Below are positions 1 to 64,000 of a stretch of DNA of 64,000 nt, in pieces. A model generated the notes under the pieces. That model was not told the origin of the DNA, did no database searches, and was given only the letters and a program-made list of their open reading frames with translations. Source of the DNA: Deltaproteobacteria bacterium (GTDB taxonomy: Bacteria; Desulfobacterota; GWC2-55-46); the NCBI GenBank assembly GCA_016234935.1, contig JACRNL010000011.1, positions 193,472 through 257,471 on the forward strand, read 5' to 3'. The translations under genes were made by a program, and so were the position numbers. Numbering within the stretch: position 1 is the first letter of the stretch; each line of letters begins with the position of its first letter.

Positions 1-1
1 T

Positions 2-331
2 TCGATGAACTACAAGATAAAGATATTCGACAAGACAGGCAAATTCATTACCATGTTCGGCCGTCAGGGGGACGGCACGGGAGACTTTGGAAGGCCCAAG
101 GGCGTGGCCGTTGACAGGGAAGGCAATATTTATGTGGCGGATTCCCTTTTTGACACCGTGCAGATATTCGACAGGAACGGAAGATTTCTTCTTAATTTCG
201 GCTCCATAGGCAATGAAAACGGTTCGTTCTGGATGCCGTGCGGCATATTTATAGACGGAAACGACAGGATATATGTAGCTGACTCCTACAACCGGAGGAT
301 ACAGGTGTTTGAGTTTTTGGGCAACCTGTAA
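2..331 (+). CDS. NHL-repeat protein, 3' end only
   Basis: C-terminal part of a beta-propeller protein whose start lies before the window. The visible 109 codons carry two NHL repeats, recognisable by the pattern G-x-P-x-G-V/I-A/F-V/I-D followed by I-Y-V-A-D-S and an R-I/V-Q-V/I-F ending. NHL propellers are binding scaffolds, commonly exported in anaerobes rich in multihaem cytochromes. The next gene, a multihaem cytochrome, starts 12 bases after this stop, so the two are probably co-transcribed and may act together outside the cytoplasmic membrane. That pairing is an inference from spacing. Nothing shows the binding partner. Confidence 0.8.
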   Translation, partial: SMNYKIKIFDKTGKFITMFGRQGDGTGDFGRPKGVAVDREGNIYVADSLFDTVQIFDRNGRFLLNFGSIGNENGSFWMPCGIFIDGNDRIYVADSYNRRIQVFEFLGNL

Positions 332-343
332 AGGAGTTTAGAC

Positions 344-2677
344 ATGAATGGCAACGAGAAGATGACGCGCTTTGCCTGCCCTCGCGTGCCTGCCCTCGCG
401 TGCCTGAAGCGGGGGCATAAAGCGGGGGCCGGGACCGTTCAAGGCCTTTATTTCGGTAAAAAACGTTTTAATGGCCGCAAGGCATCCTTTATCCGCACAT
501 CGGCTGTTTTTGCAATGAGTCTGGTTTTCGTAGCCGTTTTTTCAAGCAGGTCAGGCGCCGGCGTGGCCACAACGAAGCACAACTTCGGGTCTATGTCTCC
601 GGCGGATATCAAAACCACGTCAACATCCGAAATATGTATCTTCTGCCACGCGCCGCACAACACCGCTCCTTCCACAGCCATGTGGAACAGGACCGTGCCG
701 GGGGATATCTATAATATTTATGCCAGTCAGTCAATAGTCGCCGCGCAGGGCCAGCCTACCGGCTCTTCCAAGCTCTGTCTTTCATGCCATGACGGCACGA
801 TAGCGATAGGGTCGCTTCTTAATATTCCAGGGCAAACGGTCGCCCCGCTGGGCGGCACGCTGCCCGTAACCGGGCCTGCGGACCGCATAACGCCGGCGGG
901 CGCAATAGCCCCCACATCGCCTTCATATATCGGCACCAATCTAAGAGACGATCACCCGATATCGTTTGCATACTCGCTTTCGTATCCGTCTAACGTGGAG
1001 ATCAAGTCGCCCGGTTCTTTCCCTGCGGGGATGAAGCTTGACAACCTCGGCAAGCTCCAGTGCACTTCGTGTCATGACCCCCACGGCACCAACTATGCGA
1101 AGTTCCTGATAACGCCGCTTGATAACGCCCAGCTGTGCACCGCGTGCCATGACCAGAGGTATTGGGATGCCATGCCCGCCGTTCATAGGGATTCAGCGGC
1201 GCAATGGAATCAAACAGGGGTGAATCCATGGCATATTGATCTGGGCGCCGCAGGCTTCGCGGATGATACCCCGCAGATGCAAGGCTGTCTTGCCTGCCAC
1301 CGTTCGCACGGCGGGGCCGCCGGCAAGGACCTGCTGAAGGGCACAAACCCCGGCACCGGCGTAGTAGAGGACGAAGAATGGACGTGCCTTAACTGCCATA
1401 ACGGGAATGTCGCCTTAAAGAACGTTGAGCCTGAGTTCGGCTATTCTTCAAGGCATGATGTAAAGGGGTATTACGGCAAGCACACGCCCAAGAGGACGTT
1501 CCCCAACGAACCGGTGCGCGAGGCCCAGGTAAGCCTGGGTTATACCAACTCCACCAACAGGCACGTGGAGTGCGCCGACTGCCACAATGCCCACGCCGCC
1601 AAGTCAGGCAACCATACTATCGGCGGGATAAACGGCAATATCATAGGCGCCAATCTCCTTGGCGGATGGGGAACAAAGGTCACCCTTCCGTGGCCGGCGG
1701 CCGGCACAAGGGCCACAAACTACACTGTAGTGGACTTCATCACAACCAACCCGGGCTCGGACAATCTTGAGGGTTATCTCTGCATGAAGTGCCATTCATA
1801 CTATGCGTATGCGGACACGCCGCCTTCAGTGCCGTCGGGCAACGCGGACGGCACGCAGGTCTACCAGTCCGATATTACGGCGGATTTTAATATAAACAAC
1901 ATGGGCTTTCATCCGGTATTCGCCCAGGGGAAAAACATACCCCCTGTAAGCGCAAACCCGAACTGGCCTAATAACAGCCTGGGTCTGACCAATACATTCA
2001 TGTACGGGTATTACCTGCAATACGGCGGTTCGCTACCGGCCCCTGGTTTTAATAATGTTTTGCACACATCCACAGGCGCCTGCACGGACTGCCACGGCTC
2101 GGATGTATCAACCGACCCGCAAGGCGCGCACGGCTCCAGCCAGAAATGGATGCTGAGGCAGAACGAGACGGGCATCGGCACTGCGGCTAACTTCTGCTAC
2201 AACTGTCACAGGAGGGATGTCTATGGGGATGAGAACTACGTCCCTAATACGACCGACGCAGGCGGCAAGCTCATAAGGGATTATTCGAGGGTCAAGCATC
2301 CGGTTGACGGGCTGGAGGCTGCTTCGCCATTTTATGTCTTCGGAGCGGACACTGGCAATAACAGCAACAGGTTCGGCATACTGTGTCTTTCCTGCCACGG
2401 CGGCGCTTATGATTCGGCCAATAACGTCATGAAGGGCATCCACGGCTCTAACGCCGCCGCCGGCACCCTTGCCGGCTCTGATGCGCTGGGCTACAGGGAG
2501 ATGAACGGCGCGTGCGTTGAGTCCTACGCCAGGCCGAGCACTACCGTCGGGACAAGCATGCAGTTCAGGGTGGTCAACGTCAGCACCGACAAGGTCTGCA
2601 CGAAGAACTTTACAAATTTCACCACCGGCAACCTTGCCAATTATAACTGCAATACTATCGCGGACTGCTCAAATTGA
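344..2677 (+). CDS. Exported undecahaem c-type cytochrome
   Basis: Protein of 777 residues with eleven CXXCH haem c motifs between about residues 97 and 686 (CIFCH, CLSCH, CTSCH, CTACH, CLACH, CLNCH, CADCH, CMKCH, CTDCH, CYNCH, CLSCH). Many are followed by a further His or by DPHG, as in outer-membrane or extracellular multihaem cytochromes of doubled-CXXCH type. A hydrophobic segment at about residues 50-66 is the likely signal peptide. It is preceded by an unusually long, basic leader containing a translated dispersed repeat (375-415). The start is supported by AAGGAG seven bases upstream of the ATG at 344. The likely role is electron transfer across or outside the periplasm. The C-terminal 90 residues carry no haem motif and the true partners are unknown. 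Confidence 0.85.
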   Translation: MNGNEKMTRFACPRVPALACLKRGHKAGAGTVQGLYFGKKRFNGRKASFIRTSAVFAMSLVFVAVFSSRSGAGVATTKHNFGSMSPADIKTTSTSEICIFCHAPHNTAPSTAMWNRTVPGDIYNIYASQSIVAAQGQPTGSSKLCLSCHDGTIAIGSLLNIPGQTVAPLGGTLPVTGPADRITPAGAIAPTSPSYIGTNLRDDHPISFAYSLSYPSNVEIKSPGSFPAGMKLDNLGKLQCTSCHDPHGTNYAKFLITPLDNAQLCTACHDQRYWDAMPAVHRDSAAQWNQTGVNPWHIDLGAAGFADDTPQMQGCLACHRSHGGAAGKDLLKGTNPGTGVVEDEEWTCLNCHNGNVALKNVEPEFGYSSRHDVKGYYGKHTPKRTFPNEPVREAQVSLGYTNSTNRHVECADCHNAHAAKSGNHTIGGINGNIIGANLLGGWGTKVTLPWPAAGTRATNYTVVDFITTNPGSDNLEGYLCMKCHSYYAYADTPPSVPSGNADGTQVYQSDITADFNINNMGFHPVFAQGKNIPPVSANPNWPNNSLGLTNTFMYGYYLQYGGSLPAPGFNNVLHTSTGACTDCHGSDVSTDPQGAHGSSQKWMLRQNETGIGTAANFCYNCHRRDVYGDENYVPNTTDAGGKLIRDYSRVKHPVDGLEAASPFYVFGADTGNNSNRFGILCLSCHGGAYDSANNVMKGIHGSNAAAGTLAGSDALGYREMNGACVESYARPSTTVGTSMQFRVVNVSTDKVCTKNFTNFTTGNLANYNCNTIADCSN
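375..415 (+). repeat. Family F repeat, translated in cytochrome leader
   Basis: A 14-bp unit (CTGCCCTCGCGTGC) occurs twice in tandem and runs into a CCTGAAGCGGGGG tail. The reverse complement of the block closely matches 13488-13512 in ftsI, differing mainly by purine transitions. It is translated here as part of the extended N-terminus of the multihaem cytochrome, ahead of the signal peptide. Confidence 0.6.
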
Positions 2678-2768
2678 CGCAGGCGGGATTCAAGACCGCC
2701 AAAGGCCGCCCAAAGGCCGTATCGAAGCCGCATGCGCGGCTTGACGCCAGTCCCCGCAGTTTAAAGGG

Positions 2769-3269
2769 ATGCCTGATATAATTATGCGAACTTTCAATCA
2801 TCTTGGGCACCTGGGCCGCCTCTTTTTTTTGCGGGGCAGATTATGGATGCCGCATGGGACGCAGTCGGTGATTGCGGCCGGCATCGTAGCCGCCGCCATA
2901 CTCTTTGGCGCATCCGCCGGCAGCAACGCGGCTGCGCTTAACGGAGACGGCGCGGCTTACGCGAACCCGCATGACTACGCCAAAAAAGAGCTTTGCTCGC
3001 TGTGCCACAAGGATGAGCCGCCAAGGCTTCACTTTGACCAGATTACCACGTGCGTCAAGTGCCACGAGGCCAATCTCCGCGACCATCCGATTGCGCGCCA
3101 TCCCATTGGCAAGGCGCCCGCGATAAGCATGCCGGGCAAGCTCCCGCTCGGCAAGAACGGGCAGATTGTCTGCCATACGTGCCATGACCCGCATAACAGG
3201 TCGGGCAGCGTCAGGATGCTCAGGGTTTCGCTGCAGGAGTTGTGCGCCTCGTGTCACGTGGGTTATTGA
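2769..3269 (+). CDS. Tetrahaem c-type cytochrome, exported
   Basis: Protein of 166 residues with four CXXCH motifs (CSLCH, CVKCH, CHTCH, CASCH) in its C-terminal half, arranged like doubled-CXXCH cytochromes. A signal-peptide-like hydrophobic stretch ends near an A-x-A site at about residue 55. The start is uncertain: the ATG at 2769 abuts a purine-rich AAAGGG, whereas an in-frame ATG at about 2847 would give a more normal signal peptide. It lies between an 11-haem and a 6-haem cytochrome on the same strand, so it is probably part of one electron-transfer unit. The family is clear; the specific acceptor or donor is not. Confidence 0.8.
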   Translation: MPDIIMRTFNHLGHLGRLFFLRGRLWMPHGTQSVIAAGIVAAAILFGASAGSNAAALNGDGAAYANPHDYAKKELCSLCHKDEPPRLHFDQITTCVKCHEANLRDHPIARHPIGKAPAISMPGKLPLGKNGQIVCHTCHDPHNRSGSVRMLRVSLQELCASCHVGY

Positions 3270-3306
3270 GTTGCCGGTCAGTCTTATGAAAAATGGAGGT
3301 CTTAAG

Positions 3307-4197
3307 GTGAAAAGGTTTTTTAATGGAACTATTTTGGCTGTTCTGTCAGTCGTTGTCTTTGTGTTTTCTCTCGGCGCCGGCGCCGAGGGCGATGTCTCGG
3401 CTAAAACAGGCTATAAGAGGATTAAGTCCCCTGAGGCGTATGGAACGGTCTTGATGGGAAAGGACATCGTAAAGGACGGCAAGTCCGTTCGCGCGGTGCT
3501 TTTTCCGCATTGGGCGCACAGGGCGAAGTATCAGTGCAGTGTCTGCCACACTGAACTGGGTTTCGCGTTGAAGGCAAACGCCACCAACGTCAAGCAGGCC
3601 GATATAGAGGCGGGCAAATACTGCGGCAAATGCCACGATGGAAAAGAGGCCTTTGCCGCGCGTGAATGCGACCGCTGTCATTCAAGCGGCATCGAGGTGA
3701 AGGAAAACTCGAAGATAACCGGCGTCCTCATCGGGCTGCCGGACGATGACTTTGGGAACAAGATCAACTGGGGCAATGCGCTTAAGTACCGCAGGATCCA
3801 ACCGCGCGAAAGCCTTTCCGGCAGGAAAGCCGATGGCCCGCTTGATCTGGACATCGTCATCCCGGCAGAAAAGTACTATCCTCATCCGGGCGACGTGACC
3901 TTCCCGCATAAGACGCATACTCAGCAGCTTGACTGCTCCACATGCCACCCGGCTATTTTTAATCAGAAAAAGGGCGGCAATCCGGATATGAACATGATGA
4001 AGATAATCTCAGGGCAGTATTGCGGCGCATGCCACGGCATTGTCGCCTTCCCGCTTGAGGACTGCTTCAGATGCCACAACGTCGCCTTGCCCAAACCGGT
4101 TGAAAAGAAGTTATTTGAAAAGAAGGACAAGAAGGAGATTGAAATGGAAAAACAGAAGAAGCTCAGGGAAAGAGAGCAGGAAAAGTCTATCTTCTGA
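3307..4197 (+). CDS. Hexahaem cytochrome with two c7-type trihaem modules
   Basis: The 296-residue product contains six CXXCH motifs in two sets of three: CSVCH, CGKCH, CDRCH and, after a spacer of about 90 residues, CSTCH, CGACH, CFRCH. Each set begins with an F-P-H-x-x-H segment, the hallmark of c(7)-type trihaem domains. A hydrophobic signal peptide lies within the first 25 residues. The GTG start at 3307 is preferred because GGAGG lies eight bases upstream; an ATG at 3286 is the alternative. The last 30 residues are highly charged (K/E-rich), probably helical. A strong terminator follows, so this is the last gene of the cytochrome group. Confidence 0.85.
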   Translation: MKRFFNGTILAVLSVVVFVFSLGAGAEGDVSAKTGYKRIKSPEAYGTVLMGKDIVKDGKSVRAVLFPHWAHRAKYQCSVCHTELGFALKANATNVKQADIEAGKYCGKCHDGKEAFAARECDRCHSSGIEVKENSKITGVLIGLPDDDFGNKINWGNALKYRRIQPRESLSGRKADGPLDLDIVIPAEKYYPHPGDVTFPHKTHTQQLDCSTCHPAIFNQKKGGNPDMNMMKIISGQYCGACHGIVAFPLEDCFRCHNVALPKPVEKKLFEKKDKKEIEMEKQKKLREREQEKSIF

Positions 4198-4261
4198 TAT
4201 TTACCGCTGATGTTTCCGCGCCTTTTTTATTGTGCAGCCGCAGGTTGTCGCACCCGTTAAG

Positions 4262-4294
4262 CCCCCGCGCCATGAAAGGCGCGGGGGTTTTTTA
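4262..4294 (+). terminator. Rho-independent terminator after cytochrome genes
   Basis: A perfect 10-bp G+C stem (CCCCCGCGCC / GGCGCGGGGG) with a six-base ATGAAA loop is followed directly by six T residues. It lies 65 bases after the hexahaem cytochrome stop. Confidence 0.9.
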
Positions 4295-4411
4295 TTTGTA
4301 TTTGATGCGGATGTTTCTGCTTTGCGCTGCGCGGCGGGAGGCAGGCTCGGTAAAAGCCTCGCACTGCGTTCGATGCGTGCGCCGCGCCGTAAAGTATGCT
4401 AATATCGCCTT

Positions 4412-7057
4412 ATGGAGGTCATTACGACACATACGAACGCGGACCTTGACACGCTCGCGTCAATGGTCGCGGCCAAAAGGCTCTACCCTGACGCCGTGCT
4501 CGCCTTTTCCGGCTCGTTCGAGAAAAAGGTGGCCAAGGCCGTCGAGACGGTGTCCATGCCGTATAAGATAGAAAGCGCGAAGGACATATCCCTTGACGAG
4601 GTCACAAGGCTCATCCTCGTGGACGTCCGTGTGGGCAGGAGGATAGGCCGTTTTTCGGAGATAATCGGCAGGCCCGGCCTCGACATCCACATATACGATC
4701 ACCACCCGTCTACGGACGAGGACATCCGCGGCTCGTCAGAGGTGATAGAGCGGTGCGGCTCGACCACGGCTATCCTCGCGCTCATCCTGCGCGATAAGGG
4801 GGTAAGACTCACGCACAACGAGGCCACGCTTCTCATGGCAGGGATATATGAGGATACCGGTTCGCTCAGCTACCCTTCGACCACGGTCAAGGACTTTGAC
4901 GCGTCGTCATTCCTGCTTTCGTCCGGGGCGGACCTGCGCACGGTGGCCGACCTTTTAAGAAGCGAGATGACCCCGGCTGACGTCTCGCTTTTAAATGAAT
5001 TCCTGCGCTCTGAGGCCACATATACCATCGGCGGCGTGGATATCGTAATCGCGGAGGGCGACGTCGGCAAGTCTTCGGGCGACGTCGCGTCCCTTGCCCA
5101 CAGGATACGGGACATCGAGGGCATGGATTGTCTCTTCGTGCTTGCCGAGGCCGACGGCAGGGTGCATATGATAGCCCGCAGCCGCACCGCGGCCGTGGAT
5201 GCCGGCGCCGTGGCCAGGGAACTCGGCGGATGGGGGCATGAGCACGCGGCCTCAGCGAGCTTCAGGGACCACACCGTTACGGAGGTCAAGGAAATGCTTC
5301 TTGACGCCCTCCGGAGGCTCGTGGTGGCGCGAAGGAAGGCCGAGGACATCATGTCGTTCCCGGCCATCATCGTGGAGGCAGGGACCGCGCTTAAGGGCGC
5401 GATGGAGATAATGAGGAGATACAACATAAACGCCGCGCCGGTGGTGAAGGATGCGGCGCTTTGCGGCGTCATCACGAGGCAGGTGGTGGACAGGGCCGTG
5501 TATCACGGCCTCGGCGGCTTGCCGGTGGATGATTACATGACGACGGATTGCGTCTCGGTTACGTCAGTCACGGCGGTTGAGGAAATACGGGAGATGGTCA
5601 TACGCAGGGGGCAAAGGCTCCTGCCGGTTATTAAGGACGGCAAGGTCGCCGGAGTGATAACGCGAACAGACCTTTTAAAACTCCTTCAGGACGAACTGCT
5701 TGGCAGGCCGGCCGCAAGGGGGGAAAAAAAGGGGCTCAGCCCCTTTAAGGGAAAGCGGCTTTCAAATCTTATGAAGGAAAGGCTTCCGGGCTGGCTCCTT
5801 GAGATATTGAAGGACGCGGGGAAGACCGCGGACGCGCTCGGCGTGAAGATATATGCGGTGGGCGGGTTCGTCAGGGATATGCTCCTCCGGCGGGAGAACC
5901 TCGACGTGGATATAGTAGTCGAGGGCGGGGACGGGATAGCCTTTGCCGAGGAGTTCGCCTCAAAAAGAGGGCTGCGCGTCAGGCCGCACAACAGGTTTAA
6001 AACGGCGGTGGTCATATTCCCGGATGGGTTCAAGATAGACGTAGCCACGGCGCGCCTTGAGTATTACGAAAGACCGGCGGCGCTTCCAACGGTGGAGGCG
6101 TCTTCCTTGAAGCTCGACCTCTACCGGCGCGATTTTATCATCAACACCCTTGCGATAGAGCTTAACCCGAAACGCTTCGGAGAATTGGTTGACTTTTTCG
6201 GCGGAGAGAGGGATATAAAGGAAAAGACCATCAGGGTGCTCCATAACCTCAGCTTCGTTGAAGACCCGACAAGGGCGCTCCGGGCCGTCAGGTTCGCGGA
6301 GAAGTTCGGCTTCAGGCTGGAGCGGCACACCGCAAACCTTATGAAGAACGCCGTGAAGCTCGACATCTTCTCCGGCCTTAAAGGCCCGCGCCTTCTGGAG
6401 GAGCTCAGGAGCATCCTTGAGGAGGAGACCGCGTCAAAGTCCGTGTCCGCTTTGAGCGAACTGGGGCTGCTCGGCCTCATCCACAGGGACATAACGTGGG
6501 ACCATGACAGGGAGCTTTTTTTCGAAAGGACGCGCGAGGCGATAGTATGGCACAGGCTCCTTTATACGAAGGACAAGGTGGAAGAGTGGCTGCCGCTTTT
6601 TCTGGCCCTCACAGACACCCTGAAGGAGGAGGATCTCCTTGCGCTGGCAAAGCGGTTTTCCATATCAGGTAAAAAAAGGATCGGCGTAATAGAGGCAAGG
6701 GGCGACGGCCTGAAGGCCCTTAACCGGATAAACGCCGGACTTGCCGCGAAGAACAGCGGCCTGTATGAACTGCTCCGCGGCATTCCGCTGGAGGTGATAC
6801 TCTACCTGATGGCAAAGACCGGGAAAGACAGCTCAAGGCGCGCCCTGTCCGTCTACGTCACGAAGTCAAGGCACATGGACACCGCGCTAAAGGGCGGCGA
6901 CATCAGGCGGATGGGCATTAAAGAGGGCCGGGCCATCGGCGAGGTATTGAAAGACATTTTAACGCGGCGGCTTGACGGACAGGTTGCCACGAGGGCCGAT
7001 GAAGAGGCGATAGTGAGAACGTATCTCAAATCAGCCGCAAGGGAAAAAGGCGTTTGA
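4412..7057 (+). CDS. DHH-CBS-tRNA nucleotidyltransferase (CCA/A-adding type)
   Basis: An 881-residue multidomain protein. Residues 1-300 form a DHH/DHHA1 phosphoesterase-like domain (H-T-N-A-D-L-D-T and Y-D-H-H-P motifs). Residues 310-430 are a CBS pair. From about 475 there is a class II nucleotidyltransferase/poly(A) polymerase head with G-G-F-V-R-D and a D-V-D metal-binding pair, then the RNA-binding neck and body. This architecture is known from bacterial enzymes that add A or CCA to tRNA 3' ends; whether this one adds A, CC or CCA cannot be read from sequence. A family A repeat is translated in the linker between the CBS and catalytic parts (residues 441-447). The nearby tRNA gene already encodes CCA, suggesting a repair role for that tRNA. 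Confidence 0.85.
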   Translation: MEVITTHTNADLDTLASMVAAKRLYPDAVLAFSGSFEKKVAKAVETVSMPYKIESAKDISLDEVTRLILVDVRVGRRIGRFSEIIGRPGLDIHIYDHHPSTDEDIRGSSEVIERCGSTTAILALILRDKGVRLTHNEATLLMAGIYEDTGSLSYPSTTVKDFDASSFLLSSGADLRTVADLLRSEMTPADVSLLNEFLRSEATYTIGGVDIVIAEGDVGKSSGDVASLAHRIRDIEGMDCLFVLAEADGRVHMIARSRTAAVDAGAVARELGGWGHEHAASASFRDHTVTEVKEMLLDALRRLVVARRKAEDIMSFPAIIVEAGTALKGAMEIMRRYNINAAPVVKDAALCGVITRQVVDRAVYHGLGGLPVDDYMTTDCVSVTSVTAVEEIREMVIRRGQRLLPVIKDGKVAGVITRTDLLKLLQDELLGRPAARGEKKGLSPFKGKRLSNLMKERLPGWLLEILKDAGKTADALGVKIYAVGGFVRDMLLRRENLDVDIVVEGGDGIAFAEEFASKRGLRVRPHNRFKTAVVIFPDGFKIDVATARLEYYERPAALPTVEASSLKLDLYRRDFIINTLAIELNPKRFGELVDFFGGERDIKEKTIRVLHNLSFVEDPTRALRAVRFAEKFGFRLERHTANLMKNAVKLDIFSGLKGPRLLEELRSILEEETASKSVSALSELGLLGLIHRDITWDHDRELFFERTREAIVWHRLLYTKDKVEEWLPLFLALTDTLKEEDLLALAKRFSISGKKRIGVIEARGDGLKALNRINAGLAAKNSGLYELLRGIPLEVILYLMAKTGKDSSRRALSVYVTKSRHMDTALKGGDIRRMGIKEGRAIGEVLKDILTRRLDGQVATRADEEAIVRTYLKSAAREKGV
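5732..5752 (+). repeat. Family A unit, translated in nucleotidyltransferase
   Basis: One 18-nt family A unit read as G-L-S-P-F-K-G at residues 441-447, in the linker between the CBS pair and the catalytic domain. A short poly-lysine stretch precedes it. Confidence 0.75.
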
Positions 7058-7116
7058 GGATTGAGATTTTGCGTTACGCAAGACCTGCGTCGGCAGGAAT
7101 TAAAGTATTTTGGCCT

Positions 7117-7139
7117 TACCTTTTTTTTCAAAAAAGGTA
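7117..7139. repeat. Poly-T/poly-A hairpin, copy 1
   Basis: Near-perfect palindrome TACC-T8-C-A6-GGTA. A very similar palindrome recurs at 9623-9642. It lies about 60 bases after the nucleotidyltransferase stop and could act as a bidirectional terminator, though the stem is mostly A-T. Confidence 0.45.
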
Positions 7140-7155
7140 ACTTGAAAAAGGCAGC

Positions 7156-7185
7156 TTGACAAATGGCGGCTTGATTTCATAGAAT
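7156..7185 (+). promoter_or_regulatory. Sigma-70-type promoter for tRNA
   Basis: TTGACA at 7156-7161 and TAGAAT at 7180-7185 are separated by 18 bases, about 48 bases before the tRNA. The match to the housekeeping consensus is strong. It probably drives the tRNA and the genes after it. Confidence 0.7.
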
Positions 7186-7233
7186 ACATATTCAGTCGCG
7201 CAAGGCCGCAGCATCCTGCCGTATCGCCGGCAA

Positions 7234-7309
7234 GGGCCCATAGCTCAGTTGGAAGAGCCACCGGCTCATAACCGGTTGGTCCCTGGTTCGAGTCCAGGTG
7301 GGCCCACCA
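7234..7309 (+). tRNA. tRNA with CAU anticodon (Met or Ile2)
   Basis: A 76-nt cloverleaf: acceptor GGGCCCA/TGGGCCC, D arm GCTC/GAGC, anticodon stem ACCGG/CCGGT with loop CTCATAA (anticodon CAT at 7267-7269), T arm CCTGG-TTCGAGT-CCAGG, discriminator A and encoded CCA. CAU anticodons serve elongator Met, initiator Met or lysidine-modified Ile. A normal paired acceptor start argues against initiator. The variable loop TTGGTC resembles tRNA-Ile2, but I cannot decide between Met and Ile2. The following gene starts 39 bases downstream, so tRNA and mRNA are probably one transcript cut by RNase P and 3' nucleases. Confidence 0.95.
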
Positions 7310-7347
7310 GATTTATGTGTGCAAGAATTTTGCTATCGGAGGCATTT

Positions 7348-8076
7348 TTGCAAAATACAGTAAAGGTACTGGAGCAGATACAACGTGTAGACCTTGAGAT
7401 AACGTCGGTCGAGGAAGAGGAAAAGGGCCGCTTTCGCAGAATAGAAGATGCCAACGAACTTCTAATCCGGCTTGAAGAGGACAAGGTCAGGCTCCTTCCT
7501 GATATAGACGCTCTGAAGGCCCAGATACGCGACGTCGAGGCGAAGCTCGCCGAGACAAAGGAAAGGGCCGCAAGGAACGAAAAGCGGAGCAGCGAAGTAA
7601 AGAACGACAAGGAAATAAAGGCCCTTACAAAAGAGACGAATGAGGCTAGGAAGGCGTTAAAGCACAACGAAGATGAGCTTGGCGCGCTCAATGCCAGGTT
7701 GAACGCCGAGGCCGACAAGCTTAAGGCGAAGGAAACGGAAGTCGCCGGCAAGACCGCCGAGGTGGAAGACCTTAAAAAAGAGTTGCTCGACAAAAAGGCG
7801 GATTGGGACGCCCTTGTCATTGACAAGAAAAAGCTCAGAGACGGCCTTGCCGCGGCCGTCAGTCCGGACATCTTAAAGAAGTACGAGACCATCAGGGCGA
7901 AGCGCGGCGGCAGGGCCGTTGTGCCGGTGAGGAAAGAGGCCTGTCAGGGCTGTTTCATACACATCCCGCCGCAGGCGTATATAGAGCTAAAAAAGGGCAG
8001 CGCCGAGCTGATAATGTGCCCACATTGCCACCGCATACTCTACGTGGAAAGCGAAGCGCCGCCGGAAACGGTTTGA
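7348..8076 (+). CDS. Coiled-coil protein with C4-type zinc ribbon
   Basis: Of the 242 residues, the first 180 are a charged heptad-rich coiled coil (many E, K and A; N-D-K-E-I-K-A-L motif). The C-terminal region carries two cysteine pairs, CQGC and CPHC, forming a C4 zinc ribbon. This is the conserved bacterial zinc-ribbon/coiled-coil family often found beside rnhA or DNA-related genes; its exact role is not settled. The TTG start at 7348 is chosen because GGAGG lies five bases upstream; an earlier in-frame start would overlap the tRNA. The gene is followed after four bases by rnhA, suggesting co-translation. Confidence 0.8.
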   Translation: MQNTVKVLEQIQRVDLEITSVEEEEKGRFRRIEDANELLIRLEEDKVRLLPDIDALKAQIRDVEAKLAETKERAARNEKRSSEVKNDKEIKALTKETNEARKALKHNEDELGALNARLNAEADKLKAKETEVAGKTAEVEDLKKELLDKKADWDALVIDKKKLRDGLAAAVSPDILKKYETIRAKRGGRAVVPVRKEACQGCFIHIPPQAYIELKKGSAELIMCPHCHRILYVESEAPPETV

Positions 8077-8080
8077 AGCC

Positions 8081-8722
8081 ATGCCCGTGAAAAAGAGCAC
8101 GGGGGCTGAACCCCTTCAAGGGGCTTTACCCCTTCAAGATGAACTGACCGCCGAATTCCTTGATTCGCTCTCCAAGACCCTTGACGTCGACCAGACCCTT
8201 AAAAAACTGAATATCACGAAGGAAGACGCAAGGGGCATACTTGAGGCTTTGGTCATGCGGAAAAGGCCGCCAAAGGCCGCTCCGGCCCCATCGCCCCCTG
8301 TCCACGGCGCGATAAAGAAAGGTGTTTATCAGATTTACGTTGACGGCGCTTCGCGCGGGAATCCGGGCAAGGCCGGCGCGGGCGCGGCGATAAAAGACGC
8401 CGAAGGCAATGTCGTCAGGAAACTTAAAAGCTATCTCGGCGTAATGACGAACAATATGGCCGAGTACAGCGCGATGATAATGGCATTGAAGGCCGCGCGC
8501 GACATGGGCATCAAGGATATCCGGATACACGCGGATTCGGAGCTGATGGTAAAACAGCTCAACGGCGTATACAGGGTCAAGAGCCATGACCTGATGCCGC
8601 TTTTTTTAGAGGCCACGCACCTTCTGGGGGCTTTTGACGAATATAAGATTGCCCACATATACAGGGAAGGCAACGCCCTTGCCGACGGCCTCGCCAACGA
8701 GGCCATAGATCAGCGCGGGTAG
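8081..8722 (+). CDS. rnhA: Ribonuclease HI with N-terminal extension
   Basis: Degrades the RNA strand of RNA:DNA hybrids. The RNase H fold occupies about residues 80-213, with the four catalytic acidic residues in Y-V-D-G-A-S, M-A-E-Y, H-A-D-S-E and L-A-D-G-L-A. The first 80 residues are an extension not needed for catalysis: two translated family A units at residues 8-19, a short helical segment and a Pro/Ala linker. The protein is 213 residues against about 150 for minimal bacterial RNase HI. It lies between a zinc-ribbon gene and the RNase P RNA, giving an RNA-processing neighbourhood. Confidence 0.9.
   Translation: MPVKKSTGAEPLQGALPLQDELTAEFLDSLSKTLDVDQTLKKLNITKEDARGILEALVMRKRPPKAAPAPSPPVHGAIKKGVYQIYVDGASRGNPGKAGAGAAIKDAEGNVVRKLKSYLGVMTNNMAEYSAMIMALKAARDMGIKDIRIHADSELMVKQLNGVYRVKSHDLMPLFLEATHLLGAFDEYKIAHIYREGNALADGLANEAIDQRG
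8102..8137 (+). repeat. Two tandem family A units, translated in RNase HI
   Basis: Two 18-nt units in tandem, read as GAEPLQ-GALPLQ at residues 8-19 of RNase HI, upstream of the catalytic domain. Confidence 0.8.
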
Positions 8723-8796
8723 CCCATGCTGAAATCAGCGGCATTAAATTTTTAAAAAAGTTTATCTCAAGGCAATGAGATATTCCATTTTACCGC

Positions 8797-9194
<398 letters not shown>

Positions 9195-9201
9195 TTGTTT
9201 T

Positions 9202-9224
9202 GGGGGTGACCCCCCTTCAAGGGG
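9202..9224. repeat. Family A unit after rnpB
   Basis: GGGGGTGACCCCCCTTCAAGGGG, a single untranslated family A unit eight bases after the RNase P RNA. Its right-hand G block is shared with the left arm of the terminator. Confidence 0.65.
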
Positions 9225-9294
9225 AACTTTTGAAGTCATTAAATCAGGCCGTTAAGGCCTGAAAGAATGGCCGAGGAAGTTCCCCTGTTTTTTT
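9220..9294 (+). terminator. Terminator of rnpB transcript
   Basis: Left arm AGGGGAACTT at 9220-9229 pairs perfectly with AAGTTCCCCT at 9277-9286. An inner hairpin CAGGCC/GGCCTG lies at 9245-9261, and a run of seven T follows at 9288-9294. Confidence 0.8.
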
Positions 9295-9408
9295 CCGGCG
9301 CATTCGCGCCGGCCGCCACGAAAAAAATGAGATTTATGCGCTGTCAAAAAAATCCGCTTTTCCGTTTTTTTCATCAAAAAGCCGCCTTCCAAAACCAATA
9401 GATTCTTC

Positions 9409-9437
9409 TTGACAAAAAGCCGCTTCAGGAATATAGT
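9409..9437 (+). promoter_or_regulatory. Pmra promoter of the dcw cluster
   Basis: TTGACA at 9409-9414 and TATAGT at 9432-9437 with a 17-base spacer. It lies immediately upstream of the MraZ operator and 336 bases before mraZ, the expected place for the main dcw promoter. Confidence 0.8.
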
Positions 9438-9448
9438 TTGACCAGCAA

Positions 9449-9478
9449 GTGGGATAAAGTGGCATAAAGTGGGATAAA
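9449..9478 (+). promoter_or_regulatory. MraZ operator, three 10-bp direct repeats
   Basis: Three direct repeats of GTGGG-ATAAA at 10-bp spacing (9449, 9459, 9469); the middle one reads GTGGC. MraZ is known to repress its own dcw promoter by binding TGGGN repeats with five-base spacers, so this is a classic autoregulatory operator just downstream of the -10 box. Confidence 0.85.
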
Positions 9479-9772
9479 ATCCACCAAGATGGTGTATGTG
9501 TGGGATTAGCAGAAAAGGCCGTGAGGCGCTTTCCGGCGCGTGTTGTGAAGTTTTAAAGTTTTTTGGCCGCCTGCGGCGGAGCAAAGCTAAATGGTTGTAT
9601 TTAGGCTTTAGCCGTGCGCAGCACCTTTTTTTCAAAAAAGGTAAGTGCAGGGAAAGTCCATTGCGGCGCGGGGCATTTAATCACTGGCGGCAGACAGGAA
9701 ATTACAGGTTTCATTTTTCATTTGCGGGAAGATGCATCACAAAGCTGGCATTTTAATCGCGGGCGGTAAGAT
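9479..9772 (+). other. Long untranslated mraZ leader
   Basis: About 290 bases between operator and mraZ. It holds a second copy of the poly-T/poly-A palindrome (9623-9642) and another GTGTGGGATT motif near 9498. No convincing gene or known riboswitch was seen; the open frame here lacks coding character. Confidence 0.5.
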
Positions 9773-10207
9773 ATGTTCAGAGGAAGGTTTGAACATTCGA
9801 TAGACGCAAAGGGGAGGCTCAGCATCCCCTCACGCTTCAGGGAGACCCTGGGCGAGCGGTATGACTCGCGCCTCGTGATAACGGCGTATGACGGGTGTCT
9901 CCGCTCATACCCTTACGCGGAGTGGCAAAAGCTCGAAGAAAAGATAGCCGCTCTGCCTGAGTTCAAAAAAGACACGCAGTCCTTTCTGAGGTTTTTCTAT
10001 TCAAGCGCGACTGACTGCCCAATAGACAAGCTCGGCAGGATACTTATCCCGGAGATGCTGCGCGGTTACGCGAAGCTCGAAAAGGACGTGATACTCGTCG
10101 GCGCGTTCAGGGTTATAGAGATATGGAGCAAGGATGTCTGGGAGAAGGCGTTTAGCGGCGCGTCCCAGGACGAAATCGTCAATACGCTTGAGAGGCTCGG
10201 CATTTGA
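9773..10207 (+). CDS. mraZ: Transcriptional regulator MraZ
   Basis: A 144-residue protein of two SpoVT/AbrB-like MraZ domains. It begins M-F-R-G-R-F-E-H-S-I-D-A-K-G-R and has a second half with the parallel D-K-L-G-R-I-L-I-P motif. MraZ rings bind tandem TGGG repeats and repress the division and cell-wall operon; such repeats lie upstream at 9449-9478. It overlaps rsmH by four bases, as is usual for the first two dcw genes. Confidence 0.95.
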   Translation: MFRGRFEHSIDAKGRLSIPSRFRETLGERYDSRLVITAYDGCLRSYPYAEWQKLEEKIAALPEFKKDTQSFLRFFYSSATDCPIDKLGRILIPEMLRGYAKLEKDVILVGAFRVIEIWSKDVWEKAFSGASQDEIVNTLERLGI

Positions 10208-11145
10208 TGGAGTTTTCCCACCTTCCCGTAATGGCGAAGGAGGCGGTGCGTTACCTGGGACTGCGGCCCGGCGGCGTTTATGTTGACGGCACGGCCGGCG
10301 GCGGCGGCCACTTGCTGGAGATATTGAAGGCTGAAAGGGAAGCGGCCGTAATCGGCATCGACCGCGACGCAGACGCGCTGAAGGCCGCGGCAAAGGCCAT
10401 AGAAGCAGAAGGCTGCAAAGACAGGGTCACGCTCGTTAAGGGAAATTTTAGAGACATCAAGCAGACCCTTGAAAGGCTCGGCGTTAAAGAAGTAGACGGC
10501 ATCCTTCTGGACATAGGGGTTTCATCCTTTCAGTTCGACGCCCCCGAAAGGGGTTTTAGCTTCAGATTTGACTCGCGTCTCGACATGAGGATGGACCAGA
10601 CCCAAGGCCAGAGCGCGTATGACTTGGTAAACGGCCTCGATAAGCAGGAGCTGGCGCGTATCTTTAAAATCTACGGCGAGGAAAGGTTCGCGGAAAAGAT
10701 AGCGGGCGCGATAGTGAGGGTAAGAGAGACAAAGCCGGTTGAGACCACCGGGGAGTTAGCGGAGGTAGCCGCCGGGGCGGTGCCCAAAAGGTTCCACGAG
10801 AAGGGCCAGCACCCTGCGACACGCATCTTCCAGGCGCTGAGGATAGCGGTGAACGACGAGCTTGAGGGTTTGAAACAAGGGCTCAGCGGCGGGTATGCGT
10901 CGCTTAAAAGCGGCGGAAGGCTTGTCGTCATCTCGTTCCATTCGCTCGAAGACAGAATAGTGAAAGAGAACTTCAGATATTTGGCTCTGGACTGTGTCTG
11001 CCCGCCGCGCTTTCCGGCATGCGTATGCGGCAAGAAGGCCGGGGCGCGCATCCTTACGCCGCGCCCCGTGACAGCGGCGGATGATGAGATAAGGGCTAAC
11101 CCAAGGGCAAGGAGCGCGAAGCTCCGGGCAATGGAAAAATTGTAA
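10204..11145 (+). CDS. rsmH: 16S rRNA C1402 N4-methyltransferase RsmH
   Basis: Methylates N4 of C1402 in 16S rRNA using S-adenosylmethionine. The 313-residue protein has the MraW signature start H-L-P-V-M, the SAM-binding D-G-T-A-G-G-G-G-H motif near residue 30, L-L-D-I-G-V-S-S near 102 and the conserved S-F-H-S-L-E-D-R-I-V-K near 243. Length and order match the family. The ATG start overlaps the end of mraZ, implying coupled translation. A family C/A repeat block separates it from ftsL. Confidence 0.96.
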   Translation: MMEFSHLPVMAKEAVRYLGLRPGGVYVDGTAGGGGHLLEILKAEREAAVIGIDRDADALKAAAKAIEAEGCKDRVTLVKGNFRDIKQTLERLGVKEVDGILLDIGVSSFQFDAPERGFSFRFDSRLDMRMDQTQGQSAYDLVNGLDKQELARIFKIYGEERFAEKIAGAIVRVRETKPVETTGELAEVAAGAVPKRFHEKGQHPATRIFQALRIAVNDELEGLKQGLSGGYASLKSGGRLVVISFHSLEDRIVKENFRYLALDCVCPPRFPACVCGKKAGARILTPRPVTAADDEIRANPRARSAKLRAMEKL

Positions 11146-11175
11146 GGTTTGGCAGGGACGGACGCCTTGCGTCAA

Positions 11176-11373
11176 TCCCCGCACCCCTGCCCTTGCATGT
11201 TAGACTGTGCCATATTACGTAATTTTTAAATCCTTTTTTCTCCTCTCCCCTCGCGGGAGAGGGTAGGGTGAGGGGGTTCAGCCCCCTGAGGGGACTCAGC
11301 CTCTTCAAGGGGCAACTTTCACCCCCACACTACCCTCCCCCATCAAGGGGGAGGAGATAATGAAGGGGTCATC
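11176..11373 (+). repeat. Family C composite repeat with family A-like core
   Basis: A 198-bp intergenic block. It begins CCCCGCACCCCTGCCC, continues with an A+T-rich segment (ATGTTAGACTGTGCCATATT and a TAATTTTTAAAT run) and a hairpin CTCTCCCCTCGCGGGAGAG. Then come family A-like units at 11272-11312 and a second hairpin CCTCCCCCATCAAGGGGGAGG ending in AAGGGGTCATC. The same ordered parts recur at 53081-53238 and, inverted, at 43218-43375. Confidence 0.75.
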
Positions 11374-11387
11374 AGAAGGAGGCGGAC

Positions 11388-11738
11388 ATGGCTGTGACGA
11401 TAGCGAAAAGGTTTGGCATCTCCGGCGCCCTTGGCTCGCAGGAGATAAGGACGAGAAGGGACTTGAAGGACATGAACTATCTTTACACGGCGCTTGGCGT
11501 GGCCGTTGTGCTCCTTGCGGTCGTCTTCGTATATGTCTGGGCGCGCATCACCGTTACGCGCATCGGCTACGAGATATCGTCGGCCAATGCCGCGCGCTCG
11601 GCCCTCATAGAAAAGAACGGGCGTCTGCGTGTCGCGTTCGTCAAGCTCAAGGCGCCGGACAGGATAGAAAAGATCGCATCCGATGAACTAAAGCTCGTCC
11701 ATCCCAAAGGCTCTCAGATCATTACGATAAGCAGATGA
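11388..11738 (+). CDS. ftsL: Cell division protein FtsL
   Basis: A small bitopic membrane protein of 116 residues: a short basic cytoplasmic N-terminus, one transmembrane segment at about residues 31-51, then a periplasmic coiled coil (E-I-S-S-A-N-A-A-R) and a C-terminal H-P-K-G-S-Q. It bridges early and late divisome proteins and activates FtsWI. Position between rsmH and ftsI and the single-span topology identify it; sequence conservation in this family is low. AAGGAGG lies six bases upstream of the ATG. A 23-bp stretch is duplicated at the start of ftsI. Confidence 0.85.
   Translation: MAVTIAKRFGISGALGSQEIRTRRDLKDMNYLYTALGVAVVLLAVVFVYVWARITVTRIGYEISSANAARSALIEKNGRLRVAFVKLKAPDRIEKIASDELKLVHPKGSQIITISR
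11604..11626 (+). repeat. 23-bp direct repeat shared by ftsL and ftsI, copy 1
   Basis: Identical to 11750-11772. Read in the same frame in both genes as L-I-E-K-N-G-R-L. It lies in the periplasmic coiled coil of FtsL. Confidence 0.8.
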
Positions 11739-13723
11739 AGAAGGCGGCGCTCATAGAAAAGAACGGGCGTCTTCGCATATACATCCTCCTTGCGGTATTC
11801 GCCGTCTTCTTCGCGGTGATAGCCTTCAGGGCCTTTCAACTGCAGGCCCTTGAAGGCGGCAAGCTCGGGCGGATGGCGGCAAACCAGCACAACCGCACCG
11901 TCAGCGTTCCGTCAAGGCGCGGCGAGATATTCGACAGGAATTTGAAAGAGCTTGCCGTGAGCCTCGACGTTGACTCCGTCTACGCCGAGCCGGGCAGGAT
12001 AGAATCGCCGAAGGCCGCCTCAAGGGCGCTTGCGCCTGTGCTTTCGATGGACGCCCGTGAGATAGAAAGAAGGCTTGGTTCCGGCAGGGGCTTTGTCTGG
12101 CTAAAGAGGCAGATAGACCTCGGTGACGACCAGAGGAGGAAGGTGGCCGCTATAGAGGGTGTAGGGATAACAAAAGAGGCGAGGCGTTTTTACCCCAACC
12201 GCCAGCTCGCGTCCAACCTTATAGGCTTTATCGGCAAGGACTCGGGCGGACTTGAGGGCATTGAGCTTTATTATGACAATTTTTTAAAAGGGGTCTCCTA
12301 CCGTCTGACCGGTGAAAGGGACGCGGCGGGAAAGACGCTGATGTATGAGGATGTAAACAAACAGGCTTCCATCCGCGGCATGGAGATAGAGCTAACCATT
12401 GACAAAACCATCCAATATATAGCCGAGAAGTCCCTTGCCAGGGCGGTTGAGGCCTACGGCGCAAAGGGCGGCTCGGCCATCGTAATGAACCCTTCCACCG
12501 GCGAACTGCTCGCCATGGCCACTCTGCCTACCTACGACCCGAATAACTTCAACTCCTTCATGCCGCGGGAGTGGAGGAACAGGGCCGTCACCGATGCCTT
12601 TGAGCCCGGCTCGGTGGTAAAGCTTTTTCTCATATCGGCCGCGCTTGAAGAAAATGCAACGAGGCCTGAGGAGATCTTCTTTTGCGAGAACGGCAGCTAC
12701 CGCGTGGCAGACAGGACATTCCACGACGTGGAAAAATACGGGTGGCTGACCACGTCGCAGATAATGAAATATTCAAGCAACATCGGCGCGGCCAAGATAG
12801 GCGAGAGGCTCGGCAAACAGCGCCTGCACAGATACCTTAAATCCTTCGGTTTTGGTGAAAAGACGGGAGTCGACCTGCCGGGTGAATCAGCCGGCTCCTT
12901 CATGAACTACAAAAAGTGGTCCGGCGTGACGATTGACACCGTATCCTTCGGCCAGGGCATCTCAGCCACCGGCATACAGCTTGTGACCGCGCTTTCCGCC
13001 GTTGCAAACGGCGGGTTCGTCATGAAGCCGTATGTCGTCAGGAGGGTGGCGGACTCCAAGGGCGCCGTGGTGGCCGAGACGAACCCGTCCATCGTGAGGC
13101 GGGTCATCTCCGAAAAGACCGCAAGGAAGATGACGGAGCTTCTCATCGGCGTTACCGATAGCGGCGGCACCGGCACGAGAGCGGCGCTGGACGGCTTTGA
13201 GGTCGCCGGAAAGACGGGCACCGCGCAGAAGGCAGACCTTAAAAAAGGCGGCTATCACGAAAGCGCGCATGTCGCCACGTTCATGGGATTTGTCCCCGCG
13301 CGCGACCCGAAGCTCGCGATATTGGTCATGATCGACGAGCCTAAAAAAGAGCATCACGGAGGCGTCGTGTCCGCGCCCGTGTTCAAGGAGATAGCGTCGG
13401 AGAGCCTTTCCTATATGGGCGTATATCCGGAGGGTCCAGGCGGGGCGAAGACCTCGATGGTTCAATACGTGAGCGCGGTCAGCCAATCCCCGCTTCAGGC
13501 GCGCGAGGGCGGGCGCGGCGCATACGCCGGGACGAAAGAGGATGATGCGGCTGTCGGAGGCGTGCCGGACTTCACCGGCAAAACGGTGAGAAGCGTTCTA
13601 AACGCCGCAAAAGAGAGGTCGCTGGAGGTAAGCATAATCGGCAGCGGAAGGGCGGTCGCGCAGAGGCCGTCGCCGGGCAGAGGCGTGCCCCGGAATATTC
13701 CGGTAGTCGTCTGGTTTCAATAG
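11735..13723 (+). CDS. ftsI: Penicillin-binding protein FtsI (PBP3) with PASTA domain
   Basis: Septal peptidoglycan transpeptidase, 662 residues. A transmembrane helix spans about residues 15-35 and a PBP dimerisation domain follows (S-R-R-G-E-I-F-D-R-N near 61). The transpeptidase domain has the catalytic S-V-V-K near 290, S-S-N near 345 and K-T-G-T near 490. A C-terminal PASTA domain (V-P-D-F-T-G-K-T-V) begins near 609. The ATG overlaps the ftsL stop as ATGA. The linker between transpeptidase and PASTA carries a translated family F repeat, and residues 5-12 repeat an FtsL sequence. Confidence 0.95.
   Translation: MKKAALIEKNGRLRIYILLAVFAVFFAVIAFRAFQLQALEGGKLGRMAANQHNRTVSVPSRRGEIFDRNLKELAVSLDVDSVYAEPGRIESPKAASRALAPVLSMDAREIERRLGSGRGFVWLKRQIDLGDDQRRKVAAIEGVGITKEARRFYPNRQLASNLIGFIGKDSGGLEGIELYYDNFLKGVSYRLTGERDAAGKTLMYEDVNKQASIRGMEIELTIDKTIQYIAEKSLARAVEAYGAKGGSAIVMNPSTGELLAMATLPTYDPNNFNSFMPREWRNRAVTDAFEPGSVVKLFLISAALEENATRPEEIFFCENGSYRVADRTFHDVEKYGWLTTSQIMKYSSNIGAAKIGERLGKQRLHRYLKSFGFGEKTGVDLPGESAGSFMNYKKWSGVTIDTVSFGQGISATGIQLVTALSAVANGGFVMKPYVVRRVADSKGAVVAETNPSIVRRVISEKTARKMTELLIGVTDSGGTGTRAALDGFEVAGKTGTAQKADLKKGGYHESAHVATFMGFVPARDPKLAILVMIDEPKKEHHGGVVSAPVFKEIASESLSYMGVYPEGPGGAKTSMVQYVSAVSQSPLQAREGGRGAYAGTKEDDAAVGGVPDFTGKTVRSVLNAAKERSLEVSIIGSGRAVAQRPSPGRGVPRNIPVVVWFQ
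11750..11772 (+). repeat. 23-bp direct repeat shared by ftsL and ftsI, copy 2
   Basis: Identical to 11604-11626, 146 bases apart. It encodes the cytoplasmic N-terminal residues of FtsI just before its transmembrane helix. Confidence 0.8.
13488..13512 (+). repeat. Family F repeat, translated in FtsI linker
   Basis: CCCCGCTTCAGGC followed by GCGCGAGGGCGG. The reverse complement of 375-415 matches it closely. It is read as P-L-Q-A-R-E-G-G-R at about residues 585-593, between the transpeptidase and PASTA domains. Confidence 0.6.
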
Positions 13724-13799
13724 CAATACTACTGCCTGTTGTGAGATAATATATTGTTAAAATCTCAGGCCCTGATGGAGGGCTAGGACAGGGTTCGGC

Positions 13800-15320
13800 A
13801 TGAGGTTGACATCTCTTATAAACGGGCTGGCTTGCGACGCCGCGGCGATGCCGGACGTAGAGGTGGCGTCAATTGTCTATGATTCGAGAAAGTCTGCCGG
13901 CGGCGCCATGTTCGCCGCCCTTCCCGGAGAGCACGCCGACGGAAGCGACTTCATAAAAGACGCCGTCCGGCGCGGCGCATCATGCGTCCTTGTGCGTAAG
14001 GCCGTTGAGGGTCTGGGAGTGCCGCAGGTGGTGGTTGCCGACGTCCGGGAGACAATGGCCCTGCTCTCGGCCCGCATCTGCGGCGAGCCGTCAAGGCGGA
14101 TGAAGCTCGCAGGGATAACGGGCACGAACGGCAAGACAACGACGACATATCTTCTGGAGTCTATCTTCAGGCAGGCCGGTCTGACATCCGGCGTAATCGG
14201 CACTGTGAATTACAGGTACGCGGGCAAGGTTGTGGAGGCGCCGCATACGACCCCCGAGGCCCCGGACCTTCAAAGGCTCCTTAAAGATATGCTGGACGCC
14301 GGCGTTACGCACGCGGCAATGGAAGTCTCCTCGCACGCGCTGGCGCAAAAAAGGGTTTTAGCGACGTTCTTCGACGCGGCGGTCTTTACAAACATTACGC
14401 ACGAGCACCTTGATTACCATAAAGACATGGAGGAATACTTCCGGTGCAAGTCGATCCTTTTCAGGGGGCATCTGAAGGACGGAGGCGCGGCGGTTGTAAA
14501 TATAGACGATATCTGGGGCAGAAGGCTTGCAGGGGACCTGCATCCCGTCCTGACCTTCTCCCTTGGCCCCGGGGCGTCGATATGGCCGGAGGAATACCGG
14601 TTCGACGGCGACGGGATAAACGCGAAGATACAAACGCCCGCGGGCCTTGTCACGGTATCGTCAAGCCTCGCTGGAGAATACAACCTCTGTAACATCCTCG
14701 GCGCGGCGGGCGCGGCGCTTGCGCTGGGCATGAAGCCTGCGGAGATAGAAAACGGAATAAACGCGCTAAGGCGCGTGCCCGGGCGCCTCGACAGGATAGG
14801 GTGCGTTGGCAGGGATAAAAGGTTTGCCGCATACGTTGATTACGCGCACACGGGGGACGCCCTTGAAAGGGTGCTCGAAGCGTTAAAGGGCATGACCATG
14901 GGCAGGGGGGGCAGGGTAATAACCGTCTTCGGATGCGGCGGCAACAGGGACAGGCTTAAAAGGCCGCAGATGGGAGGAATATCGGCAAGGCTTTCGGACT
15001 TTACGATAATAACGTCCGACAACCCCCGTGACGAAGACCCTCTTGACATCATTATGGAAATAGAATCCGGCATGGGGGCGGCAAGATGCTTCAAGGCTGA
15101 AGATAAACCGGCGGCCGGGGGCTACATGCTGATTCCGGACAGGCGCGATGCCATAAGAAGGGCCGTGGCAATGGCCGGGAATAACGACGTCATACTCGTG
15201 GCCGGCAAGGGGCACGAGGATTACCAGATTATTGGCGGCGTGAAGACGCCATTCAGCGACATGGAAGAGTTAAGGGAAGCGATAAAGGAATTCTACGGAG
15301 AAGAAGGAGTATCAGGATGA
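13800..15320 (+). CDS. murE: UDP-MurNAc-tripeptide synthetase MurE (meso-DAP type)
   Basis: Adds the third residue to UDP-MurNAc-L-Ala-D-Glu in the cytoplasm. Of 506 residues, the ATP-binding G-I-T-G-T-N-G-K-T-T-T lies near residue 108 and the Mur ligase central and C-terminal domains follow. The substrate-selecting motif D-N-P-R (near 405) is the one known to specify meso-diaminopimelate rather than lysine, so the wall is predicted to be DAP-type. The ATG at 13800 follows a purine-rich AGGACAGGG. It overlaps murF by four bases. Confidence 0.95.
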   Translation: MRLTSLINGLACDAAAMPDVEVASIVYDSRKSAGGAMFAALPGEHADGSDFIKDAVRRGASCVLVRKAVEGLGVPQVVVADVRETMALLSARICGEPSRRMKLAGITGTNGKTTTTYLLESIFRQAGLTSGVIGTVNYRYAGKVVEAPHTTPEAPDLQRLLKDMLDAGVTHAAMEVSSHALAQKRVLATFFDAAVFTNITHEHLDYHKDMEEYFRCKSILFRGHLKDGGAAVVNIDDIWGRRLAGDLHPVLTFSLGPGASIWPEEYRFDGDGINAKIQTPAGLVTVSSSLAGEYNLCNILGAAGAALALGMKPAEIENGINALRRVPGRLDRIGCVGRDKRFAAYVDYAHTGDALERVLEALKGMTMGRGGRVITVFGCGGNRDRLKRPQMGGISARLSDFTIITSDNPRDEDPLDIIMEIESGMGAARCFKAEDKPAAGGYMLIPDRRDAIRRAVAMAGNNDVILVAGKGHEDYQIIGGVKTPFSDMEELREAIKEFYGEEGVSG

Positions 15321-16690
15321 AGATAGCGGATCTGGTCAGCGCAACGGGCGCGTCGCTTAAGCACGGCGCTGGGAGCATCGAGTTCACGGGGGTGTCCACC
15401 GATACGAGGACTATAAAAAAAGGCGAGGTGTTTTTCGCGCTTAAGGGGCCGAACTTCGACGGACATGCCTTTATCAAGGATGCGTATCAAAAGGGCGCGA
15501 TAGGGGCCGTTGTGGAGCTGATCCCGTCGCTTGACCCGTCGCGCGCGTACAACGTAATGGTCGTGCGGGACACGCTGCGCGCCCTTGGACACTTCGCGGC
15601 GCACGTCAGAGGGCAGTACAAGATACCCCTTGTCGCCGTCGCCGGAAGCGCCGGCAAGACCACGACCAAGGAGATGATAGCGGCCATACTTCAGCGGTCC
15701 AGGCCGGTCTTGAAGAGCGAGGGCAACATGAATAATCTCGTGGGCGTGCCCAAGACGCTTTTTAAGCTTAATCATACGCATAAGGCCGTAGTGCTTGAAC
15801 TCGGCATAAGCGAGCCGCGCGAGATGGAACGGCTCGGATACATATGCAAGCCCGACGTGGCCCTCATTACGAACATTGGCAGGGGGCATTTGCTCTCGCT
15901 TGGCTCGCTCGAAGGCGTGGCAAGGGAAAAGGCGCAGATATTCGAGTTCCTCGCGGAAAACGGGGTGAAGGTGGTAAACCTGGACGACCCGTGGACCGTG
16001 AAGATAGCGTCCGTCATGAAGCCCGAGGCCGCCAAGGTCACCTTCAGCCTCAGGGAGAAGGCCGACGTGACGGTCTTGGAGATGAAGGCGGGTTTTGACG
16101 GCATAGACGTCGTGTTCGGCGTGCGCGGTCAAAGCGTCCCGGTGCGGCTCGGAGGCCCCGCCGTCTGCAACGCTGCCAACGCGGCCGCGGCCATAGCGGC
16201 CGTCTTGTCCCTTGACGTCAAGACCGCGGACATGCAGTCCGCGCTCAATTCATTTGTCCCCGTGCACGGACGCATGGAGGTGTTAAAAGCGGGCGGCCTC
16301 ACCGTGCTTGACGACACGTATAACGCGAACCCGGAATCAATGGCCGCCGCCCTTGATACCCTTAAGGCCGCAAGCGGCAGGAAGATAGCCGTTCTCGGAG
16401 ACATGCTTGAGCTCGGCGGCGCTTCGATGGAAGCGCACAGGGAGATAGGCAAACTGGCCGCCGGCTGCGGCGTTGATGCGCTGATAACCGTCGGAGAGAT
16501 GTCAAAGGCCGTTGCCGAAAGCGCGGTGGCGGCCGGGCTGAAGGCGGCCTCGGTCCATGCGCTGGCGAATAAGGCCGATGCCATAGGCGCGCTTAAACTC
16601 ATCGTCAAAGAGGGCGATTGCGTCCTCGTGAAAGGCTCAAGGGCCGTCGGTCTTGAAGCGGTCGTTGAGAGTTTAAAGGCGAAGGAATAA
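15317..16690 (+). CDS. murF: UDP-MurNAc-tripeptide:D-Ala-D-Ala ligase MurF
   Basis: Completes the cytoplasmic pentapeptide precursor by adding D-Ala-D-Ala. The 457-residue protein has the MurF N-terminal domain (T-D-T-R-T-I-K-K-G-E near residue 28), P-loop V-A-G-S-A-G-K-T-T-T-K near 110, and the conserved N-A-N-P-E-S-M near 336. The start overlaps the murE stop (ATGA), indicating coupled translation. The D-Ala-D-Ala substrate is supplied by the Ddl encoded at 23961-24884. Confidence 0.95.
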   Translation: MKIADLVSATGASLKHGAGSIEFTGVSTDTRTIKKGEVFFALKGPNFDGHAFIKDAYQKGAIGAVVELIPSLDPSRAYNVMVVRDTLRALGHFAAHVRGQYKIPLVAVAGSAGKTTTKEMIAAILQRSRPVLKSEGNMNNLVGVPKTLFKLNHTHKAVVLELGISEPREMERLGYICKPDVALITNIGRGHLLSLGSLEGVAREKAQIFEFLAENGVKVVNLDDPWTVKIASVMKPEAAKVTFSLREKADVTVLEMKAGFDGIDVVFGVRGQSVPVRLGGPAVCNAANAAAAIAAVLSLDVKTADMQSALNSFVPVHGRMEVLKAGGLTVLDDTYNANPESMAAALDTLKAASGRKIAVLGDMLELGGASMEAHREIGKLAAGCGVDALITVGEMSKAVAESAVAAGLKAASVHALANKADAIGALKLIVKEGDCVLVKGSRAVGLEAVVESLKAKE

Positions 16691-16691
16691 A

Positions 16692-16756
16692 GAAGGGGTC
16701 ATCACCCCCACCCTGCCCTCCCCCATCAAGGGGGAGGAGATAAGGAAGGGGTCATA
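16692..16756 (+). repeat. Family C repeat between murF and mraY
   Basis: A 65-bp copy: AAGGGGTCATCACCCCCACC, then hairpin CCTCCCCCATCAAGGGGGAGG, then AGATAAGGAAGGGGTCAT. The GGGGTCAT sequence occurs at both ends. It lies wholly between genes and ends ten bases before the mraY start. Confidence 0.75.
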
Positions 16757-16766
16757 AAAGGAACGA

Positions 16767-17840
16767 ATGCTCTACTATTTTTTATATCCGCTCGTTAAGT
16801 ATCATACGGTATTTAACGTATTTCAATACATAACCTTCAGGACGATATATGCCGCGGTCACGGCGTTGGCGCTCTCGTTCATCATCGGCCCGTATATCAT
16901 AGAAAGGCTCAAGGCCCTTAATGTGGGAGAGGTCGTCAGGACGGACGGCCCGCCTAACCACTTCAGCAAGGCGGGCACCCCCACGATGGGCGGCGCGATA
17001 ATACTTCTCGTCGTGGTGTTGTCCGTGCTTTTGTGGGGCAACCTCGCCAACCCTTATGTGTGGGTTTTGACATTAGTTACCGTGGGCATGGGGTTTATAG
17101 GCTTTCTTGATGATTACAGCAAGGTGGTCAAGAAGAAAAAGGGCGGCATGAGGGCGTCGACGAAGTTCGTCTCGCAGATAGCCGTCGCGCTCATAGCCGT
17201 GGTCTTTCTCTACCACTCCGGGTTTGACACGGTCGTCACCATTCCGTTTTTGAAGGAGGTCAAGATAAACCTCCACGGGTTTTACATACCTTTCGCGGTG
17301 CTTGTCATCGTGGGCGCGTCCAATGCCGTGAACCTGACGGACGGCCTTGACGGGCTTGCCATAGGGCCGATGATAATCTCCTCGGCCACGTATATGCTTC
17401 TGGCGTATCTGGTCGGGCATGTGAAGATAGCGAGCTACCTGCACGTCATGTTCGTGCCCATGGCCGGAGAACTCGCGGTCTTCGCGGGCGCGATGGTCGG
17501 GGCGAGCCTTGGCTTTCTCTGGTTCAACACCTATCCGGCGCAGGTCTTTATGGGCGACGTCGGGTCTTTGTCCCTTGGCGGCGCGCTCGGCACGCTGGCG
17601 GTCATCACGAAACAGGAGGCGCTGCTTCTGCTTGTCGGCGGCATCTTCGTGGTCGAGGCCCTTTCGGTTATTTTTCAGGTGGGGTCTTTCAAGCTCACGG
17701 GCAAAAGGATGTTCGCCATGGCGCCGATACACCATCATTATGAACTCAAGGGCTGGCCTGAGCCGAAGATAATCGTCAGGTTCTGGATCATCTCGATAAT
17801 CCTCGCGCTAATAGCCATAAGCACGCTTAAGATCAGATGA
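16767..17840 (+). CDS. mraY: Phospho-MurNAc-pentapeptide transferase MraY
   Basis: Transfers phospho-MurNAc-pentapeptide to undecaprenyl phosphate at the inner membrane, forming lipid I. The 357-residue protein has about ten hydrophobic segments, the catalytic F-L-D-D-Y motif near residue 114, N-L-T-D-G-L-D-G near 190 and the C-terminal A-P-I-H-H-H-Y-E. Length matches the family (about 360). Its stop overlaps the murD start. Confidence 0.96.
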
Positions 17841-19315
17841 TGAATATGGTAATGATGAAAGAAAAGAGCGTATTCGCAAGGGAGGCTGAAGGCCTCAGGG
17901 GAAAAAGGTGTCTTGTCGTCGGCCTTGCCTCCACCGGCATCTCCGTTGCAAGGTTTTTGAAAAGGTGCGGGGCCGTTGTCACCGGCACGGATTCAAAGGC
18001 GCTCGGCGCGCTTCCCGGCGCGGCGGAATTGATGGACTCAGGCGCCGCCCCGCACCACTTTTCGTCATTCACATTTTCATCAAACACGGATATCGTTAAC
18101 GGAAAGTGGTGCGGGGCGGAGATGGTAATCGTAAGCCCCGGAGTTCCCCGCAGCCACCCGCTCCTCGACGTCGCGCGTAAAAACGGGGCGGAGGTCATAA
18201 GCGACATCGAGCTTGCCTGCCGGTTCATGGACTGCCCGGTCGTTGCCATAGCCGGGACAAACGGCAAGTCCACGACCACTACGCTCCTTGGCGCCATCCT
18301 TGAAAACGCGGGGAAAAGGGTATTTACAGGCGGAAACCTCGGAACGCCGGCTATCGAGTGCGCTGAAGCGGTTTTGGATAAAGGCATAGGCTTTGACGCC
18401 GTGGTCTGGGAGATATCGAGCTTTCACCTTGAGACGACCAGGCGTTTTAACCCGCGCATAGGCGTGCTTTTGAACATAACCGAAGACCACCTTGACAGGT
18501 ATAAGGATTTTGCCGATTACGCCGCCACGAAGTTCAGGCTGCTTGAAAATCAGGGGCCGGCGGATTACGCGGTGCTGAACGTGAACGACCCGGTGATAGC
18601 GGGATATTTGAAAAAGGGCCTTGCCGGCAAGGGTAAAGTCATTAAATTCAGCGTAGAAGGGGTTTTAACCGAGGGGCGCGGCGCCCTTCAAGGGCGTGAC
18701 GCCCCTCAGGGGCTTTTTTTAAGGGGGAGCGACATCGTTTACATGAACGCCGGGGCCGAGGAGGTTTATCCCACGGCGGGGTTTAAGCTTAGCGGGCTTC
18801 ACAATATTGAAAATATCATGGCCGCAATCGCCTCGGCGCGCGTCCTCGGCATAAATAAAGACGTCATCTTGAAGACGCTCTCCGAGTTTAAGGGGCTTCA
18901 CCACAGGATGGAGCTTGTAAGGCGGTTTGGCGGCGTCGCGTTCGTTGACGACTCCAAGGGCACGAATGTCGGCTCTCTTGTCATGGCGTTAAGGGGGATG
19001 AAGACGCCGGTCGTCCTCATCGCCGGCGGCAGGGACAAGGGCGGGGATTACGGCGTGCTCAGGGATCTGGTCAGAGACAAAGTAAAGGCGATGATCCTCA
19101 TCGGCGAGGCGCGCTTCAGGATACAGGACTGCCTCGGCGCTTTTACCGAGACCGCTTTGGCCGATTCGATGGAAGATGCCGTGGCAAAGGCCTGTTTAAG
19201 GGCCGCCAAGGGCGATACAGTCCTCCTGTGCCCGGCCTGTTCGAGCTTTGACATGTTCAAAAGCTACAAGGAACGCGGCGACGTCTTCAAGGCATTGGTT
19301 GGAAAACTTCAGTAG
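17837..19315 (+). CDS. murD: UDP-MurNAc-L-Ala:D-Glu ligase MurD with two translated repeats
   Basis: Adds D-glutamate to UDP-MurNAc-L-alanine. The nucleotide-sensing N-terminal domain is followed by G-T-N-G-K-S-T-T-T near residue 140, E-I-S-S-F near 194 and the C-terminal A-G-G-R-D-K-G near 395. At 492 residues it is longer than E. coli MurD (438). Much of the excess is explained by a family B hairpin element read through at residues 71-94, just before V-I-V-S-P-G-V-P, and two family A units at 280-292. Core motifs are intact, so the enzyme is probably functional despite both inserts. An ATGA overlap joins it to mraY. Confidence 0.95.
18046..18118 (+). repeat. Family B hairpin element translated inside MurD
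   Basis: A 73-bp element bounded by 19-bp inverted repeats, 18046-18064 (CGCCCCGCACCACTTTTCG) and 18100-18118 (CGGAAAGTGGTGCGGGGCG), with one mismatch. It stays open in the MurD frame. The interior resembles the reverse complement of the interior at 27051-27083. Confidence 0.8.
18674..18712 (+). repeat. Two diverged family A units, translated in MurD
   Basis: Two 18-nt units read as [13 protein letters not shown] at residues 280-292, in the central domain of MurD. More diverged than other copies, with the C/G blocks interrupted by GCG. Confidence 0.65.
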
Positions 19316-19327
19316 CGCAGAGGCGCT

Positions 19328-20431
19328 GTGATGCTAAGGTCAAGGGACATAGATAAATTCCTCATTCTCATTACTCTGCTGCTCGTGTCAGCGGGGGCGG
19401 TGATGGTCTATTCCACCAGCTCGATCATGGCCGTGAAGAGGTTCGGCACGGAGTACTTCTTCGTGAAAAAGCATCTGAGCTATGCCCTTGCCGGGGTCGC
19501 GCTCTTTATCGCGGCCGCGAAGACGCCGTACAGGGTCTATTATAAGCTCGCTTACCCTGCGCTGATTATAGCCGCGATATTGCTTGTTTGCATCTATATC
19601 CCCGGCCTGGGTTTTAAGGCGGGCGGGGCAAGGAGATGGGTCAGGTTCGGCCCGCTGGCATTCCAGCCGTCGGAGCCTGCCAAGCTCGCGGTGGTCTTGT
19701 TCCTTGCCTATTCGCTTTCGTCAAAGGCAGGCAGGATAAAGGCATTCGCCACCGGTTTTTTACCGAATATCATCATTCCCGGCGTTATCATCGGGCTTAT
19801 CGTGCTGGAGCCCGACTTCGGCACGGCGGTGACCGTGGGCGCGCTCGTATTCGTGATGATGTTTGCCGCAGGCGCGAGGATAACGCACCTCATGGCGCTT
19901 GTCGCGCCTATTGTGATAGCCGCATGGTTTATTATCCACCGCTTCGGCTACATGATGACGCGGATGCTTATATTCCTTGATCCATGGAAAGACCCGGAGG
20001 GAAAGGGCTTTCAGATAGTGCAGTCTTTCATAGCGCTGGGCTCAGGCGGGATATCCGGCGTGGGCCTTGGGGCGGGCAAGCAGAAGCTCTTTTATTTGCC
20101 GGAGGCGCACACGGATTTTATCCTCTCCGTGATAGGCGAAGAGCTGGGCTTCATGGGCGTTGGCGCCATAATCGCGCTCTACGCCATGTTCCTTGCGTGC
20201 GGCGTGACCATCGCCATGAGGGCCAAGGACCTGCACGGGAGGTATCTCGCGCTGGGACTTACGTTTATGGTGGTTTTGCAGGCCGCGATAAACATGGCGG
20301 TCGTCATGGGCCTCCTGCCGCCCAAGGGGCTGACGCTCCCATTCGTGAGCTACGGCGGGACGTCGCTTATCATAAATATGGCAGCCGTCGGCATTTTGTT
20401 GAACATTTACATCGTGGAAAATGAAGCGTAG
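19328..20431 (+). CDS. ftsW: Septal peptidoglycan polymerase FtsW (SEDS)
   Basis: SEDS-family glycosyltransferase that polymerises lipid II at the septum with FtsI. The 367-residue protein has about ten transmembrane segments, V-Y-S-T-S-S near residue 26, the conserved L-E-P-D-F-G-T near 157, and the C-terminal P-F-V-S-Y-G-G-T-S signature near 340. The family's periplasmic Asp falls in the E-P-D-F-G loop. The start ATG lies 13 bases after murD. Confidence 0.95.
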   Translation: MMLRSRDIDKFLILITLLLVSAGAVMVYSTSSIMAVKRFGTEYFFVKKHLSYALAGVALFIAAAKTPYRVYYKLAYPALIIAAILLVCIYIPGLGFKAGGARRWVRFGPLAFQPSEPAKLAVVLFLAYSLSSKAGRIKAFATGFLPNIIIPGVIIGLIVLEPDFGTAVTVGALVFVMMFAAGARITHLMALVAPIVIAAWFIIHRFGYMMTRMLIFLDPWKDPEGKGFQIVQSFIALGSGGISGVGLGAGKQKLFYLPEAHTDFILSVIGEELGFMGVGAIIALYAMFLACGVTIAMRAKDLHGRYLALGLTFMVVLQAAINMAVVMGLLPPKGLTLPFVSYGGTSLIINMAAVGILLNIYIVENEA

Positions 20432-20448
20432 GGTTTTAGTGAAAAAAT

Positions 20449-20487
20449 TCCCCCTCGCCCCCCCTCTCCCCCAAGGGGAGAGGAAAA
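20449..20487. repeat. Short family C-like hairpin between ftsW and murG
   Basis: CCTCTCCCCCAAGGGGAGAGG hairpin preceded by CCCCCTCGCCC. A reduced version of the family C hairpin, lacking the conserved GGTCAT end. Confidence 0.5.
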
Positions 20488-20509
20488 AATGAAAGGAAGG
20501 TTATAAGGA

Positions 20510-21628
20510 TTGAAACTCGTAATGGCAGGGGGCGGCACCGGAGGGCATCTCTTCCCCGCGCTCGCCCTTGCCGGGGAGTTCAGGAAAAGGGATAAGGACG
20601 CCGAGATAACCTTTGTCGGAGGCGTCGGCGGCATCGAGGAAAGGTTGGTGCCTAACTACGGCTATCCGCTGAGGCTCCTTAACGTCGAAGGCATCAAGAG
20701 AAAGAGCGCGGCTCGCAGGATGGCCGCCGTTTATAAGGCGTTTAAGGCGACGATACAGGCGGCCTTCATCCTTCGCGCGATAAGGCCCGACGGCGTCATC
20801 GGCAGCGGAAGCTACTCATCCGCCCCGGTTGTGCTCGCGGCAAGGCTGCTGGGGATAAAGACGGCGATACTTGAGCAGAACGCGATAGCCGGCCTCACGA
20901 ACAGGATATTGGGGAAGATGGCGGACAGGATTTATATAGCGTTTGAGGAGGCGCGCGGCTACTTCCCGCCGATGCGCACCGTGGTTACCGGCAATCCTTT
21001 GCGCGAGGACATCATAGGCAGGATCGCCGACAAGAGGGAAAAACGGCTTGAGAGGAACGGCGGCAAATTCACAGTCCTCGTGTTCGGCGGAAGCCAGGGC
21101 GCAAAGGCCGTCAACGCGGCCTTCCTCGACGCGTCGGAGTACCTGACCGACATATGGGGCGATCTCAGGGTCATCCACCAGACGGGAGAGCAGGGTTATG
21201 ACCAGGCGGAGGCCGCGTATAAGAGGAAAAAGATGAAGGTTGAACTCCACAAATTCATCGACAACATGGCGGATGCCTACCTTTCGGCCGACCTTGCGGT
21301 CTGCAGGGCAGGGGCCACGTCCATTTCCGAGATAACGGCCTTCGGCCTTGCCTCGATACTCGTGCCGTATCCCTTTGCGGCAGACGACCATCAGGACGCC
21401 AACGCGATGTCGCTGGCCGCCAGGGGGGCCGCCGTTGTGATACGTCAGGATAAGCTCACCGGGCAGGCCCTTGCAGGCGCCATACGCAGGCTGTATGAAA
21501 ACCGCAAGGAGTTTAACGACGTATCCGCCAGCGCAAAGGCCATCGGAAGGCCCAGGGCCGCGGAGGTGATAGCGGATAACTTTCTGAAGATTTTAAATCC
21601 AAAGCGCCCCTTGAAAAGGACGGCATAG
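20510..21628 (+). CDS. murG: Lipid II synthase MurG
   Basis: Transfers GlcNAc to lipid I at the cytoplasmic face. The 372-residue GT-B protein has the N-terminal G-G-G-T-G-G-H motif at about residues 6-12, G-S-G-S-Y-S-S near 98, the second-domain G-G-S-Q-G-A near 191 and C-R-A-G-A-T-S near 264. Translation probably starts at the TTG at 20510, because the family begins only a few residues before the glycine-rich loop and an AAGGAAGG sequence lies upstream. murC starts four bases after its stop. Confidence 0.95.
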   Translation: MKLVMAGGGTGGHLFPALALAGEFRKRDKDAEITFVGGVGGIEERLVPNYGYPLRLLNVEGIKRKSAARRMAAVYKAFKATIQAAFILRAIRPDGVIGSGSYSSAPVVLAARLLGIKTAILEQNAIAGLTNRILGKMADRIYIAFEEARGYFPPMRTVVTGNPLREDIIGRIADKREKRLERNGGKFTVLVFGGSQGAKAVNAAFLDASEYLTDIWGDLRVIHQTGEQGYDQAEAAYKRKKMKVELHKFIDNMADAYLSADLAVCRAGATSISEITAFGLASILVPYPFAADDHQDANAMSLAARGAAVVIRQDKLTGQALAGAIRRLYENRKEFNDVSASAKAIGRPRAAEVIADNFLKILNPKRPLKRTA

Positions 21629-21631
21629 CGA

Positions 21632-23032
<1,401 letters not shown>

Positions 23033-23034
23033 GC

Positions 23035-23955
23035 GTGACCCAACAACAGTATCCGCTATTTTTTATCCAGCGATTCAAGGGCAAGGTGCTCTTTAACGTG
23101 CCCATGAGCGAGCATACGTCCTTCAAGACGGGAGGTAATGCCGACGTCATGGCCTTTCCGCAGGACGAGGGGGATTTAAAGGACATAATTACATTCGCCG
23201 AGGCGAAGAACTTCCCCATATACATCCTCGGCAACGGCACGAACGTGCTCGTCAAGGACGGCGGCATAAAGGGCGTGGTCATCAACATGGCCGACGGCTT
23301 TAAGGATATAAGTTGGGAAAACGCGAAGGACGGCGCGGCGGCAGTGGTCGGCGCGGGCGCGAAGCTCTCCGAGCTTGTCTCCGAATGCAAAGACAGAGGG
23401 GCCTCCGGCATTGAATTCGCCTGCTCCATACCGGGCACGGTTGGCGGGGCCGTTGTCATGAACGCGGGGGCGTACGGCGGCCAGATGCAGGACGTTGTCG
23501 AAGCTGTCGAGATAATCGGCAAAAAGGGGCAGAAGAGTTTTCTGTCAAAGGACGAGATAGGCTTTTCATACAGGAAGTCAGCCATCCCAAAAGGCGCGGT
23601 TATCACAAGGGCGCACATGAGGTTTCAGATAAAAGACGCAGAGGAAATAAAGAGGAAGATAAAGGAGTTCAGGGAGAAAAGGAATGTCTCGATGGGCATC
23701 CCCTTTCCTAACGCCGGATCGGTCTTTAAAAACCCTGACGGTGATTTCGCGGGAAGGCTCATCGAGGAGGCAGGGCTTAAAGGGCAGACCTCAGGCGGCG
23801 CGGCGGTGTCCGATGCGCACGCGAACGTCATCGTCAACAGGGGCAATGCCAGGGCAAAGGACGTTCTGGCGCTCATCGCGCTCGTCAGGGACAGGGTTTA
23901 CAGCATGAAGGGGGTCGTATTGGAGTTGGAGATAAATGTTATCGGTGAAGATTGA
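23035..23955 (+). CDS. murB: UDP-N-acetylenolpyruvoylglucosamine reductase MurB
   Basis: FAD and NADPH-dependent reduction giving UDP-MurNAc. The 306-residue product has the FAD-binding G-N-G-T-N-V-L-V near residue 66, C-S-I-P-G-T-V-G-G near 130, the catalytic Ser in N-A-G-S-V-F-K-N-P near 225 and the catalytic Glu in the C-terminal L-E-L-E-I. The GTG at 23035 is preferred because it falls two bases after the murC stop; a start further upstream would lie inside murC. Confidence 0.94.
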   Translation: MTQQQYPLFFIQRFKGKVLFNVPMSEHTSFKTGGNADVMAFPQDEGDLKDIITFAEAKNFPIYILGNGTNVLVKDGGIKGVVINMADGFKDISWENAKDGAAAVVGAGAKLSELVSECKDRGASGIEFACSIPGTVGGAVVMNAGAYGGQMQDVVEAVEIIGKKGQKSFLSKDEIGFSYRKSAIPKGAVITRAHMRFQIKDAEEIKRKIKEFREKRNVSMGIPFPNAGSVFKNPDGDFAGRLIEEAGLKGQTSGGAAVSDAHANVIVNRGNARAKDVLALIALVRDRVYSMKGVVLELEINVIGED

Positions 23956-23960
23956 AAAAC

Positions 23961-24884
23961 ATGACCGCTGAAAAAAGATCGCTTAAAAATAAAAGGGTCG
24001 GCGTGCTCATGGGCGGACTTTCCGAGGAGAGGGCGATATCTCTCAAGACAGGCAAGGCCGTGCTCGGCGCGCTTTTGCAGAAGGGGTATGACGCGGTGGC
24101 CATTGACGCGGGGAGGGACGTCGCTCGGCGCATCAGGCGCAGGGGGGTTCAGACGGTCTTCATCGCCCTGCACGGGCGCTTCGGCGAGGACGGCTGCATA
24201 CAGGGCGCCCTTGAGATAATGGGCATCCCGTATACCGGCAGCGGCGTCATGGCCTCGGCCCTTGCCATGGATAAGATATTCTCGAAGAAGATGTTCCTGT
24301 TTCACGGCGTGTCCACGCCCGTGTTTGCGGACATCTCGGACGTCCGGCGGATGCCCGCGCTTAAACTGCCGGTCATCGTAAAGCCGGTTTCTCAGGGCTC
24401 GGCCATCGGCGTCAGCATCGTAAGAAAGAAGGCGCAGATAAGGGCCGCGGTCGGAAAGGCCGCCGCTTTCAACGGCGGCGTGCTCGTGGAGGAGTTCATC
24501 AAGGGCAGGGAACTGACCGTTTCCATACTGAACGGGGCATGCCTGCCGGTGATCGAGATATGCCCCAAAGACGGGTTCTATGACTACAATGCGAAATATA
24601 CCAAAGGCCTGACGGAATTCATAGTCCCGGCAAGGCTCAAAAAGGGCGTGGAAAAGGCCGTCTTGAAAGAGGCCCTCGGCGCGTATAACGCGCTCGGATG
24701 CGCGGGGGCGGCAAGGGTGGATGTGATGCTTTCAGAAGATGACCGGGCTTATGTCCTTGAGGTCAACACCGTTCCGGGGCTGACCGAGCTGAGCCTTTTC
24801 CCGAAGGCCGCCGCCGCGGCGGGCATGGACTATCCGGCGCTTATCGTGAAGATGCTCGAAGGCGCGGCGACCGGCAAGCATTAA
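23961..24884 (+). CDS. ddl: D-alanine-D-alanine ligase
   Basis: ATP-grasp enzyme making D-Ala-D-Ala for MurF. The 307-residue protein has the V-L-M-G-G-L-S-E-E-R start motif, H-G-R-F-G-E-D-G near residue 69, the ATP-binding G-S-A-I-G-V region and the metal-binding V-L-E-V-N-T-V-P-G near 270. A TTG at 23952 overlapping the murB stop is an alternative start three codons earlier. Two distant paralogues occur at 49834-51908, but only this copy sits in the wall cluster and retains the full Ddl signature. Confidence 0.93.
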   Translation: MTAEKRSLKNKRVGVLMGGLSEERAISLKTGKAVLGALLQKGYDAVAIDAGRDVARRIRRRGVQTVFIALHGRFGEDGCIQGALEIMGIPYTGSGVMASALAMDKIFSKKMFLFHGVSTPVFADISDVRRMPALKLPVIVKPVSQGSAIGVSIVRKKAQIRAAVGKAAAFNGGVLVEEFIKGRELTVSILNGACLPVIEICPKDGFYDYNAKYTKGLTEFIVPARLKKGVEKAVLKEALGAYNALGCAGAARVDVMLSEDDRAYVLEVNTVPGLTELSLFPKAAAAAGMDYPALIVKMLEGAATGKH

Positions 24885-24896
24885 GAGGCAGGACCG

Positions 24897-25703
24897 ATGA
24901 TCAAGAAAAAATGGGGAAGGAAAAACAGGAGGCTTAATGAGCCGTTCTTCGTGAGGGCGCGGAGGCGCATGGTAAGGTCGTTGAAGGCAGCCTTCGTCGT
25001 CCTTGTTCTGCCTGTTTCAGCCCTTTCCCTGTGGACGGCATACAGGGAGTTGACCACGACCAGGCTGCTTGCCATCAATACCGTTGAGGTGTCGGGCCTT
25101 AAGAGGGTTTCAAAGAACGACGTGATGGCGCTTGCGGGAATATACGAAGGGCAAAACCTCCTTTCGTTCAAGCCGGGGAGCGCGGAAAGCGGCCTCAGGA
25201 AGAACCCCTGGATAAAGTATACAAAGGTGTCCAGGCTCATTCCCGACACCGTGAGCATAGAGCTTAAGGAAAGGATTCCGGCGGCCCTTGTGAAGCTCGA
25301 AGCGATGTATGTGATGGACGAAGACGGCGTGATATTCAAGGAATTCACCAACAGCGACAACCTTGACCTGCCGGTCGTAACGGGTCTAACGTCCGAGATG
25401 ATGAAGCAGGATGAATACGCGGCCCAGCGCGGACTGCTTGACCTTATACGCGTCCTCAATACAAGGGCCGGGTTCAATTCGCGCGGCGTATCTGAAATAC
25501 ACATGGATACGGCCTACGGTTTTTCGATTTATACCCTTAACGAGGGCGTAAAGGTGGATCTCGGCAGGGACGCCTTTGAGGAAAAGCTTGCCGTATTTGA
25601 AAGGATAATGGCGTCAAGGGGCGGGAGACTTAATGGTGTGGAGGCCATGAGAATAACGGGAGCGCGAGAGGCCATCGTAAGGCTGGGGTCCAACGTCTTA
25701 TAA
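24897..25703 (+). CDS. ftsQ: Cell division protein FtsQ
   Basis: Bitopic divisome protein of 268 residues. The N-terminus is basic and a transmembrane segment lies at about residues 30-48. A POTRA domain follows (V-E-V-S-G-L-K-R-V-S near 62, then N-P-W-I-K). The FtsQ beta domain includes the conserved E-R-I-P-A-A. It links FtsBL to FtsA. Position between ddl and ftsA and the domain order make the call secure, although sequence similarity in this family is low. Confidence 0.9.
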   Translation: MIKKKWGRKNRRLNEPFFVRARRRMVRSLKAAFVVLVLPVSALSLWTAYRELTTTRLLAINTVEVSGLKRVSKNDVMALAGIYEGQNLLSFKPGSAESGLRKNPWIKYTKVSRLIPDTVSIELKERIPAALVKLEAMYVMDEDGVIFKEFTNSDNLDLPVVTGLTSEMMKQDEYAAQRGLLDLIRVLNTRAGFNSRGVSEIHMDTAYGFSIYTLNEGVKVDLGRDAFEEKLAVFERIMASRGGRLNGVEAMRITGAREAIVRLGSNVL

Positions 25704-25770
25704 GGAAGGAGGCATCACCCCCACCTTGCCCTCCCCCGTGAAGGGGGAGGAGAAAAGGAAGGTGGTCATT
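25704..25770 (+). repeat. Family C repeat between ftsQ and ftsA
   Basis: AAGGAGGCATCACCCCCACC, hairpin CCTCCCCCGTGAAGGGGGAGG is approximated at 25729-25751, then AGAAAAGGAAGGTGGTCATT. Same order as the copy at 16692, and it ends 18 bases before ftsA. Confidence 0.7.
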
Positions 25771-25787
25771 TAAAGAAGGGTATAAAA

Positions 25788-27014
25788 ATGGCAAAAAAAG
25801 ACAATATTGTAGTCGGGCTTGACATAGGCACCACGAAGATATGCGCCATAGTCGGTGAAAAGACAAAGGACGGCCTTGAGATAATCGGCATAGGGTCTCA
25901 TCCGTCAAAGGGCCTTAGAAAGGGCGTGGTGGTGAACATAGAGAGCACGGTGGAGTCCATAAAGCAGGCGGTCTCCGAGGCCGAGCTTATGGCCGGGTGC
26001 GAGATAAACAGGGTCTACTGCGGCATAGCTGGCGGGCATATAAGGGCCTTTAACAGCCACGGCGTCATCGCTATCAAGAGCCGCGAGATAACGCAGGCCG
26101 ACATAGACAGGGTCATAGAGGCCGCGCAGGCCGTGGTGATCCCGCCCGACAGGGAGGTCATACACGTCATCCCGCAGGAATACATCGTTGACGACCAGGA
26201 GGGCATTCTTGACCCGATGGGCATGATAGGCATACGCCTCGAGGTGAAGGTGCACATAGTCACCGCCGCCGTTACCTCCGCGCAGAACATCGTCAAGTGC
26301 GCGAACAAGGCCGGTCTTGACGTTGCCGACATCGCCCTGCAGCAGATAGCGAGCAGCGAGGCCGTTCTCAACGCCGATGAGCGCGAGATAGGCGTGGTCC
26401 TAGTTGACATAGGCGGCGGCACGACGGACATCGCCCTTTACCACAACGGCTCGATAAAATTCACCACGGTCATCTCCCTCGGCGGCAACCAGGTTACGGG
26501 CGATATAGCCGTGGGCCTCAGGACGCCGACAGTCGAGGCGGAAAGGCTGAAAAAGCAGTACGGGTGCGCCATGACTTCGATGGTCTCAAGGGACGACACC
26601 ATAGATGTGACGAGCGTGGGCGGGGAAAAATCAAGAACGGTATCGCGTTATTTACTTTGCGAGATAATAGAACCCAGGCTCGAGGAGATTTTTGAACTGG
26701 TGAAAAGGGAGATAATAAAGTCCGGCTACGACTCGCTCATATCAAGCGGCGTGGTCCTCACGGGCGGGAGCGCCGCCATGGAAGGGGCCACCGACCTTGC
26801 CGAGCAGGTCTTCGGCCTGCCGGTCAGAAGGGGGCTGCCCGCAGGGATAACCGGCCTCGTGGACGTGGTCAAAAGCCCGATGTACGCCACCGGCGTGGGC
26901 CTTGTGCGCTATGGCAGCAGGAATCTGGCGGATCCGCGCTTTCCGACCGGGTCTGAAAACATATTCGGCAAGCTCACGTCGAGGATGAAGGGGTGGGTCA
27001 AGGAGTTTTTTTAA
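25788..27014 (+). CDS. ftsA: Cell division protein FtsA
   Basis: Actin-like protein that anchors FtsZ to the membrane and recruits the divisome. The 408-residue product has phosphate-binding G-L-D-I-G-T-T-K near residue 9, the 1C-domain region around I-P-Q-E-Y, a second phosphate loop V-D-I-G-G-G-T-T-D near 206 and adenosine motif T-G-G-S-A near 322. The C-terminus (M-K-G-W-V-K-E-F-F) is an amphipathic membrane-targeting helix. Confidence 0.96.
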   Translation: MAKKDNIVVGLDIGTTKICAIVGEKTKDGLEIIGIGSHPSKGLRKGVVVNIESTVESIKQAVSEAELMAGCEINRVYCGIAGGHIRAFNSHGVIAIKSREITQADIDRVIEAAQAVVIPPDREVIHVIPQEYIVDDQEGILDPMGMIGIRLEVKVHIVTAAVTSAQNIVKCANKAGLDVADIALQQIASSEAVLNADEREIGVVLVDIGGGTTDIALYHNGSIKFTTVISLGGNQVTGDIAVGLRTPTVEAERLKKQYGCAMTSMVSRDDTIDVTSVGGEKSRTVSRYLLCEIIEPRLEEIFELVKREIIKSGYDSLISSGVVLTGGSAAMEGATDLAEQVFGLPVRRGLPAGITGLVDVVKSPMYATGVGLVRYGSRNLADPRFPTGSENIFGKLTSRMKGWVKEFF

Positions 27015-27120
27015 ACCGTACCCCCCACCCTGCCCCAGCACCACTTTCCGTTACCGTATCCGTATCTGAAAAGATGTTGATGCCGGAAAGTGGTGCTGGG
27101 AGATAAGGAAGTGGTCATCA
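27015..27120 (+). repeat. Family C repeat interrupted by a family B element
   Basis: The flanks CCCCCCACCCTGCC and AGATAAGGAAGTGGTCATC are family C ends. In place of the usual central hairpin stands a 67-bp family B element at 27034-27100. This looks like a nested insertion in the ftsA-ftsZ gap. Confidence 0.7.
27034..27100 (+). repeat. Family B hairpin element, intergenic
   Basis: Perfect 17-bp inverted repeats CCCAGCACCACTTTCCG and CGGAAAGTGGTGCTGGG enclose a 33-bp interior. The interior is related, in reverse orientation, to that of the element inside MurD. Confidence 0.8.
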
Positions 27121-27172
27121 GTGCAGCGCCGGCAAGACTCTTAAAAAGGACTGTTAAACAAGGAGGGCGAAA

Positions 27173-28354
27173 ATGGTGATAGAACTTGAAGAAGGCTTCA
27201 ATAGCGGTGCAAAGCTCAAGGTCATCGGTGTCGGGGGGTGCGGCGGCAATACGGTGAACACCATGATAGAGTCGGGCCTTGAAGGCGTTGAGTTCATCAC
27301 TGCCAACACCGACGTCCAGGCGCTGGGAAAATCAAAGGCCGGGGTAAAGCTGCAGCTCGGACTTTCCCTGACAAAAGGCCTCGGCGCCGGTTCAAACCCT
27401 GAGGTCGGCAGAAATTCCGCGCTCGAAAACAAAGAGGCCATTAAAGACGCGGTGGCCGGCGCGGACATGGTATTCATAACCGCGGGCATGGGCGGCGGCA
27501 CAGGCACGGGGGCGGCCCCTGTCGTGGCGGAGATAGCTAGGGCCACGGGCGCGCTGGTCGTGGCGGTAGTCACAAAGCCGTTCGCGCACGAAGGCTCCAA
27601 GAGGATGCGGCAGGCCGACGAGGGGCTGAAACGCCTTAAGGACGCCGTGGATACGGTGATAACTATCCCGAACCAGAGGCTCCTTTCCGTGGCCGATAAG
27701 AACACAACTCTCATAGAGGCATATAAAAAGGCCGACGACGTGCTTTATCAGGCCGTTAAAGGCATCTCCGACGTCATCACGATACCCGGCCTTGTGAACG
27801 TTGACTTCGCCGACGTGAAGACCATCATGTCCGAGATGGGGCAGGCCCTCATGGGCACCGGCGTCGCAAGGGGAGAAAACAGGGCGCTTGAGGCGGCGAG
27901 AAAGGCCGTATCTTCGCCGCTCCTTGAGGACATATCCATAAACGGCGCAAGGGGCGTGCTCATTAACGTCACCGGCTCTTCAACCATGACGCTCCGCGAC
28001 ATGGACGAGGCCTCCAAGTACATCCACAGCGAAGCGCACGAGGACGCCCATATCATCTGCGGCACGGTCATTGACGACAGCATGGGCGACGAGGAGATAA
28101 GGGTGACGGTCATTGCCACGGGCTTTGGGAAGATGGAAGAGAAGAAGGTTTCAAGAGGGAATTCCAACGTAAAGGACATCATCGCGCCGGCCATGATACT
28201 TGAGGAACTCGACCTGCCGACGATCATGAGGCGTGAGAAAAATTTTGAGCTTAAAGCCAATGAAATAAAACGCCTCGGCAAGCACGGCGGCTTCAACCTT
28301 GACGACGAAGACATGTACGATACGCCGGCCTTTTTGCGCAAGCAGGCGGATTAG
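27173..28354 (+). CDS. ftsZ: Cell division GTPase FtsZ
   Basis: Tubulin-like GTPase that forms the Z ring. The 393-residue protein has the tubulin signature G-G-G-T-G-T-G-A-A near residue 107, N-T-D near 45, and the T7 loop N-V-D-F-A-D near 206. The C-terminal peptide [11 protein letters not shown] binds FtsA. GGAGGG lies seven bases upstream of the ATG. It is the last gene of the dcw cluster; repeats begin directly after its stop codon. Confidence 0.98.
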
Positions 28355-28705
28355 GGGGTTGAACCCCTACAAGGGGAGCCTCCCCCAGCTTCAGCCTGCC
28401 CTCGAATGTTTCTATCGGGGGGCACGCGAGGGTTGAACCCTTTCAAAGGGGTTGAACCCCCTCAGGGGGCAGGCGGCTTCGCTTTTTCCGCCCTTTTCGC
28501 CTGGGGGCGCGCGGATTATTGCCTGTTAGGCGGCGGTATCGCGCCCTTGGCTTCTTGTCTTTTGGGCGTGTTTCATTATTTTCAAATGTAAGGCCGCACC
28601 CTGCTAATCCCCTTTTAAAGCCTGCGGGGACATGTATTTAAGCGGAACGCGGCTTGGGCCTCGTATTTCCCCACGTCCTTCCCGCCTTGAAACACCTTCC
28701 ATTCT
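28355..28705. repeat. Repeat-filled gap after ftsZ
   Basis: A gap of 351 bases. It holds a family A unit directly at the ftsZ stop (28355-28377), family F-like fragments (CCTGCCCTCG, GGCACGCGAGGG) near 28396-28432, two more family A units at 28430-28469, and a fragment CCTGCGGGGACATGT at 28621-28635. That fragment also occurs in the repeat at 58636-58736. I see no gene in it. Confidence 0.65.
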
Positions 28706-30493
28706 ATGAGACAATCTTATATTGGACAGGAGGTTTTTAGAATCAGCTGGAAACTGAAACAGAAGGTAAGGGATATCCTTTCCGAGGAGCAGGGGACGGT
28801 CTATAAAAGCCATGCCGGAAAGGTCAGGGTCTGTCTTGTGTGGCCCAATGTTTACGCGCTCGGCATGACGAACCTTGGCTTCCAGACGGTCTGCCGCCTG
28901 CTCAATGACATGGAAAATTGCGTCTGCGAAAGGGCCTTTCTTCCTTCAAAAGAGGACGCGCTGGAGTTTTCAAGGACAGGCACCGAGCTTTTTTCGCATG
29001 AGACGCAGACGCCGCTGCATGAGTTCGATATAATCGCCTTTTCCGTATCCTTTGAAGATGATTACTTCAACATCCCCGCCATACTGTCGCTTGCAAATAT
29101 CCCGGTGCGTTCATCTGAAAGAAGACAGGGGCCGAATCCCCTCAGGGGGTCGAACCCCCTCAGGGGGCAATACCCCGTAATAATCGCAGGCGGGGCCGCA
29201 GTGTCGCTTAATCCCGAACCGCTTGCGGAAATCTGCGATCTTTTTTTGCTCGGCGAAGGCGAGGGCGCGCTCACGGAGTTCATCGCCCTCTTTGAGAGGA
29301 TTGAAAAAGCAGATATCTCAAGGCGCCGGCAGGAGGCTGTCAGAGAGCTTGACTCTCTGCCGTTTGTCTATGTGCCGTCCCTGTATGAGTTTGAATATGA
29401 CGGGGCAAAGGTAAGGGCGATACGTCCGCTGAGGGGCGCGAAGGAAAGGATAAGGGCCTGTAAAAACCTGAGCCTTGATAATTTCATCATCCCGCAGAGT
29501 TTCATACGCACGCCCAGCACCGGTTTCGGCGGCACGCCGCTTGTGGAGATAGAGCGCGGATGCGGCAGGGGCTGCAGGTTCTGCGTCGCCGGTTTTTTGT
29601 ATCTTCCGCCGCGCAGCAGAAATGCCGATGCGGTTAAAGAGGCCGTGGAAAGCGGCATAAAGGCAACCGGCAAGGCCGGCCTCGTAGGGGCGGCGGTATC
29701 CGAGTATCCGCAGATAAAGGAGCTTCTTCGGGCCGGAGTGTCGCTGGGAGCGGAGGTGACGCTATCTTCCCTCAGGACCGATATGCTTGACGCGGAGCTT
29801 CTCGCGCTTTTAAATATGGCGGGCTACAAGACGGTCACGCTCGCGCCGGAGGCAGGCTCCCAGCGGATGCGCGGCGTCATCAACAAAGGCATTGACGACA
29901 GGGGGATAATGGAAGCCGTCTCCCTTATTACAGAGGCCGGATTTACGAGGATAAAGCTCTACTTCCTCATCGGCCTGCCGCTTGAGGAGGACGCCGACGC
30001 CGAGGCCGTCGTTGACCTTTCCCTGCGAATAAAAGCCGCGATGAAAAAGGGTTCTCTTGCCCTGAGCGTAAATCCGTTCATACCCAAACCTTTCACCCCT
30101 TTCCAGTGGCACGGCTTCGCGGACAGGGCTGACGTCCAAAGGCGCCTTGCCATCATAAAAAAAGGCATCGCGCGCCAAAGAGGCGTCACGATGAGCGCGA
30201 TGTCGGCAAACGAGGCATTCACTCAAGCCTACGTCTCCCGCGCCGATAGAAGGGCGTCGGAGTTTATTATCGAGGCGTCTATAAAAGGCCCAAGGCGCGC
30301 GGCAAAGGCAGTAGCCGCGCTCATGGAAGAGTCGGTCCACAGACAAAGGGAGCATGATGAGATATTGCCCTGGGATCTGATAGACCACGGGCTTAAAAAG
30401 GATTATCTATGGAAGGAATACCGGAAGGGGCTTGATGGAAAACCGACTCCGGCCTGCAATGTCGGCGCGTGCTTGAGATGCGGGGTCTGCTGA
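28706..30493 (+). CDS. B12-binding-type radical SAM protein, N-terminal family
   Basis: The 595-residue protein has an N-terminal B12-binding-like domain (V-W-P-N-V-Y-A-L-G-M-T-N-L-G near residue 35). A radical SAM core follows, with the [4Fe-4S] motif C-G-R-G-C-R-F-C near 286 and a C-terminal C-x-x-x-x-C-L-R-C-G-V-C cluster. It belongs to the same broad family as the next gene (TIGR03960-like) and its substrate is unknown. Two family A units are translated at residues 142-154. The start is uncertain: AGGAGG lies inside the frame at about 28731, so translation may begin a dozen codons later at a non-ATG codon. Confidence 0.8.
   Translation: MRQSYIGQEVFRISWKLKQKVRDILSEEQGTVYKSHAGKVRVCLVWPNVYALGMTNLGFQTVCRLLNDMENCVCERAFLPSKEDALEFSRTGTELFSHETQTPLHEFDIIAFSVSFEDDYFNIPAILSLANIPVRSSERRQGPNPLRGSNPLRGQYPVIIAGGAAVSLNPEPLAEICDLFLLGEGEGALTEFIALFERIEKADISRRRQEAVRELDSLPFVYVPSLYEFEYDGAKVRAIRPLRGAKERIRACKNLSLDNFIIPQSFIRTPSTGFGGTPLVEIERGCGRGCRFCVAGFLYLPPRSRNADAVKEAVESGIKATGKAGLVGAAVSEYPQIKELLRAGVSLGAEVTLSSLRTDMLDAELLALLNMAGYKTVTLAPEAGSQRMRGVINKGIDDRGIMEAVSLITEAGFTRIKLYFLIGLPLEEDADAEAVVDLSLRIKAAMKKGSLALSVNPFIPKPFTPFQWHGFADRADVQRRLAIIKKGIARQRGVTMSAMSANEAFTQAYVSRADRRASEFIIEASIKGPRRAAKAVAALMEESVHRQREHDEILPWDLIDHGLKKDYLWKEYRKGLDGKPTPACNVGACLRCGVC
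29129..29167 (+). repeat. Two family A units, translated in radical SAM protein
   Basis: Two tandem 18-nt units read as GPNPLR-GSNPLR-G at residues 142-154, in the N-terminal domain just before a conserved I-I-A-G-G-A-A segment. Confidence 0.8.
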
Positions 30494-30498
30494 GGGCA

Positions 30499-30640
30499 GC
30501 GGGCCGCTGAAAAAACCCCATCTACGTCGTTGCCTTCGTCGCTCGTCACTGCGGCGTGCTCAACAGCACGCCTCCGCTCCTCGTCGCATAGTAGCTGGGG
30601 CTTTTTGAGCGGCCCGCCCTTAGAGCAGGCCGCTCAAAAA
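30499..30640. repeat. Family E inverted repeat
   Basis: Long imperfect palindrome. GCGGGCCGCTGAAAAAACCCC at its left end pairs with GGGGCTTTTTGAGCGGCCCGC at 30597-30617, with an inner hairpin around GCGTGCTCAACAGCACGC. The ATCTACGTCGTTGCCTTCGTC segment recurs in altered form at 58636-58736. It may also end transcription, as a GAGC...GCTC-A8 hairpin follows. Confidence 0.65.
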
Positions 30641-30668
30641 AAACATAGGAATAAAAAAAAGGAATATC

Positions 30669-33266
30669 TTGAATAACAACACGAACCCCGCAACCATAAA
30701 AGACTGGCTTCCGCTGGTGCGTAAGCCCGGCAGATACATCGGGGGCGAGGTCAATTCGATAACGAAAGATCTGTCCATGGTAAGGCTCAAGTTCGGCATG
30801 GCATTTCCCGATGCCTACGAGGTCGGCATGAGCCATCTGGGCATACAGATACTCTATCAGATACTTAACGCGCGCGGGGATATCGCCTGCGAGAGGGTCT
30901 TTGCGCCGTGGGCCGACATGGAAGCCCTTTTAAGGGAAAAGGGGATAAGATTATCCACCCTTGAATCCGGCATACCGCTTGACAGGCTGGACATACTCGG
31001 CTTTTCCCTTCAGTACGAGCTCTCCTACACGAATGTCCTTAGCATGCTTGAGCTTGGCGGCATAACTCTTGACTCGGCGTCGCGCAGGAAGGACGAGCCG
31101 TTTGTCATCGGCGGCGGGCCTGCCGCGTATAACCCGGAGCCTGTCGCGGATTTTTTCGACGCTTTTCTTCTGGGCGACGGCGAAGAGGCTGTCCTTGAAA
31201 TATCCGACGTGATAATCGACGGCAGGGCAAAGGGCGAAGACAGGATAGATATATTAAGGCGTCTTTCAAAGCTGCAGGGCGTCTACGTGCCGTCGTTTTT
31301 TGACATAAGCTACAACGCCGACGGAACGGTGAGGGAAATCGCCGCGCTCGTTGACGGATATTCGAAGATAAAGAAAAGGATTATTTCCGACATAAACAAC
31401 GTGCCGCTGCCGCTGAGGCCGGTAGTGCCGAATGTGGAGACCATCCACGACAGGGTGACGGTCGAGATAACGCGCGGATGCACGAGGGGCTGCAGGTTTT
31501 GCCAGGCAGGGATGATATACCGGCCGGTTCGCGAGAGAAGCCCGGAAAACGTCGTGAAGATAGTCGGGGGCGCGCTGGCCAATACCGGCTACGACGAGGT
31601 GTCGCTCCTGTCTCTCAGCGCAGGGGACTATACGCTGATAGAAGACATGCTGGCCGCCCTTATGGGCCGCTTTGTCGAGGGCAACGTGGCCTTGTCGCTG
31701 CCGTCGCTCCGCGTGGGCACGCTCAGCGCGGCCCTTGCGGGAGAGATAAAAAAGGTCAGGAAGACCGGCTTCACCCTTGCCCCGGAGGCCGGAAGCGAGC
31801 GCATGAGGACGCTCATAAACAAAGGCATCAAGGAGGAAGACCTTTTAAAGGCGGCAAACGCGATATTCACGCTGGGCTGGAGGGCGTTAAAGCTCTACTT
31901 CATGATAGGCCTGCCGGGAGAGACGGACGATGACGTGGCCGAGATAGCCAGGCTCGCGGACTGCGTCAAGAAGGTCGGCAAGCTCGCGTGCGGGGGAAGG
32001 GCGCCGCAGATAAACGTAGGCCTGTCGACCTTCATCCCCAAGCCGTTCACGCCGTTCCAATGGGAGCCGCAGATCACCCTCGATGAATGCCTGAGGAAGC
32101 ACGCGGCTGTAAGAAAGAGACTTTCGGCGTTAAAGCTCGGATTTAAATGGCACGAGCCGGAGATGAGCGTCATGGAGGGGGCTTTTTCACGGGGCGACAG
32201 GCGCCTTGGCAGGGTTATCCTCTCGGCTTTTAAAAAGGGATGCCGCTTCGACGGCTGGGGCGAGGAGTTTAAGTTCGGCCTCTGGATGGAGGCGTTTAAT
32301 GAAGCCGGCATGGATCCGGCCTTCTATACGCACCGCAGGAGGCCGCCTGAAGAGGTCTTTCCGTGGGACCACCTCGACCCCGGCGTGAACAAGCCGTTTT
32401 TATATGGGGAGTTAAAGCGCGCGGCCGGGCTTTCAAATACGCCGGACTGCAAGGTGGACAGATGCGGCGCGTGCGGCGTGTGCGACCATAAGGCCGTAAA
32501 AAATGTCGTCGCCGCGGATAGCGGCTTTTTAAAGGACATGGCCGCCCGGACCATGCGGCAGGGACAGGCCCGCGCCGATGGAAAACGGTTCAAGACGCCG
32601 TCCGTAAGAATGAGGCTCAGGTTCTCAAAGACCGCTGAGGCCCGGTTTTTAAGCCATCTGGAGCTTGTAAGCGCCGTCACGCGCGCCATTAGAAGGGCGA
32701 ATATTCCGGTGAAGTATTCCGAAGGCTTTCACCCTTTGCCGAAACTCTCGTTTTCCCAGCCCCTGCCCGTGGGCATGGAGAGCCTGGACGAGCACATGGA
32801 CATCGAGGTCGAGGATACGGCTGCCGCGACGAAGCCGGATGAGCTGATGGAAAGGCTCAACAAAACCGCGCCCAGGGGGCTGAGGTTTTTAAACGCCCAA
32901 ACACTGTCCTTGCAACAAGGCTCGGCCTCTGCTATTATAAAGTCCGAGGAGTATCTCATATTTCTTGAAAATGGCCCAGTGGGTTTAAAAATATCGCCGG
33001 AAAACATGGATGGGATTTTAAGGGATTTTCACGGCAAGGACTCTGTAATAGTGCGCATCGTGAAGGAAAAAAGGACTGACGAGGTCGACATAAAACCCCT
33101 TGTAGGGGGGCTTTCTCTTGCGGAAGGCGGCACTCTGAGGCTTATCCTTAGAAAAGGCGAGTCCAAAAACATACGTCCGCATGACGTCCTCGCAGGTCTT
33201 TTCGGCATCTCACGCGCAGATGCGTCACTCATCCCGGTCCTTAAGGTCAGGGAAATCGCGCTTTAA
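30669..33266 (+). CDS. Radical SAM protein fused to DUF2344
   Basis: The 865-residue protein has a B12-binding-like N-terminus (F-P-D-A-Y-E-V-G-M-S-H-L-G), a radical SAM core with C-T-R-G-C-R-F-C near residue 270 and a Cys-rich C-D-x-C-G-A-C-G-V-C cluster near 600. The C-terminal DUF2344 domain from about 640 has F-L-S-H-L-E and F-H-P-L-P-K-L-S-F motifs. It corresponds to the TIGR03960/TIGR03936 fusion commonly found beside RNase E/G, as here. Function is unknown, though linkage suggests RNA modification or maturation. The start is a TTG at 30669. Confidence 0.88.
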   Translation: MNNNTNPATIKDWLPLVRKPGRYIGGEVNSITKDLSMVRLKFGMAFPDAYEVGMSHLGIQILYQILNARGDIACERVFAPWADMEALLREKGIRLSTLESGIPLDRLDILGFSLQYELSYTNVLSMLELGGITLDSASRRKDEPFVIGGGPAAYNPEPVADFFDAFLLGDGEEAVLEISDVIIDGRAKGEDRIDILRRLSKLQGVYVPSFFDISYNADGTVREIAALVDGYSKIKKRIISDINNVPLPLRPVVPNVETIHDRVTVEITRGCTRGCRFCQAGMIYRPVRERSPENVVKIVGGALANTGYDEVSLLSLSAGDYTLIEDMLAALMGRFVEGNVALSLPSLRVGTLSAALAGEIKKVRKTGFTLAPEAGSERMRTLINKGIKEEDLLKAANAIFTLGWRALKLYFMIGLPGETDDDVAEIARLADCVKKVGKLACGGRAPQINVGLSTFIPKPFTPFQWEPQITLDECLRKHAAVRKRLSALKLGFKWHEPEMSVMEGAFSRGDRRLGRVILSAFKKGCRFDGWGEEFKFGLWMEAFNEAGMDPAFYTHRRRPPEEVFPWDHLDPGVNKPFLYGELKRAAGLSNTPDCKVDRCGACGVCDHKAVKNVVAADSGFLKDMAARTMRQGQARADGKRFKTPSVRMRLRFSKTAEARFLSHLELVSAVTRAIRRANIPVKYSEGFHPLPKLSFSQPLPVGMESLDEHMDIEVEDTAAATKPDELMERLNKTAPRGLRFLNAQTLSLQQGSASAIIKSEEYLIFLENGPVGLKISPENMDGILRDFHGKDSVIVRIVKEKRTDEVDIKPLVGGLSLAEGGTLRLILRKGESKNIRPHDVLAGLFGISRADASLIPVLKVREIAL

Positions 33267-33362
33267 CCCCCCATCCGATGTTTTCCCGCAAAAGGAGTTT
33301 TGGCCTGGCTTTGCTTCCGCATTGCCGGACGGGTTGCCGCCTGGCCAATCACGTCATATTTA

Positions 33363-34856
33363 ATGAAAGATTTAGAAACCGAAATACTGATAGACGCCAA
33401 TCCCTATGAGATACGGGTGGCCATGCTTGAAGCGGGCCGCCTTGTCGAGTTCTACGCCGAGCGGGCGCGGGACAGGGGCATCACGGGTAATGTCTACAAG
33501 GGCAAGATAGTCAGGGTCCTGCCCGGCATGCAGTCGGCCTTCATAGAAATCGGCCTTGCCAGAACGGCCTTCCTGCATGTGACCGACATCAGGGATGAGC
33601 TTGAAGAAGACGCCGAAGATGACGAGCAGGAGCACGGCGGCAAGGGGCGCGCTGGCGCGCCGAGCGCTGCGCGCATACAGGATCTGATAAAAGAAGGCCA
33701 GGAGTTGATGGTCCAGGTCGCCAAGGAGCCTATCGGCACAAAGGGCGCGCGCGTTACCTCCTACATTTCCCTTCCCGGCAGGTATCTCGTCTTCATGCCC
33801 ACCTATGACAAAGTGGCGGTGTCAAGGAGGATATCGAGCGACAGGGAGAGAAGGCGCCTTAAGGACATCGTCCACGAGCTGCGCCCGCCGGGCACGGGCT
33901 TTATCGTCCGCACGGTGTGCGAGGGCATGACCTCGGAGGACGTAAAGGCGGATATGGACTACCTCCTTAAGCTCTGGAACCTGATCCAGAGGGACAGGGG
34001 GAAGCCGCCCACGCCGTCGCTTTTATATAAAGAACTCGATCTGACGCTCCGGACGATAAGGGATACCTTCTCCTCCGGCGTCACCCGCCTCCTGATAAGC
34101 CCGAAGGAGGAGTACGACAGGGCCATTAAGTTTGTCAAGGAGTTCATGCCGCACCTTGCGGGAAGGCTCGCGATTTACGACGGCAAGGAGGACATCTTCG
34201 ACGCGCACGGCATAGAGATAGAGCTTGCCAGCACGCTGGAGAGGAAGGTCTGGCTCAGGTCCGGCGGACACATCGTCATAGACCAGCTCGAGGCCCTTAC
34301 CGCCGTGGACGTCAATACCGGCAAATACGTCGGCAAGAAGTCATCCGAGGAGACGATACTGAAGACGAACCTTGAGGCCATCAAGGAGATAGTCTACCAG
34401 CTGAGGCTCAGGAACATAGGCGGCATCATCGTCATTGACTTCATTGACATGGACAAGGGCGCCAACCGCGAAAAGGTCTACAACGAGCTTAAAGAGGCAT
34501 TGAAGGCCGACAAGGCCCGCACGAATATCCTCAAGGTTTCCGAGCTCGGCATAGTGGAGATGACGAGAAAGCGCACGAGGGAGAGCCTTATACAGTCCCT
34601 CTGCGAGCCATGCCCCTACTGCGACGGCAACGGCGTGGTCAAGGGCAAGGATACCGTAGTCATGGAGATTTACAGGGAGCTTGCAAAGGACCTGCCGCAC
34701 ATGAAGAAAGAGGCGGTTCTGTATGTGAGTTCGGCGGTGGCCGAAAGACTGATAGAGGAAGCCGAAGTCCTGCGTGAACTTGAAAAGAGGTTTGACAAGA
34801 CGGTTACGGTAAAGGTCGTCGAACGTTTCCATCAGGAAAGGTACGAAATATTTTAA
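33363..34856 (+). CDS. rng: Ribonuclease E/G
   Basis: Single-strand endoribonuclease for rRNA and mRNA processing. The 497-residue product has an S1 domain at about residues 35-125 interrupted by an acidic loop (E-E-D-A-E-D-D-E), then the RNase H-like and 5'-sensor regions. Catalytic metal-binding aspartates lie in V-D-V-N-T-G near 315 and I-D-F-I-D near 358. A zinc-link-like C-E-P-C-P-Y-C-D-G-N-G lies near 417. The ATG at 33363 begins the canonical family start; an upstream in-frame start is poorly supported. The length is RNase G-like, without the long RNase E scaffold. Confidence 0.93.
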   Translation: MKDLETEILIDANPYEIRVAMLEAGRLVEFYAERARDRGITGNVYKGKIVRVLPGMQSAFIEIGLARTAFLHVTDIRDELEEDAEDDEQEHGGKGRAGAPSAARIQDLIKEGQELMVQVAKEPIGTKGARVTSYISLPGRYLVFMPTYDKVAVSRRISSDRERRRLKDIVHELRPPGTGFIVRTVCEGMTSEDVKADMDYLLKLWNLIQRDRGKPPTPSLLYKELDLTLRTIRDTFSSGVTRLLISPKEEYDRAIKFVKEFMPHLAGRLAIYDGKEDIFDAHGIEIELASTLERKVWLRSGGHIVIDQLEALTAVDVNTGKYVGKKSSEETILKTNLEAIKEIVYQLRLRNIGGIIVIDFIDMDKGANREKVYNELKEALKADKARTNILKVSELGIVEMTRKRTRESLIQSLCEPCPYCDGNGVVKGKDTVVMEIYRELAKDLPHMKKEAVLYVSSAVAERLIEEAEVLRELEKRFDKTVTVKVVERFHQERYEIF

Positions 34857-34886
34857 TCCGTAGACGCTCATGAAGGGAGGCTGTTT

Positions 34887-35561
34887 GTGAGTCAAGGGCA
34901 ATTTTCCAGCGCAAGCGGGATGCTGATGATTGCGCTGTCTTTTTTCTTTTTTGCTTCATCCGCCTTTGCCGGAGCAGGCGAAGGCAAAAAGGCATTTGAT
35001 GCCGCAGGGTGCGCTGCCTGCCATCAGATAAAGGGGCCTGCGAAAGAAAAGACCATAAAGGACGCGCTTGCTAAAAAGGGGCCGGAGCTGTGGTACGCCG
35101 GCAGCAAGTTTAAAAAAGAGTTTCTGGGCGGCTGGCTTGAAGACCCCAGACCCATAAGGCCGATGGAATTTTATTCCCTCACTAAAACCAATCAGGGCAA
35201 TCACCCGAAACTCTCCGGCAAAGATGCCGCTGACGTTGCCGGGTTCCTCATGGGACTTAAAGCGCCGGAGGTAAAGGACTCCGGAATAAAGCCGCAGGAA
35301 AACCAGCGCGGCAGGATTATCTTTGTAAAAAAACAGTCCTGCTACGGATGCCATCAGGTGAAGGAAAAGGGTGTCATTACAGGCGGGCTTACAGGGCCGA
35401 GCCTTGCCGGGGCGGCCGAGAGGCTTTCCCCTGACTGGGTCTGCGCGTATCTTTCAAACCCGCGCGTCTTTAAGCCTGTCAAGGACATGCCGGACTACGC
35501 GGGTATTCTCACGGATGAGGAGATAAGGGATCTGGCCGCATATGTTTCAAACCTGAATTAA
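34887..35561 (+). CDS. Dihaem cytochrome c, exported
   Basis: A 224-residue protein with a signal peptide (hydrophobic residues 11-27 ending in S-A-F-A) and two haem c motifs, CAACH near residue 42 and CYGCH near 152. Each sits in its own cytochrome c fold with downstream methionines as possible axial ligands (M-G-L, D-M-P). GGAGG lies upstream of the GTG start. The next gene is a monohaem cytochrome 13 bases away, so the pair probably forms one periplasmic electron-transfer unit. Partner enzymes are not visible nearby. Confidence 0.87.
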   Translation: MSQGQFSSASGMLMIALSFFFFASSAFAGAGEGKKAFDAAGCAACHQIKGPAKEKTIKDALAKKGPELWYAGSKFKKEFLGGWLEDPRPIRPMEFYSLTKTNQGNHPKLSGKDAADVAGFLMGLKAPEVKDSGIKPQENQRGRIIFVKKQSCYGCHQVKEKGVITGGLTGPSLAGAAERLSPDWVCAYLSNPRVFKPVKDMPDYAGILTDEEIRDLAAYVSNLN

Positions 35562-35574
35562 AGGCGCCAACAGT

Positions 35575-35952
35575 ATGAAAATGAATATTTCAATGAAAAT
35601 GACGGCAATCGCCGCTGCCGCCTGGTTTTTGCTTTTGGCGGGCGCGTCCGCGTTTGCCGCTGCCGCGGCGGAGAATTACAGATTTTACTGCTCGCAGTGC
35701 CACGGCCTTGGCGGCAAGGGCGACGGCCCGAACGCCACGAAGAACATGCCCGTAAGCCCCAGAGACCACACCAGCAAATATGAAATGGAAAAGCTGACGG
35801 ACGAGGACATCATAAACGTCATCAGGGACGGCGGGGCCGCCACCAGCAAATCCACCCTTATGCCGCCTTTCGGCAGAACGCTTACGGCGAGCGAGATAAC
35901 GGCGATGAAGGATTACCTCCGCAGGCTCTGTAAATGCAAGGCGCAAAGTTAG
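35575..35952 (+). CDS. Monohaem cytochrome c, exported
   Basis: The 125-residue protein has a signal peptide at residues 1-26 (A-S-A-F-A) and one CSQCH motif followed by G-L-G-G-K-G-D-G, typical of small class I cytochromes c. A later T-L-M-P-P-F supplies the likely methionine ligand. It shares an operon with the preceding dihaem protein. Confidence 0.88.
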   Translation: MKMNISMKMTAIAAAAWFLLLAGASAFAAAAAENYRFYCSQCHGLGGKGDGPNATKNMPVSPRDHTSKYEMEKLTDEDIINVIRDGGAATSKSTLMPPFGRTLTASEITAMKDYLRRLCKCKAQS

Positions 35953-35986
35953 AAGTTCAGAATACTTATTCTAATAGCGAGGAGTC

Positions 35987-36062
35987 GAGCCCGGCACCAC
36001 TTTCCGCTGCCACCGCCTGTATGACACATGAATTCTTGACGATGGAAAGTGGTGCTGGGCTC
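35987..36062 (+). repeat. Family B hairpin element between cytochrome and DUF2065 gene
   Basis: Inverted repeats GAGCCCGGCACCACTTTCC and GGAAAGTGGTGCTGGGCTC bound a 76-bp element. It ends 13 bases before the ATG of the next gene and so lies in its leader. Confidence 0.8.
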
Positions 36063-36075
36063 ACCCATTAAGAAA

Positions 36076-36267
36076 ATGCTCTCTCAGGTAATGATAATAC
36101 TCGGCGCGTTCTTTATCCTTGAGGGCATCCCGTACTTCGCCTTTCCGAAAAAGGCGAAGGAGTGGGCCTTTGCCGTGCATGAAATACCGGACAGGACGCT
36201 GAGGGTCATTGGCCTTATTTCCATGACCGCCGGGATAGCCTTTCTTTACGCGAACAGGTATTTTTAA
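36076..36267 (+). CDS. Small membrane protein, DUF2065 (YjeT-like)
   Basis: A 63-residue protein with two hydrophobic segments (about residues 5-21 and 45-60) joined by a basic loop with P-D-R-T-L-R-V-I-G-L, the DUF2065 signature. The ATG at 36076 gives the usual family length. An earlier in-frame GTG would begin inside the family B element and is rejected. Function is unknown. Confidence 0.8.
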   Translation: MLSQVMIILGAFFILEGIPYFAFPKKAKEWAFAVHEIPDRTLRVIGLISMTAGIAFLYANRYF

Positions 36268-36363
36268 AGGGTCATAAAAACCGTCATGACAATTGGCCGG
36301 CACACTTTTAAAGCGCCTCAACGCGTCGCGGCCCTTTTTGAATTTACGGGGTTTTTAAAAGGA

Positions 36364-37461
36364 ATGTTTCCATGCGGATTAAAACAGGCCGTTCTTTTTT
36401 TACTTCTCTTTGTCTCCGGCTGCGCCGCTGCCTCTCCGCTGGAGGCGTCCTCAGGCGGCAAGATACGGGTGCTTATCGTAAAGAGCGCCCTTTCCATCAC
36501 AATAAATAACGAGGACGGAAGCCGGAACTTTCAGGCGTCACGGACGTCAGCCGGGCACGTGTCCGTTAACGGCGAGGAAAGGGAGCTTCCGCTCCGCTTC
36601 TTCCCTGATACGGGGCATATCTATCTTAACGGAAAGCCTTACGGCGGCATGGTCGCCATTTACGATGATAAGACCGGCCTTATGGCCGTTAACGAGATAT
36701 CCCTTGAGACTTACATCGCGGGCATAATAAACCACGAGATATCCACGCGGTGGCCGGAGCAGGTGGTGAAGTCGCAGGTGGTAGTGGCAAGGACATACGC
36801 CGTTTACCAGCGGAGAAAGCATGAGAAGGAGTTTTATGACGTAGAAGGCTCGGTAATGGGGCAGGTCTACAAGGGAGTTGCCGCCATGGATGATATTGCG
36901 GTGCGTGCCGTGAAGGACACCGGCGGAGAGATACTCGTTTACGACGGAGAGCCGGCCCTGACGGTTTACCACTCCAACGCCGGCGGCGTCACGGAGTCGT
37001 CCGTTGACGTCTGGAAGAGCGGCCAGCCGTATTTAAAGAGCGTTGAGAGCCCGTTTGACGCTATCTCCCCGCAGTTCGCCTGGGAGATAACGCTCAAGGC
37101 CGGCGCGCTCAAGGAAATATTCAATTCCTCCGGCCTGAATATAAGCGAGCCGGAGGAGATATACCCGGAAAACGTATCGCCGAGCGGGCGCGTCAAGACC
37201 CTTTTCATACGCGACCGGGACGGAAGGCTGATAGAGATAAGCGGCGAGAATATGAGAAAGACAATCGGCTATTCGGCGCTGAAGAGCACCATGTTCAACG
37301 TGTCAAGGTTCGGGGATGAGTTTGTCTTCAAAGGCAAAGGCTCCGGCCACGGCGTGGGCCTGTCCCAGTGGGGGGCGCGCGGCATGGCTGAGAAGGGATA
37401 CTCGTATAAGGAAATACTCAGGCACTACTACCCTGGCACCAGGTTAGTGAGGGCGTATTGA
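36364..37461 (+). CDS. SpoIID/LytB-domain lipoprotein
   Basis: About 365 residues. A lipoprotein signal ends in F-V-S-G-C. The SpoIID domain follows, with the catalytic-type V-N-E-I-S-L-E-T-Y and I-N-H-E-I region near residue 120, a V-V-V-A-R-T-Y-A motif, S-N-A-G-G-V-T-E and the C-terminal G-H-G-V-G-L-S-Q-W-G-A. SpoIID-type proteins are lytic transglycosylases acting on denuded glycan strands. The ATG at 36364 places the signal peptide at the N-terminus; an ATG at 36286 would add 26 residues. A periplasmic outer- or inner-membrane location is likely. Confidence 0.85.
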   Translation: MFPCGLKQAVLFLLLFVSGCAAASPLEASSGGKIRVLIVKSALSITINNEDGSRNFQASRTSAGHVSVNGEERELPLRFFPDTGHIYLNGKPYGGMVAIYDDKTGLMAVNEISLETYIAGIINHEISTRWPEQVVKSQVVVARTYAVYQRRKHEKEFYDVEGSVMGQVYKGVAAMDDIAVRAVKDTGGEILVYDGEPALTVYHSNAGGVTESSVDVWKSGQPYLKSVESPFDAISPQFAWEITLKAGALKEIFNSSGLNISEPEEIYPENVSPSGRVKTLFIRDRDGRLIEISGENMRKTIGYSALKSTMFNVSRFGDEFVFKGKGSGHGVGLSQWGARGMAEKGYSYKEILRHYYPGTRLVRAY

Positions 37462-37502
37462 CCGCGGTATGCCGTTAGCAATGACCGCTAAAATCTATTA
37501 AG

Positions 37503-37570
37503 CCCGGCACCACTCGCCTGCACGGCTGTTTGCGCTAAATGATGCGCCTGTAATAGCGAGTGGTGCCGGG
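37503..37570 (+). repeat. Family B hairpin element upstream of queA
   Basis: Inverted repeats CCCGGCACCACTCGC and GCGAGTGGTGCCGGG enclose an interior beginning CTGCACGGCTGTTTGCGC. The interior is nearly identical to those at 43257-43292 and, inverted, 47030-47065. It ends 13 bases before queA. Confidence 0.85.
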
Positions 37571-37583
37571 TAATTTTATTACT

Positions 37584-38600
37584 ATGCAACTTAAAGATTT
37601 CGCGTTTCCTCTGCCGGAGGAGCTTATAGCGCAGTGGCCGCCTGATGAGCGCGGCTCGTCAAGGCTCATGGTGATGGACCGCCTGACCGGAGAGCTGCGC
37701 CACAGGGGCTTTGCCGACATAAAGGAATATCTGCGGCCCGGCGACCTCGTTATCCTTAACGACACGCGGGTCATGCCGGCGCGCCTTCTGGGCAGGCGGA
37801 AATCGGGCGGAAAGGTTGAACTGCTGCTTGTTGAAAAGGCCGGAGCAACGCGGGACTGGAACTGCCTTGCAAAGCCGTCAAAGGGGCTTGATGCCGGAGC
37901 TGCGATTTTCTTCGGCAACGGGATAACCGCAGAGGTCATTGACGCCTCTGTGGACGGCTTTAAGACCGTCCGCTTCAGCGAGGACGACGTTGAAAAAAAA
38001 CTCGGCAAGGTGCCGCTTCCGCCTTATATAAAAAGAGAGCCTGAGGCGATAGACCTTGAACGGTATCAGACCGTCTTTGCCCAAAACTCCGGCGCCGTGG
38101 CCGCTCCTACCGCCGGGCTTCATTTCACACAGGCGATTTTGGATGAGATAAAAGAGATGGGCGTGGACGTGCGGCGCGTAACGCTCCATACAGGGCCGGG
38201 CACATTCATGCCGGTACGGGCTGAAGACCTGTCAACTCATATGATGCCCGGCGAGTATTATAAAATCTCTCCGGAGGTATTTGAGGAGATAAAAAAGGCG
38301 AAGAAGGAAAAAAGGAGAGTCGTCGCCGTCGGCACGACCTCCGTGCGCGCGCTGGAGGCGGCGGCGCTGGAAGGCTTTGAAAGGCCTCTGCTTGAGGGCA
38401 GGGCATCGCTTTTCATATATCCTGGATTTAACTTCAAGGCCGTAGACGCCCTGCTGACGAACTTTCATCTGCCCTGCTCGACCCTTGTAATGTTAGTCGC
38501 CGCCTTTGGCGGCTACGATAATGTCATGCGCGCCTACAGGGAAGCGGTGAAGGAAAGATACAGCTTCTTCAGTTACGGCGACGCCATGCTGGTAATATAA
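37584..38600 (+). CDS. queA: S-adenosylmethionine:tRNA ribosyltransferase-isomerase QueA
   Basis: Penultimate step of queuosine synthesis, converting preQ1 in tRNA to epoxyqueuosine. The 338-residue protein begins M-Q-L-K-D-F-A-F-P-L-P-E-E-L-I-A and contains L-N-D-T-R-V-M-P-A-R near residue 63, P-P-Y-I-K-R near 154, V-A-A-P-T-A-G-L-H-F near 176 and T-N-F-H-L-P near 298. The ATG at 37584 matches the family start. It is followed by tgt after three bases, so both act on the same tRNA position 34. Confidence 0.96.
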   Translation: MQLKDFAFPLPEELIAQWPPDERGSSRLMVMDRLTGELRHRGFADIKEYLRPGDLVILNDTRVMPARLLGRRKSGGKVELLLVEKAGATRDWNCLAKPSKGLDAGAAIFFGNGITAEVIDASVDGFKTVRFSEDDVEKKLGKVPLPPYIKREPEAIDLERYQTVFAQNSGAVAAPTAGLHFTQAILDEIKEMGVDVRRVTLHTGPGTFMPVRAEDLSTHMMPGEYYKISPEVFEEIKKAKKEKRRVVAVGTTSVRALEAAALEGFERPLLEGRASLFIYPGFNFKAVDALLTNFHLPCSTLVMLVAAFGGYDNVMRAYREAVKERYSFFSYGDAMLVI

Positions 38601-39713
<1,113 letters not shown>

Positions 39714-39844
39714 TGCGTAAAAAACAGTTCCATCACGCATAACGTGGACAATGACTTGCCGGGCGGATAAGTCCTGTCTGGTTTTGAAGGGCGCTTGCCA
39801 ATGGCGGCGCCCGCCAAGTTAAGGTAAAAAAAGGAGGTAGTAAA

Positions 39845-40174
39845 TTGTTATTTTTCCCTGTTGCAACCGCATTTGCCGCTGACGCCCCTGCTGCTCAGGC
39901 GGCCGGCCCGATGGGCACCATCATGAGCATGGCCCCGCTTGTAATACTTTTTGTCATATTTTATTTTCTCCTTATACGGCCCCAGCAGAAAAAGGCCAAG
40001 GAACACAGGGCAATGCTGAGTAAGATTGCCGCCGGCGACTCGGTCATCACGAACGGCGGCCTGCACGGAAAGGTCACGGGCGTGAACGATGACTCTGTGA
40101 CAGTGGAGATCGCGCCTAACGTAAGGGTTAAGATCGCAAAGGAAGCGATAGCCGTAAAAAAGACGCAGGGCTGA
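39845..40174 (+). CDS. yajC: Preprotein translocase accessory protein YajC
   Basis: A 109-residue membrane protein with one strong transmembrane segment at about residues 28-46 ending in L-I-R-P-Q-Q-K-K, then a basic cytoplasmic domain (G-D-S-V-I-T-N-G-G-L-H-G-K-V). YajC associates with SecDF. It starts with TTG at 39845, with AGGAGGT seven bases upstream. Gene order tgt-yajC-secD-secF is standard. Confidence 0.93.
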   Translation: MLFFPVATAFAADAPAAQAAGPMGTIMSMAPLVILFVIFYFLLIRPQQKKAKEHRAMLSKIAAGDSVITNGGLHGKVTGVNDDSVTVEIAPNVRVKIAKEAIAVKKTQG

Positions 40175-40221
40175 GTTTTTTTAAGGCGTGTAAAAATCTT
40201 TAATAAGGTTACGGAGTCTTA

Positions 40222-41805
40222 ATGAAGAGTATCATGATGCGCCTTGCGTTGCTTGGGGCGTTCACAATAGTCGCGCTCGCGCTGTTTTTACCGTCGACGC
40301 CGCTTGCCTCAAAGCTGCCGCCGTTCTGGACGAATAACGTCCCGAAGATAGTCCTGGGCCTTGACCTTCAGGGCGGAACGCACCTTGTCCTCAGCGTTGA
40401 CCAGGATAAGGCCGTTGAAAACCACATGAACAGGCTTGCCGACTCCCTTGATGACATCTTCAAAAAGAAGAACATCCCCTACAAGAACGTCCAGAAGGAC
40501 GGCCCCGCGGGGATTTCCATCGGCTACTTCGATGAAAAGAGCAGGGATGCCATAAAAAAGGCGATAAGCGGCGAGATGCCCGTCCTTGGAGGGGAGAGGG
40601 CGTCTGACGGCAAGTTGTCTTATACCCTGCTTGATTCCGAGGTCAAGAGGATAAGCGAATGGGCGACCTCTCAGGCGCTTGAGACCATAAGGAACAGGAT
40701 AGACAAGTTCGGCGTCGCCGAGCCGCTGATTCAAAAGCAGGGCGCAAAGGAAATAGCCATACAGCTCCCCGGCCTTAAAGACCCTGACAGGGCCATTGAG
40801 CTGATAGGCAAGACCGCGGTGCTGGAGTTCAGGCTGATTGATGATTCCATGACGCCCTACAGGGCGCTCTCAAGCGTCGCGCCTCCGGATTCCGAGATAC
40901 TTTACGAACATTCGGCATCAAAACAGGGCGGCGGGGAAAAGGCCCCGTATCTCGTTAAAAAAGAGGTGCTTCTTACCGGAGATTCGCTGACGGACGCGAG
41001 GGTGGCGATAGACTCAAGATATAACGAGCCGTATGTTTCTCTGACATTCGACGCCAACGGCTCGCGCATCTTTGAGAGGATAACCACGGAAAACACGAAC
41101 AAGAGGCTGGCGGTCGTCCTTGACGGAAGCGTGTATTCCGCGCCGAACATCAGGGAGCCCATCGCGGGCGGAAGGGCGCAGATAACCGGAGGCTTTACGC
41201 ACGAGCAGGCATCCGACCTGGCGATAGTCCTTCGGGCCGGCGCGCTTCCAGCGCCGGTCAGCGTGGTGCAAAACGTCACCGTCGGGCCGACATTGGGCAT
41301 GGACTCCATCACGGCCGGAGTTAAGTCCGCAGTCCTTGGAGCGCTGCTTGTCCTCATATTCATGGCCTTTTACTACAAGGCGTCCGGCCTCATCGCGGAC
41401 TTCGCGATAATTATCAACATAGTCATGCTCCTCGGGGCAATGGCGTGGATGAACGCCACGCTGACGCTTCCCGGCATCGCCGGCATAATCCTGACAATCG
41501 GCATGGGAGTGGACTCCAACGTCCTCATATTCGAGAGGATAAAAGAGGAATTCAGAAGCGGCAGGACGCCGCGTTCCGCCGTGAGCGCCGGCTATGAACA
41601 TGCTTTCTGGACTATCATAGACTCGCACATCACGACCCTTATCACCGCCGCCGTTCTTTTCCAGTTCGGCAGCGGCCCCGTAAAGGGCTTCGCGGTGTCT
41701 CTCAGCATCGGCATAATCATAAACCTCTTTACATCGCTCGTCGGCACGAAGGTGATATTCGACCTGCAGAGCGAGAAGTTTCATATGAAGAAACTCAGCA
41801 TCTAA
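40222..41805 (+). CDS. secD: Protein translocase subunit SecD
   Basis: Proton-driven accessory subunit that pulls preproteins across the inner membrane. The 527-residue protein has an N-terminal transmembrane helix, the G-L-D-L-Q-G-G-T-H motif near residue 44, and a large periplasmic P1 region with F-T-H-E-Q-A. Five C-terminal transmembrane segments include G-M-G-V-D-S-N-V-L-I near 430. It pairs with the following secF. Confidence 0.96.
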   Translation: MKSIMMRLALLGAFTIVALALFLPSTPLASKLPPFWTNNVPKIVLGLDLQGGTHLVLSVDQDKAVENHMNRLADSLDDIFKKKNIPYKNVQKDGPAGISIGYFDEKSRDAIKKAISGEMPVLGGERASDGKLSYTLLDSEVKRISEWATSQALETIRNRIDKFGVAEPLIQKQGAKEIAIQLPGLKDPDRAIELIGKTAVLEFRLIDDSMTPYRALSSVAPPDSEILYEHSASKQGGGEKAPYLVKKEVLLTGDSLTDARVAIDSRYNEPYVSLTFDANGSRIFERITTENTNKRLAVVLDGSVYSAPNIREPIAGGRAQITGGFTHEQASDLAIVLRAGALPAPVSVVQNVTVGPTLGMDSITAGVKSAVLGALLVLIFMAFYYKASGLIADFAIIINIVMLLGAMAWMNATLTLPGIAGIILTIGMGVDSNVLIFERIKEEFRSGRTPRSAVSAGYEHAFWTIIDSHITTLITAAVLFQFGSGPVKGFAVSLSIGIIINLFTSLVGTKVIFDLQSEKFHMKKLSI

Positions 41806-41908
41806 AATAGGACCGGTTGTCTGCCGCCGGTTATCGGCTTTTGGAAAGACCGCGCGTCTTTGCCGACAGCCGACAGCCGATGACCGATAACCGTTTACCG
41901 GAGGCTTG

Positions 41909-42823
41909 ATGGACATCTGGGGCGAAACAAACATAGATTTTCTCGGCAGGCGCAAAATAGCTTTTTTCTTTTCCGGCATAGCGGCCATTATCGGGCTTAT
42001 CGCGATATTGGCCATCCCCATGGGGAAGGCCAACCTCGGCACGGACTTCGCCGGAGGCGTCTCCATACAGTTCAGGTTCGATAAGCCGGTGCATATAGAA
42101 GGCGTAAGAAAGCTTCTTGAGGCAAGCGGCTTCAGGGACGCGAACCTTCAGGAGTTCGCCGAGCCTAATAAGCTCCTCGTGCGCTTTAAAAGGACGGACA
42201 CGGACCTGCGCGCCGTATCGAAGTCCATCGGAGACGTCTTGACAAAGGGCATGCCCGACAACCATTTTAACGTCGAGTCCACCACGGAGGTCGGCCCTAC
42301 GGTCGGCAAAAAACTCCAGAGGGACGCCCTTATGGCGATAGGGATATCGATGCTCGGAATACTCATTTACATCGCGTGGCGTTTTGATTTCCGTTTCGGC
42401 GTGGCCGCCGTCGTGGCGACATTGCACGACGTGCTCGCGGTAATGGGTCTCCTTTTTGTTTTAAATAAGGAGATGAGCCTTCTTATCGTCACGGCGCTTC
42501 TGACCCTTGCCGGATATTCGCTTACGGACACTGTCGTTGTCTTTGACCGCATCCGCGAGAACATGAGAAAGCATACGAAGGAAGCCCCGATACCGCTTAT
42601 CAACAGGAGCATTAACGAAGTCCTGAGAAGAACGATCGTCACTTCACTGACGACGCTTCTTGCCACATTCGCACTGCTCATCATGGGCAGTGAAGTCATC
42701 CATGATTTTTCCCTCGCGCTCTTTGTCGGCGTTCTTGTAGGGACATACTCATCCATCTTCATAGCGAGTCCTGTTCTCCTTTTCTGGGAGAAAAAGGGCA
42801 AGCAAGAGCCTGCCAAGGTCTAA
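41909..42823 (+). CDS. secF: Protein translocase subunit SecF
   Basis: Partner of SecD. The 304-residue protein has six transmembrane segments, the G-T-D-F-A-G-G-V motif near residue 45, and V-F-D-R-I-R-E-N near 210. ATG at 41909 follows CCGGAGG by four bases; a TTG directly before it is less likely. The 100-base gap after secD holds an imperfect inverted repeat (CCGGTTATCGGC / GCCGATGACCGATAACCG). Confidence 0.95.
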   Translation: MDIWGETNIDFLGRRKIAFFFSGIAAIIGLIAILAIPMGKANLGTDFAGGVSIQFRFDKPVHIEGVRKLLEASGFRDANLQEFAEPNKLLVRFKRTDTDLRAVSKSIGDVLTKGMPDNHFNVESTTEVGPTVGKKLQRDALMAIGISMLGILIYIAWRFDFRFGVAAVVATLHDVLAVMGLLFVLNKEMSLLIVTALLTLAGYSLTDTVVVFDRIRENMRKHTKEAPIPLINRSINEVLRRTIVTSLTTLLATFALLIMGSEVIHDFSLALFVGVLVGTYSSIFIASPVLLFWEKKGKQEPAKV

Positions 42824-42836
42824 TCTTAAAAAAATA

Positions 42837-42865
42837 TTGAGCTAATTCGGTTTGTGTGTTATAAA
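42837..42865 (+). promoter_or_regulatory. Candidate promoter downstream of secF
   Basis: TTGAGC at 42837-42842 and TATAAA at 42860-42865 with a 17-base spacer. It would start a transcript covering the short frame at 42891 and possibly the GGDEF gene at 43385. Confidence 0.5.
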
Positions 42866-42890
42866 ACATGCTATACAGGGGAGGCATATT

Positions 42891-42989
42891 ATGCCGCCCT
42901 TCATGCGTGCGTCTGCCGGTATTTTGAGACGGTTATGCCGGGGCCTTATACTGCCATTGTGCGCGGTATTAAAGGTCTTTTCTCTGTAA
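42891..42989 (+). CDS. Possible 32-residue leader peptide
   Basis: A short open frame (starts M-P-P-F-M-R, ends V-F-S-L) has AGGGGAGG six bases before its ATG and a promoter-like pair about 26 bases upstream. The product is basic, then hydrophobic. I do not recognise it. The surrounding 396-base gap between secF and the repeats has no other frame of interest, so this could be a real small protein, a leader peptide or chance. Confidence 0.3.
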   Translation: MPPFMRASAGILRRLCRGLILPLCAVLKVFSL

Positions 42990-43018
42990 GTCTCTGAATT
43001 CAAGGCTCAAGCAATTAA

Positions 43019-43044
43019 CTATTATAGCCGAAAGGTTATAATAG
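43019..43044 (+). other. Stable GAAA-tetraloop hairpin
   Basis: An 11-bp stem (CTATTATAGCC / GGTTATAATAG, one G-U pair) closed by a GAAA tetraloop. No T-run follows, so it is not a simple terminator. It may be part of a structured untranslated RNA; I could not match the region to a known riboswitch. Confidence 0.45.
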
Positions 43045-43157
43045 GCATGCTCCTTAAGGACTACCATGGGTCATTACAAGGGTTGAGCCGCCGAAAATTG
43101 AAAAGATGACGGATACTCGTCCATGGTTATTGTTTCCAGCCGGAACTCCGCCCGCAT

Positions 43158-43197
43158 GGGCTGAGCCCCCTCAGGGGGTTGAACCCCCTCAGGGGGT
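43158..43197. repeat. Two tandem family A units, intergenic
   Basis: GGGCTGAGCCCCCTCAGG followed immediately by GGGTTGAACCCCCTCAGG and a further GGGG. These are the cleanest copies of the 18-nt unit and were used to define its consensus. Confidence 0.85.
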
Positions 43198-43217
43198 GAT
43201 TAAACAGCAGGCAGGTC

Positions 43218-43375
43218 GATGACCACTTCCTTATCTCCTCCCCCGCACCACTCGCCTGTACGGCTGTTTGCGTTAAATGATGTATTTGTGATGGCGAGTG
43301 GTGCGGGGGAGGAGATAAAAAGATTTAAAAATTACGCAAATAGGGCACTGTCTAACATACACGGGCAGGGTGGGA
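43218..43375 (-). repeat. Inverted family C repeat with nested family B element
   Basis: Read on the minus strand this has the family C parts in order: CCCACCCTGCCC, the ATGTTAGACAGTGCC and TAATTTTTAAAT stretch, then ATCTCCTCCCCC, a family B element (43241-43309), and GATAAGGAAGTGGTCATCG. The B element lies exactly at the centre of the C hairpin, giving an extended 26-bp inverted repeat (43231-43256 / 43293-43318). Confidence 0.75.
43241..43309 (+). repeat. Family B hairpin element nested in family C
   Basis: GCACCACTCGCC and GGCGAGTGGTGC ends with an interior containing CGGCTGTTTGCGTTAAATGA, very close to the copy at 37503-37570. Confidence 0.85.
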
Positions 43376-43384
43376 GACGTGGAT

Positions 43385-44989
43385 ATGACCGTTGGCAATA
43401 TAATGAAAGCGCGCGAGGAGCTGGATATGCTCCTATGGCGTGAATTTCAGGATGGGCTGACCATCCTCCTTGACGTTCCTATTGGGCTCTACGACCGTAA
43501 CGGTTCCTTGCTTATTCCGGCGAGCAAGGAGTCCTCTATGTGCAGCGCGGCAGCCGGCCACGAAAAGACGGCCGCGCTGTGCGCGGAGCAGTGCCGTGAT
43601 GCGATAGCCTGCGCCATTGAAAAGAAGCAGATATATATCTACAAATGCCACGCAAACCAGCATGTCTTTGCCGTGCCCGTATTCCCGGACGCATCCGTCG
43701 CATTTGTCATCGTCGGCGGCAAGGTCTATCTTGAAGGGGGCGACCCCCTTCAAGGGGGCGGCCTCAAGGACTTTTACAGGGCGGCGGCGGATTTCGGCTT
43801 TGACGATGATTCCGTTAAAAAGATAAAAGAAGGCATTAAGGTCGCCTCTTCCAAGTCCGTGTCCGCTCTGCCGGGCATCGTCAGCGGCATTGCGGCGCCT
43901 TTCCTTAAGTGTCTCTATGCCAAAAGCGACCATGTGATAAGCGCCGGAGCCGCCGATACGCACTGGTTCAAAGGTTTTTACGCCCTTGAGCAGGTCTATA
44001 AGTCCATCGCCCCGCTCTTTGACAAAGAGGAGATTTACGACTCCGTTCTTTTAAGCTGCATGGATATTGTCGGGGCCGAGAGGGGATCCCTGATGCTCCT
44101 TGACAACAAGAGCAACGTGCTTTCCATAAAGGCGTCAAGGGGGCTGGACAGGGACGTCCTTGACAACATCAGCATACATCTGGGCGAAGGCATAGCGGGA
44201 GGCGTAGCGGCAAAGGGCGAGCCTGTCATGGTTGAGGATATCGAGCACGAAGTCATGGAGCACAGGAATATGCCGTGGTACAAGACCAAGTCCTTTATTT
44301 CCATGCCGTTAAGGCTCGACAACCGCGTCATAGGCGTCATCAATATTTCCGACAAGCTCACCGGAGGCGTGTTCTCCAAGGAAGACCTCCTGCTCGTCAA
44401 GTCTATCGCCAACTACGCGTCCATCGCCCTTGAAAGGGGCGCTTATTACAGCATGAGCGAGGAGTTGAAGCTCCTGTCAATGACCGACGCCCTAACGGGT
44501 CTTTTTAACCGGAGATACTTCCTTGAGAGGCTTTTCGAGGAGGTGGAGCGCGTAAAGAGACACAACGAAAAATTTTCCCTGTTTATCCTTGACATAGACA
44601 ACTTCAAGGCGTTTAACGACAGATACGGGCACAGCGTAGGCGATGAGATACTCAAGCTCGCGTCAAAGATCATAAGGGACGCGGTGAGGTCAATAGACGT
44701 CGTGGCACGCTATGGAGGAGAGGAGTTCGTGGTGCTCCTTCCGCACACATCCAAGGGTGAATCTCTCGTAATCGCCGAGAGGATAAGGCGCGGCATCGAG
44801 GAGATGAAGCAGGCCGGGGCCGTCTTCAGGGGGCTGAACCCCTTAAAGGGGACGCCGACCATCTCCGTCGGCATAGCGGAATTCCCCGGCGACGCCGAGA
44901 CCATAGACGACCTTGTTGAACATGCCGACAAGGCCATGTACGCCGCCAAGCGCATGGGCAGGAACAGGGTTGTAATGTATCAGGGTTGA
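43385..44989 (+). CDS. PocR-GAF-GGDEF diguanylate cyclase
   Basis: Soluble signalling protein of 534 residues. Residues 10-180 form a Cys-containing PocR-type sensory domain (L-D-V-P-I-G-L-Y-D-R-N-G; C-x-x-x-C-R-D-A). A GAF domain spans about 205-350. The GGDEF domain from about 365 has Y-G-G-E-E-F at its active site and an R-S-I-D inhibitory site five residues before it. It should make c-di-GMP from GTP with product inhibition. Two family A units are translated, at residues 118-125 in the sensor and 483-489 in a GGDEF loop. The ATG at 43385 is preferred to a GTG at 43370. Confidence 0.88.
   Translation: MTVGNIMKAREELDMLLWREFQDGLTILLDVPIGLYDRNGSLLIPASKESSMCSAAAGHEKTAALCAEQCRDAIACAIEKKQIYIYKCHANQHVFAVPVFPDASVAFVIVGGKVYLEGGDPLQGGGLKDFYRAAADFGFDDDSVKKIKEGIKVASSKSVSALPGIVSGIAAPFLKCLYAKSDHVISAGAADTHWFKGFYALEQVYKSIAPLFDKEEIYDSVLLSCMDIVGAERGSLMLLDNKSNVLSIKASRGLDRDVLDNISIHLGEGIAGGVAAKGEPVMVEDIEHEVMEHRNMPWYKTKSFISMPLRLDNRVIGVINISDKLTGGVFSKEDLLLVKSIANYASIALERGAYYSMSEELKLLSMTDALTGLFNRRYFLERLFEEVERVKRHNEKFSLFILDIDNFKAFNDRYGHSVGDEILKLASKIIRDAVRSIDVVARYGGEEFVVLLPHTSKGESLVIAERIRRGIEEMKQAGAVFRGLNPLKGTPTISVGIAEFPGDAETIDDLVEHADKAMYAAKRMGRNRVVMYQG
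43736..43758 (+). repeat. Family A unit, translated in PocR domain
   Basis: One unit read as GGDPLQ-GG at residues 118-125 of the diguanylate cyclase, between V-Y-L-E and L-K-D-F-Y. Confidence 0.75.
44831..44851 (+). repeat. Family A unit, translated in GGDEF domain
   Basis: One unit read as GLNPLK-G at residues 483-489. It lies in the loop before the conserved T-I-S-V-G-I-A strand, where GGDEF domains tolerate length variation. Confidence 0.8.
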
Positions 44990-44998
44990 CGCCGCGCA

Positions 44999-45025
44999 CC
45001 CGGCGCCACTCGGAGTGGTGCCGGG
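44999..45025. repeat. Minimal family B hairpin
   Basis: CCCGGCGCCACT directly followed by CGGAGTGGTGCCGGG: the two family B ends almost without interior. It lies ten bases after the GGDEF gene stop and could act as its transcript-end hairpin. Confidence 0.6.
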
Positions 45026-45076
45026 CTTGACCTTTTCTCCGTTTGACTGTAAAATCTTTTTAAATCATACACCGGT

Positions 45077-45131
45077 GATGACCACTTCCTTACATCCTCC
45101 CCCTTCACGGGGGAGGGTAGGGTGGGGGTGT
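45077..45131 (-). repeat. Inverted family C repeat upstream of recJ
   Basis: Minus-strand order CCCCCACCCTACCCTCCCCC, GTGAAGGGGGAGGATGTAAGG and AAGTGGTCATC matches the family C core. It ends 41 bases before recJ. Confidence 0.7.
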
Positions 45132-45171
45132 CGGACGTTTCACGCATAACGGCCTTGCGGCGGATGAGATA

Positions 45172-47049
45172 ATGAAAAAGCGTTGGAAAGTAGCTCCGGT
45201 CAATGCCGGGCTTCAGGCTGTCCTCGCGAGGGAACTTAATATCCTGCCTCTCACGGCTCAGCTTCTGGTGAACAGAGGCCTTGTTGACGCAGACAGGGCC
45301 TTTTCTTTTTTGAACCCGGAGCTTAAAGACCTGCACGACCCGTTTCTTTTGAAAGACATGGACAGGGCAGTGGAGCGATTGCTTTGCGCGCTGGCTAAAG
45401 GCGAGCAAATAGCCGTCTACGGCGACTACGACGTTGACGGCACGACCGCCTGCGCGCTGTTATACCTCTTTTTCAGGGACATCGGCGCCGGCGTCGTTCC
45501 ATATATCCCTGACAGGCGCTCCGAAGGCTACGGCCTTAACGCCGGGGCCGTCAGGAAGCTGCAGGCGCGAGGGGTTGACCCCCGTCACGGGGCTGAGCCC
45601 CCTCAGGGGGTAAAGGTAATAATAACCGTAGACTGCGGCTCGTCGAACCATGACGAGGTGGCGCTGGCCAATACGCTCGGCATTGACGTCATCGTAACGG
45701 ACCATCACGAGCTTCCCCCCATCCCGCCCCCTGCCCTTGCGGTTATAAATCCAAAGAGACATGACTGCCCCTTCCCGTTCAAGGGGCTTGCCGGCGTTGG
45801 AGTCGCCTTCTATCTGATTATCGCCCTGCGCGCGCGCTTGAGGAGCGCGGGATGGTTCAAGGGGTTGAACCCCGTCACGGGGCTCGGCCCCCTCCGTGAG
45901 CCTAATCTTAAAAAATATCTTGACCTTGTGTGCATCGGGACAGTGGCGGACATGGTGCCCTTGCAGGGATCCAACAGGGTCTTCGTCAGCCAGGGGCTCA
46001 GGGAGCTTGAAAATACGGTCCGTCCCGGCCTCGTGGAGTTAAAAAAGGTCGCGGGTGTTTCGGCGGTGGATGCCGATACCATCGCCTTTCAGCTCGCCCC
46101 GAGGCTTAATGCGGCCGGCCGGCTTGGGCAGGCGCTTACTTCCTTCAAGCTGCTTACGACCGGCGATCCGCGTGAGGCCGCGTCTATCGCCGCAGAGCTC
46201 GATAAGGAGAACAGGGACAGGCAGGCGCTCGAAGAGGAGATATTGAACGAGGCGCTTTTGATGCTCGAAGGCCGCCCGGCGGCGGACGAAACCCTTCAAG
46301 GGTCAGGAAGGAAGGGGTTGAATCCTCTCAGGGGGCTCAGCCCCTTCAAGGGGATAGTCCTTCATTCGGACAGGTGGCACCCCGGGGTCATCGGCATCGT
46401 CGCGTCGCGCCTTGTGGAGAGATTTTACAGACCCACTGTGATGATAGCCTTTGATAAAGACGGCGGACAGGGCAGAGGGTCGGCGCGGGGGATAAAATTC
46501 TTTAACCTGCTTGAGGGGCTCGAGGCCTGTTCCGGCCTCCTTGAAAGGTTCGGCGGACATAAGGCCGCAGCCGGGCTTACGGTCAGAAGGGATAAGGTCG
46601 AGGCATTTTCCGCCGAGTTCCTCCGGTATCTGGATACGGCGCTCTCTGACGAGGACCTCGTGCCGGAGGTCGCGCTTGATGCGGAGGTTAAGCTCGCGGA
46701 CTTCGACATGAAGCTCCCTGAGGGAGTTCAACTCCTCGGTGAGATAGGCAGGCTTGCCCCATTCGGCATGGCGAACGCGAAGCCGCTTTTTTGTCTCATC
46801 GGGGCGAGCATCATACAGACCGAGATAGTGAAGGAAAAACATTTAAGGTTCAAGCTCCGTCAGGATTCGTCGGCCTGCAGCGGAATCGGCTTTGGCCTTG
46901 CAAGGCTGCACCCTATGCGCGGAGAAGGCTACCGCATTGCGTTCTCGCCCTATGCCGATGAATGGCGCGGCGCTAAAAACCTCGGCCTCAGGATAAAAGA
47001 TGTGCAGGTTCAGCCCGGCACCACTCGCCATGACAGACGCATCATTTAG
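45172..47049 (+). CDS. recJ: Single-strand exonuclease RecJ with three translated repeat blocks
   Basis: A 5'-3' single-strand DNA exonuclease for repair. The DHH motifs are present: Y-G-D-Y-D-V-D-G-T near residue 83, D-C-G near 153, D-H-H near 178, and the DHHA1 F-G-G-H-K-A-A-A-G-L near 460, followed by an OB-fold end. At 625 residues it exceeds E. coli RecJ (577). Family A units at 134-146, 231-242 and 382-394 plus linker account for much of this. The last 12 codons and the stop lie inside a family B element at 47013-47082, so the native C-terminus has been replaced or extended. Catalytic motifs appear intact. Confidence 0.94.
   Translation: MKKRWKVAPVNAGLQAVLARELNILPLTAQLLVNRGLVDADRAFSFLNPELKDLHDPFLLKDMDRAVERLLCALAKGEQIAVYGDYDVDGTTACALLYLFFRDIGAGVVPYIPDRRSEGYGLNAGAVRKLQARGVDPRHGAEPPQGVKVIITVDCGSSNHDEVALANTLGIDVIVTDHHELPPIPPPALAVINPKRHDCPFPFKGLAGVGVAFYLIIALRARLRSAGWFKGLNPVTGLGPLREPNLKKYLDLVCIGTVADMVPLQGSNRVFVSQGLRELENTVRPGLVELKKVAGVSAVDADTIAFQLAPRLNAAGRLGQALTSFKLLTTGDPREAASIAAELDKENRDRQALEEEILNEALLMLEGRPAADETLQGSGRKGLNPLRGLSPFKGIVLHSDRWHPGVIGIVASRLVERFYRPTVMIAFDKDGGQGRGSARGIKFFNLLEGLEACSGLLERFGGHKAAAGLTVRRDKVEAFSAEFLRYLDTALSDEDLVPEVALDAEVKLADFDMKLPEGVQLLGEIGRLAPFGMANAKPLFCLIGASIIQTEIVKEKHLRFKLRQDSSACSGIGFGLARLHPMRGEGYRIAFSPYADEWRGAKNLGLRIKDVQVQPGTTRHDRRII
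45571..45609 (+). repeat. Family A block 1 in RecJ
   Basis: Two 18-nt units read as GVDPRH-GAEPPQ-G at residues 134-146, between A-V-R-K-L-Q-A-R and V-K-V-I-I-T-V-D-C-G. It precedes a conserved DHH-family strand. Confidence 0.85.
45862..45897 (+). repeat. Family A block 2 in RecJ
   Basis: Two units read as GLNPVT-GLGPLR at residues 231-242, between a hydrophobic helix and the conserved L-D-L-V-C-I-G-T-V-A-D strand. Confidence 0.8.
46315..46353 (+). repeat. Family A block 3 in RecJ
   Basis: Two units read as GLNPLR-GLSPFK-G at residues 382-394. A degraded half-unit (ACCCTTCAAGGG) lies just upstream at 46291-46302. It precedes the conserved W-H-P-G-V-I-G-I motif. Confidence 0.85.
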
Positions 47050-47082
47050 CGCAAACAGCCGTGCAGGCGAGCGGTGCTGGGC
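47013..47082 (-). repeat. Family B element forming the recJ 3' end
   Basis: Inverted repeats GCCCGGCACCACTCGCC and GGCGAGCGGTGCTGGGC. On the minus strand its interior matches the copies at 37503 and 43241. The recJ stop codon TAG (47047-47049) falls within the interior. Confidence 0.85.
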
Positions 47083-47190
47083 GGCCAATCCGTAATGGCG
47101 GCGCGGCCTGCTCAAAATCCTTGACATGCGCGTTAAAACGAAATATAGTTTAACGTTGCAAATCACGGCCTAACATCGAATTTCAAGAAA

Positions 47191-47211
47191 GGGGCTGAGC
47201 CCATTCAGGGG
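47191..47211. repeat. Family A unit in leader of polyamine operon
   Basis: GGGGCTGAGCCCATTCAGGGG, one intergenic unit 16 bases before the first gene of the polyamine/ATP-grasp operon. Confidence 0.65.
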
Positions 47212-47227
47212 ACGGTAAATTAAAGCA

Positions 47228-48280
47228 ATGGCACACGAAACCAGCAGGAAAAGATTTTTGAAAAAGCCGGTGCGTCCGGTGGAGGTCAAATTAAAGGGCA
47301 GCGTGTCTGACCTTGTCAAAAGGATGGGCGACACGGGCTTTCAGGGGAAAAACCTCTCCGTTGCTGTTGACGTCTGGGAAGACATGCTGAAGAATGACAC
47401 GACGATATTTTTCGGCCTCGCGGGCGCCATGGTGCCTGCCGGCATGAGGGAGCTTGTCGTTTACCTCATCAAGAACAGGTACATCGACTGCCTCGTGTCA
47501 ACTGGCGCGAACCTCTTCCACGACATACATGAAACGCTCGGCAGATACCACTGGCAGGGAAGCCCCCATGCCGACGACAACGTGCTTAAAGACCTCGGCA
47601 TAGACCGCATCTACGACGTATATGCCGTTGAAAAGGAGTTTAACGACGCCGACAGGTACATCTACGACTTCGCCGGCTCGCTTGAGAGAAGGCCATACAC
47701 CACGAGGGAGTTTTTGAGCCTCCTCGGCAAAGACCTCTCGAAGAGAAAAGGCAAGGGCGCGCCCGAAGGCATAGTCAGTGCGGCGTACAAGGCGGGCGTG
47801 CCGGTTTATTGCCCGGCCGTGGCCGATTCGTCCATCGGCATCTCTCTGGCCCTTAAGAACGGGGCCGAGCATTTCATATTCGACCTCATCGGCGACGTGA
47901 AGGAGACGGCCGAGATAGCCGCCGGAGCAAAGGAGACCGGCGTCGTCTACGTCGGCGGCGGGACGCCCAAGAACTTCATCCAGCAGACGGAAGTCACGGC
48001 GACCCTCATGTGCAAGAACGTCGAAGGGCATAAATACGCCGTACAGATAACCGCCGACGCCCCTCACTGGGGGGGTCTCAGCGGATGCACCTTCGAGGAG
48101 GCCCAGTCCTGGGGCAAGATCGCGAAAAAGTCGACCCACGCCACCGTCAACGCGGACGCGACCATCGCTCTGCCGTTCATTGTCACGTCGCTAGCGCAGA
48201 GGATGAAGGGTAAAAAGAGAAAGGGCGCCAATCTCGACCTTTCAAAGTCGAATAATATAAGAAAAAGGATTTGGGAATAA
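47228..48280 (+). CDS. Deoxyhypusine synthase-like protein (probable homospermidine synthase)
   Basis: A 350-residue member of the deoxyhypusine synthase fold family. It has V-S-T-G-A-N-L near residue 95, an NAD-site region V-Y-V-G-G-G-T-P-K near 243 and the S-W-G-K-I motif near 297 carrying the catalytic lysine, followed by N-A-D-A-T-I-A-L-P-F. Bacteria lack eIF5A; bacterial homologues characterised so far make homospermidine from putrescine or spermidine. Agmatinase and arginine decarboxylase genes follow directly, so a polyamine role is likely. Spermidine-dependent protein modification remains possible. Confidence 0.85.
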   Translation: MAHETSRKRFLKKPVRPVEVKLKGSVSDLVKRMGDTGFQGKNLSVAVDVWEDMLKNDTTIFFGLAGAMVPAGMRELVVYLIKNRYIDCLVSTGANLFHDIHETLGRYHWQGSPHADDNVLKDLGIDRIYDVYAVEKEFNDADRYIYDFAGSLERRPYTTREFLSLLGKDLSKRKGKGAPEGIVSAAYKAGVPVYCPAVADSSIGISLALKNGAEHFIFDLIGDVKETAEIAAGAKETGVVYVGGGTPKNFIQQTEVTATLMCKNVEGHKYAVQITADAPHWGGLSGCTFEEAQSWGKIAKKSTHATVNADATIALPFIVTSLAQRMKGKKRKGANLDLSKSNNIRKRIWE

Positions 48281-48286
48281 TATAAA

Positions 48287-49177
48287 GTGGACAGCATATT
48301 CAACTTCGGGGGACTGACGCAGGAGATGCTGGACAGGAAGACGCCCAGATTTTCGGTGCTTCCGGTTCCATACGATCTTACGGCGTCTTATACAAGCGGC
48401 ATGAGGAACGGCCCGCGCGCCATCATCGAGGCGTCAACGCACATGGAGCTTTATGATGATGAGCTTAAATGCGAGCCGTATGAGGCGGGAATAGAGACGC
48501 TGCCGTCTCTTGAGCCTACGGCCCTTGGGCCGCGGGAGATGATAAACAGGGTCAGAAGCGCGGCGTCGCGGATAATCGCCTCGAAAAGGATCCCCGTGCT
48601 TATTGGCGGAGAGCACAGCGTCACGCTTGGCATGGTCGAGGCCCTTCTTGAGAAGTATCCGAAGATGTCGGTGCTTCAGCTTGACGCCCACGCCGACATG
48701 AGGGACGAGTATCAGGACAGCCCCTTTAATCACGCGTGCGTCGCAAGAAGGATTTCCGAGATATGCCCGATAGTCCAGGTGGGCATAAGGAGCCTCAGCG
48801 CTTCCGAGGCTGAGTTCCTTGACGGTGAAAAGGCAAAGGGCAAAAAGGCCAAATCGCGGATAACGACCTTCAGCGCCGTTGACGCGCTTAAAGGCGTTGC
48901 CGACAAGGCGGCCAGGGCGCTTACGGACGACATATTCATCACCGTTGACCTCGACGTATTTGACCCGGCGATAATGCCCGCGACAGGCACTCCGGAGCCG
49001 GGCGGCCTTTTCTGGTATGACGCGCTTGCGATTTTAAGGAAGGTCATCTCTAAAAAAAGGACGGTAGGTTTTGACGTCGTGGAGCTTTGTCCCTTGCCCG
49101 GCAATATCGCGCCGGATTTTCTTTCAGCCAGGCTCGTATACAAGATGATGGGATACGTCAACGAAACGATGGATTAG
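48287..49177 (+). CDS. speB: Agmatinase
   Basis: Hydrolyses agmatine to putrescine and urea. The 296-residue ureohydrolase has all Mn-binding motifs: G-G-E-H-S near residue 107, D-A-H-A-D near 130, and D-L-D-V-F-D-P near 224 followed by P-G-T-P-E-P-G-G-L. It starts at a GTG six bases after the preceding gene. Its substrate is supplied by the arginine decarboxylase encoded next. Confidence 0.92.
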   Translation: MDSIFNFGGLTQEMLDRKTPRFSVLPVPYDLTASYTSGMRNGPRAIIEASTHMELYDDELKCEPYEAGIETLPSLEPTALGPREMINRVRSAASRIIASKRIPVLIGGEHSVTLGMVEALLEKYPKMSVLQLDAHADMRDEYQDSPFNHACVARRISEICPIVQVGIRSLSASEAEFLDGEKAKGKKAKSRITTFSAVDALKGVADKAARALTDDIFITVDLDVFDPAIMPATGTPEPGGLFWYDALAILRKVISKKRTVGFDVVELCPLPGNIAPDFLSARLVYKMMGYVNETMD

Positions 49178-49271
49178 CTCTTCCGGGGACACGGCCATGT
49201 CCTGCATGCGCCTCTTGAAAAAACAGGCGGCAAAGCGCGGTCAGACTAAATAAAAGCAGGGGGTAGGTAAA

Positions 49272-49817
49272 ATGTTCGTTCCTAAAAGGGTATTTTTCAC
49301 GAAAGGCGTTGGAACGCATAAAGAGGAGCTGCATTCATTTGAGCTGGCTCTGCGTGACGCCGGCATAGAGAAGTTCAATCTCGTTCAGGTATCAAGCATA
49401 TTCCCGCCGGGCTGCAAGATAATCTCTCGGTCGCTGGGCATAAAAAAGCTCTCTCCGGGACAGGTCACCTTCTGCGTCATGAGCAGGCTTGCCAGCAATG
49501 AACCCCGCCGTCTCGTTGCCGCCTCCGTTGGATGCGCCATCCCAATGGACAGGAAGGTCTACGGCTACCTCAGCGAACATCACGCCTATGGCCAGACGGA
49601 TACGCTCGCAGGCGACTACGCCGAAGACCTCGCGGCCGCGATGCTCGCCTCCACGCTCGGCATCGCGCTCGATGAGAGCCTCGGCTGGGACGAGAAAAAG
49701 GAGATATACCGCATAAGCGACAAGATAGTAAAGACCACTAACATCACGCAGTCCGCGATAGTCAAGGGCGACGGCAAATACACCACGGTCGTGGCCGCCG
49801 CGGTTCTGGTACTGTAG
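49272..49817 (+). CDS. pdaD: Pyruvoyl-dependent arginine decarboxylase
   Basis: Converts arginine to agmatine using a pyruvoyl group made by self-cleavage. The 181-residue proenzyme contains Q-V-S-S-I-F-P-P-G near residue 41; cleavage between the two serines would create the pyruvoyl-bearing alpha chain. Other family features are the starting [12 protein letters not shown] motif and E-H-H-A-Y-G-Q near 100. With agmatinase and the deoxyhypusine-synthase-like enzyme it completes an arginine-agmatine-putrescine-homospermidine route. Confidence 0.93.
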
Positions 49818-49833
49818 ACCCGCCGGTATCTCT

Positions 49834-50856
49834 ATGAGAGTCGGGCTTACATACAACCTCAGAAAAGAGGTCAGCTCCGCGGAAGGACTTCCCGAGGACT
49901 TTTACGCTGAATGCGATGCCGCCTCGACGATTGACGCGGTAAAGGCCGCCATCCTTGACAGGCACGAAGACGTCATAATGGTCGAGGCCGATGAATGCGC
50001 CTTTGAAAAGCTAAAGAAGGAAAGACCTGACATAGTCTTCAATATGGCCGAGGGTCTCTGGGGCGAAAGCCGCGAGGCCCAGTTGCCGGCCATAATGGAG
50101 ATGCTTCGGATACCATACACCGGCTCATCCCCGCTCGCCCTCGCCCTGACTCTCAACAAGGCAAAGGCCAAGGAAATACTCTCATGCCACGGAGTGCCAA
50201 CGGCCAGGTTCACGGTAGCGGCCGACGCCTCCTTTGACGCCGTCATGGCCGCGTCCCGTCTTAACTTTCCCATGATGGTCAAGCCGCTCCTTGAAGGCTC
50301 CAGCAAGGGGATAAGGAACGACTCGGTTGTGCATAATATTGACTCCCTCAAAAAAAAGGTGGAAAGCCTTATCAGCGGCTACCGGCAACCGGCGCTAATC
50401 GAAGAGTACCTTGACGGCAGGGAGTTTACCGTCGCACTTCTCGGCAACGGCGCCAAGCTCCGCTGCCTGCCGATTGTCGAGATAAACTATTCGGCCCTTC
50501 CGGAAGGCGTAACCCCGATATACTCATACGAGGCCAAGTGGATATTCGACAGGCCTGAGAGCCCCTTGGATATATTCAGCTGTCCGGCCAAACTTGACGC
50601 CGGGCTCAAAAAAGCGATAGAGGCCGCGGCTATTAACGCATTTAACGCCCTTGACATAAAGGACTGGTGCAGAATAGACGTAAGGCTCGACCGCGCCGGC
50701 GCGCCGAACATCATAGAGCTTAATCCGCTGCCCGGCATCCTTGCGGACCCAAGAGAGAATTCATGCTTTCCCAAGGCCGCAAGGGCCGCGGGGCTTGACT
50801 TCAGCACCATGGTCAATTCTGTAATTGACATTGCGCGGGAGCGTTACGGCATATGA
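49834..50856 (+). CDS. ATP-grasp ligase 1, D-Ala-D-Ala ligase-like
   Basis: The 340-residue protein has the Ddl-type fold: a Rossmann-like N-terminus (M-R-V-G-L-T-Y-N-L-R), N-M-A-E-G near residue 71, I-P-Y-T-G-S near 92, ATP-grasp M-V-K-P-L-L-E-G-S-S-K-G near 148, E-E-Y-L-D-G-R-E-F and the metal-binding E-L-N-P-L-P-G near 292. It differs from the true Ddl at 23961 and lies in a polyamine operon. It should join a carboxylate to an amine with ATP, but the substrates are unknown. Its stop overlaps the start of the second ligase. Confidence 0.8.
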   Translation: MRVGLTYNLRKEVSSAEGLPEDFYAECDAASTIDAVKAAILDRHEDVIMVEADECAFEKLKKERPDIVFNMAEGLWGESREAQLPAIMEMLRIPYTGSSPLALALTLNKAKAKEILSCHGVPTARFTVAADASFDAVMAASRLNFPMMVKPLLEGSSKGIRNDSVVHNIDSLKKKVESLISGYRQPALIEEYLDGREFTVALLGNGAKLRCLPIVEINYSALPEGVTPIYSYEAKWIFDRPESPLDIFSCPAKLDAGLKKAIEAAAINAFNALDIKDWCRIDVRLDRAGAPNIIELNPLPGILADPRENSCFPKAARAAGLDFSTMVNSVIDIARERYGI

Positions 50857-51908
50857 ATTTGAAAGGGGTTGAACCCCCTCAGGGGGTAAGGATAATATAC
50901 AACGACGACACCGGCGCTCCGGATGCCCACAATCCTGTTGACGCCAGGCTCTATCCTGACCTTGAGGAAGTGGCCGAGACAGCCGCGGAGGTAGACGCCG
51001 CGCTCCGCGCGGAAGGTTTCCGGACGGTTGTCACGCCGCTGCGCGCCTCAGGAAGGGGCGCGCTTACGGACTTCGTCCGTGAGATAAGCGCTGGCGCCGA
51101 GGGCATGATCTTCAATATCTGCGAAGGCGCCTTTGGCAGGAGCTCCCTTGAGATGAACGTCGCCGCGCTGCTGGAGCTGCACGGATTGAAGTTTACCGGA
51201 AGCCCGTCCCTGACGCTGGGGCTTAGCCTTGACAAAGGGCTTTCAAAGGATATTTTGAGCAGCCGCGGCATCATGACGCCGGATTACTGTGTGCTTAATG
51301 ACGTCCCCTCGAAGCTTAAAGGACATCTCGACTTCCCTCTGATAGTGAAGCCGCTTCGCGAGGACGCAAGCATCGGCATTGATTCCGGCGCGGTCGTAAG
51401 CACGATGAAGGAGCTGAAGGCGCGCGTCGAGCTGGTCTTGACGAAGTACAAACAGCCGGCAATTATCGAGGAGTACATCGAAGGCAGGGAGTTTAACGTG
51501 GCCGTCATAGGCAACGGCAAGGAGATGAAGGCGCTTCCTCTGGCGGAGCTGACCTTCGTCGACTTCCCCGCGGGCGTGCCGCGGATATGCAGCTACGAGG
51601 CAAAATGGCTTCCAACCAGCGTTCTTTACAAAAAGACCGTCCCCCAATGTCCGGCGGACGTCAGCGAAGAGCTGCAGGCTGAGATGACGGTCGTTGCCGA
51701 AAGGGCATACGAGGCGATGGGCTGCCGGGACTATGCGAGGGTGGACATGAGGGTAGGGGAGAGCGGCATCCTGAAGGTGCTTGAGGTAAACCCCAATCCG
51801 GATCTGTCGTCCAACGCAGGGCTCGCGAGGGCCGCCGGCGCGGCGGGCTTTTCTTATTCGAAGTTCATCGCCGGGATCGTCGCGACAGCGGCTAAAAGAT
51901 ACGAATAG
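50853..51908 (+). CDS. ATP-grasp ligase 2, D-Ala-D-Ala ligase-like
   Basis: A 351-residue paralogue of the preceding ligase. It has N-I-C-E-G-A-F-G near residue 88, L-K-F-T-G-S-P near 112, I-V-K-P-L-R-E-D-A-S-I-G near 165, E-E-Y-I-E-G-R-E-F near 207 and L-E-V-N-P-N-P near 310. The first codons are unusual: after M-N-L-K comes a translated family A unit (residues 5-11) and only then the family-typical V-R-I-I-Y-N start. ATG overlaps the previous stop (ATGA), suggesting coupled translation and possibly a heteromeric or sequential pair. Confidence 0.8.
   Translation: MNLKGVEPPQGVRIIYNDDTGAPDAHNPVDARLYPDLEEVAETAAEVDAALRAEGFRTVVTPLRASGRGALTDFVREISAGAEGMIFNICEGAFGRSSLEMNVAALLELHGLKFTGSPSLTLGLSLDKGLSKDILSSRGIMTPDYCVLNDVPSKLKGHLDFPLIVKPLREDASIGIDSGAVVSTMKELKARVELVLTKYKQPAIIEEYIEGREFNVAVIGNGKEMKALPLAELTFVDFPAGVPRICSYEAKWLPTSVLYKKTVPQCPADVSEELQAEMTVVAERAYEAMGCRDYARVDMRVGESGILKVLEVNPNPDLSSNAGLARAAGAAGFSYSKFIAGIVATAAKRYE
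50865..50885 (+). repeat. Family A unit at the N-terminus of ATP-grasp ligase 2
   Basis: One unit read as GVEPPQ-G at residues 5-11, immediately after the start and before the first predicted beta strand. Confidence 0.8.
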
Positions 51909-51942
51909 ATTGTCATGACCGCTAACGTGAGCGGAGGCGCGG

Positions 51943-52416
51943 GTGGGTATAAGAAAGGCCGTTAAAATGGACAGGGCGGCGCTTGCCGGGATGATAAACT
52001 CAAGCGGCAACCTTACAGGGGATGAAAAGGATTGCGCGGTCGAACTCCTCGATATTTACCTTAATAGCGGCGCCGGGAAGGATTATTCCTTCGTTGTTGA
52101 GACGGACGATAAAAACAACGCAACCGGGTATGCCTGCTACGGCAAGAGGCCTTTGACGCAGGGCACATATGACCTTTATTGGATAGTGGTCGATCCGGCG
52201 CACAGGCGGAAGGGCGTCGGCGCAAGGCTTGTCGCCGCGGTGATGGAAAAGCTGAAGGCCGATGGCGCGCGCCTTCTGGTTGCCGAGACCTCAGGCACCA
52301 AAGGGTATGCGGCGGCCATGAGTTTTTACATGAAGAACGGTTTTGCGCTTGAGGCCCGCGTAAAGGAGTTCTACAAACCGGGCGACGATCTCATGCTGTT
52401 CGTCAGACGCCTCTGA
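51943..52416 (+). CDS. GNAT-family N-acetyltransferase
   Basis: The 157-residue protein has the GNAT acetyl-CoA site R-R-K-G-V-G-A-R-L near residue 88, preceded by the W-I-V-V-D-P-A-H strand, and the C-terminal F-Y-M-K-N-G-F motif near 127. It starts with GTG 34 bases after the second ATP-grasp gene. The substrate is unknown; as part of the polyamine/ligase operon it may acetylate a polyamine or a ligase product. Confidence 0.8.
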   Translation: MGIRKAVKMDRAALAGMINSSGNLTGDEKDCAVELLDIYLNSGAGKDYSFVVETDDKNNATGYACYGKRPLTQGTYDLYWIVVDPAHRRKGVGARLVAAVMEKLKADGARLLVAETSGTKGYAAAMSFYMKNGFALEARVKEFYKPGDDLMLFVRRL

Positions 52417-52448
52417 CGGCGAATCATCTCAGCCGGAGGTCTTCGGGA

Positions 52449-53066
52449 GTGGAGCAGGAAAAGATAAAAAAAATATACGCGGCGTATTCGAATGTCTACG
52501 ACGCGATATTTAAAAGAATATTTTATCCCCGGATAAAACATGCGATCGCCGTAATGGACATAAAGCCCGGCGAGAGGATACTTGACGTCGGCGTGGGCAC
52601 GGGCATCTCTCTCGGCGCGTTCCCAAAGCACTGCAGGGTGGTCGGCATCGACCTTTCGACCGAGATGCTCATGAAGGCGAAAAAGAAGGTGGTAAAGAAC
52701 CGCCTCGGCAACATCAAGGTCGTGAGCATGGACGCCATGTCCGTGGGCTTCAGGGACAACTCCTTTGACAGGGTCTTTCTCTCTCACGTCGTAAGCGTGG
52801 TGCCTGACCCGTACAGGATGATGTCCGAGGTCAAGAGGGTTTGCAGAAAGGGCGGACAGGTTGTGATAGTCAACCACTTCAAGAGCAGGAACAAGCTTGT
52901 CGAAACTGTCGAGAAGGTCATAAATCCGATATGCAAGCAGCTCGGCTGGAGGAATGACCTTTGCCTCAGCGAGTTCATCGCCAATTCGGGCCTGCGGGTG
53001 AATAAGAAGTATATGCTGAGAAAGCTCGATTTCTGGCACATCGTCTTTGCCACGAACGAAAAGTAG
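52449..53066 (+). CDS. Class I methyltransferase, PmtA-like
   Basis: The 205-residue SAM-dependent methyltransferase has L-D-V-G-V-G-T-G near residue 46, V-V-G-I-D-L-S near 65, S-M-D-A-M and F-L-S-H-V-V-S-V-V-P-D near 115. The N-terminal Y-D-A-I-F-K-R-I-F-Y-P-R and overall size resemble the Rhodobacter-type phosphatidylethanolamine N-methyltransferase. It lies 32 bases after the GNAT gene and probably ends the operon. Another amine may be the true acceptor. Confidence 0.72.
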   Translation: MEQEKIKKIYAAYSNVYDAIFKRIFYPRIKHAIAVMDIKPGERILDVGVGTGISLGAFPKHCRVVGIDLSTEMLMKAKKKVVKNRLGNIKVVSMDAMSVGFRDNSFDRVFLSHVVSVVPDPYRMMSEVKRVCRKGGQVVIVNHFKSRNKLVETVEKVINPICKQLGWRNDLCLSEFIANSGLRVNKKYMLRKLDFWHIVFATNEK

Positions 53067-53080
53067 GCCGCTCCAACGGA

Positions 53081-53238
53081 TCCCCCACCCTGCCCTTGTA
53101 TGTTAGACTGTGCCATATTGCGTAATTTTTAAATCTTTTTTTCCCCTCTCCCCTCGCGGGAGGGGGTAGGGTGCGGGGGGGCTTTTTTTCACCCCCACCC
53201 TACCCCCTCAAGGGGGAGGAGAAAAGGAAGGGGCCATC
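53081..53238 (+). repeat. Family C composite repeat upstream of rimI
   Basis: Full-length copy: CCCCCACCCTGCCC, then ATGTTAGACTGTGCCATATT and TAATTTTTAAAT, hairpin CTCTCCCCTCGCGGGAG, then CACCCCCACCC, hairpin CCCCCTCAAGGGGG, and GGAAGGGGCCATC. Nearly collinear with 11176-11373, but without the family A block. Confidence 0.8.
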
Positions 53239-53276
53239 TACCGCTTGCATCCGCAAAAGCCCTCAAGCCGCCGGAT

Positions 53277-53744
53277 ATGCCCGGACATAACATGGATCTG
53301 AAGATAGAGCCGTTGAGGCTCACCGACCTGGATGAAGTCATGAGGATAGAGAGGCTCTCTTTTCCCAATCCCTGGACGCGGGGGATGTTCGAAAACGAGC
53401 TTAAAAATCCGGTGTCATTCGCCTTCGCGGCAAGGGCCGGGGGCGAGCGGCAAGGGCCGGGCGGGATCATCGCGTATTCCATCTTCTGGATAGTCCAGGG
53501 CGAGGCGCACATCCTTAACCTTGCGGTGGACCCCGAATGGAGGAGAAAGGGGGTCGCCCTTACGTTCCTTCAATCCATCCTTGACTTCATGCGTCCGCGG
53601 ACGGTATTTGAAGTATTCCTTGAGGTAAGGATGTCCAATATCGCCGCGATAAGGCTTTACAAAGGCCTCGGTTTCAGGGAGGCCTACGTCCGCAAAAAAT
53701 ATTACGGCGACGAGGACGCCATCGTCATGAAGCTTGAGATGTGA
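53277..53744 (+). CDS. rimI: Ribosomal protein N-acetyltransferase RimI
   Basis: GNAT enzyme of about 150 residues. It has D-L-D-E-V-M-R-I-E, S-F-P-N-P-W-T (the RimI signature), the acetyl-CoA site R-R-K-G-V-A near residue 87, E-V-R-M-S-N-I-A-A-I and L-Y-K-G-L-G-F near 129. RimI acetylates the N-terminus of ribosomal protein S18. The start may be the ATG at 53292, five codons later. A G-rich internal direct repeat at 53428-53462 gives a short R-A-G-G-E-R-Q-G-P-G-G insertion. Confidence 0.87.
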   Translation: MPGHNMDLKIEPLRLTDLDEVMRIERLSFPNPWTRGMFENELKNPVSFAFAARAGGERQGPGGIIAYSIFWIVQGEAHILNLAVDPEWRRKGVALTFLQSILDFMRPRTVFEVFLEVRMSNIAAIRLYKGLGFREAYVRKKYYGDEDAIVMKLEM

Positions 53745-53771
53745 GCGATCATCCTCTATAATAAAAAAACG

Positions 53772-54602
53772 ATGAAAAACAGGATCGAAAGGCTTTGCGA
53801 GATCACGCACAACAAAGAGGTATCATCGAGCTATTTCCGCATCGGCCTCAAGTGGCAGACGCCGCGGATTGCCCCCGGGCAGTTTGTGATGCTTCGCGTC
53901 ACGGACAGCCTCGACCCTCTGCTGAGAAGGCCCTTTGGCATTTACAATGTCATTGATGCCGCAGGCAAGGCAAGCCTCAGGGGCACGGGCATAGAGCTTC
54001 TTTATAAGGTCGTCGGGCGCGGCACGCGCATCCTCTCGCTGAAAAAACCGGGCGAATGCGTAGATGTTCTGGGGCCTCTTGGGAACGGATGGCCTTTGCC
54101 CAGGTTATTGTCAAGCGGGAAAAACAGATGGGGTCGGCACGACAAAATAATAATGACGGGCGGCGGCATGGGCATAGCGCCGCTCTATCTTCTGGCAAAG
54201 AAAATAAAAACCGGCGTGGTGCTCTTCGGCGGAAAGGGCAGGGCGGAGGCCGGGCTGACAAAGGCATTTAAAGGGCATAAAATAAGGATAGCCACCGAGG
54301 ACGGCAGCGTCGGAAAAAAAGGGTTTGTCACGGAGCTATTGAAAGAGGAGCTTGGGCCGGATTCAGCCGTCTGCGCCTGCGGCCCTGTGGGGATGCTGAA
54401 GGCCGTTGCCGCTCTTGCGGATGATGCAGGCGTTGACTGCTACGTGTCGCTTGAAAGCTCAATGGCCTGCGGCATAGGCGCATGCCTTGGCTGCGCCGTT
54501 AAGTCCGGCGCGCACGGCGCGGCGGCTAACAGGGATTACAGGATGGTCTGCTCCGACGGCCCCGTCTTTTTAAGCAGGGACATAGACTGGGAGGCGCTGT
54601 GA
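53772..54602 (+). CDS. pyrK: Dihydroorotate dehydrogenase electron-transfer subunit PyrK
   Basis: Passes electrons from dihydroorotate dehydrogenase to NAD. Of 276 residues, the FAD domain has L-L-R-R-P-F-G-I-Y near residue 46, the NAD part G-G-G-M-G-I-A-P near 129, and the [2Fe-2S] cluster is bound by C-G-I-G-A-C-L-G-C near 232 plus a distal Cys in M-V-C-S-D-G-P. The stop overlaps the pyrD start. Confidence 0.93.
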   Translation: MKNRIERLCEITHNKEVSSSYFRIGLKWQTPRIAPGQFVMLRVTDSLDPLLRRPFGIYNVIDAAGKASLRGTGIELLYKVVGRGTRILSLKKPGECVDVLGPLGNGWPLPRLLSSGKNRWGRHDKIIMTGGGMGIAPLYLLAKKIKTGVVLFGGKGRAEAGLTKAFKGHKIRIATEDGSVGKKGFVTELLKEELGPDSAVCACGPVGMLKAVAALADDAGVDCYVSLESSMACGIGACLGCAVKSGAHGAAANRDYRMVCSDGPVFLSRDIDWEAL

Positions 54603-55531
54603 AGAAAAACGCCGCGGCTTCCTCCGCCCTTTCAACCGAGATAGCGGGCATAAAGTTTCAAAACCCCGTGATGACCGCCTCAGGGACATTCGGCTACGGC
54701 ATGGAGTTCGGCGGATATACGGACTTAAACCGCCTCGGCGCCGTCGTCGTGAAGGGACTGTCCTTAAAGCCGCGCGCCGGAAACCCCGGCCCCCGCATAG
54801 TCGAGACTCCGGGCGGAATGCTCAACGCCATAGGGCTTCAAAACGTCGGCGTAGAGGTTTTTTTAAAGGAAAAGCTCCCGCTCCTCAAGGGATTGAAATG
54901 CCGCGTAATCGCGAACATCTTCGGCGAGACCATCGAGGACTACGCGGAGCTTGCCAAACGGCTTGATAACGCCGAAGGGCTTTGTGCGGTCGAGATAAAC
55001 ATCTCCTGCCCGAACGTCAAAAAGGGCGGCATCGTCTTCGGCACAGACCCCATCGAGGCCGCCAGGGTCGTCCATGCCGTTAGAAGATCAACCGGACTGC
55101 CTGTCATCACGAAGCTGTCGCCAAACGTCACCGACATTAAGGTCTTGGTAAGGGCCGTGGAGGACGCGGGCACGGACGCCGTCTCTCTCATAAACACGCT
55201 CACCGGCATGGCCGTTGACGTCGAGAGGAGGCGCCCGGTTCTCGCCATGAGCACCGGCGGCCTTTCAGGCCCTGCCATAAGGCCGGTCGCCGTGCGGATG
55301 TGCTGGGAGGCGGCAAAGGCCGCAAGGACGCCCATCATCGGCATGGGCGGCATAGTGACCGCCTCTGACGCGCTTGAGTTCATCATCGCGGGCGCGTCGG
55401 CCGTGCAGGTCGGCACCGCCAGCTTCATTGACCCCGATGCCGCCGTGAAGGTTGCCGCGGGCATAGCGGACTATGTAAAAAGGCACAAAACAACCGTCCG
55501 TGAGCTTATCGGGTCGCTTAAGACCGGCTGA
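54599..55531 (+). CDS. pyrD: Dihydroorotate dehydrogenase, class 1B (PyrD)
   Basis: Fourth step of pyrimidine synthesis. The 310-residue FMN protein has M-T-A-S-G-T-F-G-Y-G near residue 21, N-A-I-G-L-Q-N near 78, and E-I-N-I-S-C-P-N-V-K near 135 with the catalytic cysteine typical of class 1. Flavin phosphate is bound by G-M-G-G-I near 258. Presence of PyrK directly upstream marks it as the NAD-linked 1B type. It starts with a GTG overlapping the pyrK stop. Confidence 0.95.
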   Translation: MKKNAAASSALSTEIAGIKFQNPVMTASGTFGYGMEFGGYTDLNRLGAVVVKGLSLKPRAGNPGPRIVETPGGMLNAIGLQNVGVEVFLKEKLPLLKGLKCRVIANIFGETIEDYAELAKRLDNAEGLCAVEINISCPNVKKGGIVFGTDPIEAARVVHAVRRSTGLPVITKLSPNVTDIKVLVRAVEDAGTDAVSLINTLTGMAVDVERRRPVLAMSTGGLSGPAIRPVAVRMCWEAAKAARTPIIGMGGIVTASDALEFIIAGASAVQVGTASFIDPDAAVKVAAGIADYVKRHKTTVRELIGSLKTG

Positions 55532-55562
55532 CAGGTTGGCATGGTTAAAATTCAAAGCGCAT

Positions 55563-55572
55563 GGGGGGGGGG
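55563..55572 (+). repeat. Run of ten G before a small gene
   Basis: Ten consecutive G eight bases before the ATG at 55580, forming part of its ribosome-binding region. Such tracts are prone to slippage during replication. Confidence 0.8.
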
Positions 55573-55579
55573 AAGGGAT

Positions 55580-55870
55580 ATGGCCATGATAAAACCGGAA
55601 AAGATAACCGTTGTAAAGGAATATCTGGCAAAGCATTTCCTGAACTATGCGATAGAAGACCGCTATGATTATTCCATAGACGCGCAGGTCTTCAAGCTGA
55701 CCAAGTTCACCACGCGCTATCTGACGAAGGTGTCAGAGGATTTTTTTTCCGATAAGAGCGTAAAAGAGGTGAAAGAAGGCCTTGATGAGAACGAGTTCGC
55801 CGACGTCATCCGCGAGAATGAATTCCCGGTGCTTCTTACGGGCAGGGGGATAAAGGTGTTGAAGGATTGA
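55580..55870 (+). CDS. Small conserved-looking protein of unknown function
   Basis: A 96-residue protein, soluble, charged, with predicted alpha/beta pattern (V-V-K-E-Y-L-A-K-H-F-L-N-Y-A-I). I do not recognise a family. The start is taken at 55580, following a purine-rich GGGGAAGGG. An earlier ATG at 55541 is in the same frame but would place a ten-G run inside the coding sequence, making expression slippage-sensitive. It follows pyrD and could be its last co-transcribed gene. Confidence 0.6.
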   Translation: MAMIKPEKITVVKEYLAKHFLNYAIEDRYDYSIDAQVFKLTKFTTRYLTKVSEDFFSDKSVKEVKEGLDENEFADVIRENEFPVLLTGRGIKVLKD

Positions 55871-55923
55871 GGCCGAGCCCACCCTGCGCACTGCCGGGCT
55901 TTTAACGACAAAGGAGAAGCGGC

Positions 55924-56685
55924 ATGAGATGGTTAGGTTTTTATTCGACGGAGGTTTACCATCCGATATCAATGATAACCGATTCATTACGTGATTATTT
56001 TCGGCGGATTGGCGGAAAAAAAGATAAACGTCAACAGAAAACCTCCTTGCCGCGCATTCATTGGAAATCGGCGATTCAAAGGAAGCCGATAGTTCTGTGT
56101 GAATTGCAGAAAGCGGATGGAAATGTCCGAATATCGGAACTTGGGATTATTTGCCAGTTTGCGCGTTCTCTGAAAGGGGCTGAGCCCCCTCAGGGGGAAG
56201 GATTGATTTTTGAAATAGGGACATTTGACGGCAGAACAACCTTGAATTTTGCATTAAATGCTGAAAATTACAAGATAGTCACACTCGATCTTCCTTCAAA
56301 ATCGCAGACGGAATTAAGAGTAGAGCCGAGTGAAAAAAAATATATCAAGAAGCATATTTCAGGAGAACGGTTTATAAAAAATGCGGCAAGATTTCCGGAA
56401 TCCGTCAAGAAAATACGGCAGCTTTACGGAGATTCGGCGGCATTCGATTATGCGGAGTTTGAAGGAAAATGCGATATGGTTTTTGTGGATGGTTCTCATT
56501 CGTATGAATACCTGAGAAAAGACAGTGAAACAGCTTTTCGGCTGCGCAGTAAGGAAGGAATAATTATTTGGCATGATTATGGAGTGTGGGAAGGCGTCAC
56601 CAGAGGATTGGAAGAAATCGAGAGAGAAACAAAGATCGGGTTGAAACACATTGCAGGAACAAGTTTAGTAGTCCTGAAGCGTTGA
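55924..56685 (+). CDS. Class I SAM methyltransferase-like protein, A+T-rich
   Basis: The 253-residue protein has a Rossmann methyltransferase core: F-E-I-G-T-F-D-G-R-T-T near residue 96, I-V-T-L-D-L near 117 and M-V-F-V-D-G-S-H-S-Y-E-Y near 185. This resembles Methyltransf_24 or cephalosporin-hydroxylase-like proteins that often sit in polysaccharide clusters. Base composition is clearly more A+T-rich than its neighbours, suggesting acquisition by transfer. A family A unit is translated at residues 85-91, just before the core. Substrate unknown. Confidence 0.7.
   Translation: MRWLGFYSTEVYHPISMITDSLRDYFRRIGGKKDKRQQKTSLPRIHWKSAIQRKPIVLCELQKADGNVRISELGIICQFARSLKGAEPPQGEGLIFEIGTFDGRTTLNFALNAENYKIVTLDLPSKSQTELRVEPSEKKYIKKHISGERFIKNAARFPESVKKIRQLYGDSAAFDYAEFEGKCDMVFVDGSHSYEYLRKDSETAFRLRSKEGIIIWHDYGVWEGVTRGLEEIERETKIGLKHIAGTSLVVLKR
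56176..56196 (+). repeat. Family A unit, translated in methyltransferase
   Basis: One unit read as GAEPPQ-G at residues 85-91. It stands out as G+C-rich within an A+T-rich gene, as expected for a later insertion. Confidence 0.85.
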
Positions 56686-56767
56686 AGTCGGCTCGCTGCG
56701 CTCGCAACTCCAGGTTGGATTGAGGAACGAACCTCGACATTTTATAAGCCTGTAATCAAAATCTCCG

Positions 56768-57640
56768 TCACCCTACTAACTTCTCCGCCGACACCAGATG
56801 TCTTGTCATTCCCATTTCCACGGCGGACAGTCCGAGGGCGAGGCCGACGAGTTGGGACAGGTGGAATATGGGGAGGTCTATCTTTTGATGGACCTTCTTT
56901 TCGGCAAGGCCCTGGTAGTTGTCGAGGTTGATGTGGCAAAAGGGGCAGGGGGTGACGAGGCAGTTGCCGCCGTGCCCTTTTGCGTCAAGGAGGCGCGTGC
57001 CGGTCATCTGCACGGCGGTCTCCTCGGCCACGAGGTCCACCTGAAAGCCGCAGCACTTTGTCTTGCCTTTGTATTCGACGGCTTCCGCGCCGAGCGCCTT
57101 TATGACGGCCTCCAGCGACCACGGTTTTTGCGGATCGTCAAAGCCGAGCGCGCTGGACGGGCGCAGGCTGTGACAGCCGTAGAAGGGTGCAACCTTCAGC
57201 CATGAAAGCGGCTTTACGACCTTCTTTTTAAGGTTATCAAGACCGTAATCTTCCGCCAAAACCCAGAGGAACTGCTTGACCTTCACGTTGCCGCTGTAAT
57301 GAAGACCGGCCTTTGAAAGAATATCGTTCGTCTTTTCAAGAAGCCTTTTGTCGTTTTGTAAATCCCTGTTTGCCGTGCTCATGACCATCAGGCACGTCGA
57401 GCAGATGGTCATGATGTCCATGCCCATCTGTTCGGCCTCGGCGAATATGCGCGCGTTGAGCGCTATGTAGAGGTCATAGTCATAGTCGGTCAAAAGCCCC
57501 GCGCCGCAGCAGTTGGCCTTTGGCATGTCATGAAGCTCTATGCCGAGGGCGCTGGCCACGAGACGGGTGGTCTTGCTTGATTCCTTGGTTATCTCCTGCG
57601 AGGCGCAGCCGGGATAATACGCGTATTTTAATTGAGACAC
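56768..57640 (-). CDS. CCG-domain protein, HdrB/SdhE-like subunit
   Basis: The 290-residue protein has two Cys-rich CCG repeats: P-G-C near residue 11, N-C-C-G-A-G near 43, C-x-x-C near 81, then F-Y-G-C-H near 154, K-C-C-G-F near 194 and C-P-F-C-H near 232. These bind non-cubane or [2Fe-2S] clusters in heterodisulfide reductase HdrB and in SdhE of non-classical succinate dehydrogenases. It lies three bases after the iron-sulfur subunit gene. It is therefore probably the membrane-anchoring or electron-accepting subunit of that complex; no SdhC/D-like membrane protein is seen. Confidence 0.85.
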   Translation of the reverse strand: MSQLKYAYYPGCASQEITKESSKTTRLVASALGIELHDMPKANCCGAGLLTDYDYDLYIALNARIFAEAEQMGMDIMTICSTCLMVMSTANRDLQNDKRLLEKTNDILSKAGLHYSGNVKVKQFLWVLAEDYGLDNLKKKVVKPLSWLKVAPFYGCHSLRPSSALGFDDPQKPWSLEAVIKALGAEAVEYKGKTKCCGFQVDLVAEETAVQMTGTRLLDAKGHGGNCLVTPCPFCHINLDNYQGLAEKKVHQKIDLPIFHLSQLVGLALGLSAVEMGMTRHLVSAEKLVG

Positions 57641-57643
57641 GCC

Positions 57644-58615
57644 CTACTCCTTTTCTTTCTTCTTTTCTTCGATTTCATCGAATATCGTCTTGACCTCGTC
57701 CATGCCTTCTATCTGCGAGAAGATGAGCGGCATGGGCATCTTGCCGTGCAGTTCCATCTTCAGGCCGAACGGTATCATGCCGAGGGAGCGCAGGAACCCA
57801 AGCGTTTTAAAGGTCATCGCGGCCTCGTCGAGCCTGCCGACCCTTTTTACCGACTGGGTCATTGACTCCACGTGTTTCGCTCCGTGGTTGTCCGTGATGC
57901 CGCGCCCAATGGCGGCGGAGCGCAGGAGTTCGATTTCTTTAAGCGGGCGCACGTCCTTTGGGCAGTATTCGGTGCAGTGGACGCACCGGACGCAGTCCCA
58001 CATGCCGTGCTCCATGCTCAGGCGTTCAAGCCTTTTTTGCTTCTCGCCCTCGCGCACGTCGCCTACGAAACGCCATGCCTTTGCAAGGGCCGCCGGGGCG
58101 ATGTATTCGGGGTCTATTTCAAGGGCGTTGCATTCGGAGTTGCACGCGCCGCACATGATGCAGGTTTGCGCGCGGTCAATGGCGGCCTCGTCAGCCGGTG
58201 TTATCTTGACGTCGTCTGCCTGTTCCTGTCTCCCGGGGGGCGGCGTGAGATACGGCGTTACCCTGGACATCTTGTTCCAGAAAGGAGAGAAGTCCACTAT
58301 GAGGTCTTTCATTACGGCATGGTTAGCGAGCGGCTCCACGAGTATTTCGCCGAACTTATGGCGCTCCGGCAGTATCTGCGTCTTGCAGGCAAGTTTCGCG
58401 TGGCCGTTTATGGACACGGCGCATGAGCCGCATATGGCGGAGCGGCACGAGCGCCTGAAGGACAGCGTGGGGTCGTCCTCGTCCGCTATCTTCAAAAGCG
58501 CGTCAAGCACGGTCATGCCTTCGCCTGCTTCCACGTTATAGAGCTGAAAGTAAGGCTCTCTGCTTTCCTCGCCTTCATTCGGGTTAAACCGTTTTATTTT
58601 TATCTTTATTTTCAT
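57644..58615 (-). CDS. sdhB: Succinate dehydrogenase/fumarate reductase iron-sulfur subunit
   Basis: Relays electrons between the flavoprotein and the CCG subunit. The 323-residue protein binds [2Fe-2S] through C-R-S-A-I-C-G-S-C and a distal Cys (residues 56-76). It has two further cluster sites, C-I-M-C-G-A-C near 156 and C-V-R-C-V-H-C-T-E-Y-C-P near 213. The protein is longer than classical SdhB (about 240). A repeat lies between it and the flavoprotein gene. Confidence 0.9.
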   Translation of the reverse strand: MKIKIKIKRFNPNEGEESREPYFQLYNVEAGEGMTVLDALLKIADEDDPTLSFRRSCRSAICGSCAVSINGHAKLACKTQILPERHKFGEILVEPLANHAVMKDLIVDFSPFWNKMSRVTPYLTPPPGRQEQADDVKITPADEAAIDRAQTCIMCGACNSECNALEIDPEYIAPAALAKAWRFVGDVREGEKQKRLERLSMEHGMWDCVRCVHCTEYCPKDVRPLKEIELLRSAAIGRGITDNHGAKHVESMTQSVKRVGRLDEAAMTFKTLGFLRSLGMIPFGLKMELHGKMPMPLIFSQIEGMDEVKTIFDEIEEKKKEKE

Positions 58616-58635
58616 TGGCCGGTATTTTCCGATTA

Positions 58636-58736
58636 GCAGGCTGCCTCAAGCGCCTCATCTACTGCGTTGTCTTCGTCGCCTTGTATCTGAGGCTTCCCCG
58701 CTTACAGTCTGCGGGGACATGTTTTGAGCAGCCTGC
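58636..58736. repeat. Family E inverted repeat between sdhB and sdhA
   Basis: GCAGGCTGCCTCAAG pairs with TTGAGCAGCCTGC across about 100 bases. The interior segment TCATCTACTGCGTTGTCTTCG resembles the copy at 30499-30640. It also contains CTGCGGGGACATGT, found again at 28621-28635. Confidence 0.6.
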
Positions 58737-58764
58737 GCGAGTATATTAGTTTTTCAGCACCCTG

Positions 58765-60435
58765 TTAGTATTTTCTTTCGGCCGGTTTGTATTTCGTTAT
58801 CGTCACGTCCTTGCAGCTTATCTTAAGTTCTCCGTTGGTTTTATTTATAAGCGTGTGCTTGAGCCATTTTTCATCGTCGCGCCTGGGGAAATCAGTCCTT
58901 GAGTGCGCGCCTCTGCTTTCTTCGCGGTTAACGGCCCCGATAAGGATGGCCTTTGCCACGTCGAGCATGTTGCCGAGTTCGACTACTGCGAGGAGTTCGG
59001 TGTTGAAACAATCGCTCTTGTCGGAAAGGGAGACCTTTTTGTATCTTTCCTTAAGCTCCCGAATATTCTCAAGCCCCTTTGTGAGCCGCTCTTTGTCCCT
59101 GAATACGCCGCAGGAGTTTTCCATCGCGGCGGTCATCTCGCCCCGTATGATAAAGGCAGGTTCGCCGCCATCGCGTTTAAGGATATCCGCTACCTCGTGC
59201 GCCGCGTCTTTAAGGGAGCTGTCCGGGAATTCAGGGAAGGCTGTCTGGAAACAGAATTCGGACGCCGCCGCGCCGGCGCGCCTGCCGAAGACGACGGCAT
59301 CGAGAAGGGAGTTGCCTCCAAGGCGGTTTGCGCCGTGGACGCTCACGCACGCGCTCTCGCCTGCGGCGTAAAGGCCGGCAATGGCCGTCATCCCGTTGAC
59401 GTCCGTCATTATCCCGCCCATAGAGTAATGCGCCCCCGGCCTTACGGGGATAGGTTTTTCAATCGGGTCCACACCGGCAAAATTTATGGCGATGTCGCGT
59501 ATCTGCGGCAGGCGTTCGTTTATCTTCTCGGCGCCCAGATGCCGCAAGTCCAACAGGACGCAGCCGTCAACGCCGCGGCCTGCGTCTATCTCGGTCTGCT
59601 CGGCGCGTGAAACCACGTCGCGCGAGGCAAGCTCCTTTACCTTTGGGGCGTATTTTTCCATGAACCGTTCGCCCTTTGAGTTCAGGAGGTAGCCGCCCTC
59701 TCCGCGCGCGCCTTCGGTTATGAGGATGCCTGTCCTGGGAAGCGTCGTGGGGTGAAACTGGACGAACTCCATGTCCATGAGGGCCGCCCCGGCGCTGAGC
59801 GCCAGGCCCATGCCGTCGCCGGTTGACGAGAGCGCGTTTGTGGTGGTCTTGTAGACGCGGCCATAGCCGCCGGTGGCGATGACGGCCGCCTTTGAGTGCA
59901 GCCGGTGGAGCCTGCCGGTCTTCAGTTCTATGGCGATGACGCCCCTTGCGGCGTTGTCTTTGACGACGAGCTTCACGACGTGCCATTCGTCATAGATGAT
60001 TACGCCGTGCCTTATGACCTGCTCGTAGAGAACGTGGAGTATGCCGTGGCCGGTCCTGTCGGCAAGGTAGCAGGTGCGCGGGTAGCCCGCGCCGCCAAAG
60101 GGCCTCTGGGCTATGTTGCCGTCAAAGTCCCTGCTCCACACGGCGCCCATGCGTTCAAGGGCGAGGATGTCTTCCGGGGCCTCCCTGCACAGGAGTTCGA
60201 TTGCGTCCTGGTCTCCAAGGTAGTCGCTCCCCTTGACCGTGTCGAATGCGTGGTTTTCCCATGAGTCGGCGGGATTTAAAGCGGCGTTTATCCCGCCCTG
60301 CGCGGCTACGGAGTGGCTCCGCACAGGATAAACCTTGGTCACCAGAGCGACGTTAAGACCGCTTTTAGCGGCCTCGATGGCCGCCCTCATCCCGGCAAGC
60401 CCTGCGCCGACAATTATGACGTCATGCGTGACCAG
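58765..60435 (-). CDS. sdhA: Succinate dehydrogenase/fumarate reductase flavoprotein
   Basis: Catalytic FAD subunit interconverting succinate and fumarate. Motifs: I-I-V-G-A-G-L-A-G at the very N-terminus, S-H-S-V-A-A-Q-G-G-I with the FAD-linking His near residue 42, Q-F-H-P-T-T near 229, T-E-G-A-R-G-E-G-G near 241, H-Y-S-M-G-G near 352 and H-G-A-N-R-L-G-G-N-S. The dinucleotide motif requires a start upstream of the first ATG (60390). The only plausible in-frame codon before an upstream stop is CTG at 60433-60435, with GGAGGA three bases ahead. The predicted length is 556 residues. Confidence 0.9.
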   Translation of the reverse strand: MVTHDVIIVGAGLAGMRAAIEAAKSGLNVALVTKVYPVRSHSVAAQGGINAALNPADSWENHAFDTVKGSDYLGDQDAIELLCREAPEDILALERMGAVWSRDFDGNIAQRPFGGAGYPRTCYLADRTGHGILHVLYEQVIRHGVIIYDEWHVVKLVVKDNAARGVIAIELKTGRLHRLHSKAAVIATGGYGRVYKTTTNALSSTGDGMGLALSAGAALMDMEFVQFHPTTLPRTGILITEGARGEGGYLLNSKGERFMEKYAPKVKELASRDVVSRAEQTEIDAGRGVDGCVLLDLRHLGAEKINERLPQIRDIAINFAGVDPIEKPIPVRPGAHYSMGGIMTDVNGMTAIAGLYAAGESACVSVHGANRLGGNSLLDAVVFGRRAGAAASEFCFQTAFPEFPDSSLKDAAHEVADILKRDGGEPAFIIRGEMTAAMENSCGVFRDKERLTKGLENIRELKERYKKVSLSDKSDCFNTELLAVVELGNMLDVAKAILIGAVNREESRGAHSRTDFPRRDDEKWLKHTLINKTNGELKISCKDVTITKYKPAERKY

Positions 60436-60614
60436 ATGTCCTCCATGATATCAGGAAAACATTAAGTGAAAGGATGATTTTGATTTATGCTGAAGATTTC
60501 AAAAAGGCACGGCAGAGGGGGCTGTTTTGCGCCAGCCCCTCTTGCTGTAAATTACTGTCAGGGAAACAGCCCGAGATGCGTTTTACTATTAAAGGGGATG
60601 TATCCCCAAGCCGT

Positions 60615-61160
60615 CTACTTCAGCGCCTTTGCGCACGCAAAGCCGATGTTTACGGCTTTTTTATTGAGTTCCATGAATGCCGCGGGGACCCTTGCGAGGA
60701 CGGCTTTTTCAACGGCCTCGTGAGAGACTATGCCGGTAAGCTCGGTTATCATGCCGAGGGAGACTATGTTGGCGACGATGGTCTTGCCAAGCTCCTCCCT
60801 TGCGGTGCCGATGATGGGGAAGCTGATGAGGCGGAAGTCGCCTTGCGGCAGGGTCTTGACCTCTTCGCTGTCCACGAGCAGGATGCCGCCGGGCTTTATG
60901 TCGGAGTGGTATTTGTTGCATGCCTCCTGCGTCATCGCGAGCATGCAGTCTATGGACGTTGCCTTCGGGTAGTCTATCGGCTGGCTGCTGATGATGACCT
61001 CGGCCTTGCTCGCCCCGCCCCTTGATTCCGGGCCGTAGGACTGGCTCTGCACGGCGTTCTTGTCGCCGTATATGGCCGCGGCCTCGGCCATGATGATGCC
61101 GGCGAGGATCATGCCCTGGCCGCCTGAGCCGCTGAAGCGTATTTCGTATCTTGCGCTCAT
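60615..61160 (-). CDS. korC: 2-oxoacid:ferredoxin oxidoreductase gamma subunit
   Basis: The 181-residue gamma subunit has the family start E-I-R-F-S-G-S-G-G-Q-G-M, Q-S-Q-S-Y-G-P-E-S-R-G-G near residue 39, and D-S-E-E-V near 97. Together with the alpha, beta and ferredoxin subunits encoded upstream it forms a four-gene oxidoreductase. Linkage to sucD and sdh genes favours 2-oxoglutarate as substrate. Confidence 0.88.
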   Translation of the reverse strand: MSARYEIRFSGSGGQGMILAGIIMAEAAAIYGDKNAVQSQSYGPESRGGASKAEVIISSQPIDYPKATSIDCMLAMTQEACNKYHSDIKPGGILLVDSEEVKTLPQGDFRLISFPIIGTAREELGKTIVANIVSLGMITELTGIVSHEAVEKAVLARVPAAFMELNKKAVNIGFACAKALK

Positions 61161-61201
61161 TGTTTCAAGTCCTCCGTAAATGCCGGCGTAAAAGCAGGGG
61201 C

Positions 61202-62065
61202 TTACTTGCCGCCTTTCGCCTTTTCTATGATGTTTGCGTACTGCTGGCAGTATTCGGGGCGTTCAACGTTGTGAAGTATGCCGCGAAGGAGCTTGCCCTG
61301 GACTTTTTCAGGCGGCAGCTTGTCAACCTGCTTCACGTTGACCGTGCCGTCTTTTTCGATGACTTCCATCATGTGGGTCGCGCTTTTAAACTTGTTCATC
61401 CTGCCGTAGTATGTCGGGCAGGCGTCAATGACGTCGACGACAGACATCCCCTTGTGCTGGAGGGCCGCGAGGATGGTCTTTTCAAGCTCAAGGGTGTGAT
61501 AGGCGGTGCCTCTGGCGACGAATGTCGCGCCGGCGGCCTTTGCCATCTCGCAGGCGTCGAACGGCGGCTCGATGTTGCCGTATCTGCTGGTCGTTGCGAT
61601 GTCGCCGATGGGCGTGGTCGGGGAATACTGTCCGCCGGTCATGCCGTAGGTGGAGTTGGTGTAGACTATCGCCGTCAGGTCTATATTCCTCCTGCAGGTG
61701 TGGATAAAGTGGTTGCCGCCTATGGCAAGCGCGTCGCCGTCGCCGCTGATGACGATGACCTTCATTTCCGGCTTTGCGAGCTTGATGCCCGTGGCAAAGG
61801 AGAATGCCCTGCCGTGCAGCGTATGCATGGTGTTGAAATCAACGTAGCCGGGCGTCCTGCTTGAGCAGCCTATGCCCGACACCATGCAGATGTTGTCCTT
61901 GTCTATGCCGGTTGCCTCCACGGCCCTTAAAAGGGACTTTAACACGATGCCGTGGCCGCAGCCCGGACACCAGATGTGCGGCAGTTTGTGCGGCCGCATA
62001 TACTTATCGTAATTGAAAGGCACGCTGAGTTTCTGTTTTTTTTCTTTAACGGCCGGTTCCGACAT
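61202..62065 (-). CDS. korB: 2-oxoacid:ferredoxin oxidoreductase beta subunit (TPP-binding)
   Basis: The 287-residue thiamine-diphosphate subunit has W-C-P-G-C-G-H-G near residue 32, G-I-G-C-S-S-R near 65, and the TPP/Mg motif G-D-G-D-A-L-A-I-G-G-N-H near 108 with Y-G-M-T-G-G-Q-Y-S-P-T-T near 140. This is the typical KorB/OorB pattern; the clustered Cys ligate one [4Fe-4S]. Either direction, decarboxylation or reductive carboxylation, is possible. Confidence 0.92.
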   Translation of the reverse strand: MSEPAVKEKKQKLSVPFNYDKYMRPHKLPHIWCPGCGHGIVLKSLLRAVEATGIDKDNICMVSGIGCSSRTPGYVDFNTMHTLHGRAFSFATGIKLAKPEMKVIVISGDGDALAIGGNHFIHTCRRNIDLTAIVYTNSTYGMTGGQYSPTTPIGDIATTSRYGNIEPPFDACEMAKAAGATFVARGTAYHTLELEKTILAALQHKGMSVVDVIDACPTYYGRMNKFKSATHMMEVIEKDGTVNVKQVDKLPPEKVQGKLLRGILHNVERPEYCQQYANIIEKAKGGK

Positions 62066-62098
62066 TGAAAAACCTCCGGGGTTGTCTGATAATCGGTT

Positions 62099-63232
62099 CT
62101 ATGCGTATTTTTTTATGACTTCCAATATCTGCGCCGGGTTAATCGGCTCTCCGTCGACTCTGTGTATGCCCTCGACCGCGCACGCTCCGCCGGCGCACCT
62201 TTCGACTTCAAGTACCATCTGTCCGAGGTTCAGTTCCGGGACGATTATCGCCCTTACCCTTTTTGAAAGCTCTTTTACGGCCTTATCAGGGAAGGGCCAT
62301 ACCGTAAGCGGCCTTAAAAGCCCGGCCTTTATGCCCTGCTCGCGCGCAACCCTTACGGCGAAGTTCGCGGACCTTGCCGTGGAGCCGATGGTCACTACGG
62401 CGATCTTCGCGTCGTCGAGGAACTTTTCTTCGTTTTTCCAGATTTCATCCTTGTGGTTTTCTATCTTGTTCATGATACGCATGTTGTTTTCGCGTATCTG
62501 CTTCGAGTCGTTCGTTGGAAAGCCGTCCTTCTTGTGGTTCAGGCCCGTGACGTGGTAGCGGTAGCCTGTGCCGAACGGCGCAAGCGGCGGCACTTCATAC
62601 TTCTCGTCATACGGGAAGTACTCCTCCGGCGGACATGTGGGCTTTGCCCTGTCAACGACCGGAAGCTCGCCCGCGTCGGGTATTGTGATAGGCTCCCTCA
62701 TGTGTCCGAGTATCTCGTCATAGAGGACTATGACAGGGGTTCTGTATTTTTCCGAGAGGTTGAAGGCGCGAACGGTTTCAGAGAGGATTTCCTGAACGTA
62801 TGCCGGGGTGACGGCTATTGCCGGGTGGTCGCCGTGCGTGCCCCACTTCGCCTGCATGATGTCCGACTGCGACGGCCCGGTCGGGTAGCCGGTTGAAGGG
62901 CCGCCCCTCATTACGTTTACGATGACGAGCGGTATCTCGGCGATGCAGGCATAGCCAAGGCCCTCCTGCTTCAGCGAGAAACCCGGGCCGGACGTGGCGG
63001 TGAGGCTTTTAAGCCCGGTCATCGAGCCGCCTATGGCCGCGGCTATTGAGGCTATCTCGTCTTCCATCTGTATGAATTTGCCGCCGCGTTGCGGCAGCCT
63101 TACCGACAGGCCCTCGGCTATCTCCGTCGAAGGCGTTATGGGATAGCCCGCGTAAAACATGCAGCCGGCGTAAAGCGCCCCTTCAACGCAGGCCTCGTTG
63201 CCCTGCAGGAGTTTTTTTCTTTTTTCCGCCAT
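62099..63232 (-). CDS. korA: 2-oxoacid:ferredoxin oxidoreductase alpha subunit
   Basis: The 377-residue pyrimidine-binding subunit begins M-A-E-K-R-K-K-L-L-Q-G-N-E-A. It has Y-P-I-T-P-S-T-E-I near residue 31, A-T-S-G-P-G-F-S-L near 81, G-P-S-T-G-Y-P-T near 112 and G-S-T-A-R-S near 284. The ATG at 63232 matches the family start; an upstream ATG at 63301 overlapping korD would add 23 atypical residues. Adjacent sucD supports 2-oxoglutarate specificity. Confidence 0.9.
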   Translation of the reverse strand: MAEKRKKLLQGNEACVEGALYAGCMFYAGYPITPSTEIAEGLSVRLPQRGGKFIQMEDEIASIAAAIGGSMTGLKSLTATSGPGFSLKQEGLGYACIAEIPLVIVNVMRGGPSTGYPTGPSQSDIMQAKWGTHGDHPAIAVTPAYVQEILSETVRAFNLSEKYRTPVIVLYDEILGHMREPITIPDAGELPVVDRAKPTCPPEEYFPYDEKYEVPPLAPFGTGYRYHVTGLNHKKDGFPTNDSKQIRENNMRIMNKIENHKDEIWKNEEKFLDDAKIAVVTIGSTARSANFAVRVAREQGIKAGLLRPLTVWPFPDKAVKELSKRVRAIIVPELNLGQMVLEVERCAGGACAVEGIHRVDGEPINPAQILEVIKKYA

Positions 63233-63297
63233 TTTCCAAGACCCCCAATACGGTGTCCGCCGGCCATCGCCAAAAAGAACGCCCGCGTGTTTTGTTT

Positions 63298-63501
63298 TCA
63301 ATCAAAGATCTGTATTGCAAAGTCAGGGCATCTCAAGTCGCAGAGCTGACACCTTGTGCATGCCGCGAGGTTTTTCACCGCAACGCAGGATCCCTTGATT
63401 TCCAGAACGTTGGTAGGGCAAAAGTCAACGCAGATACTGCAGGCTTTGCACAGTTTTTCATGTATGACTATATTCGGCAGTTTCGCCGCAGCCTCGCCCA
63501 T
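63298..63501 (-). CDS. korD: 2[4Fe-4S] ferredoxin subunit of the 2-oxoacid oxidoreductase
   Basis: The 67-residue protein carries two [4Fe-4S] motifs, C-K-A-C-S-I-C-V-D-F-C-P and C-T-R-C-Q-L-C-D-L-R-C-P, as in the delta subunit of KorDABC. GGAGGG lies three bases before the ATG. It precedes korA and follows sucD. Confidence 0.9.
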   Translation of the reverse strand: MGEAAAKLPNIVIHEKLCKACSICVDFCPTNVLEIKGSCVAVKNLAACTRCQLCDLRCPDFAIQIFD

Positions 63502-63516
63502 GTTCCCTCCATTAAG

Positions 63517-63575
63517 ATGCTTATTCCAAGGAAATGCCTGTTTAAGGCTGAAAAAATGCTTATTCCAAGGAAATA
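63517..63575 (-). promoter_or_regulatory. Duplicated palindromic motif upstream of korD
   Basis: Two copies of ATGCTTATTCCAAGGAAAT start at 63517 and 63556 (plus-strand view), 39 bases apart. Each contains the inverted repeat TTCC-AA-GGAA. They lie between the sucD stop and the korD start, so they look like operator sites for the kor operon. The regulator is unknown. Confidence 0.5.
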
Positions 63576-63619
63576 CCTTTTTACCACAGGCCGGTAATGC
63601 CAGTCAATCTTATATTATC

Positions 63620-64000
63620 TCATTTTCTGCCGAGCGCTTCCATGATTGTTTTGCCGATTTCCGCAGTGCTCCTGGTCACGCTCACCCCCGCGGCCTCCAT
63701 TGCCTTCATCTTCTCGTCCGCGGTGCCCTTGCCGCCGGAGATTATCGCGCCGGCGTGCCCCATCCTCTTGCCCTTTGGCGCGGCAACGCCCGCGATGTAG
63801 CCTACGACCGGCTTTGTAACGTTCTTTTTTATGAACTCGGCGGCGTCTTCCTCAGCCGTGCCGCCTATCTCGCCTATCATGACGACGGCCTCGGTCTCCG
63901 GGTCGTTTTGGAACATGCCGAGGACGTCTATGAAGTTCGTTCCGTTCACAGGGTCTCCGCCTATGCCCACGCAGGTGGACTGTCCGAGGCCGAGCCTCGT
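63620..64000 (-). CDS. sucD: Succinyl-CoA synthetase alpha subunit, C-terminal part
   Basis: The gene runs off the window end, so only the C-terminal 126 codons are seen. They show [18 protein letters not shown], the [10 protein letters not shown] segment, and G-H-A-G-A-I-I, which contains the phosphorylated His. This is the alpha subunit that interconverts succinate and succinyl-CoA. It sits upstream of kor and sdh genes on the same strand. Confidence 0.93.

Follow-up and report, generated by a model that had tools for sequence, protein, structure and literature searches.

The bacterial genome analysed here (2.15 Mb), of which a stretch of 64 kb was studied in detail (the window), carries a dispersed repeat that is apparently young, restricted to its lineage, and non-autonomous. 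The repeat unit, a period of 18 bp, is made of two overlapping 13-bp palindromes (GGGG YTGAR CCCC YTCAR). Hundreds of these 18-base palindromic inserts are present in this one species, about half of them inside genes in an 859-kb sample. As judged from aligned orthologs, the copies inside genes have added 6 or 12 amino acids to the host proteins.

An 18-bp palindromic period in one genome

GGGG and CCCC blocks alternate at 9-nt steps and are separated by 5-nt YTSAR spacers. The first 464 kb contain 155 exact cores, each consisting of one block (GGGG or CCCC), a YTSAR spacer, and the other block. CTCAG, TTCAA, CTGAG, and TTGAA are the commonest spacers. Asymmetric ones are rare (between C4 and G4: CTCAG 23, TTCAA 19, CTCAA 2); hence, each 13-mer is an odd-centred palindrome. 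Neighbouring cores overlap at 9-nt steps, so that an array is a chain of palindromes, in which the number of 9-nt steps is mostly even. Among 142 elements in 859 kb, 54 have two spacers (22 nt) and 46 have four (40 nt). Single-core and odd-step copies are only partly accounted for by a whole-period model. The sequence-only reading had named 18 nt as the unit. This holds for the tandem 18-nt copies at five sites of the window (marked T in Table 1), but the underlying step is 9 nt, with alternating G4 and C4. In a comparison of folding with shuffled sequences, the two-period strand of the GCGC type folded better (z = -2.7), whereas a single period was no better.

Exact CCCCYTSARGGGG cores number 350 in the genome of origin, whereas the 39 relatives compared, which share its family or order, have 0 to 4 apiece; the reversed control pattern of CCCCYTSARGGGG gave 0 matches in the genome of origin. 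The inner 14-mer YTGARCCCCYTCAR is present there in 228 copies (106 + 122; control 0), and the 22-mer GGGGYTGAACCCCYTCARGGGG was found in 1 of 297 genomes of the phylum, namely this one. Chance occurrence is ruled out by the core counts, set against the control and the relatives, by the 14-mer count, set against its control, and by the restriction of the 22-mer to this genome. A phage origin was dropped after a search of viral contigs with 0 matches, and the 13-mers were not found in the literature searched. A Candidatus Proendomicrobium MAG carries one array built to these rules (GGGG cttag CCCC ttgaa GGGG ttcaa CCCC), shortly before an ATG (L059:1607-1637); as this is the sole array in that genome, this MAG was rejected as a second carrier.

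By location, 73 of the 142 elements are genic, 63 are intergenic, and 6 lie at gene edges. These counts, and those for phase and orientation below, refer to 859 kb (40% of the genome) and to genes called with a simple codon-usage script. The copy at ~43157-43197, on which the sequence-only reading had centred, is intergenic because the preceding called gene ends at 42823 and the next starts at 43385. A long intergenic inverted repeat (CTTATCTCCTCCCCCGCACCACTCGCC ... GGCGAGTGGTGCGGGGGAGGAGATAA) occupies 43228-43319, directly upstream of the PocR-GAF-GGDEF gene. The diverged tandem copy in Table 1 is possibly an older member.

Table 1. Copies of the 18-nt element, longer-repeat copies, and loci of the sister-genome repeat. 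Positions are those of the window unless a contig (L number) is given; T, 18-nt tandem repeat found by tandem-repeat calling.
Feature	Position	Strand	Context
Two periods (T), TGGG ctgag CCCC ctcag GGGG ttgaa CCCC ctcag GGGG	~43157-43197	+	Intergenic
recJ host gene	45172..47049	+	Domains DHH, DHHA1, RecJ_OB
recJ copy 1 (T)	45571..45610	+	36 nt, read as a 12-aa insertion (RGVDPRHGAEPP)
recJ copy 2	45861..45900	+	KGLNPVTGLGPLRE
recJ copy 3	46314..46353	+	KGLNPLRGLSPFKG
Two periods (T)	29128..29167	+	Radical-SAM gene 28706-30493; missing in 4 orthologs
Two periods (T)	8102..8141	+	N-terminus-proximal in RNase H-like gene 8081-8722
One period	5731..5752	+	DHH/CBS/poly(A)-polymerase-like gene 4412-7057
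One period	50865..50886	+	Codons 5-12 of ATP-grasp (D-Ala-D-Ala ligase-like) gene 50853-51908
One period	44830..44851	+	PocR-GAF-GGDEF gene 43385-44989
Single exact core	43745..43757	+	PocR-GAF-GGDEF gene 43385-44989
Two periods	11273..11312	+	Intergenic, within longer repeat
Longer-repeat copy, empty site	53158..53200	+	CGGGGGGGCTTTTTTTCACCCCC
One period	28355..28376	+	Intergenic
One period	28448..28469	+	Intergenic
One period	56176..56197	+	Intergenic
Diverged tandem copy (T)	18674-18713		GGGCGCGACGCCCCTCAA; in gene 17837-19315
Longer-repeat copies	11233-11360, 53140-53230; L043:12262, L130:1214 and 15424, L046:12695, L049:18696, L121:10855, L122:12591		
Repeat of G300	L181:10773-11941; L185, L198, L201-L208, L216		

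Genic copies: insertion, reading phase, and orientation

RecJ: all three copies are missing from 22 same-family orthologs, and the first corresponds to exactly 12 residues. PheT: the 12-residue segment GRTPSGGRTPSG is missing from 19 orthologs. In further clear cases, each with 2-4 orthologs, one-period copies correspond to 6 residues (L048:2308, L116:1, both sites at L122:11517, and L048:5917) and two-period copies to 12 (L117:2287 and L116:16670). Within variable loops, the apparent insertion length in the ortholog alignment ranges from 4 to 14 residues. The orthologs used are ~55-80% identical, and the pre-insertion state was read from these or from paralogous intergenic sites. As 18 nt equal six codons, the reading frame downstream of an insertion always stays the same. 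From these alignments, it appears that essential enzymes can receive loops of exactly 6 or 12 residues from a dispersed repeat and remain intact.

In the sense direction, translation gave two open frames (G-A/V-E-P-P/L-Q and G-L-N/S-P-L/F-R/K) and a third one containing TGA, as had been read from the sequence at the outset. The antisense direction likewise has two open frames and one closed frame; hence, stop codons alone cannot produce an orientation bias. The 73 genic copies are distributed over phases 0/1/2 as 41/1/31, while the phases of ordinary G-runs predict ~27% in the closed phase. The closed phase is scarce because of its in-frame TGA, and selection against it, one of the explanations offered earlier, is supported by the single copy found in this phase. 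Six called genes end on a TGA inside an element (one of the six overlaps another gene call). Insertions in the closed phase thus do take place, and gene ends tolerate them.

Orientation is defined for 53 genic copies in the 859 kb, with a sense to antisense ratio of 43:10 (p = 5.6e-6). For copies between co-directional genes, the ratio is 16:22 (Fisher p = 1.6e-4 against the genic copies). The frame and strand count of genic against intergenic copies that had been proposed as a check gave an excess of both open phases and sense orientation. That all genic copies are sense is true of the window, whose genes are nearly all on the + strand, but 10 of 53 are antisense in the genome-wide sample. 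Considering the supply of ARGGGGY versus ARCCCCY on the coding strand in open phases, 73% sense copies are expected and 81% are seen (p = 0.12). With the supply of plain GGGG versus CCCC, 65% are expected and the excess remains (p = 0.009). The sense excess largely follows from target-like G-runs being commoner on the coding strand.

Insertion sites and mode of spread

The 18-nt element is often found within a longer intergenic repeat (CTCTCCCCTCGCGGGAGAGGGTAGGGTGAGGGGG...CACCCCCACCCTACCCTCCCCCATCAAGGGGGAG). At a shared G-run, copies of this longer repeat carry 0 periods (L043:12262 and window 53158), 1 period (L130:15424 and L046:12695), or 2 periods (window 11255, L049:18696, L121:10855, and L122:12591; in the last two, the G-run is one or two bases longer). 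As these paralogous sites are intergenic and hold 0, 1, or 2 units, the 18-nt step is intrinsic to the element and not a product of coding selection.

Target duplications were counted starting from the inner 14-mer, independent of the flanking blocks; element finding based on the blocks is biased. GGGG stands on both sides of 69 of the 99 inner motifs and on neither side of 2; the other 28 have it on one side, opposite an imperfect block. Identical imperfect (non-GGGG) blocks flank 1 of the 99. Target-site duplication was rejected because, among the 30 informative copies, GGGG is confined to one side in 28, and identical non-GGGG blocks are present in 1. The copy at 8102 ends with the block GATG, which excludes a duplication there. 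Since GGGG is often one-sided, an insertion usually brings in one of the two blocks, and the other belongs to the pre-existing site. At L048:9798-9819, the final GGGG of the element is the exact 5' end of a tRNA-Ala gene. The sequence just outside an element is itself repeat-like, with R at -1 in 54 of 65 copies (background 51%) and Y at +1 in 48 of 65 (background 56%). As this signal covers ~2 nt per side, a recognised target site and microhomology are not separable. The pattern fits whole-period insertion at short similar sites, via template switching or an enzyme with a G4 target.

On balance, we consider it probable that the element is a miniature relative in kind of the Rickettsia palindromic element (RPE), adding whole periods at short ARGGGGY-like sites by template-switch copying; our best guess for the mode of spread is whole-period copying at short similar sites. 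In the comparisons with orthologs and paralogous sites, each event adds one or two complete periods next to a short purine/G-run site (ARGGGGY-like) that was already there, without target duplication. Most likely, replication or repair would briefly switch onto an existing hairpin-prone copy via a short match, and the switched synthesis would copy one or two periods and return via the same match. Two of three phases translate through, with G-x-x-P-x-x resulting from the sense orientation. An insertion in the third phase creates an in-frame TGA and survives only where the gene can end. A so far unrecognised enzyme could yield the same pattern of insertion.

The insertion point of IS200/IS605 elements lies 3' of a short target, which is not duplicated. 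A REP/IS200-IS605-like element, moved as single-stranded hairpin DNA to a place beside a fixed 4-nt GGGG target by an unrecognised or lost transposase, would explain a small palindromic repeat, the G4 adjoining the insertion, and the lack of target duplication; the orientations agree with control by the target strand. Our profile searches for mobility enzymes covered PF01797 and PF00078. The former (Y1_Tnp/RAYT) was not found in the genome of origin, whereas the control search was positive in 5 of 14 genomes. In addition, about half of the copies are genic, unlike REPs, and the orientation of intergenic copies has no link to local GC skew in a small sample. Hence, we regard a transposase of this type as unlikely. 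Less likely still is that the repeats serve the cell, as a protein binding site, in chromosome organisation, or as an mRNA hairpin, and that selection favours copies at new sites. The well-preserved palindromic symmetry of the spacers, CTCAG and TTCAA far outnumbering CTCAA, and the high copy density would agree with it. Recent copying, however, also predicts the symmetry, the repeat is limited to one genome among relatives, and copies lie in loops of housekeeping enzymes without a common role, which makes the functional explanation doubtful.

Growth of pre-existing short sequences by slippage in place would account for the varying unit number (0, 1, or 2) at equivalent sites, but one specific 18-nt sequence occurs at well over 100 unrelated sites and the ortholog sites have no seed unit; we give local expansion as the sole process very little credence. 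Equally improbable is that the sense bias stems from insertion through an RNA intermediate or from selection for a Gly-ended peptide. The genic ratio is somewhat above the target expectation (81% versus 65-73%), but the reverse transcriptase RVT_1 (PF00078) was absent from the genome of origin in the profile search, antisense copies are found in genes, and a supply of ARGGGGY-type targets is not rejected. The orientation-specific or RNA-mediated spread suggested by the sequence-only reading is therefore not needed. Insertion sizes and target preference are directly readable in this system, as is the lack of target duplication, which makes the mechanism of spread testable.

Comparison with related and known repeat systems

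G300, a genome of another genus in the same family, contains an 18-nt repeat (GGCCAAMATGCCACYRGT) with alternating complementary blocks GTGGC/GCCAC. It has 27 exact copies there and 0 in 29 other genomes of the family. In the contigs read, it forms arrays of 1-6 units that are mostly intergenic, and in-frame copies lie in the same two RecJ loops as the G4/C4 element. Both repeats are exactly 18 nt, confined to a single genome, and built of alternating blocks, whereas their sequences are unrelated. Comparable high-copy 12-mers were not found in 100-kb samples of four other relatives. As a tentative possibility, the two repeats may belong to a class of ultra-short (18-bp) coding palindromes that copy whole periods into short similar sites throughout a genome, without transposase or target duplication, and that had repeated origins within one family, each with its own sequence but all with a period of 18 nt.

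In-frame selfish repeats in bacterial genes have mainly been described in Rickettsia and Wolbachia, and how they move is not known. The system described here is much smaller, apparently young, and abundant, and it belongs to another lineage. REPs are tied to the RAYT transposase. They resemble the element in being short, palindromic, and of high copy number, but they are extragenic and mostly GTAG- or CGTC-tagged (PMC3733652), whereas about half of the copies here are genic and PF01797 is absent. MITEs (Correia, ERIC, and RUP) are likewise small non-autonomous repeats, some of which are fused in frame to genes (PMC2229807); they measure about 100-200 bp, have terminal inverted repeats, and often come with target duplications. 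Here, duplications were not found, and the searches with PF01797 and PF00078 identified no matching insertion sequence. The reverse transcriptase of retroelements (PF00078) is absent from the genome.

By described features, the closest known kind is the RPE. The palindromic repeats of Rickettsia and Wolbachia measure 100-150 bp and occur between genes and in frame within genes (PMC3767692, PMC2229807). Like these, the 18-nt element is dispersed, palindromic, and both intergenic and in-frame genic, and extra peptide segments are tolerated in conserved genes. Dispersal in and between genes and in-frame insertion relative to orthologs are thus shared with RPEs. RPEs, however, have a length of about 100-150 bp, carry terminal inverted repeats, and occur in another family, whereas here 18 or 36 nt with periodic G4/C4 blocks are inserted and the element is confined to one genome. 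As the size and terminal repeats differ from those of RPEs, we place the element next to them and do not file it as an RPE.
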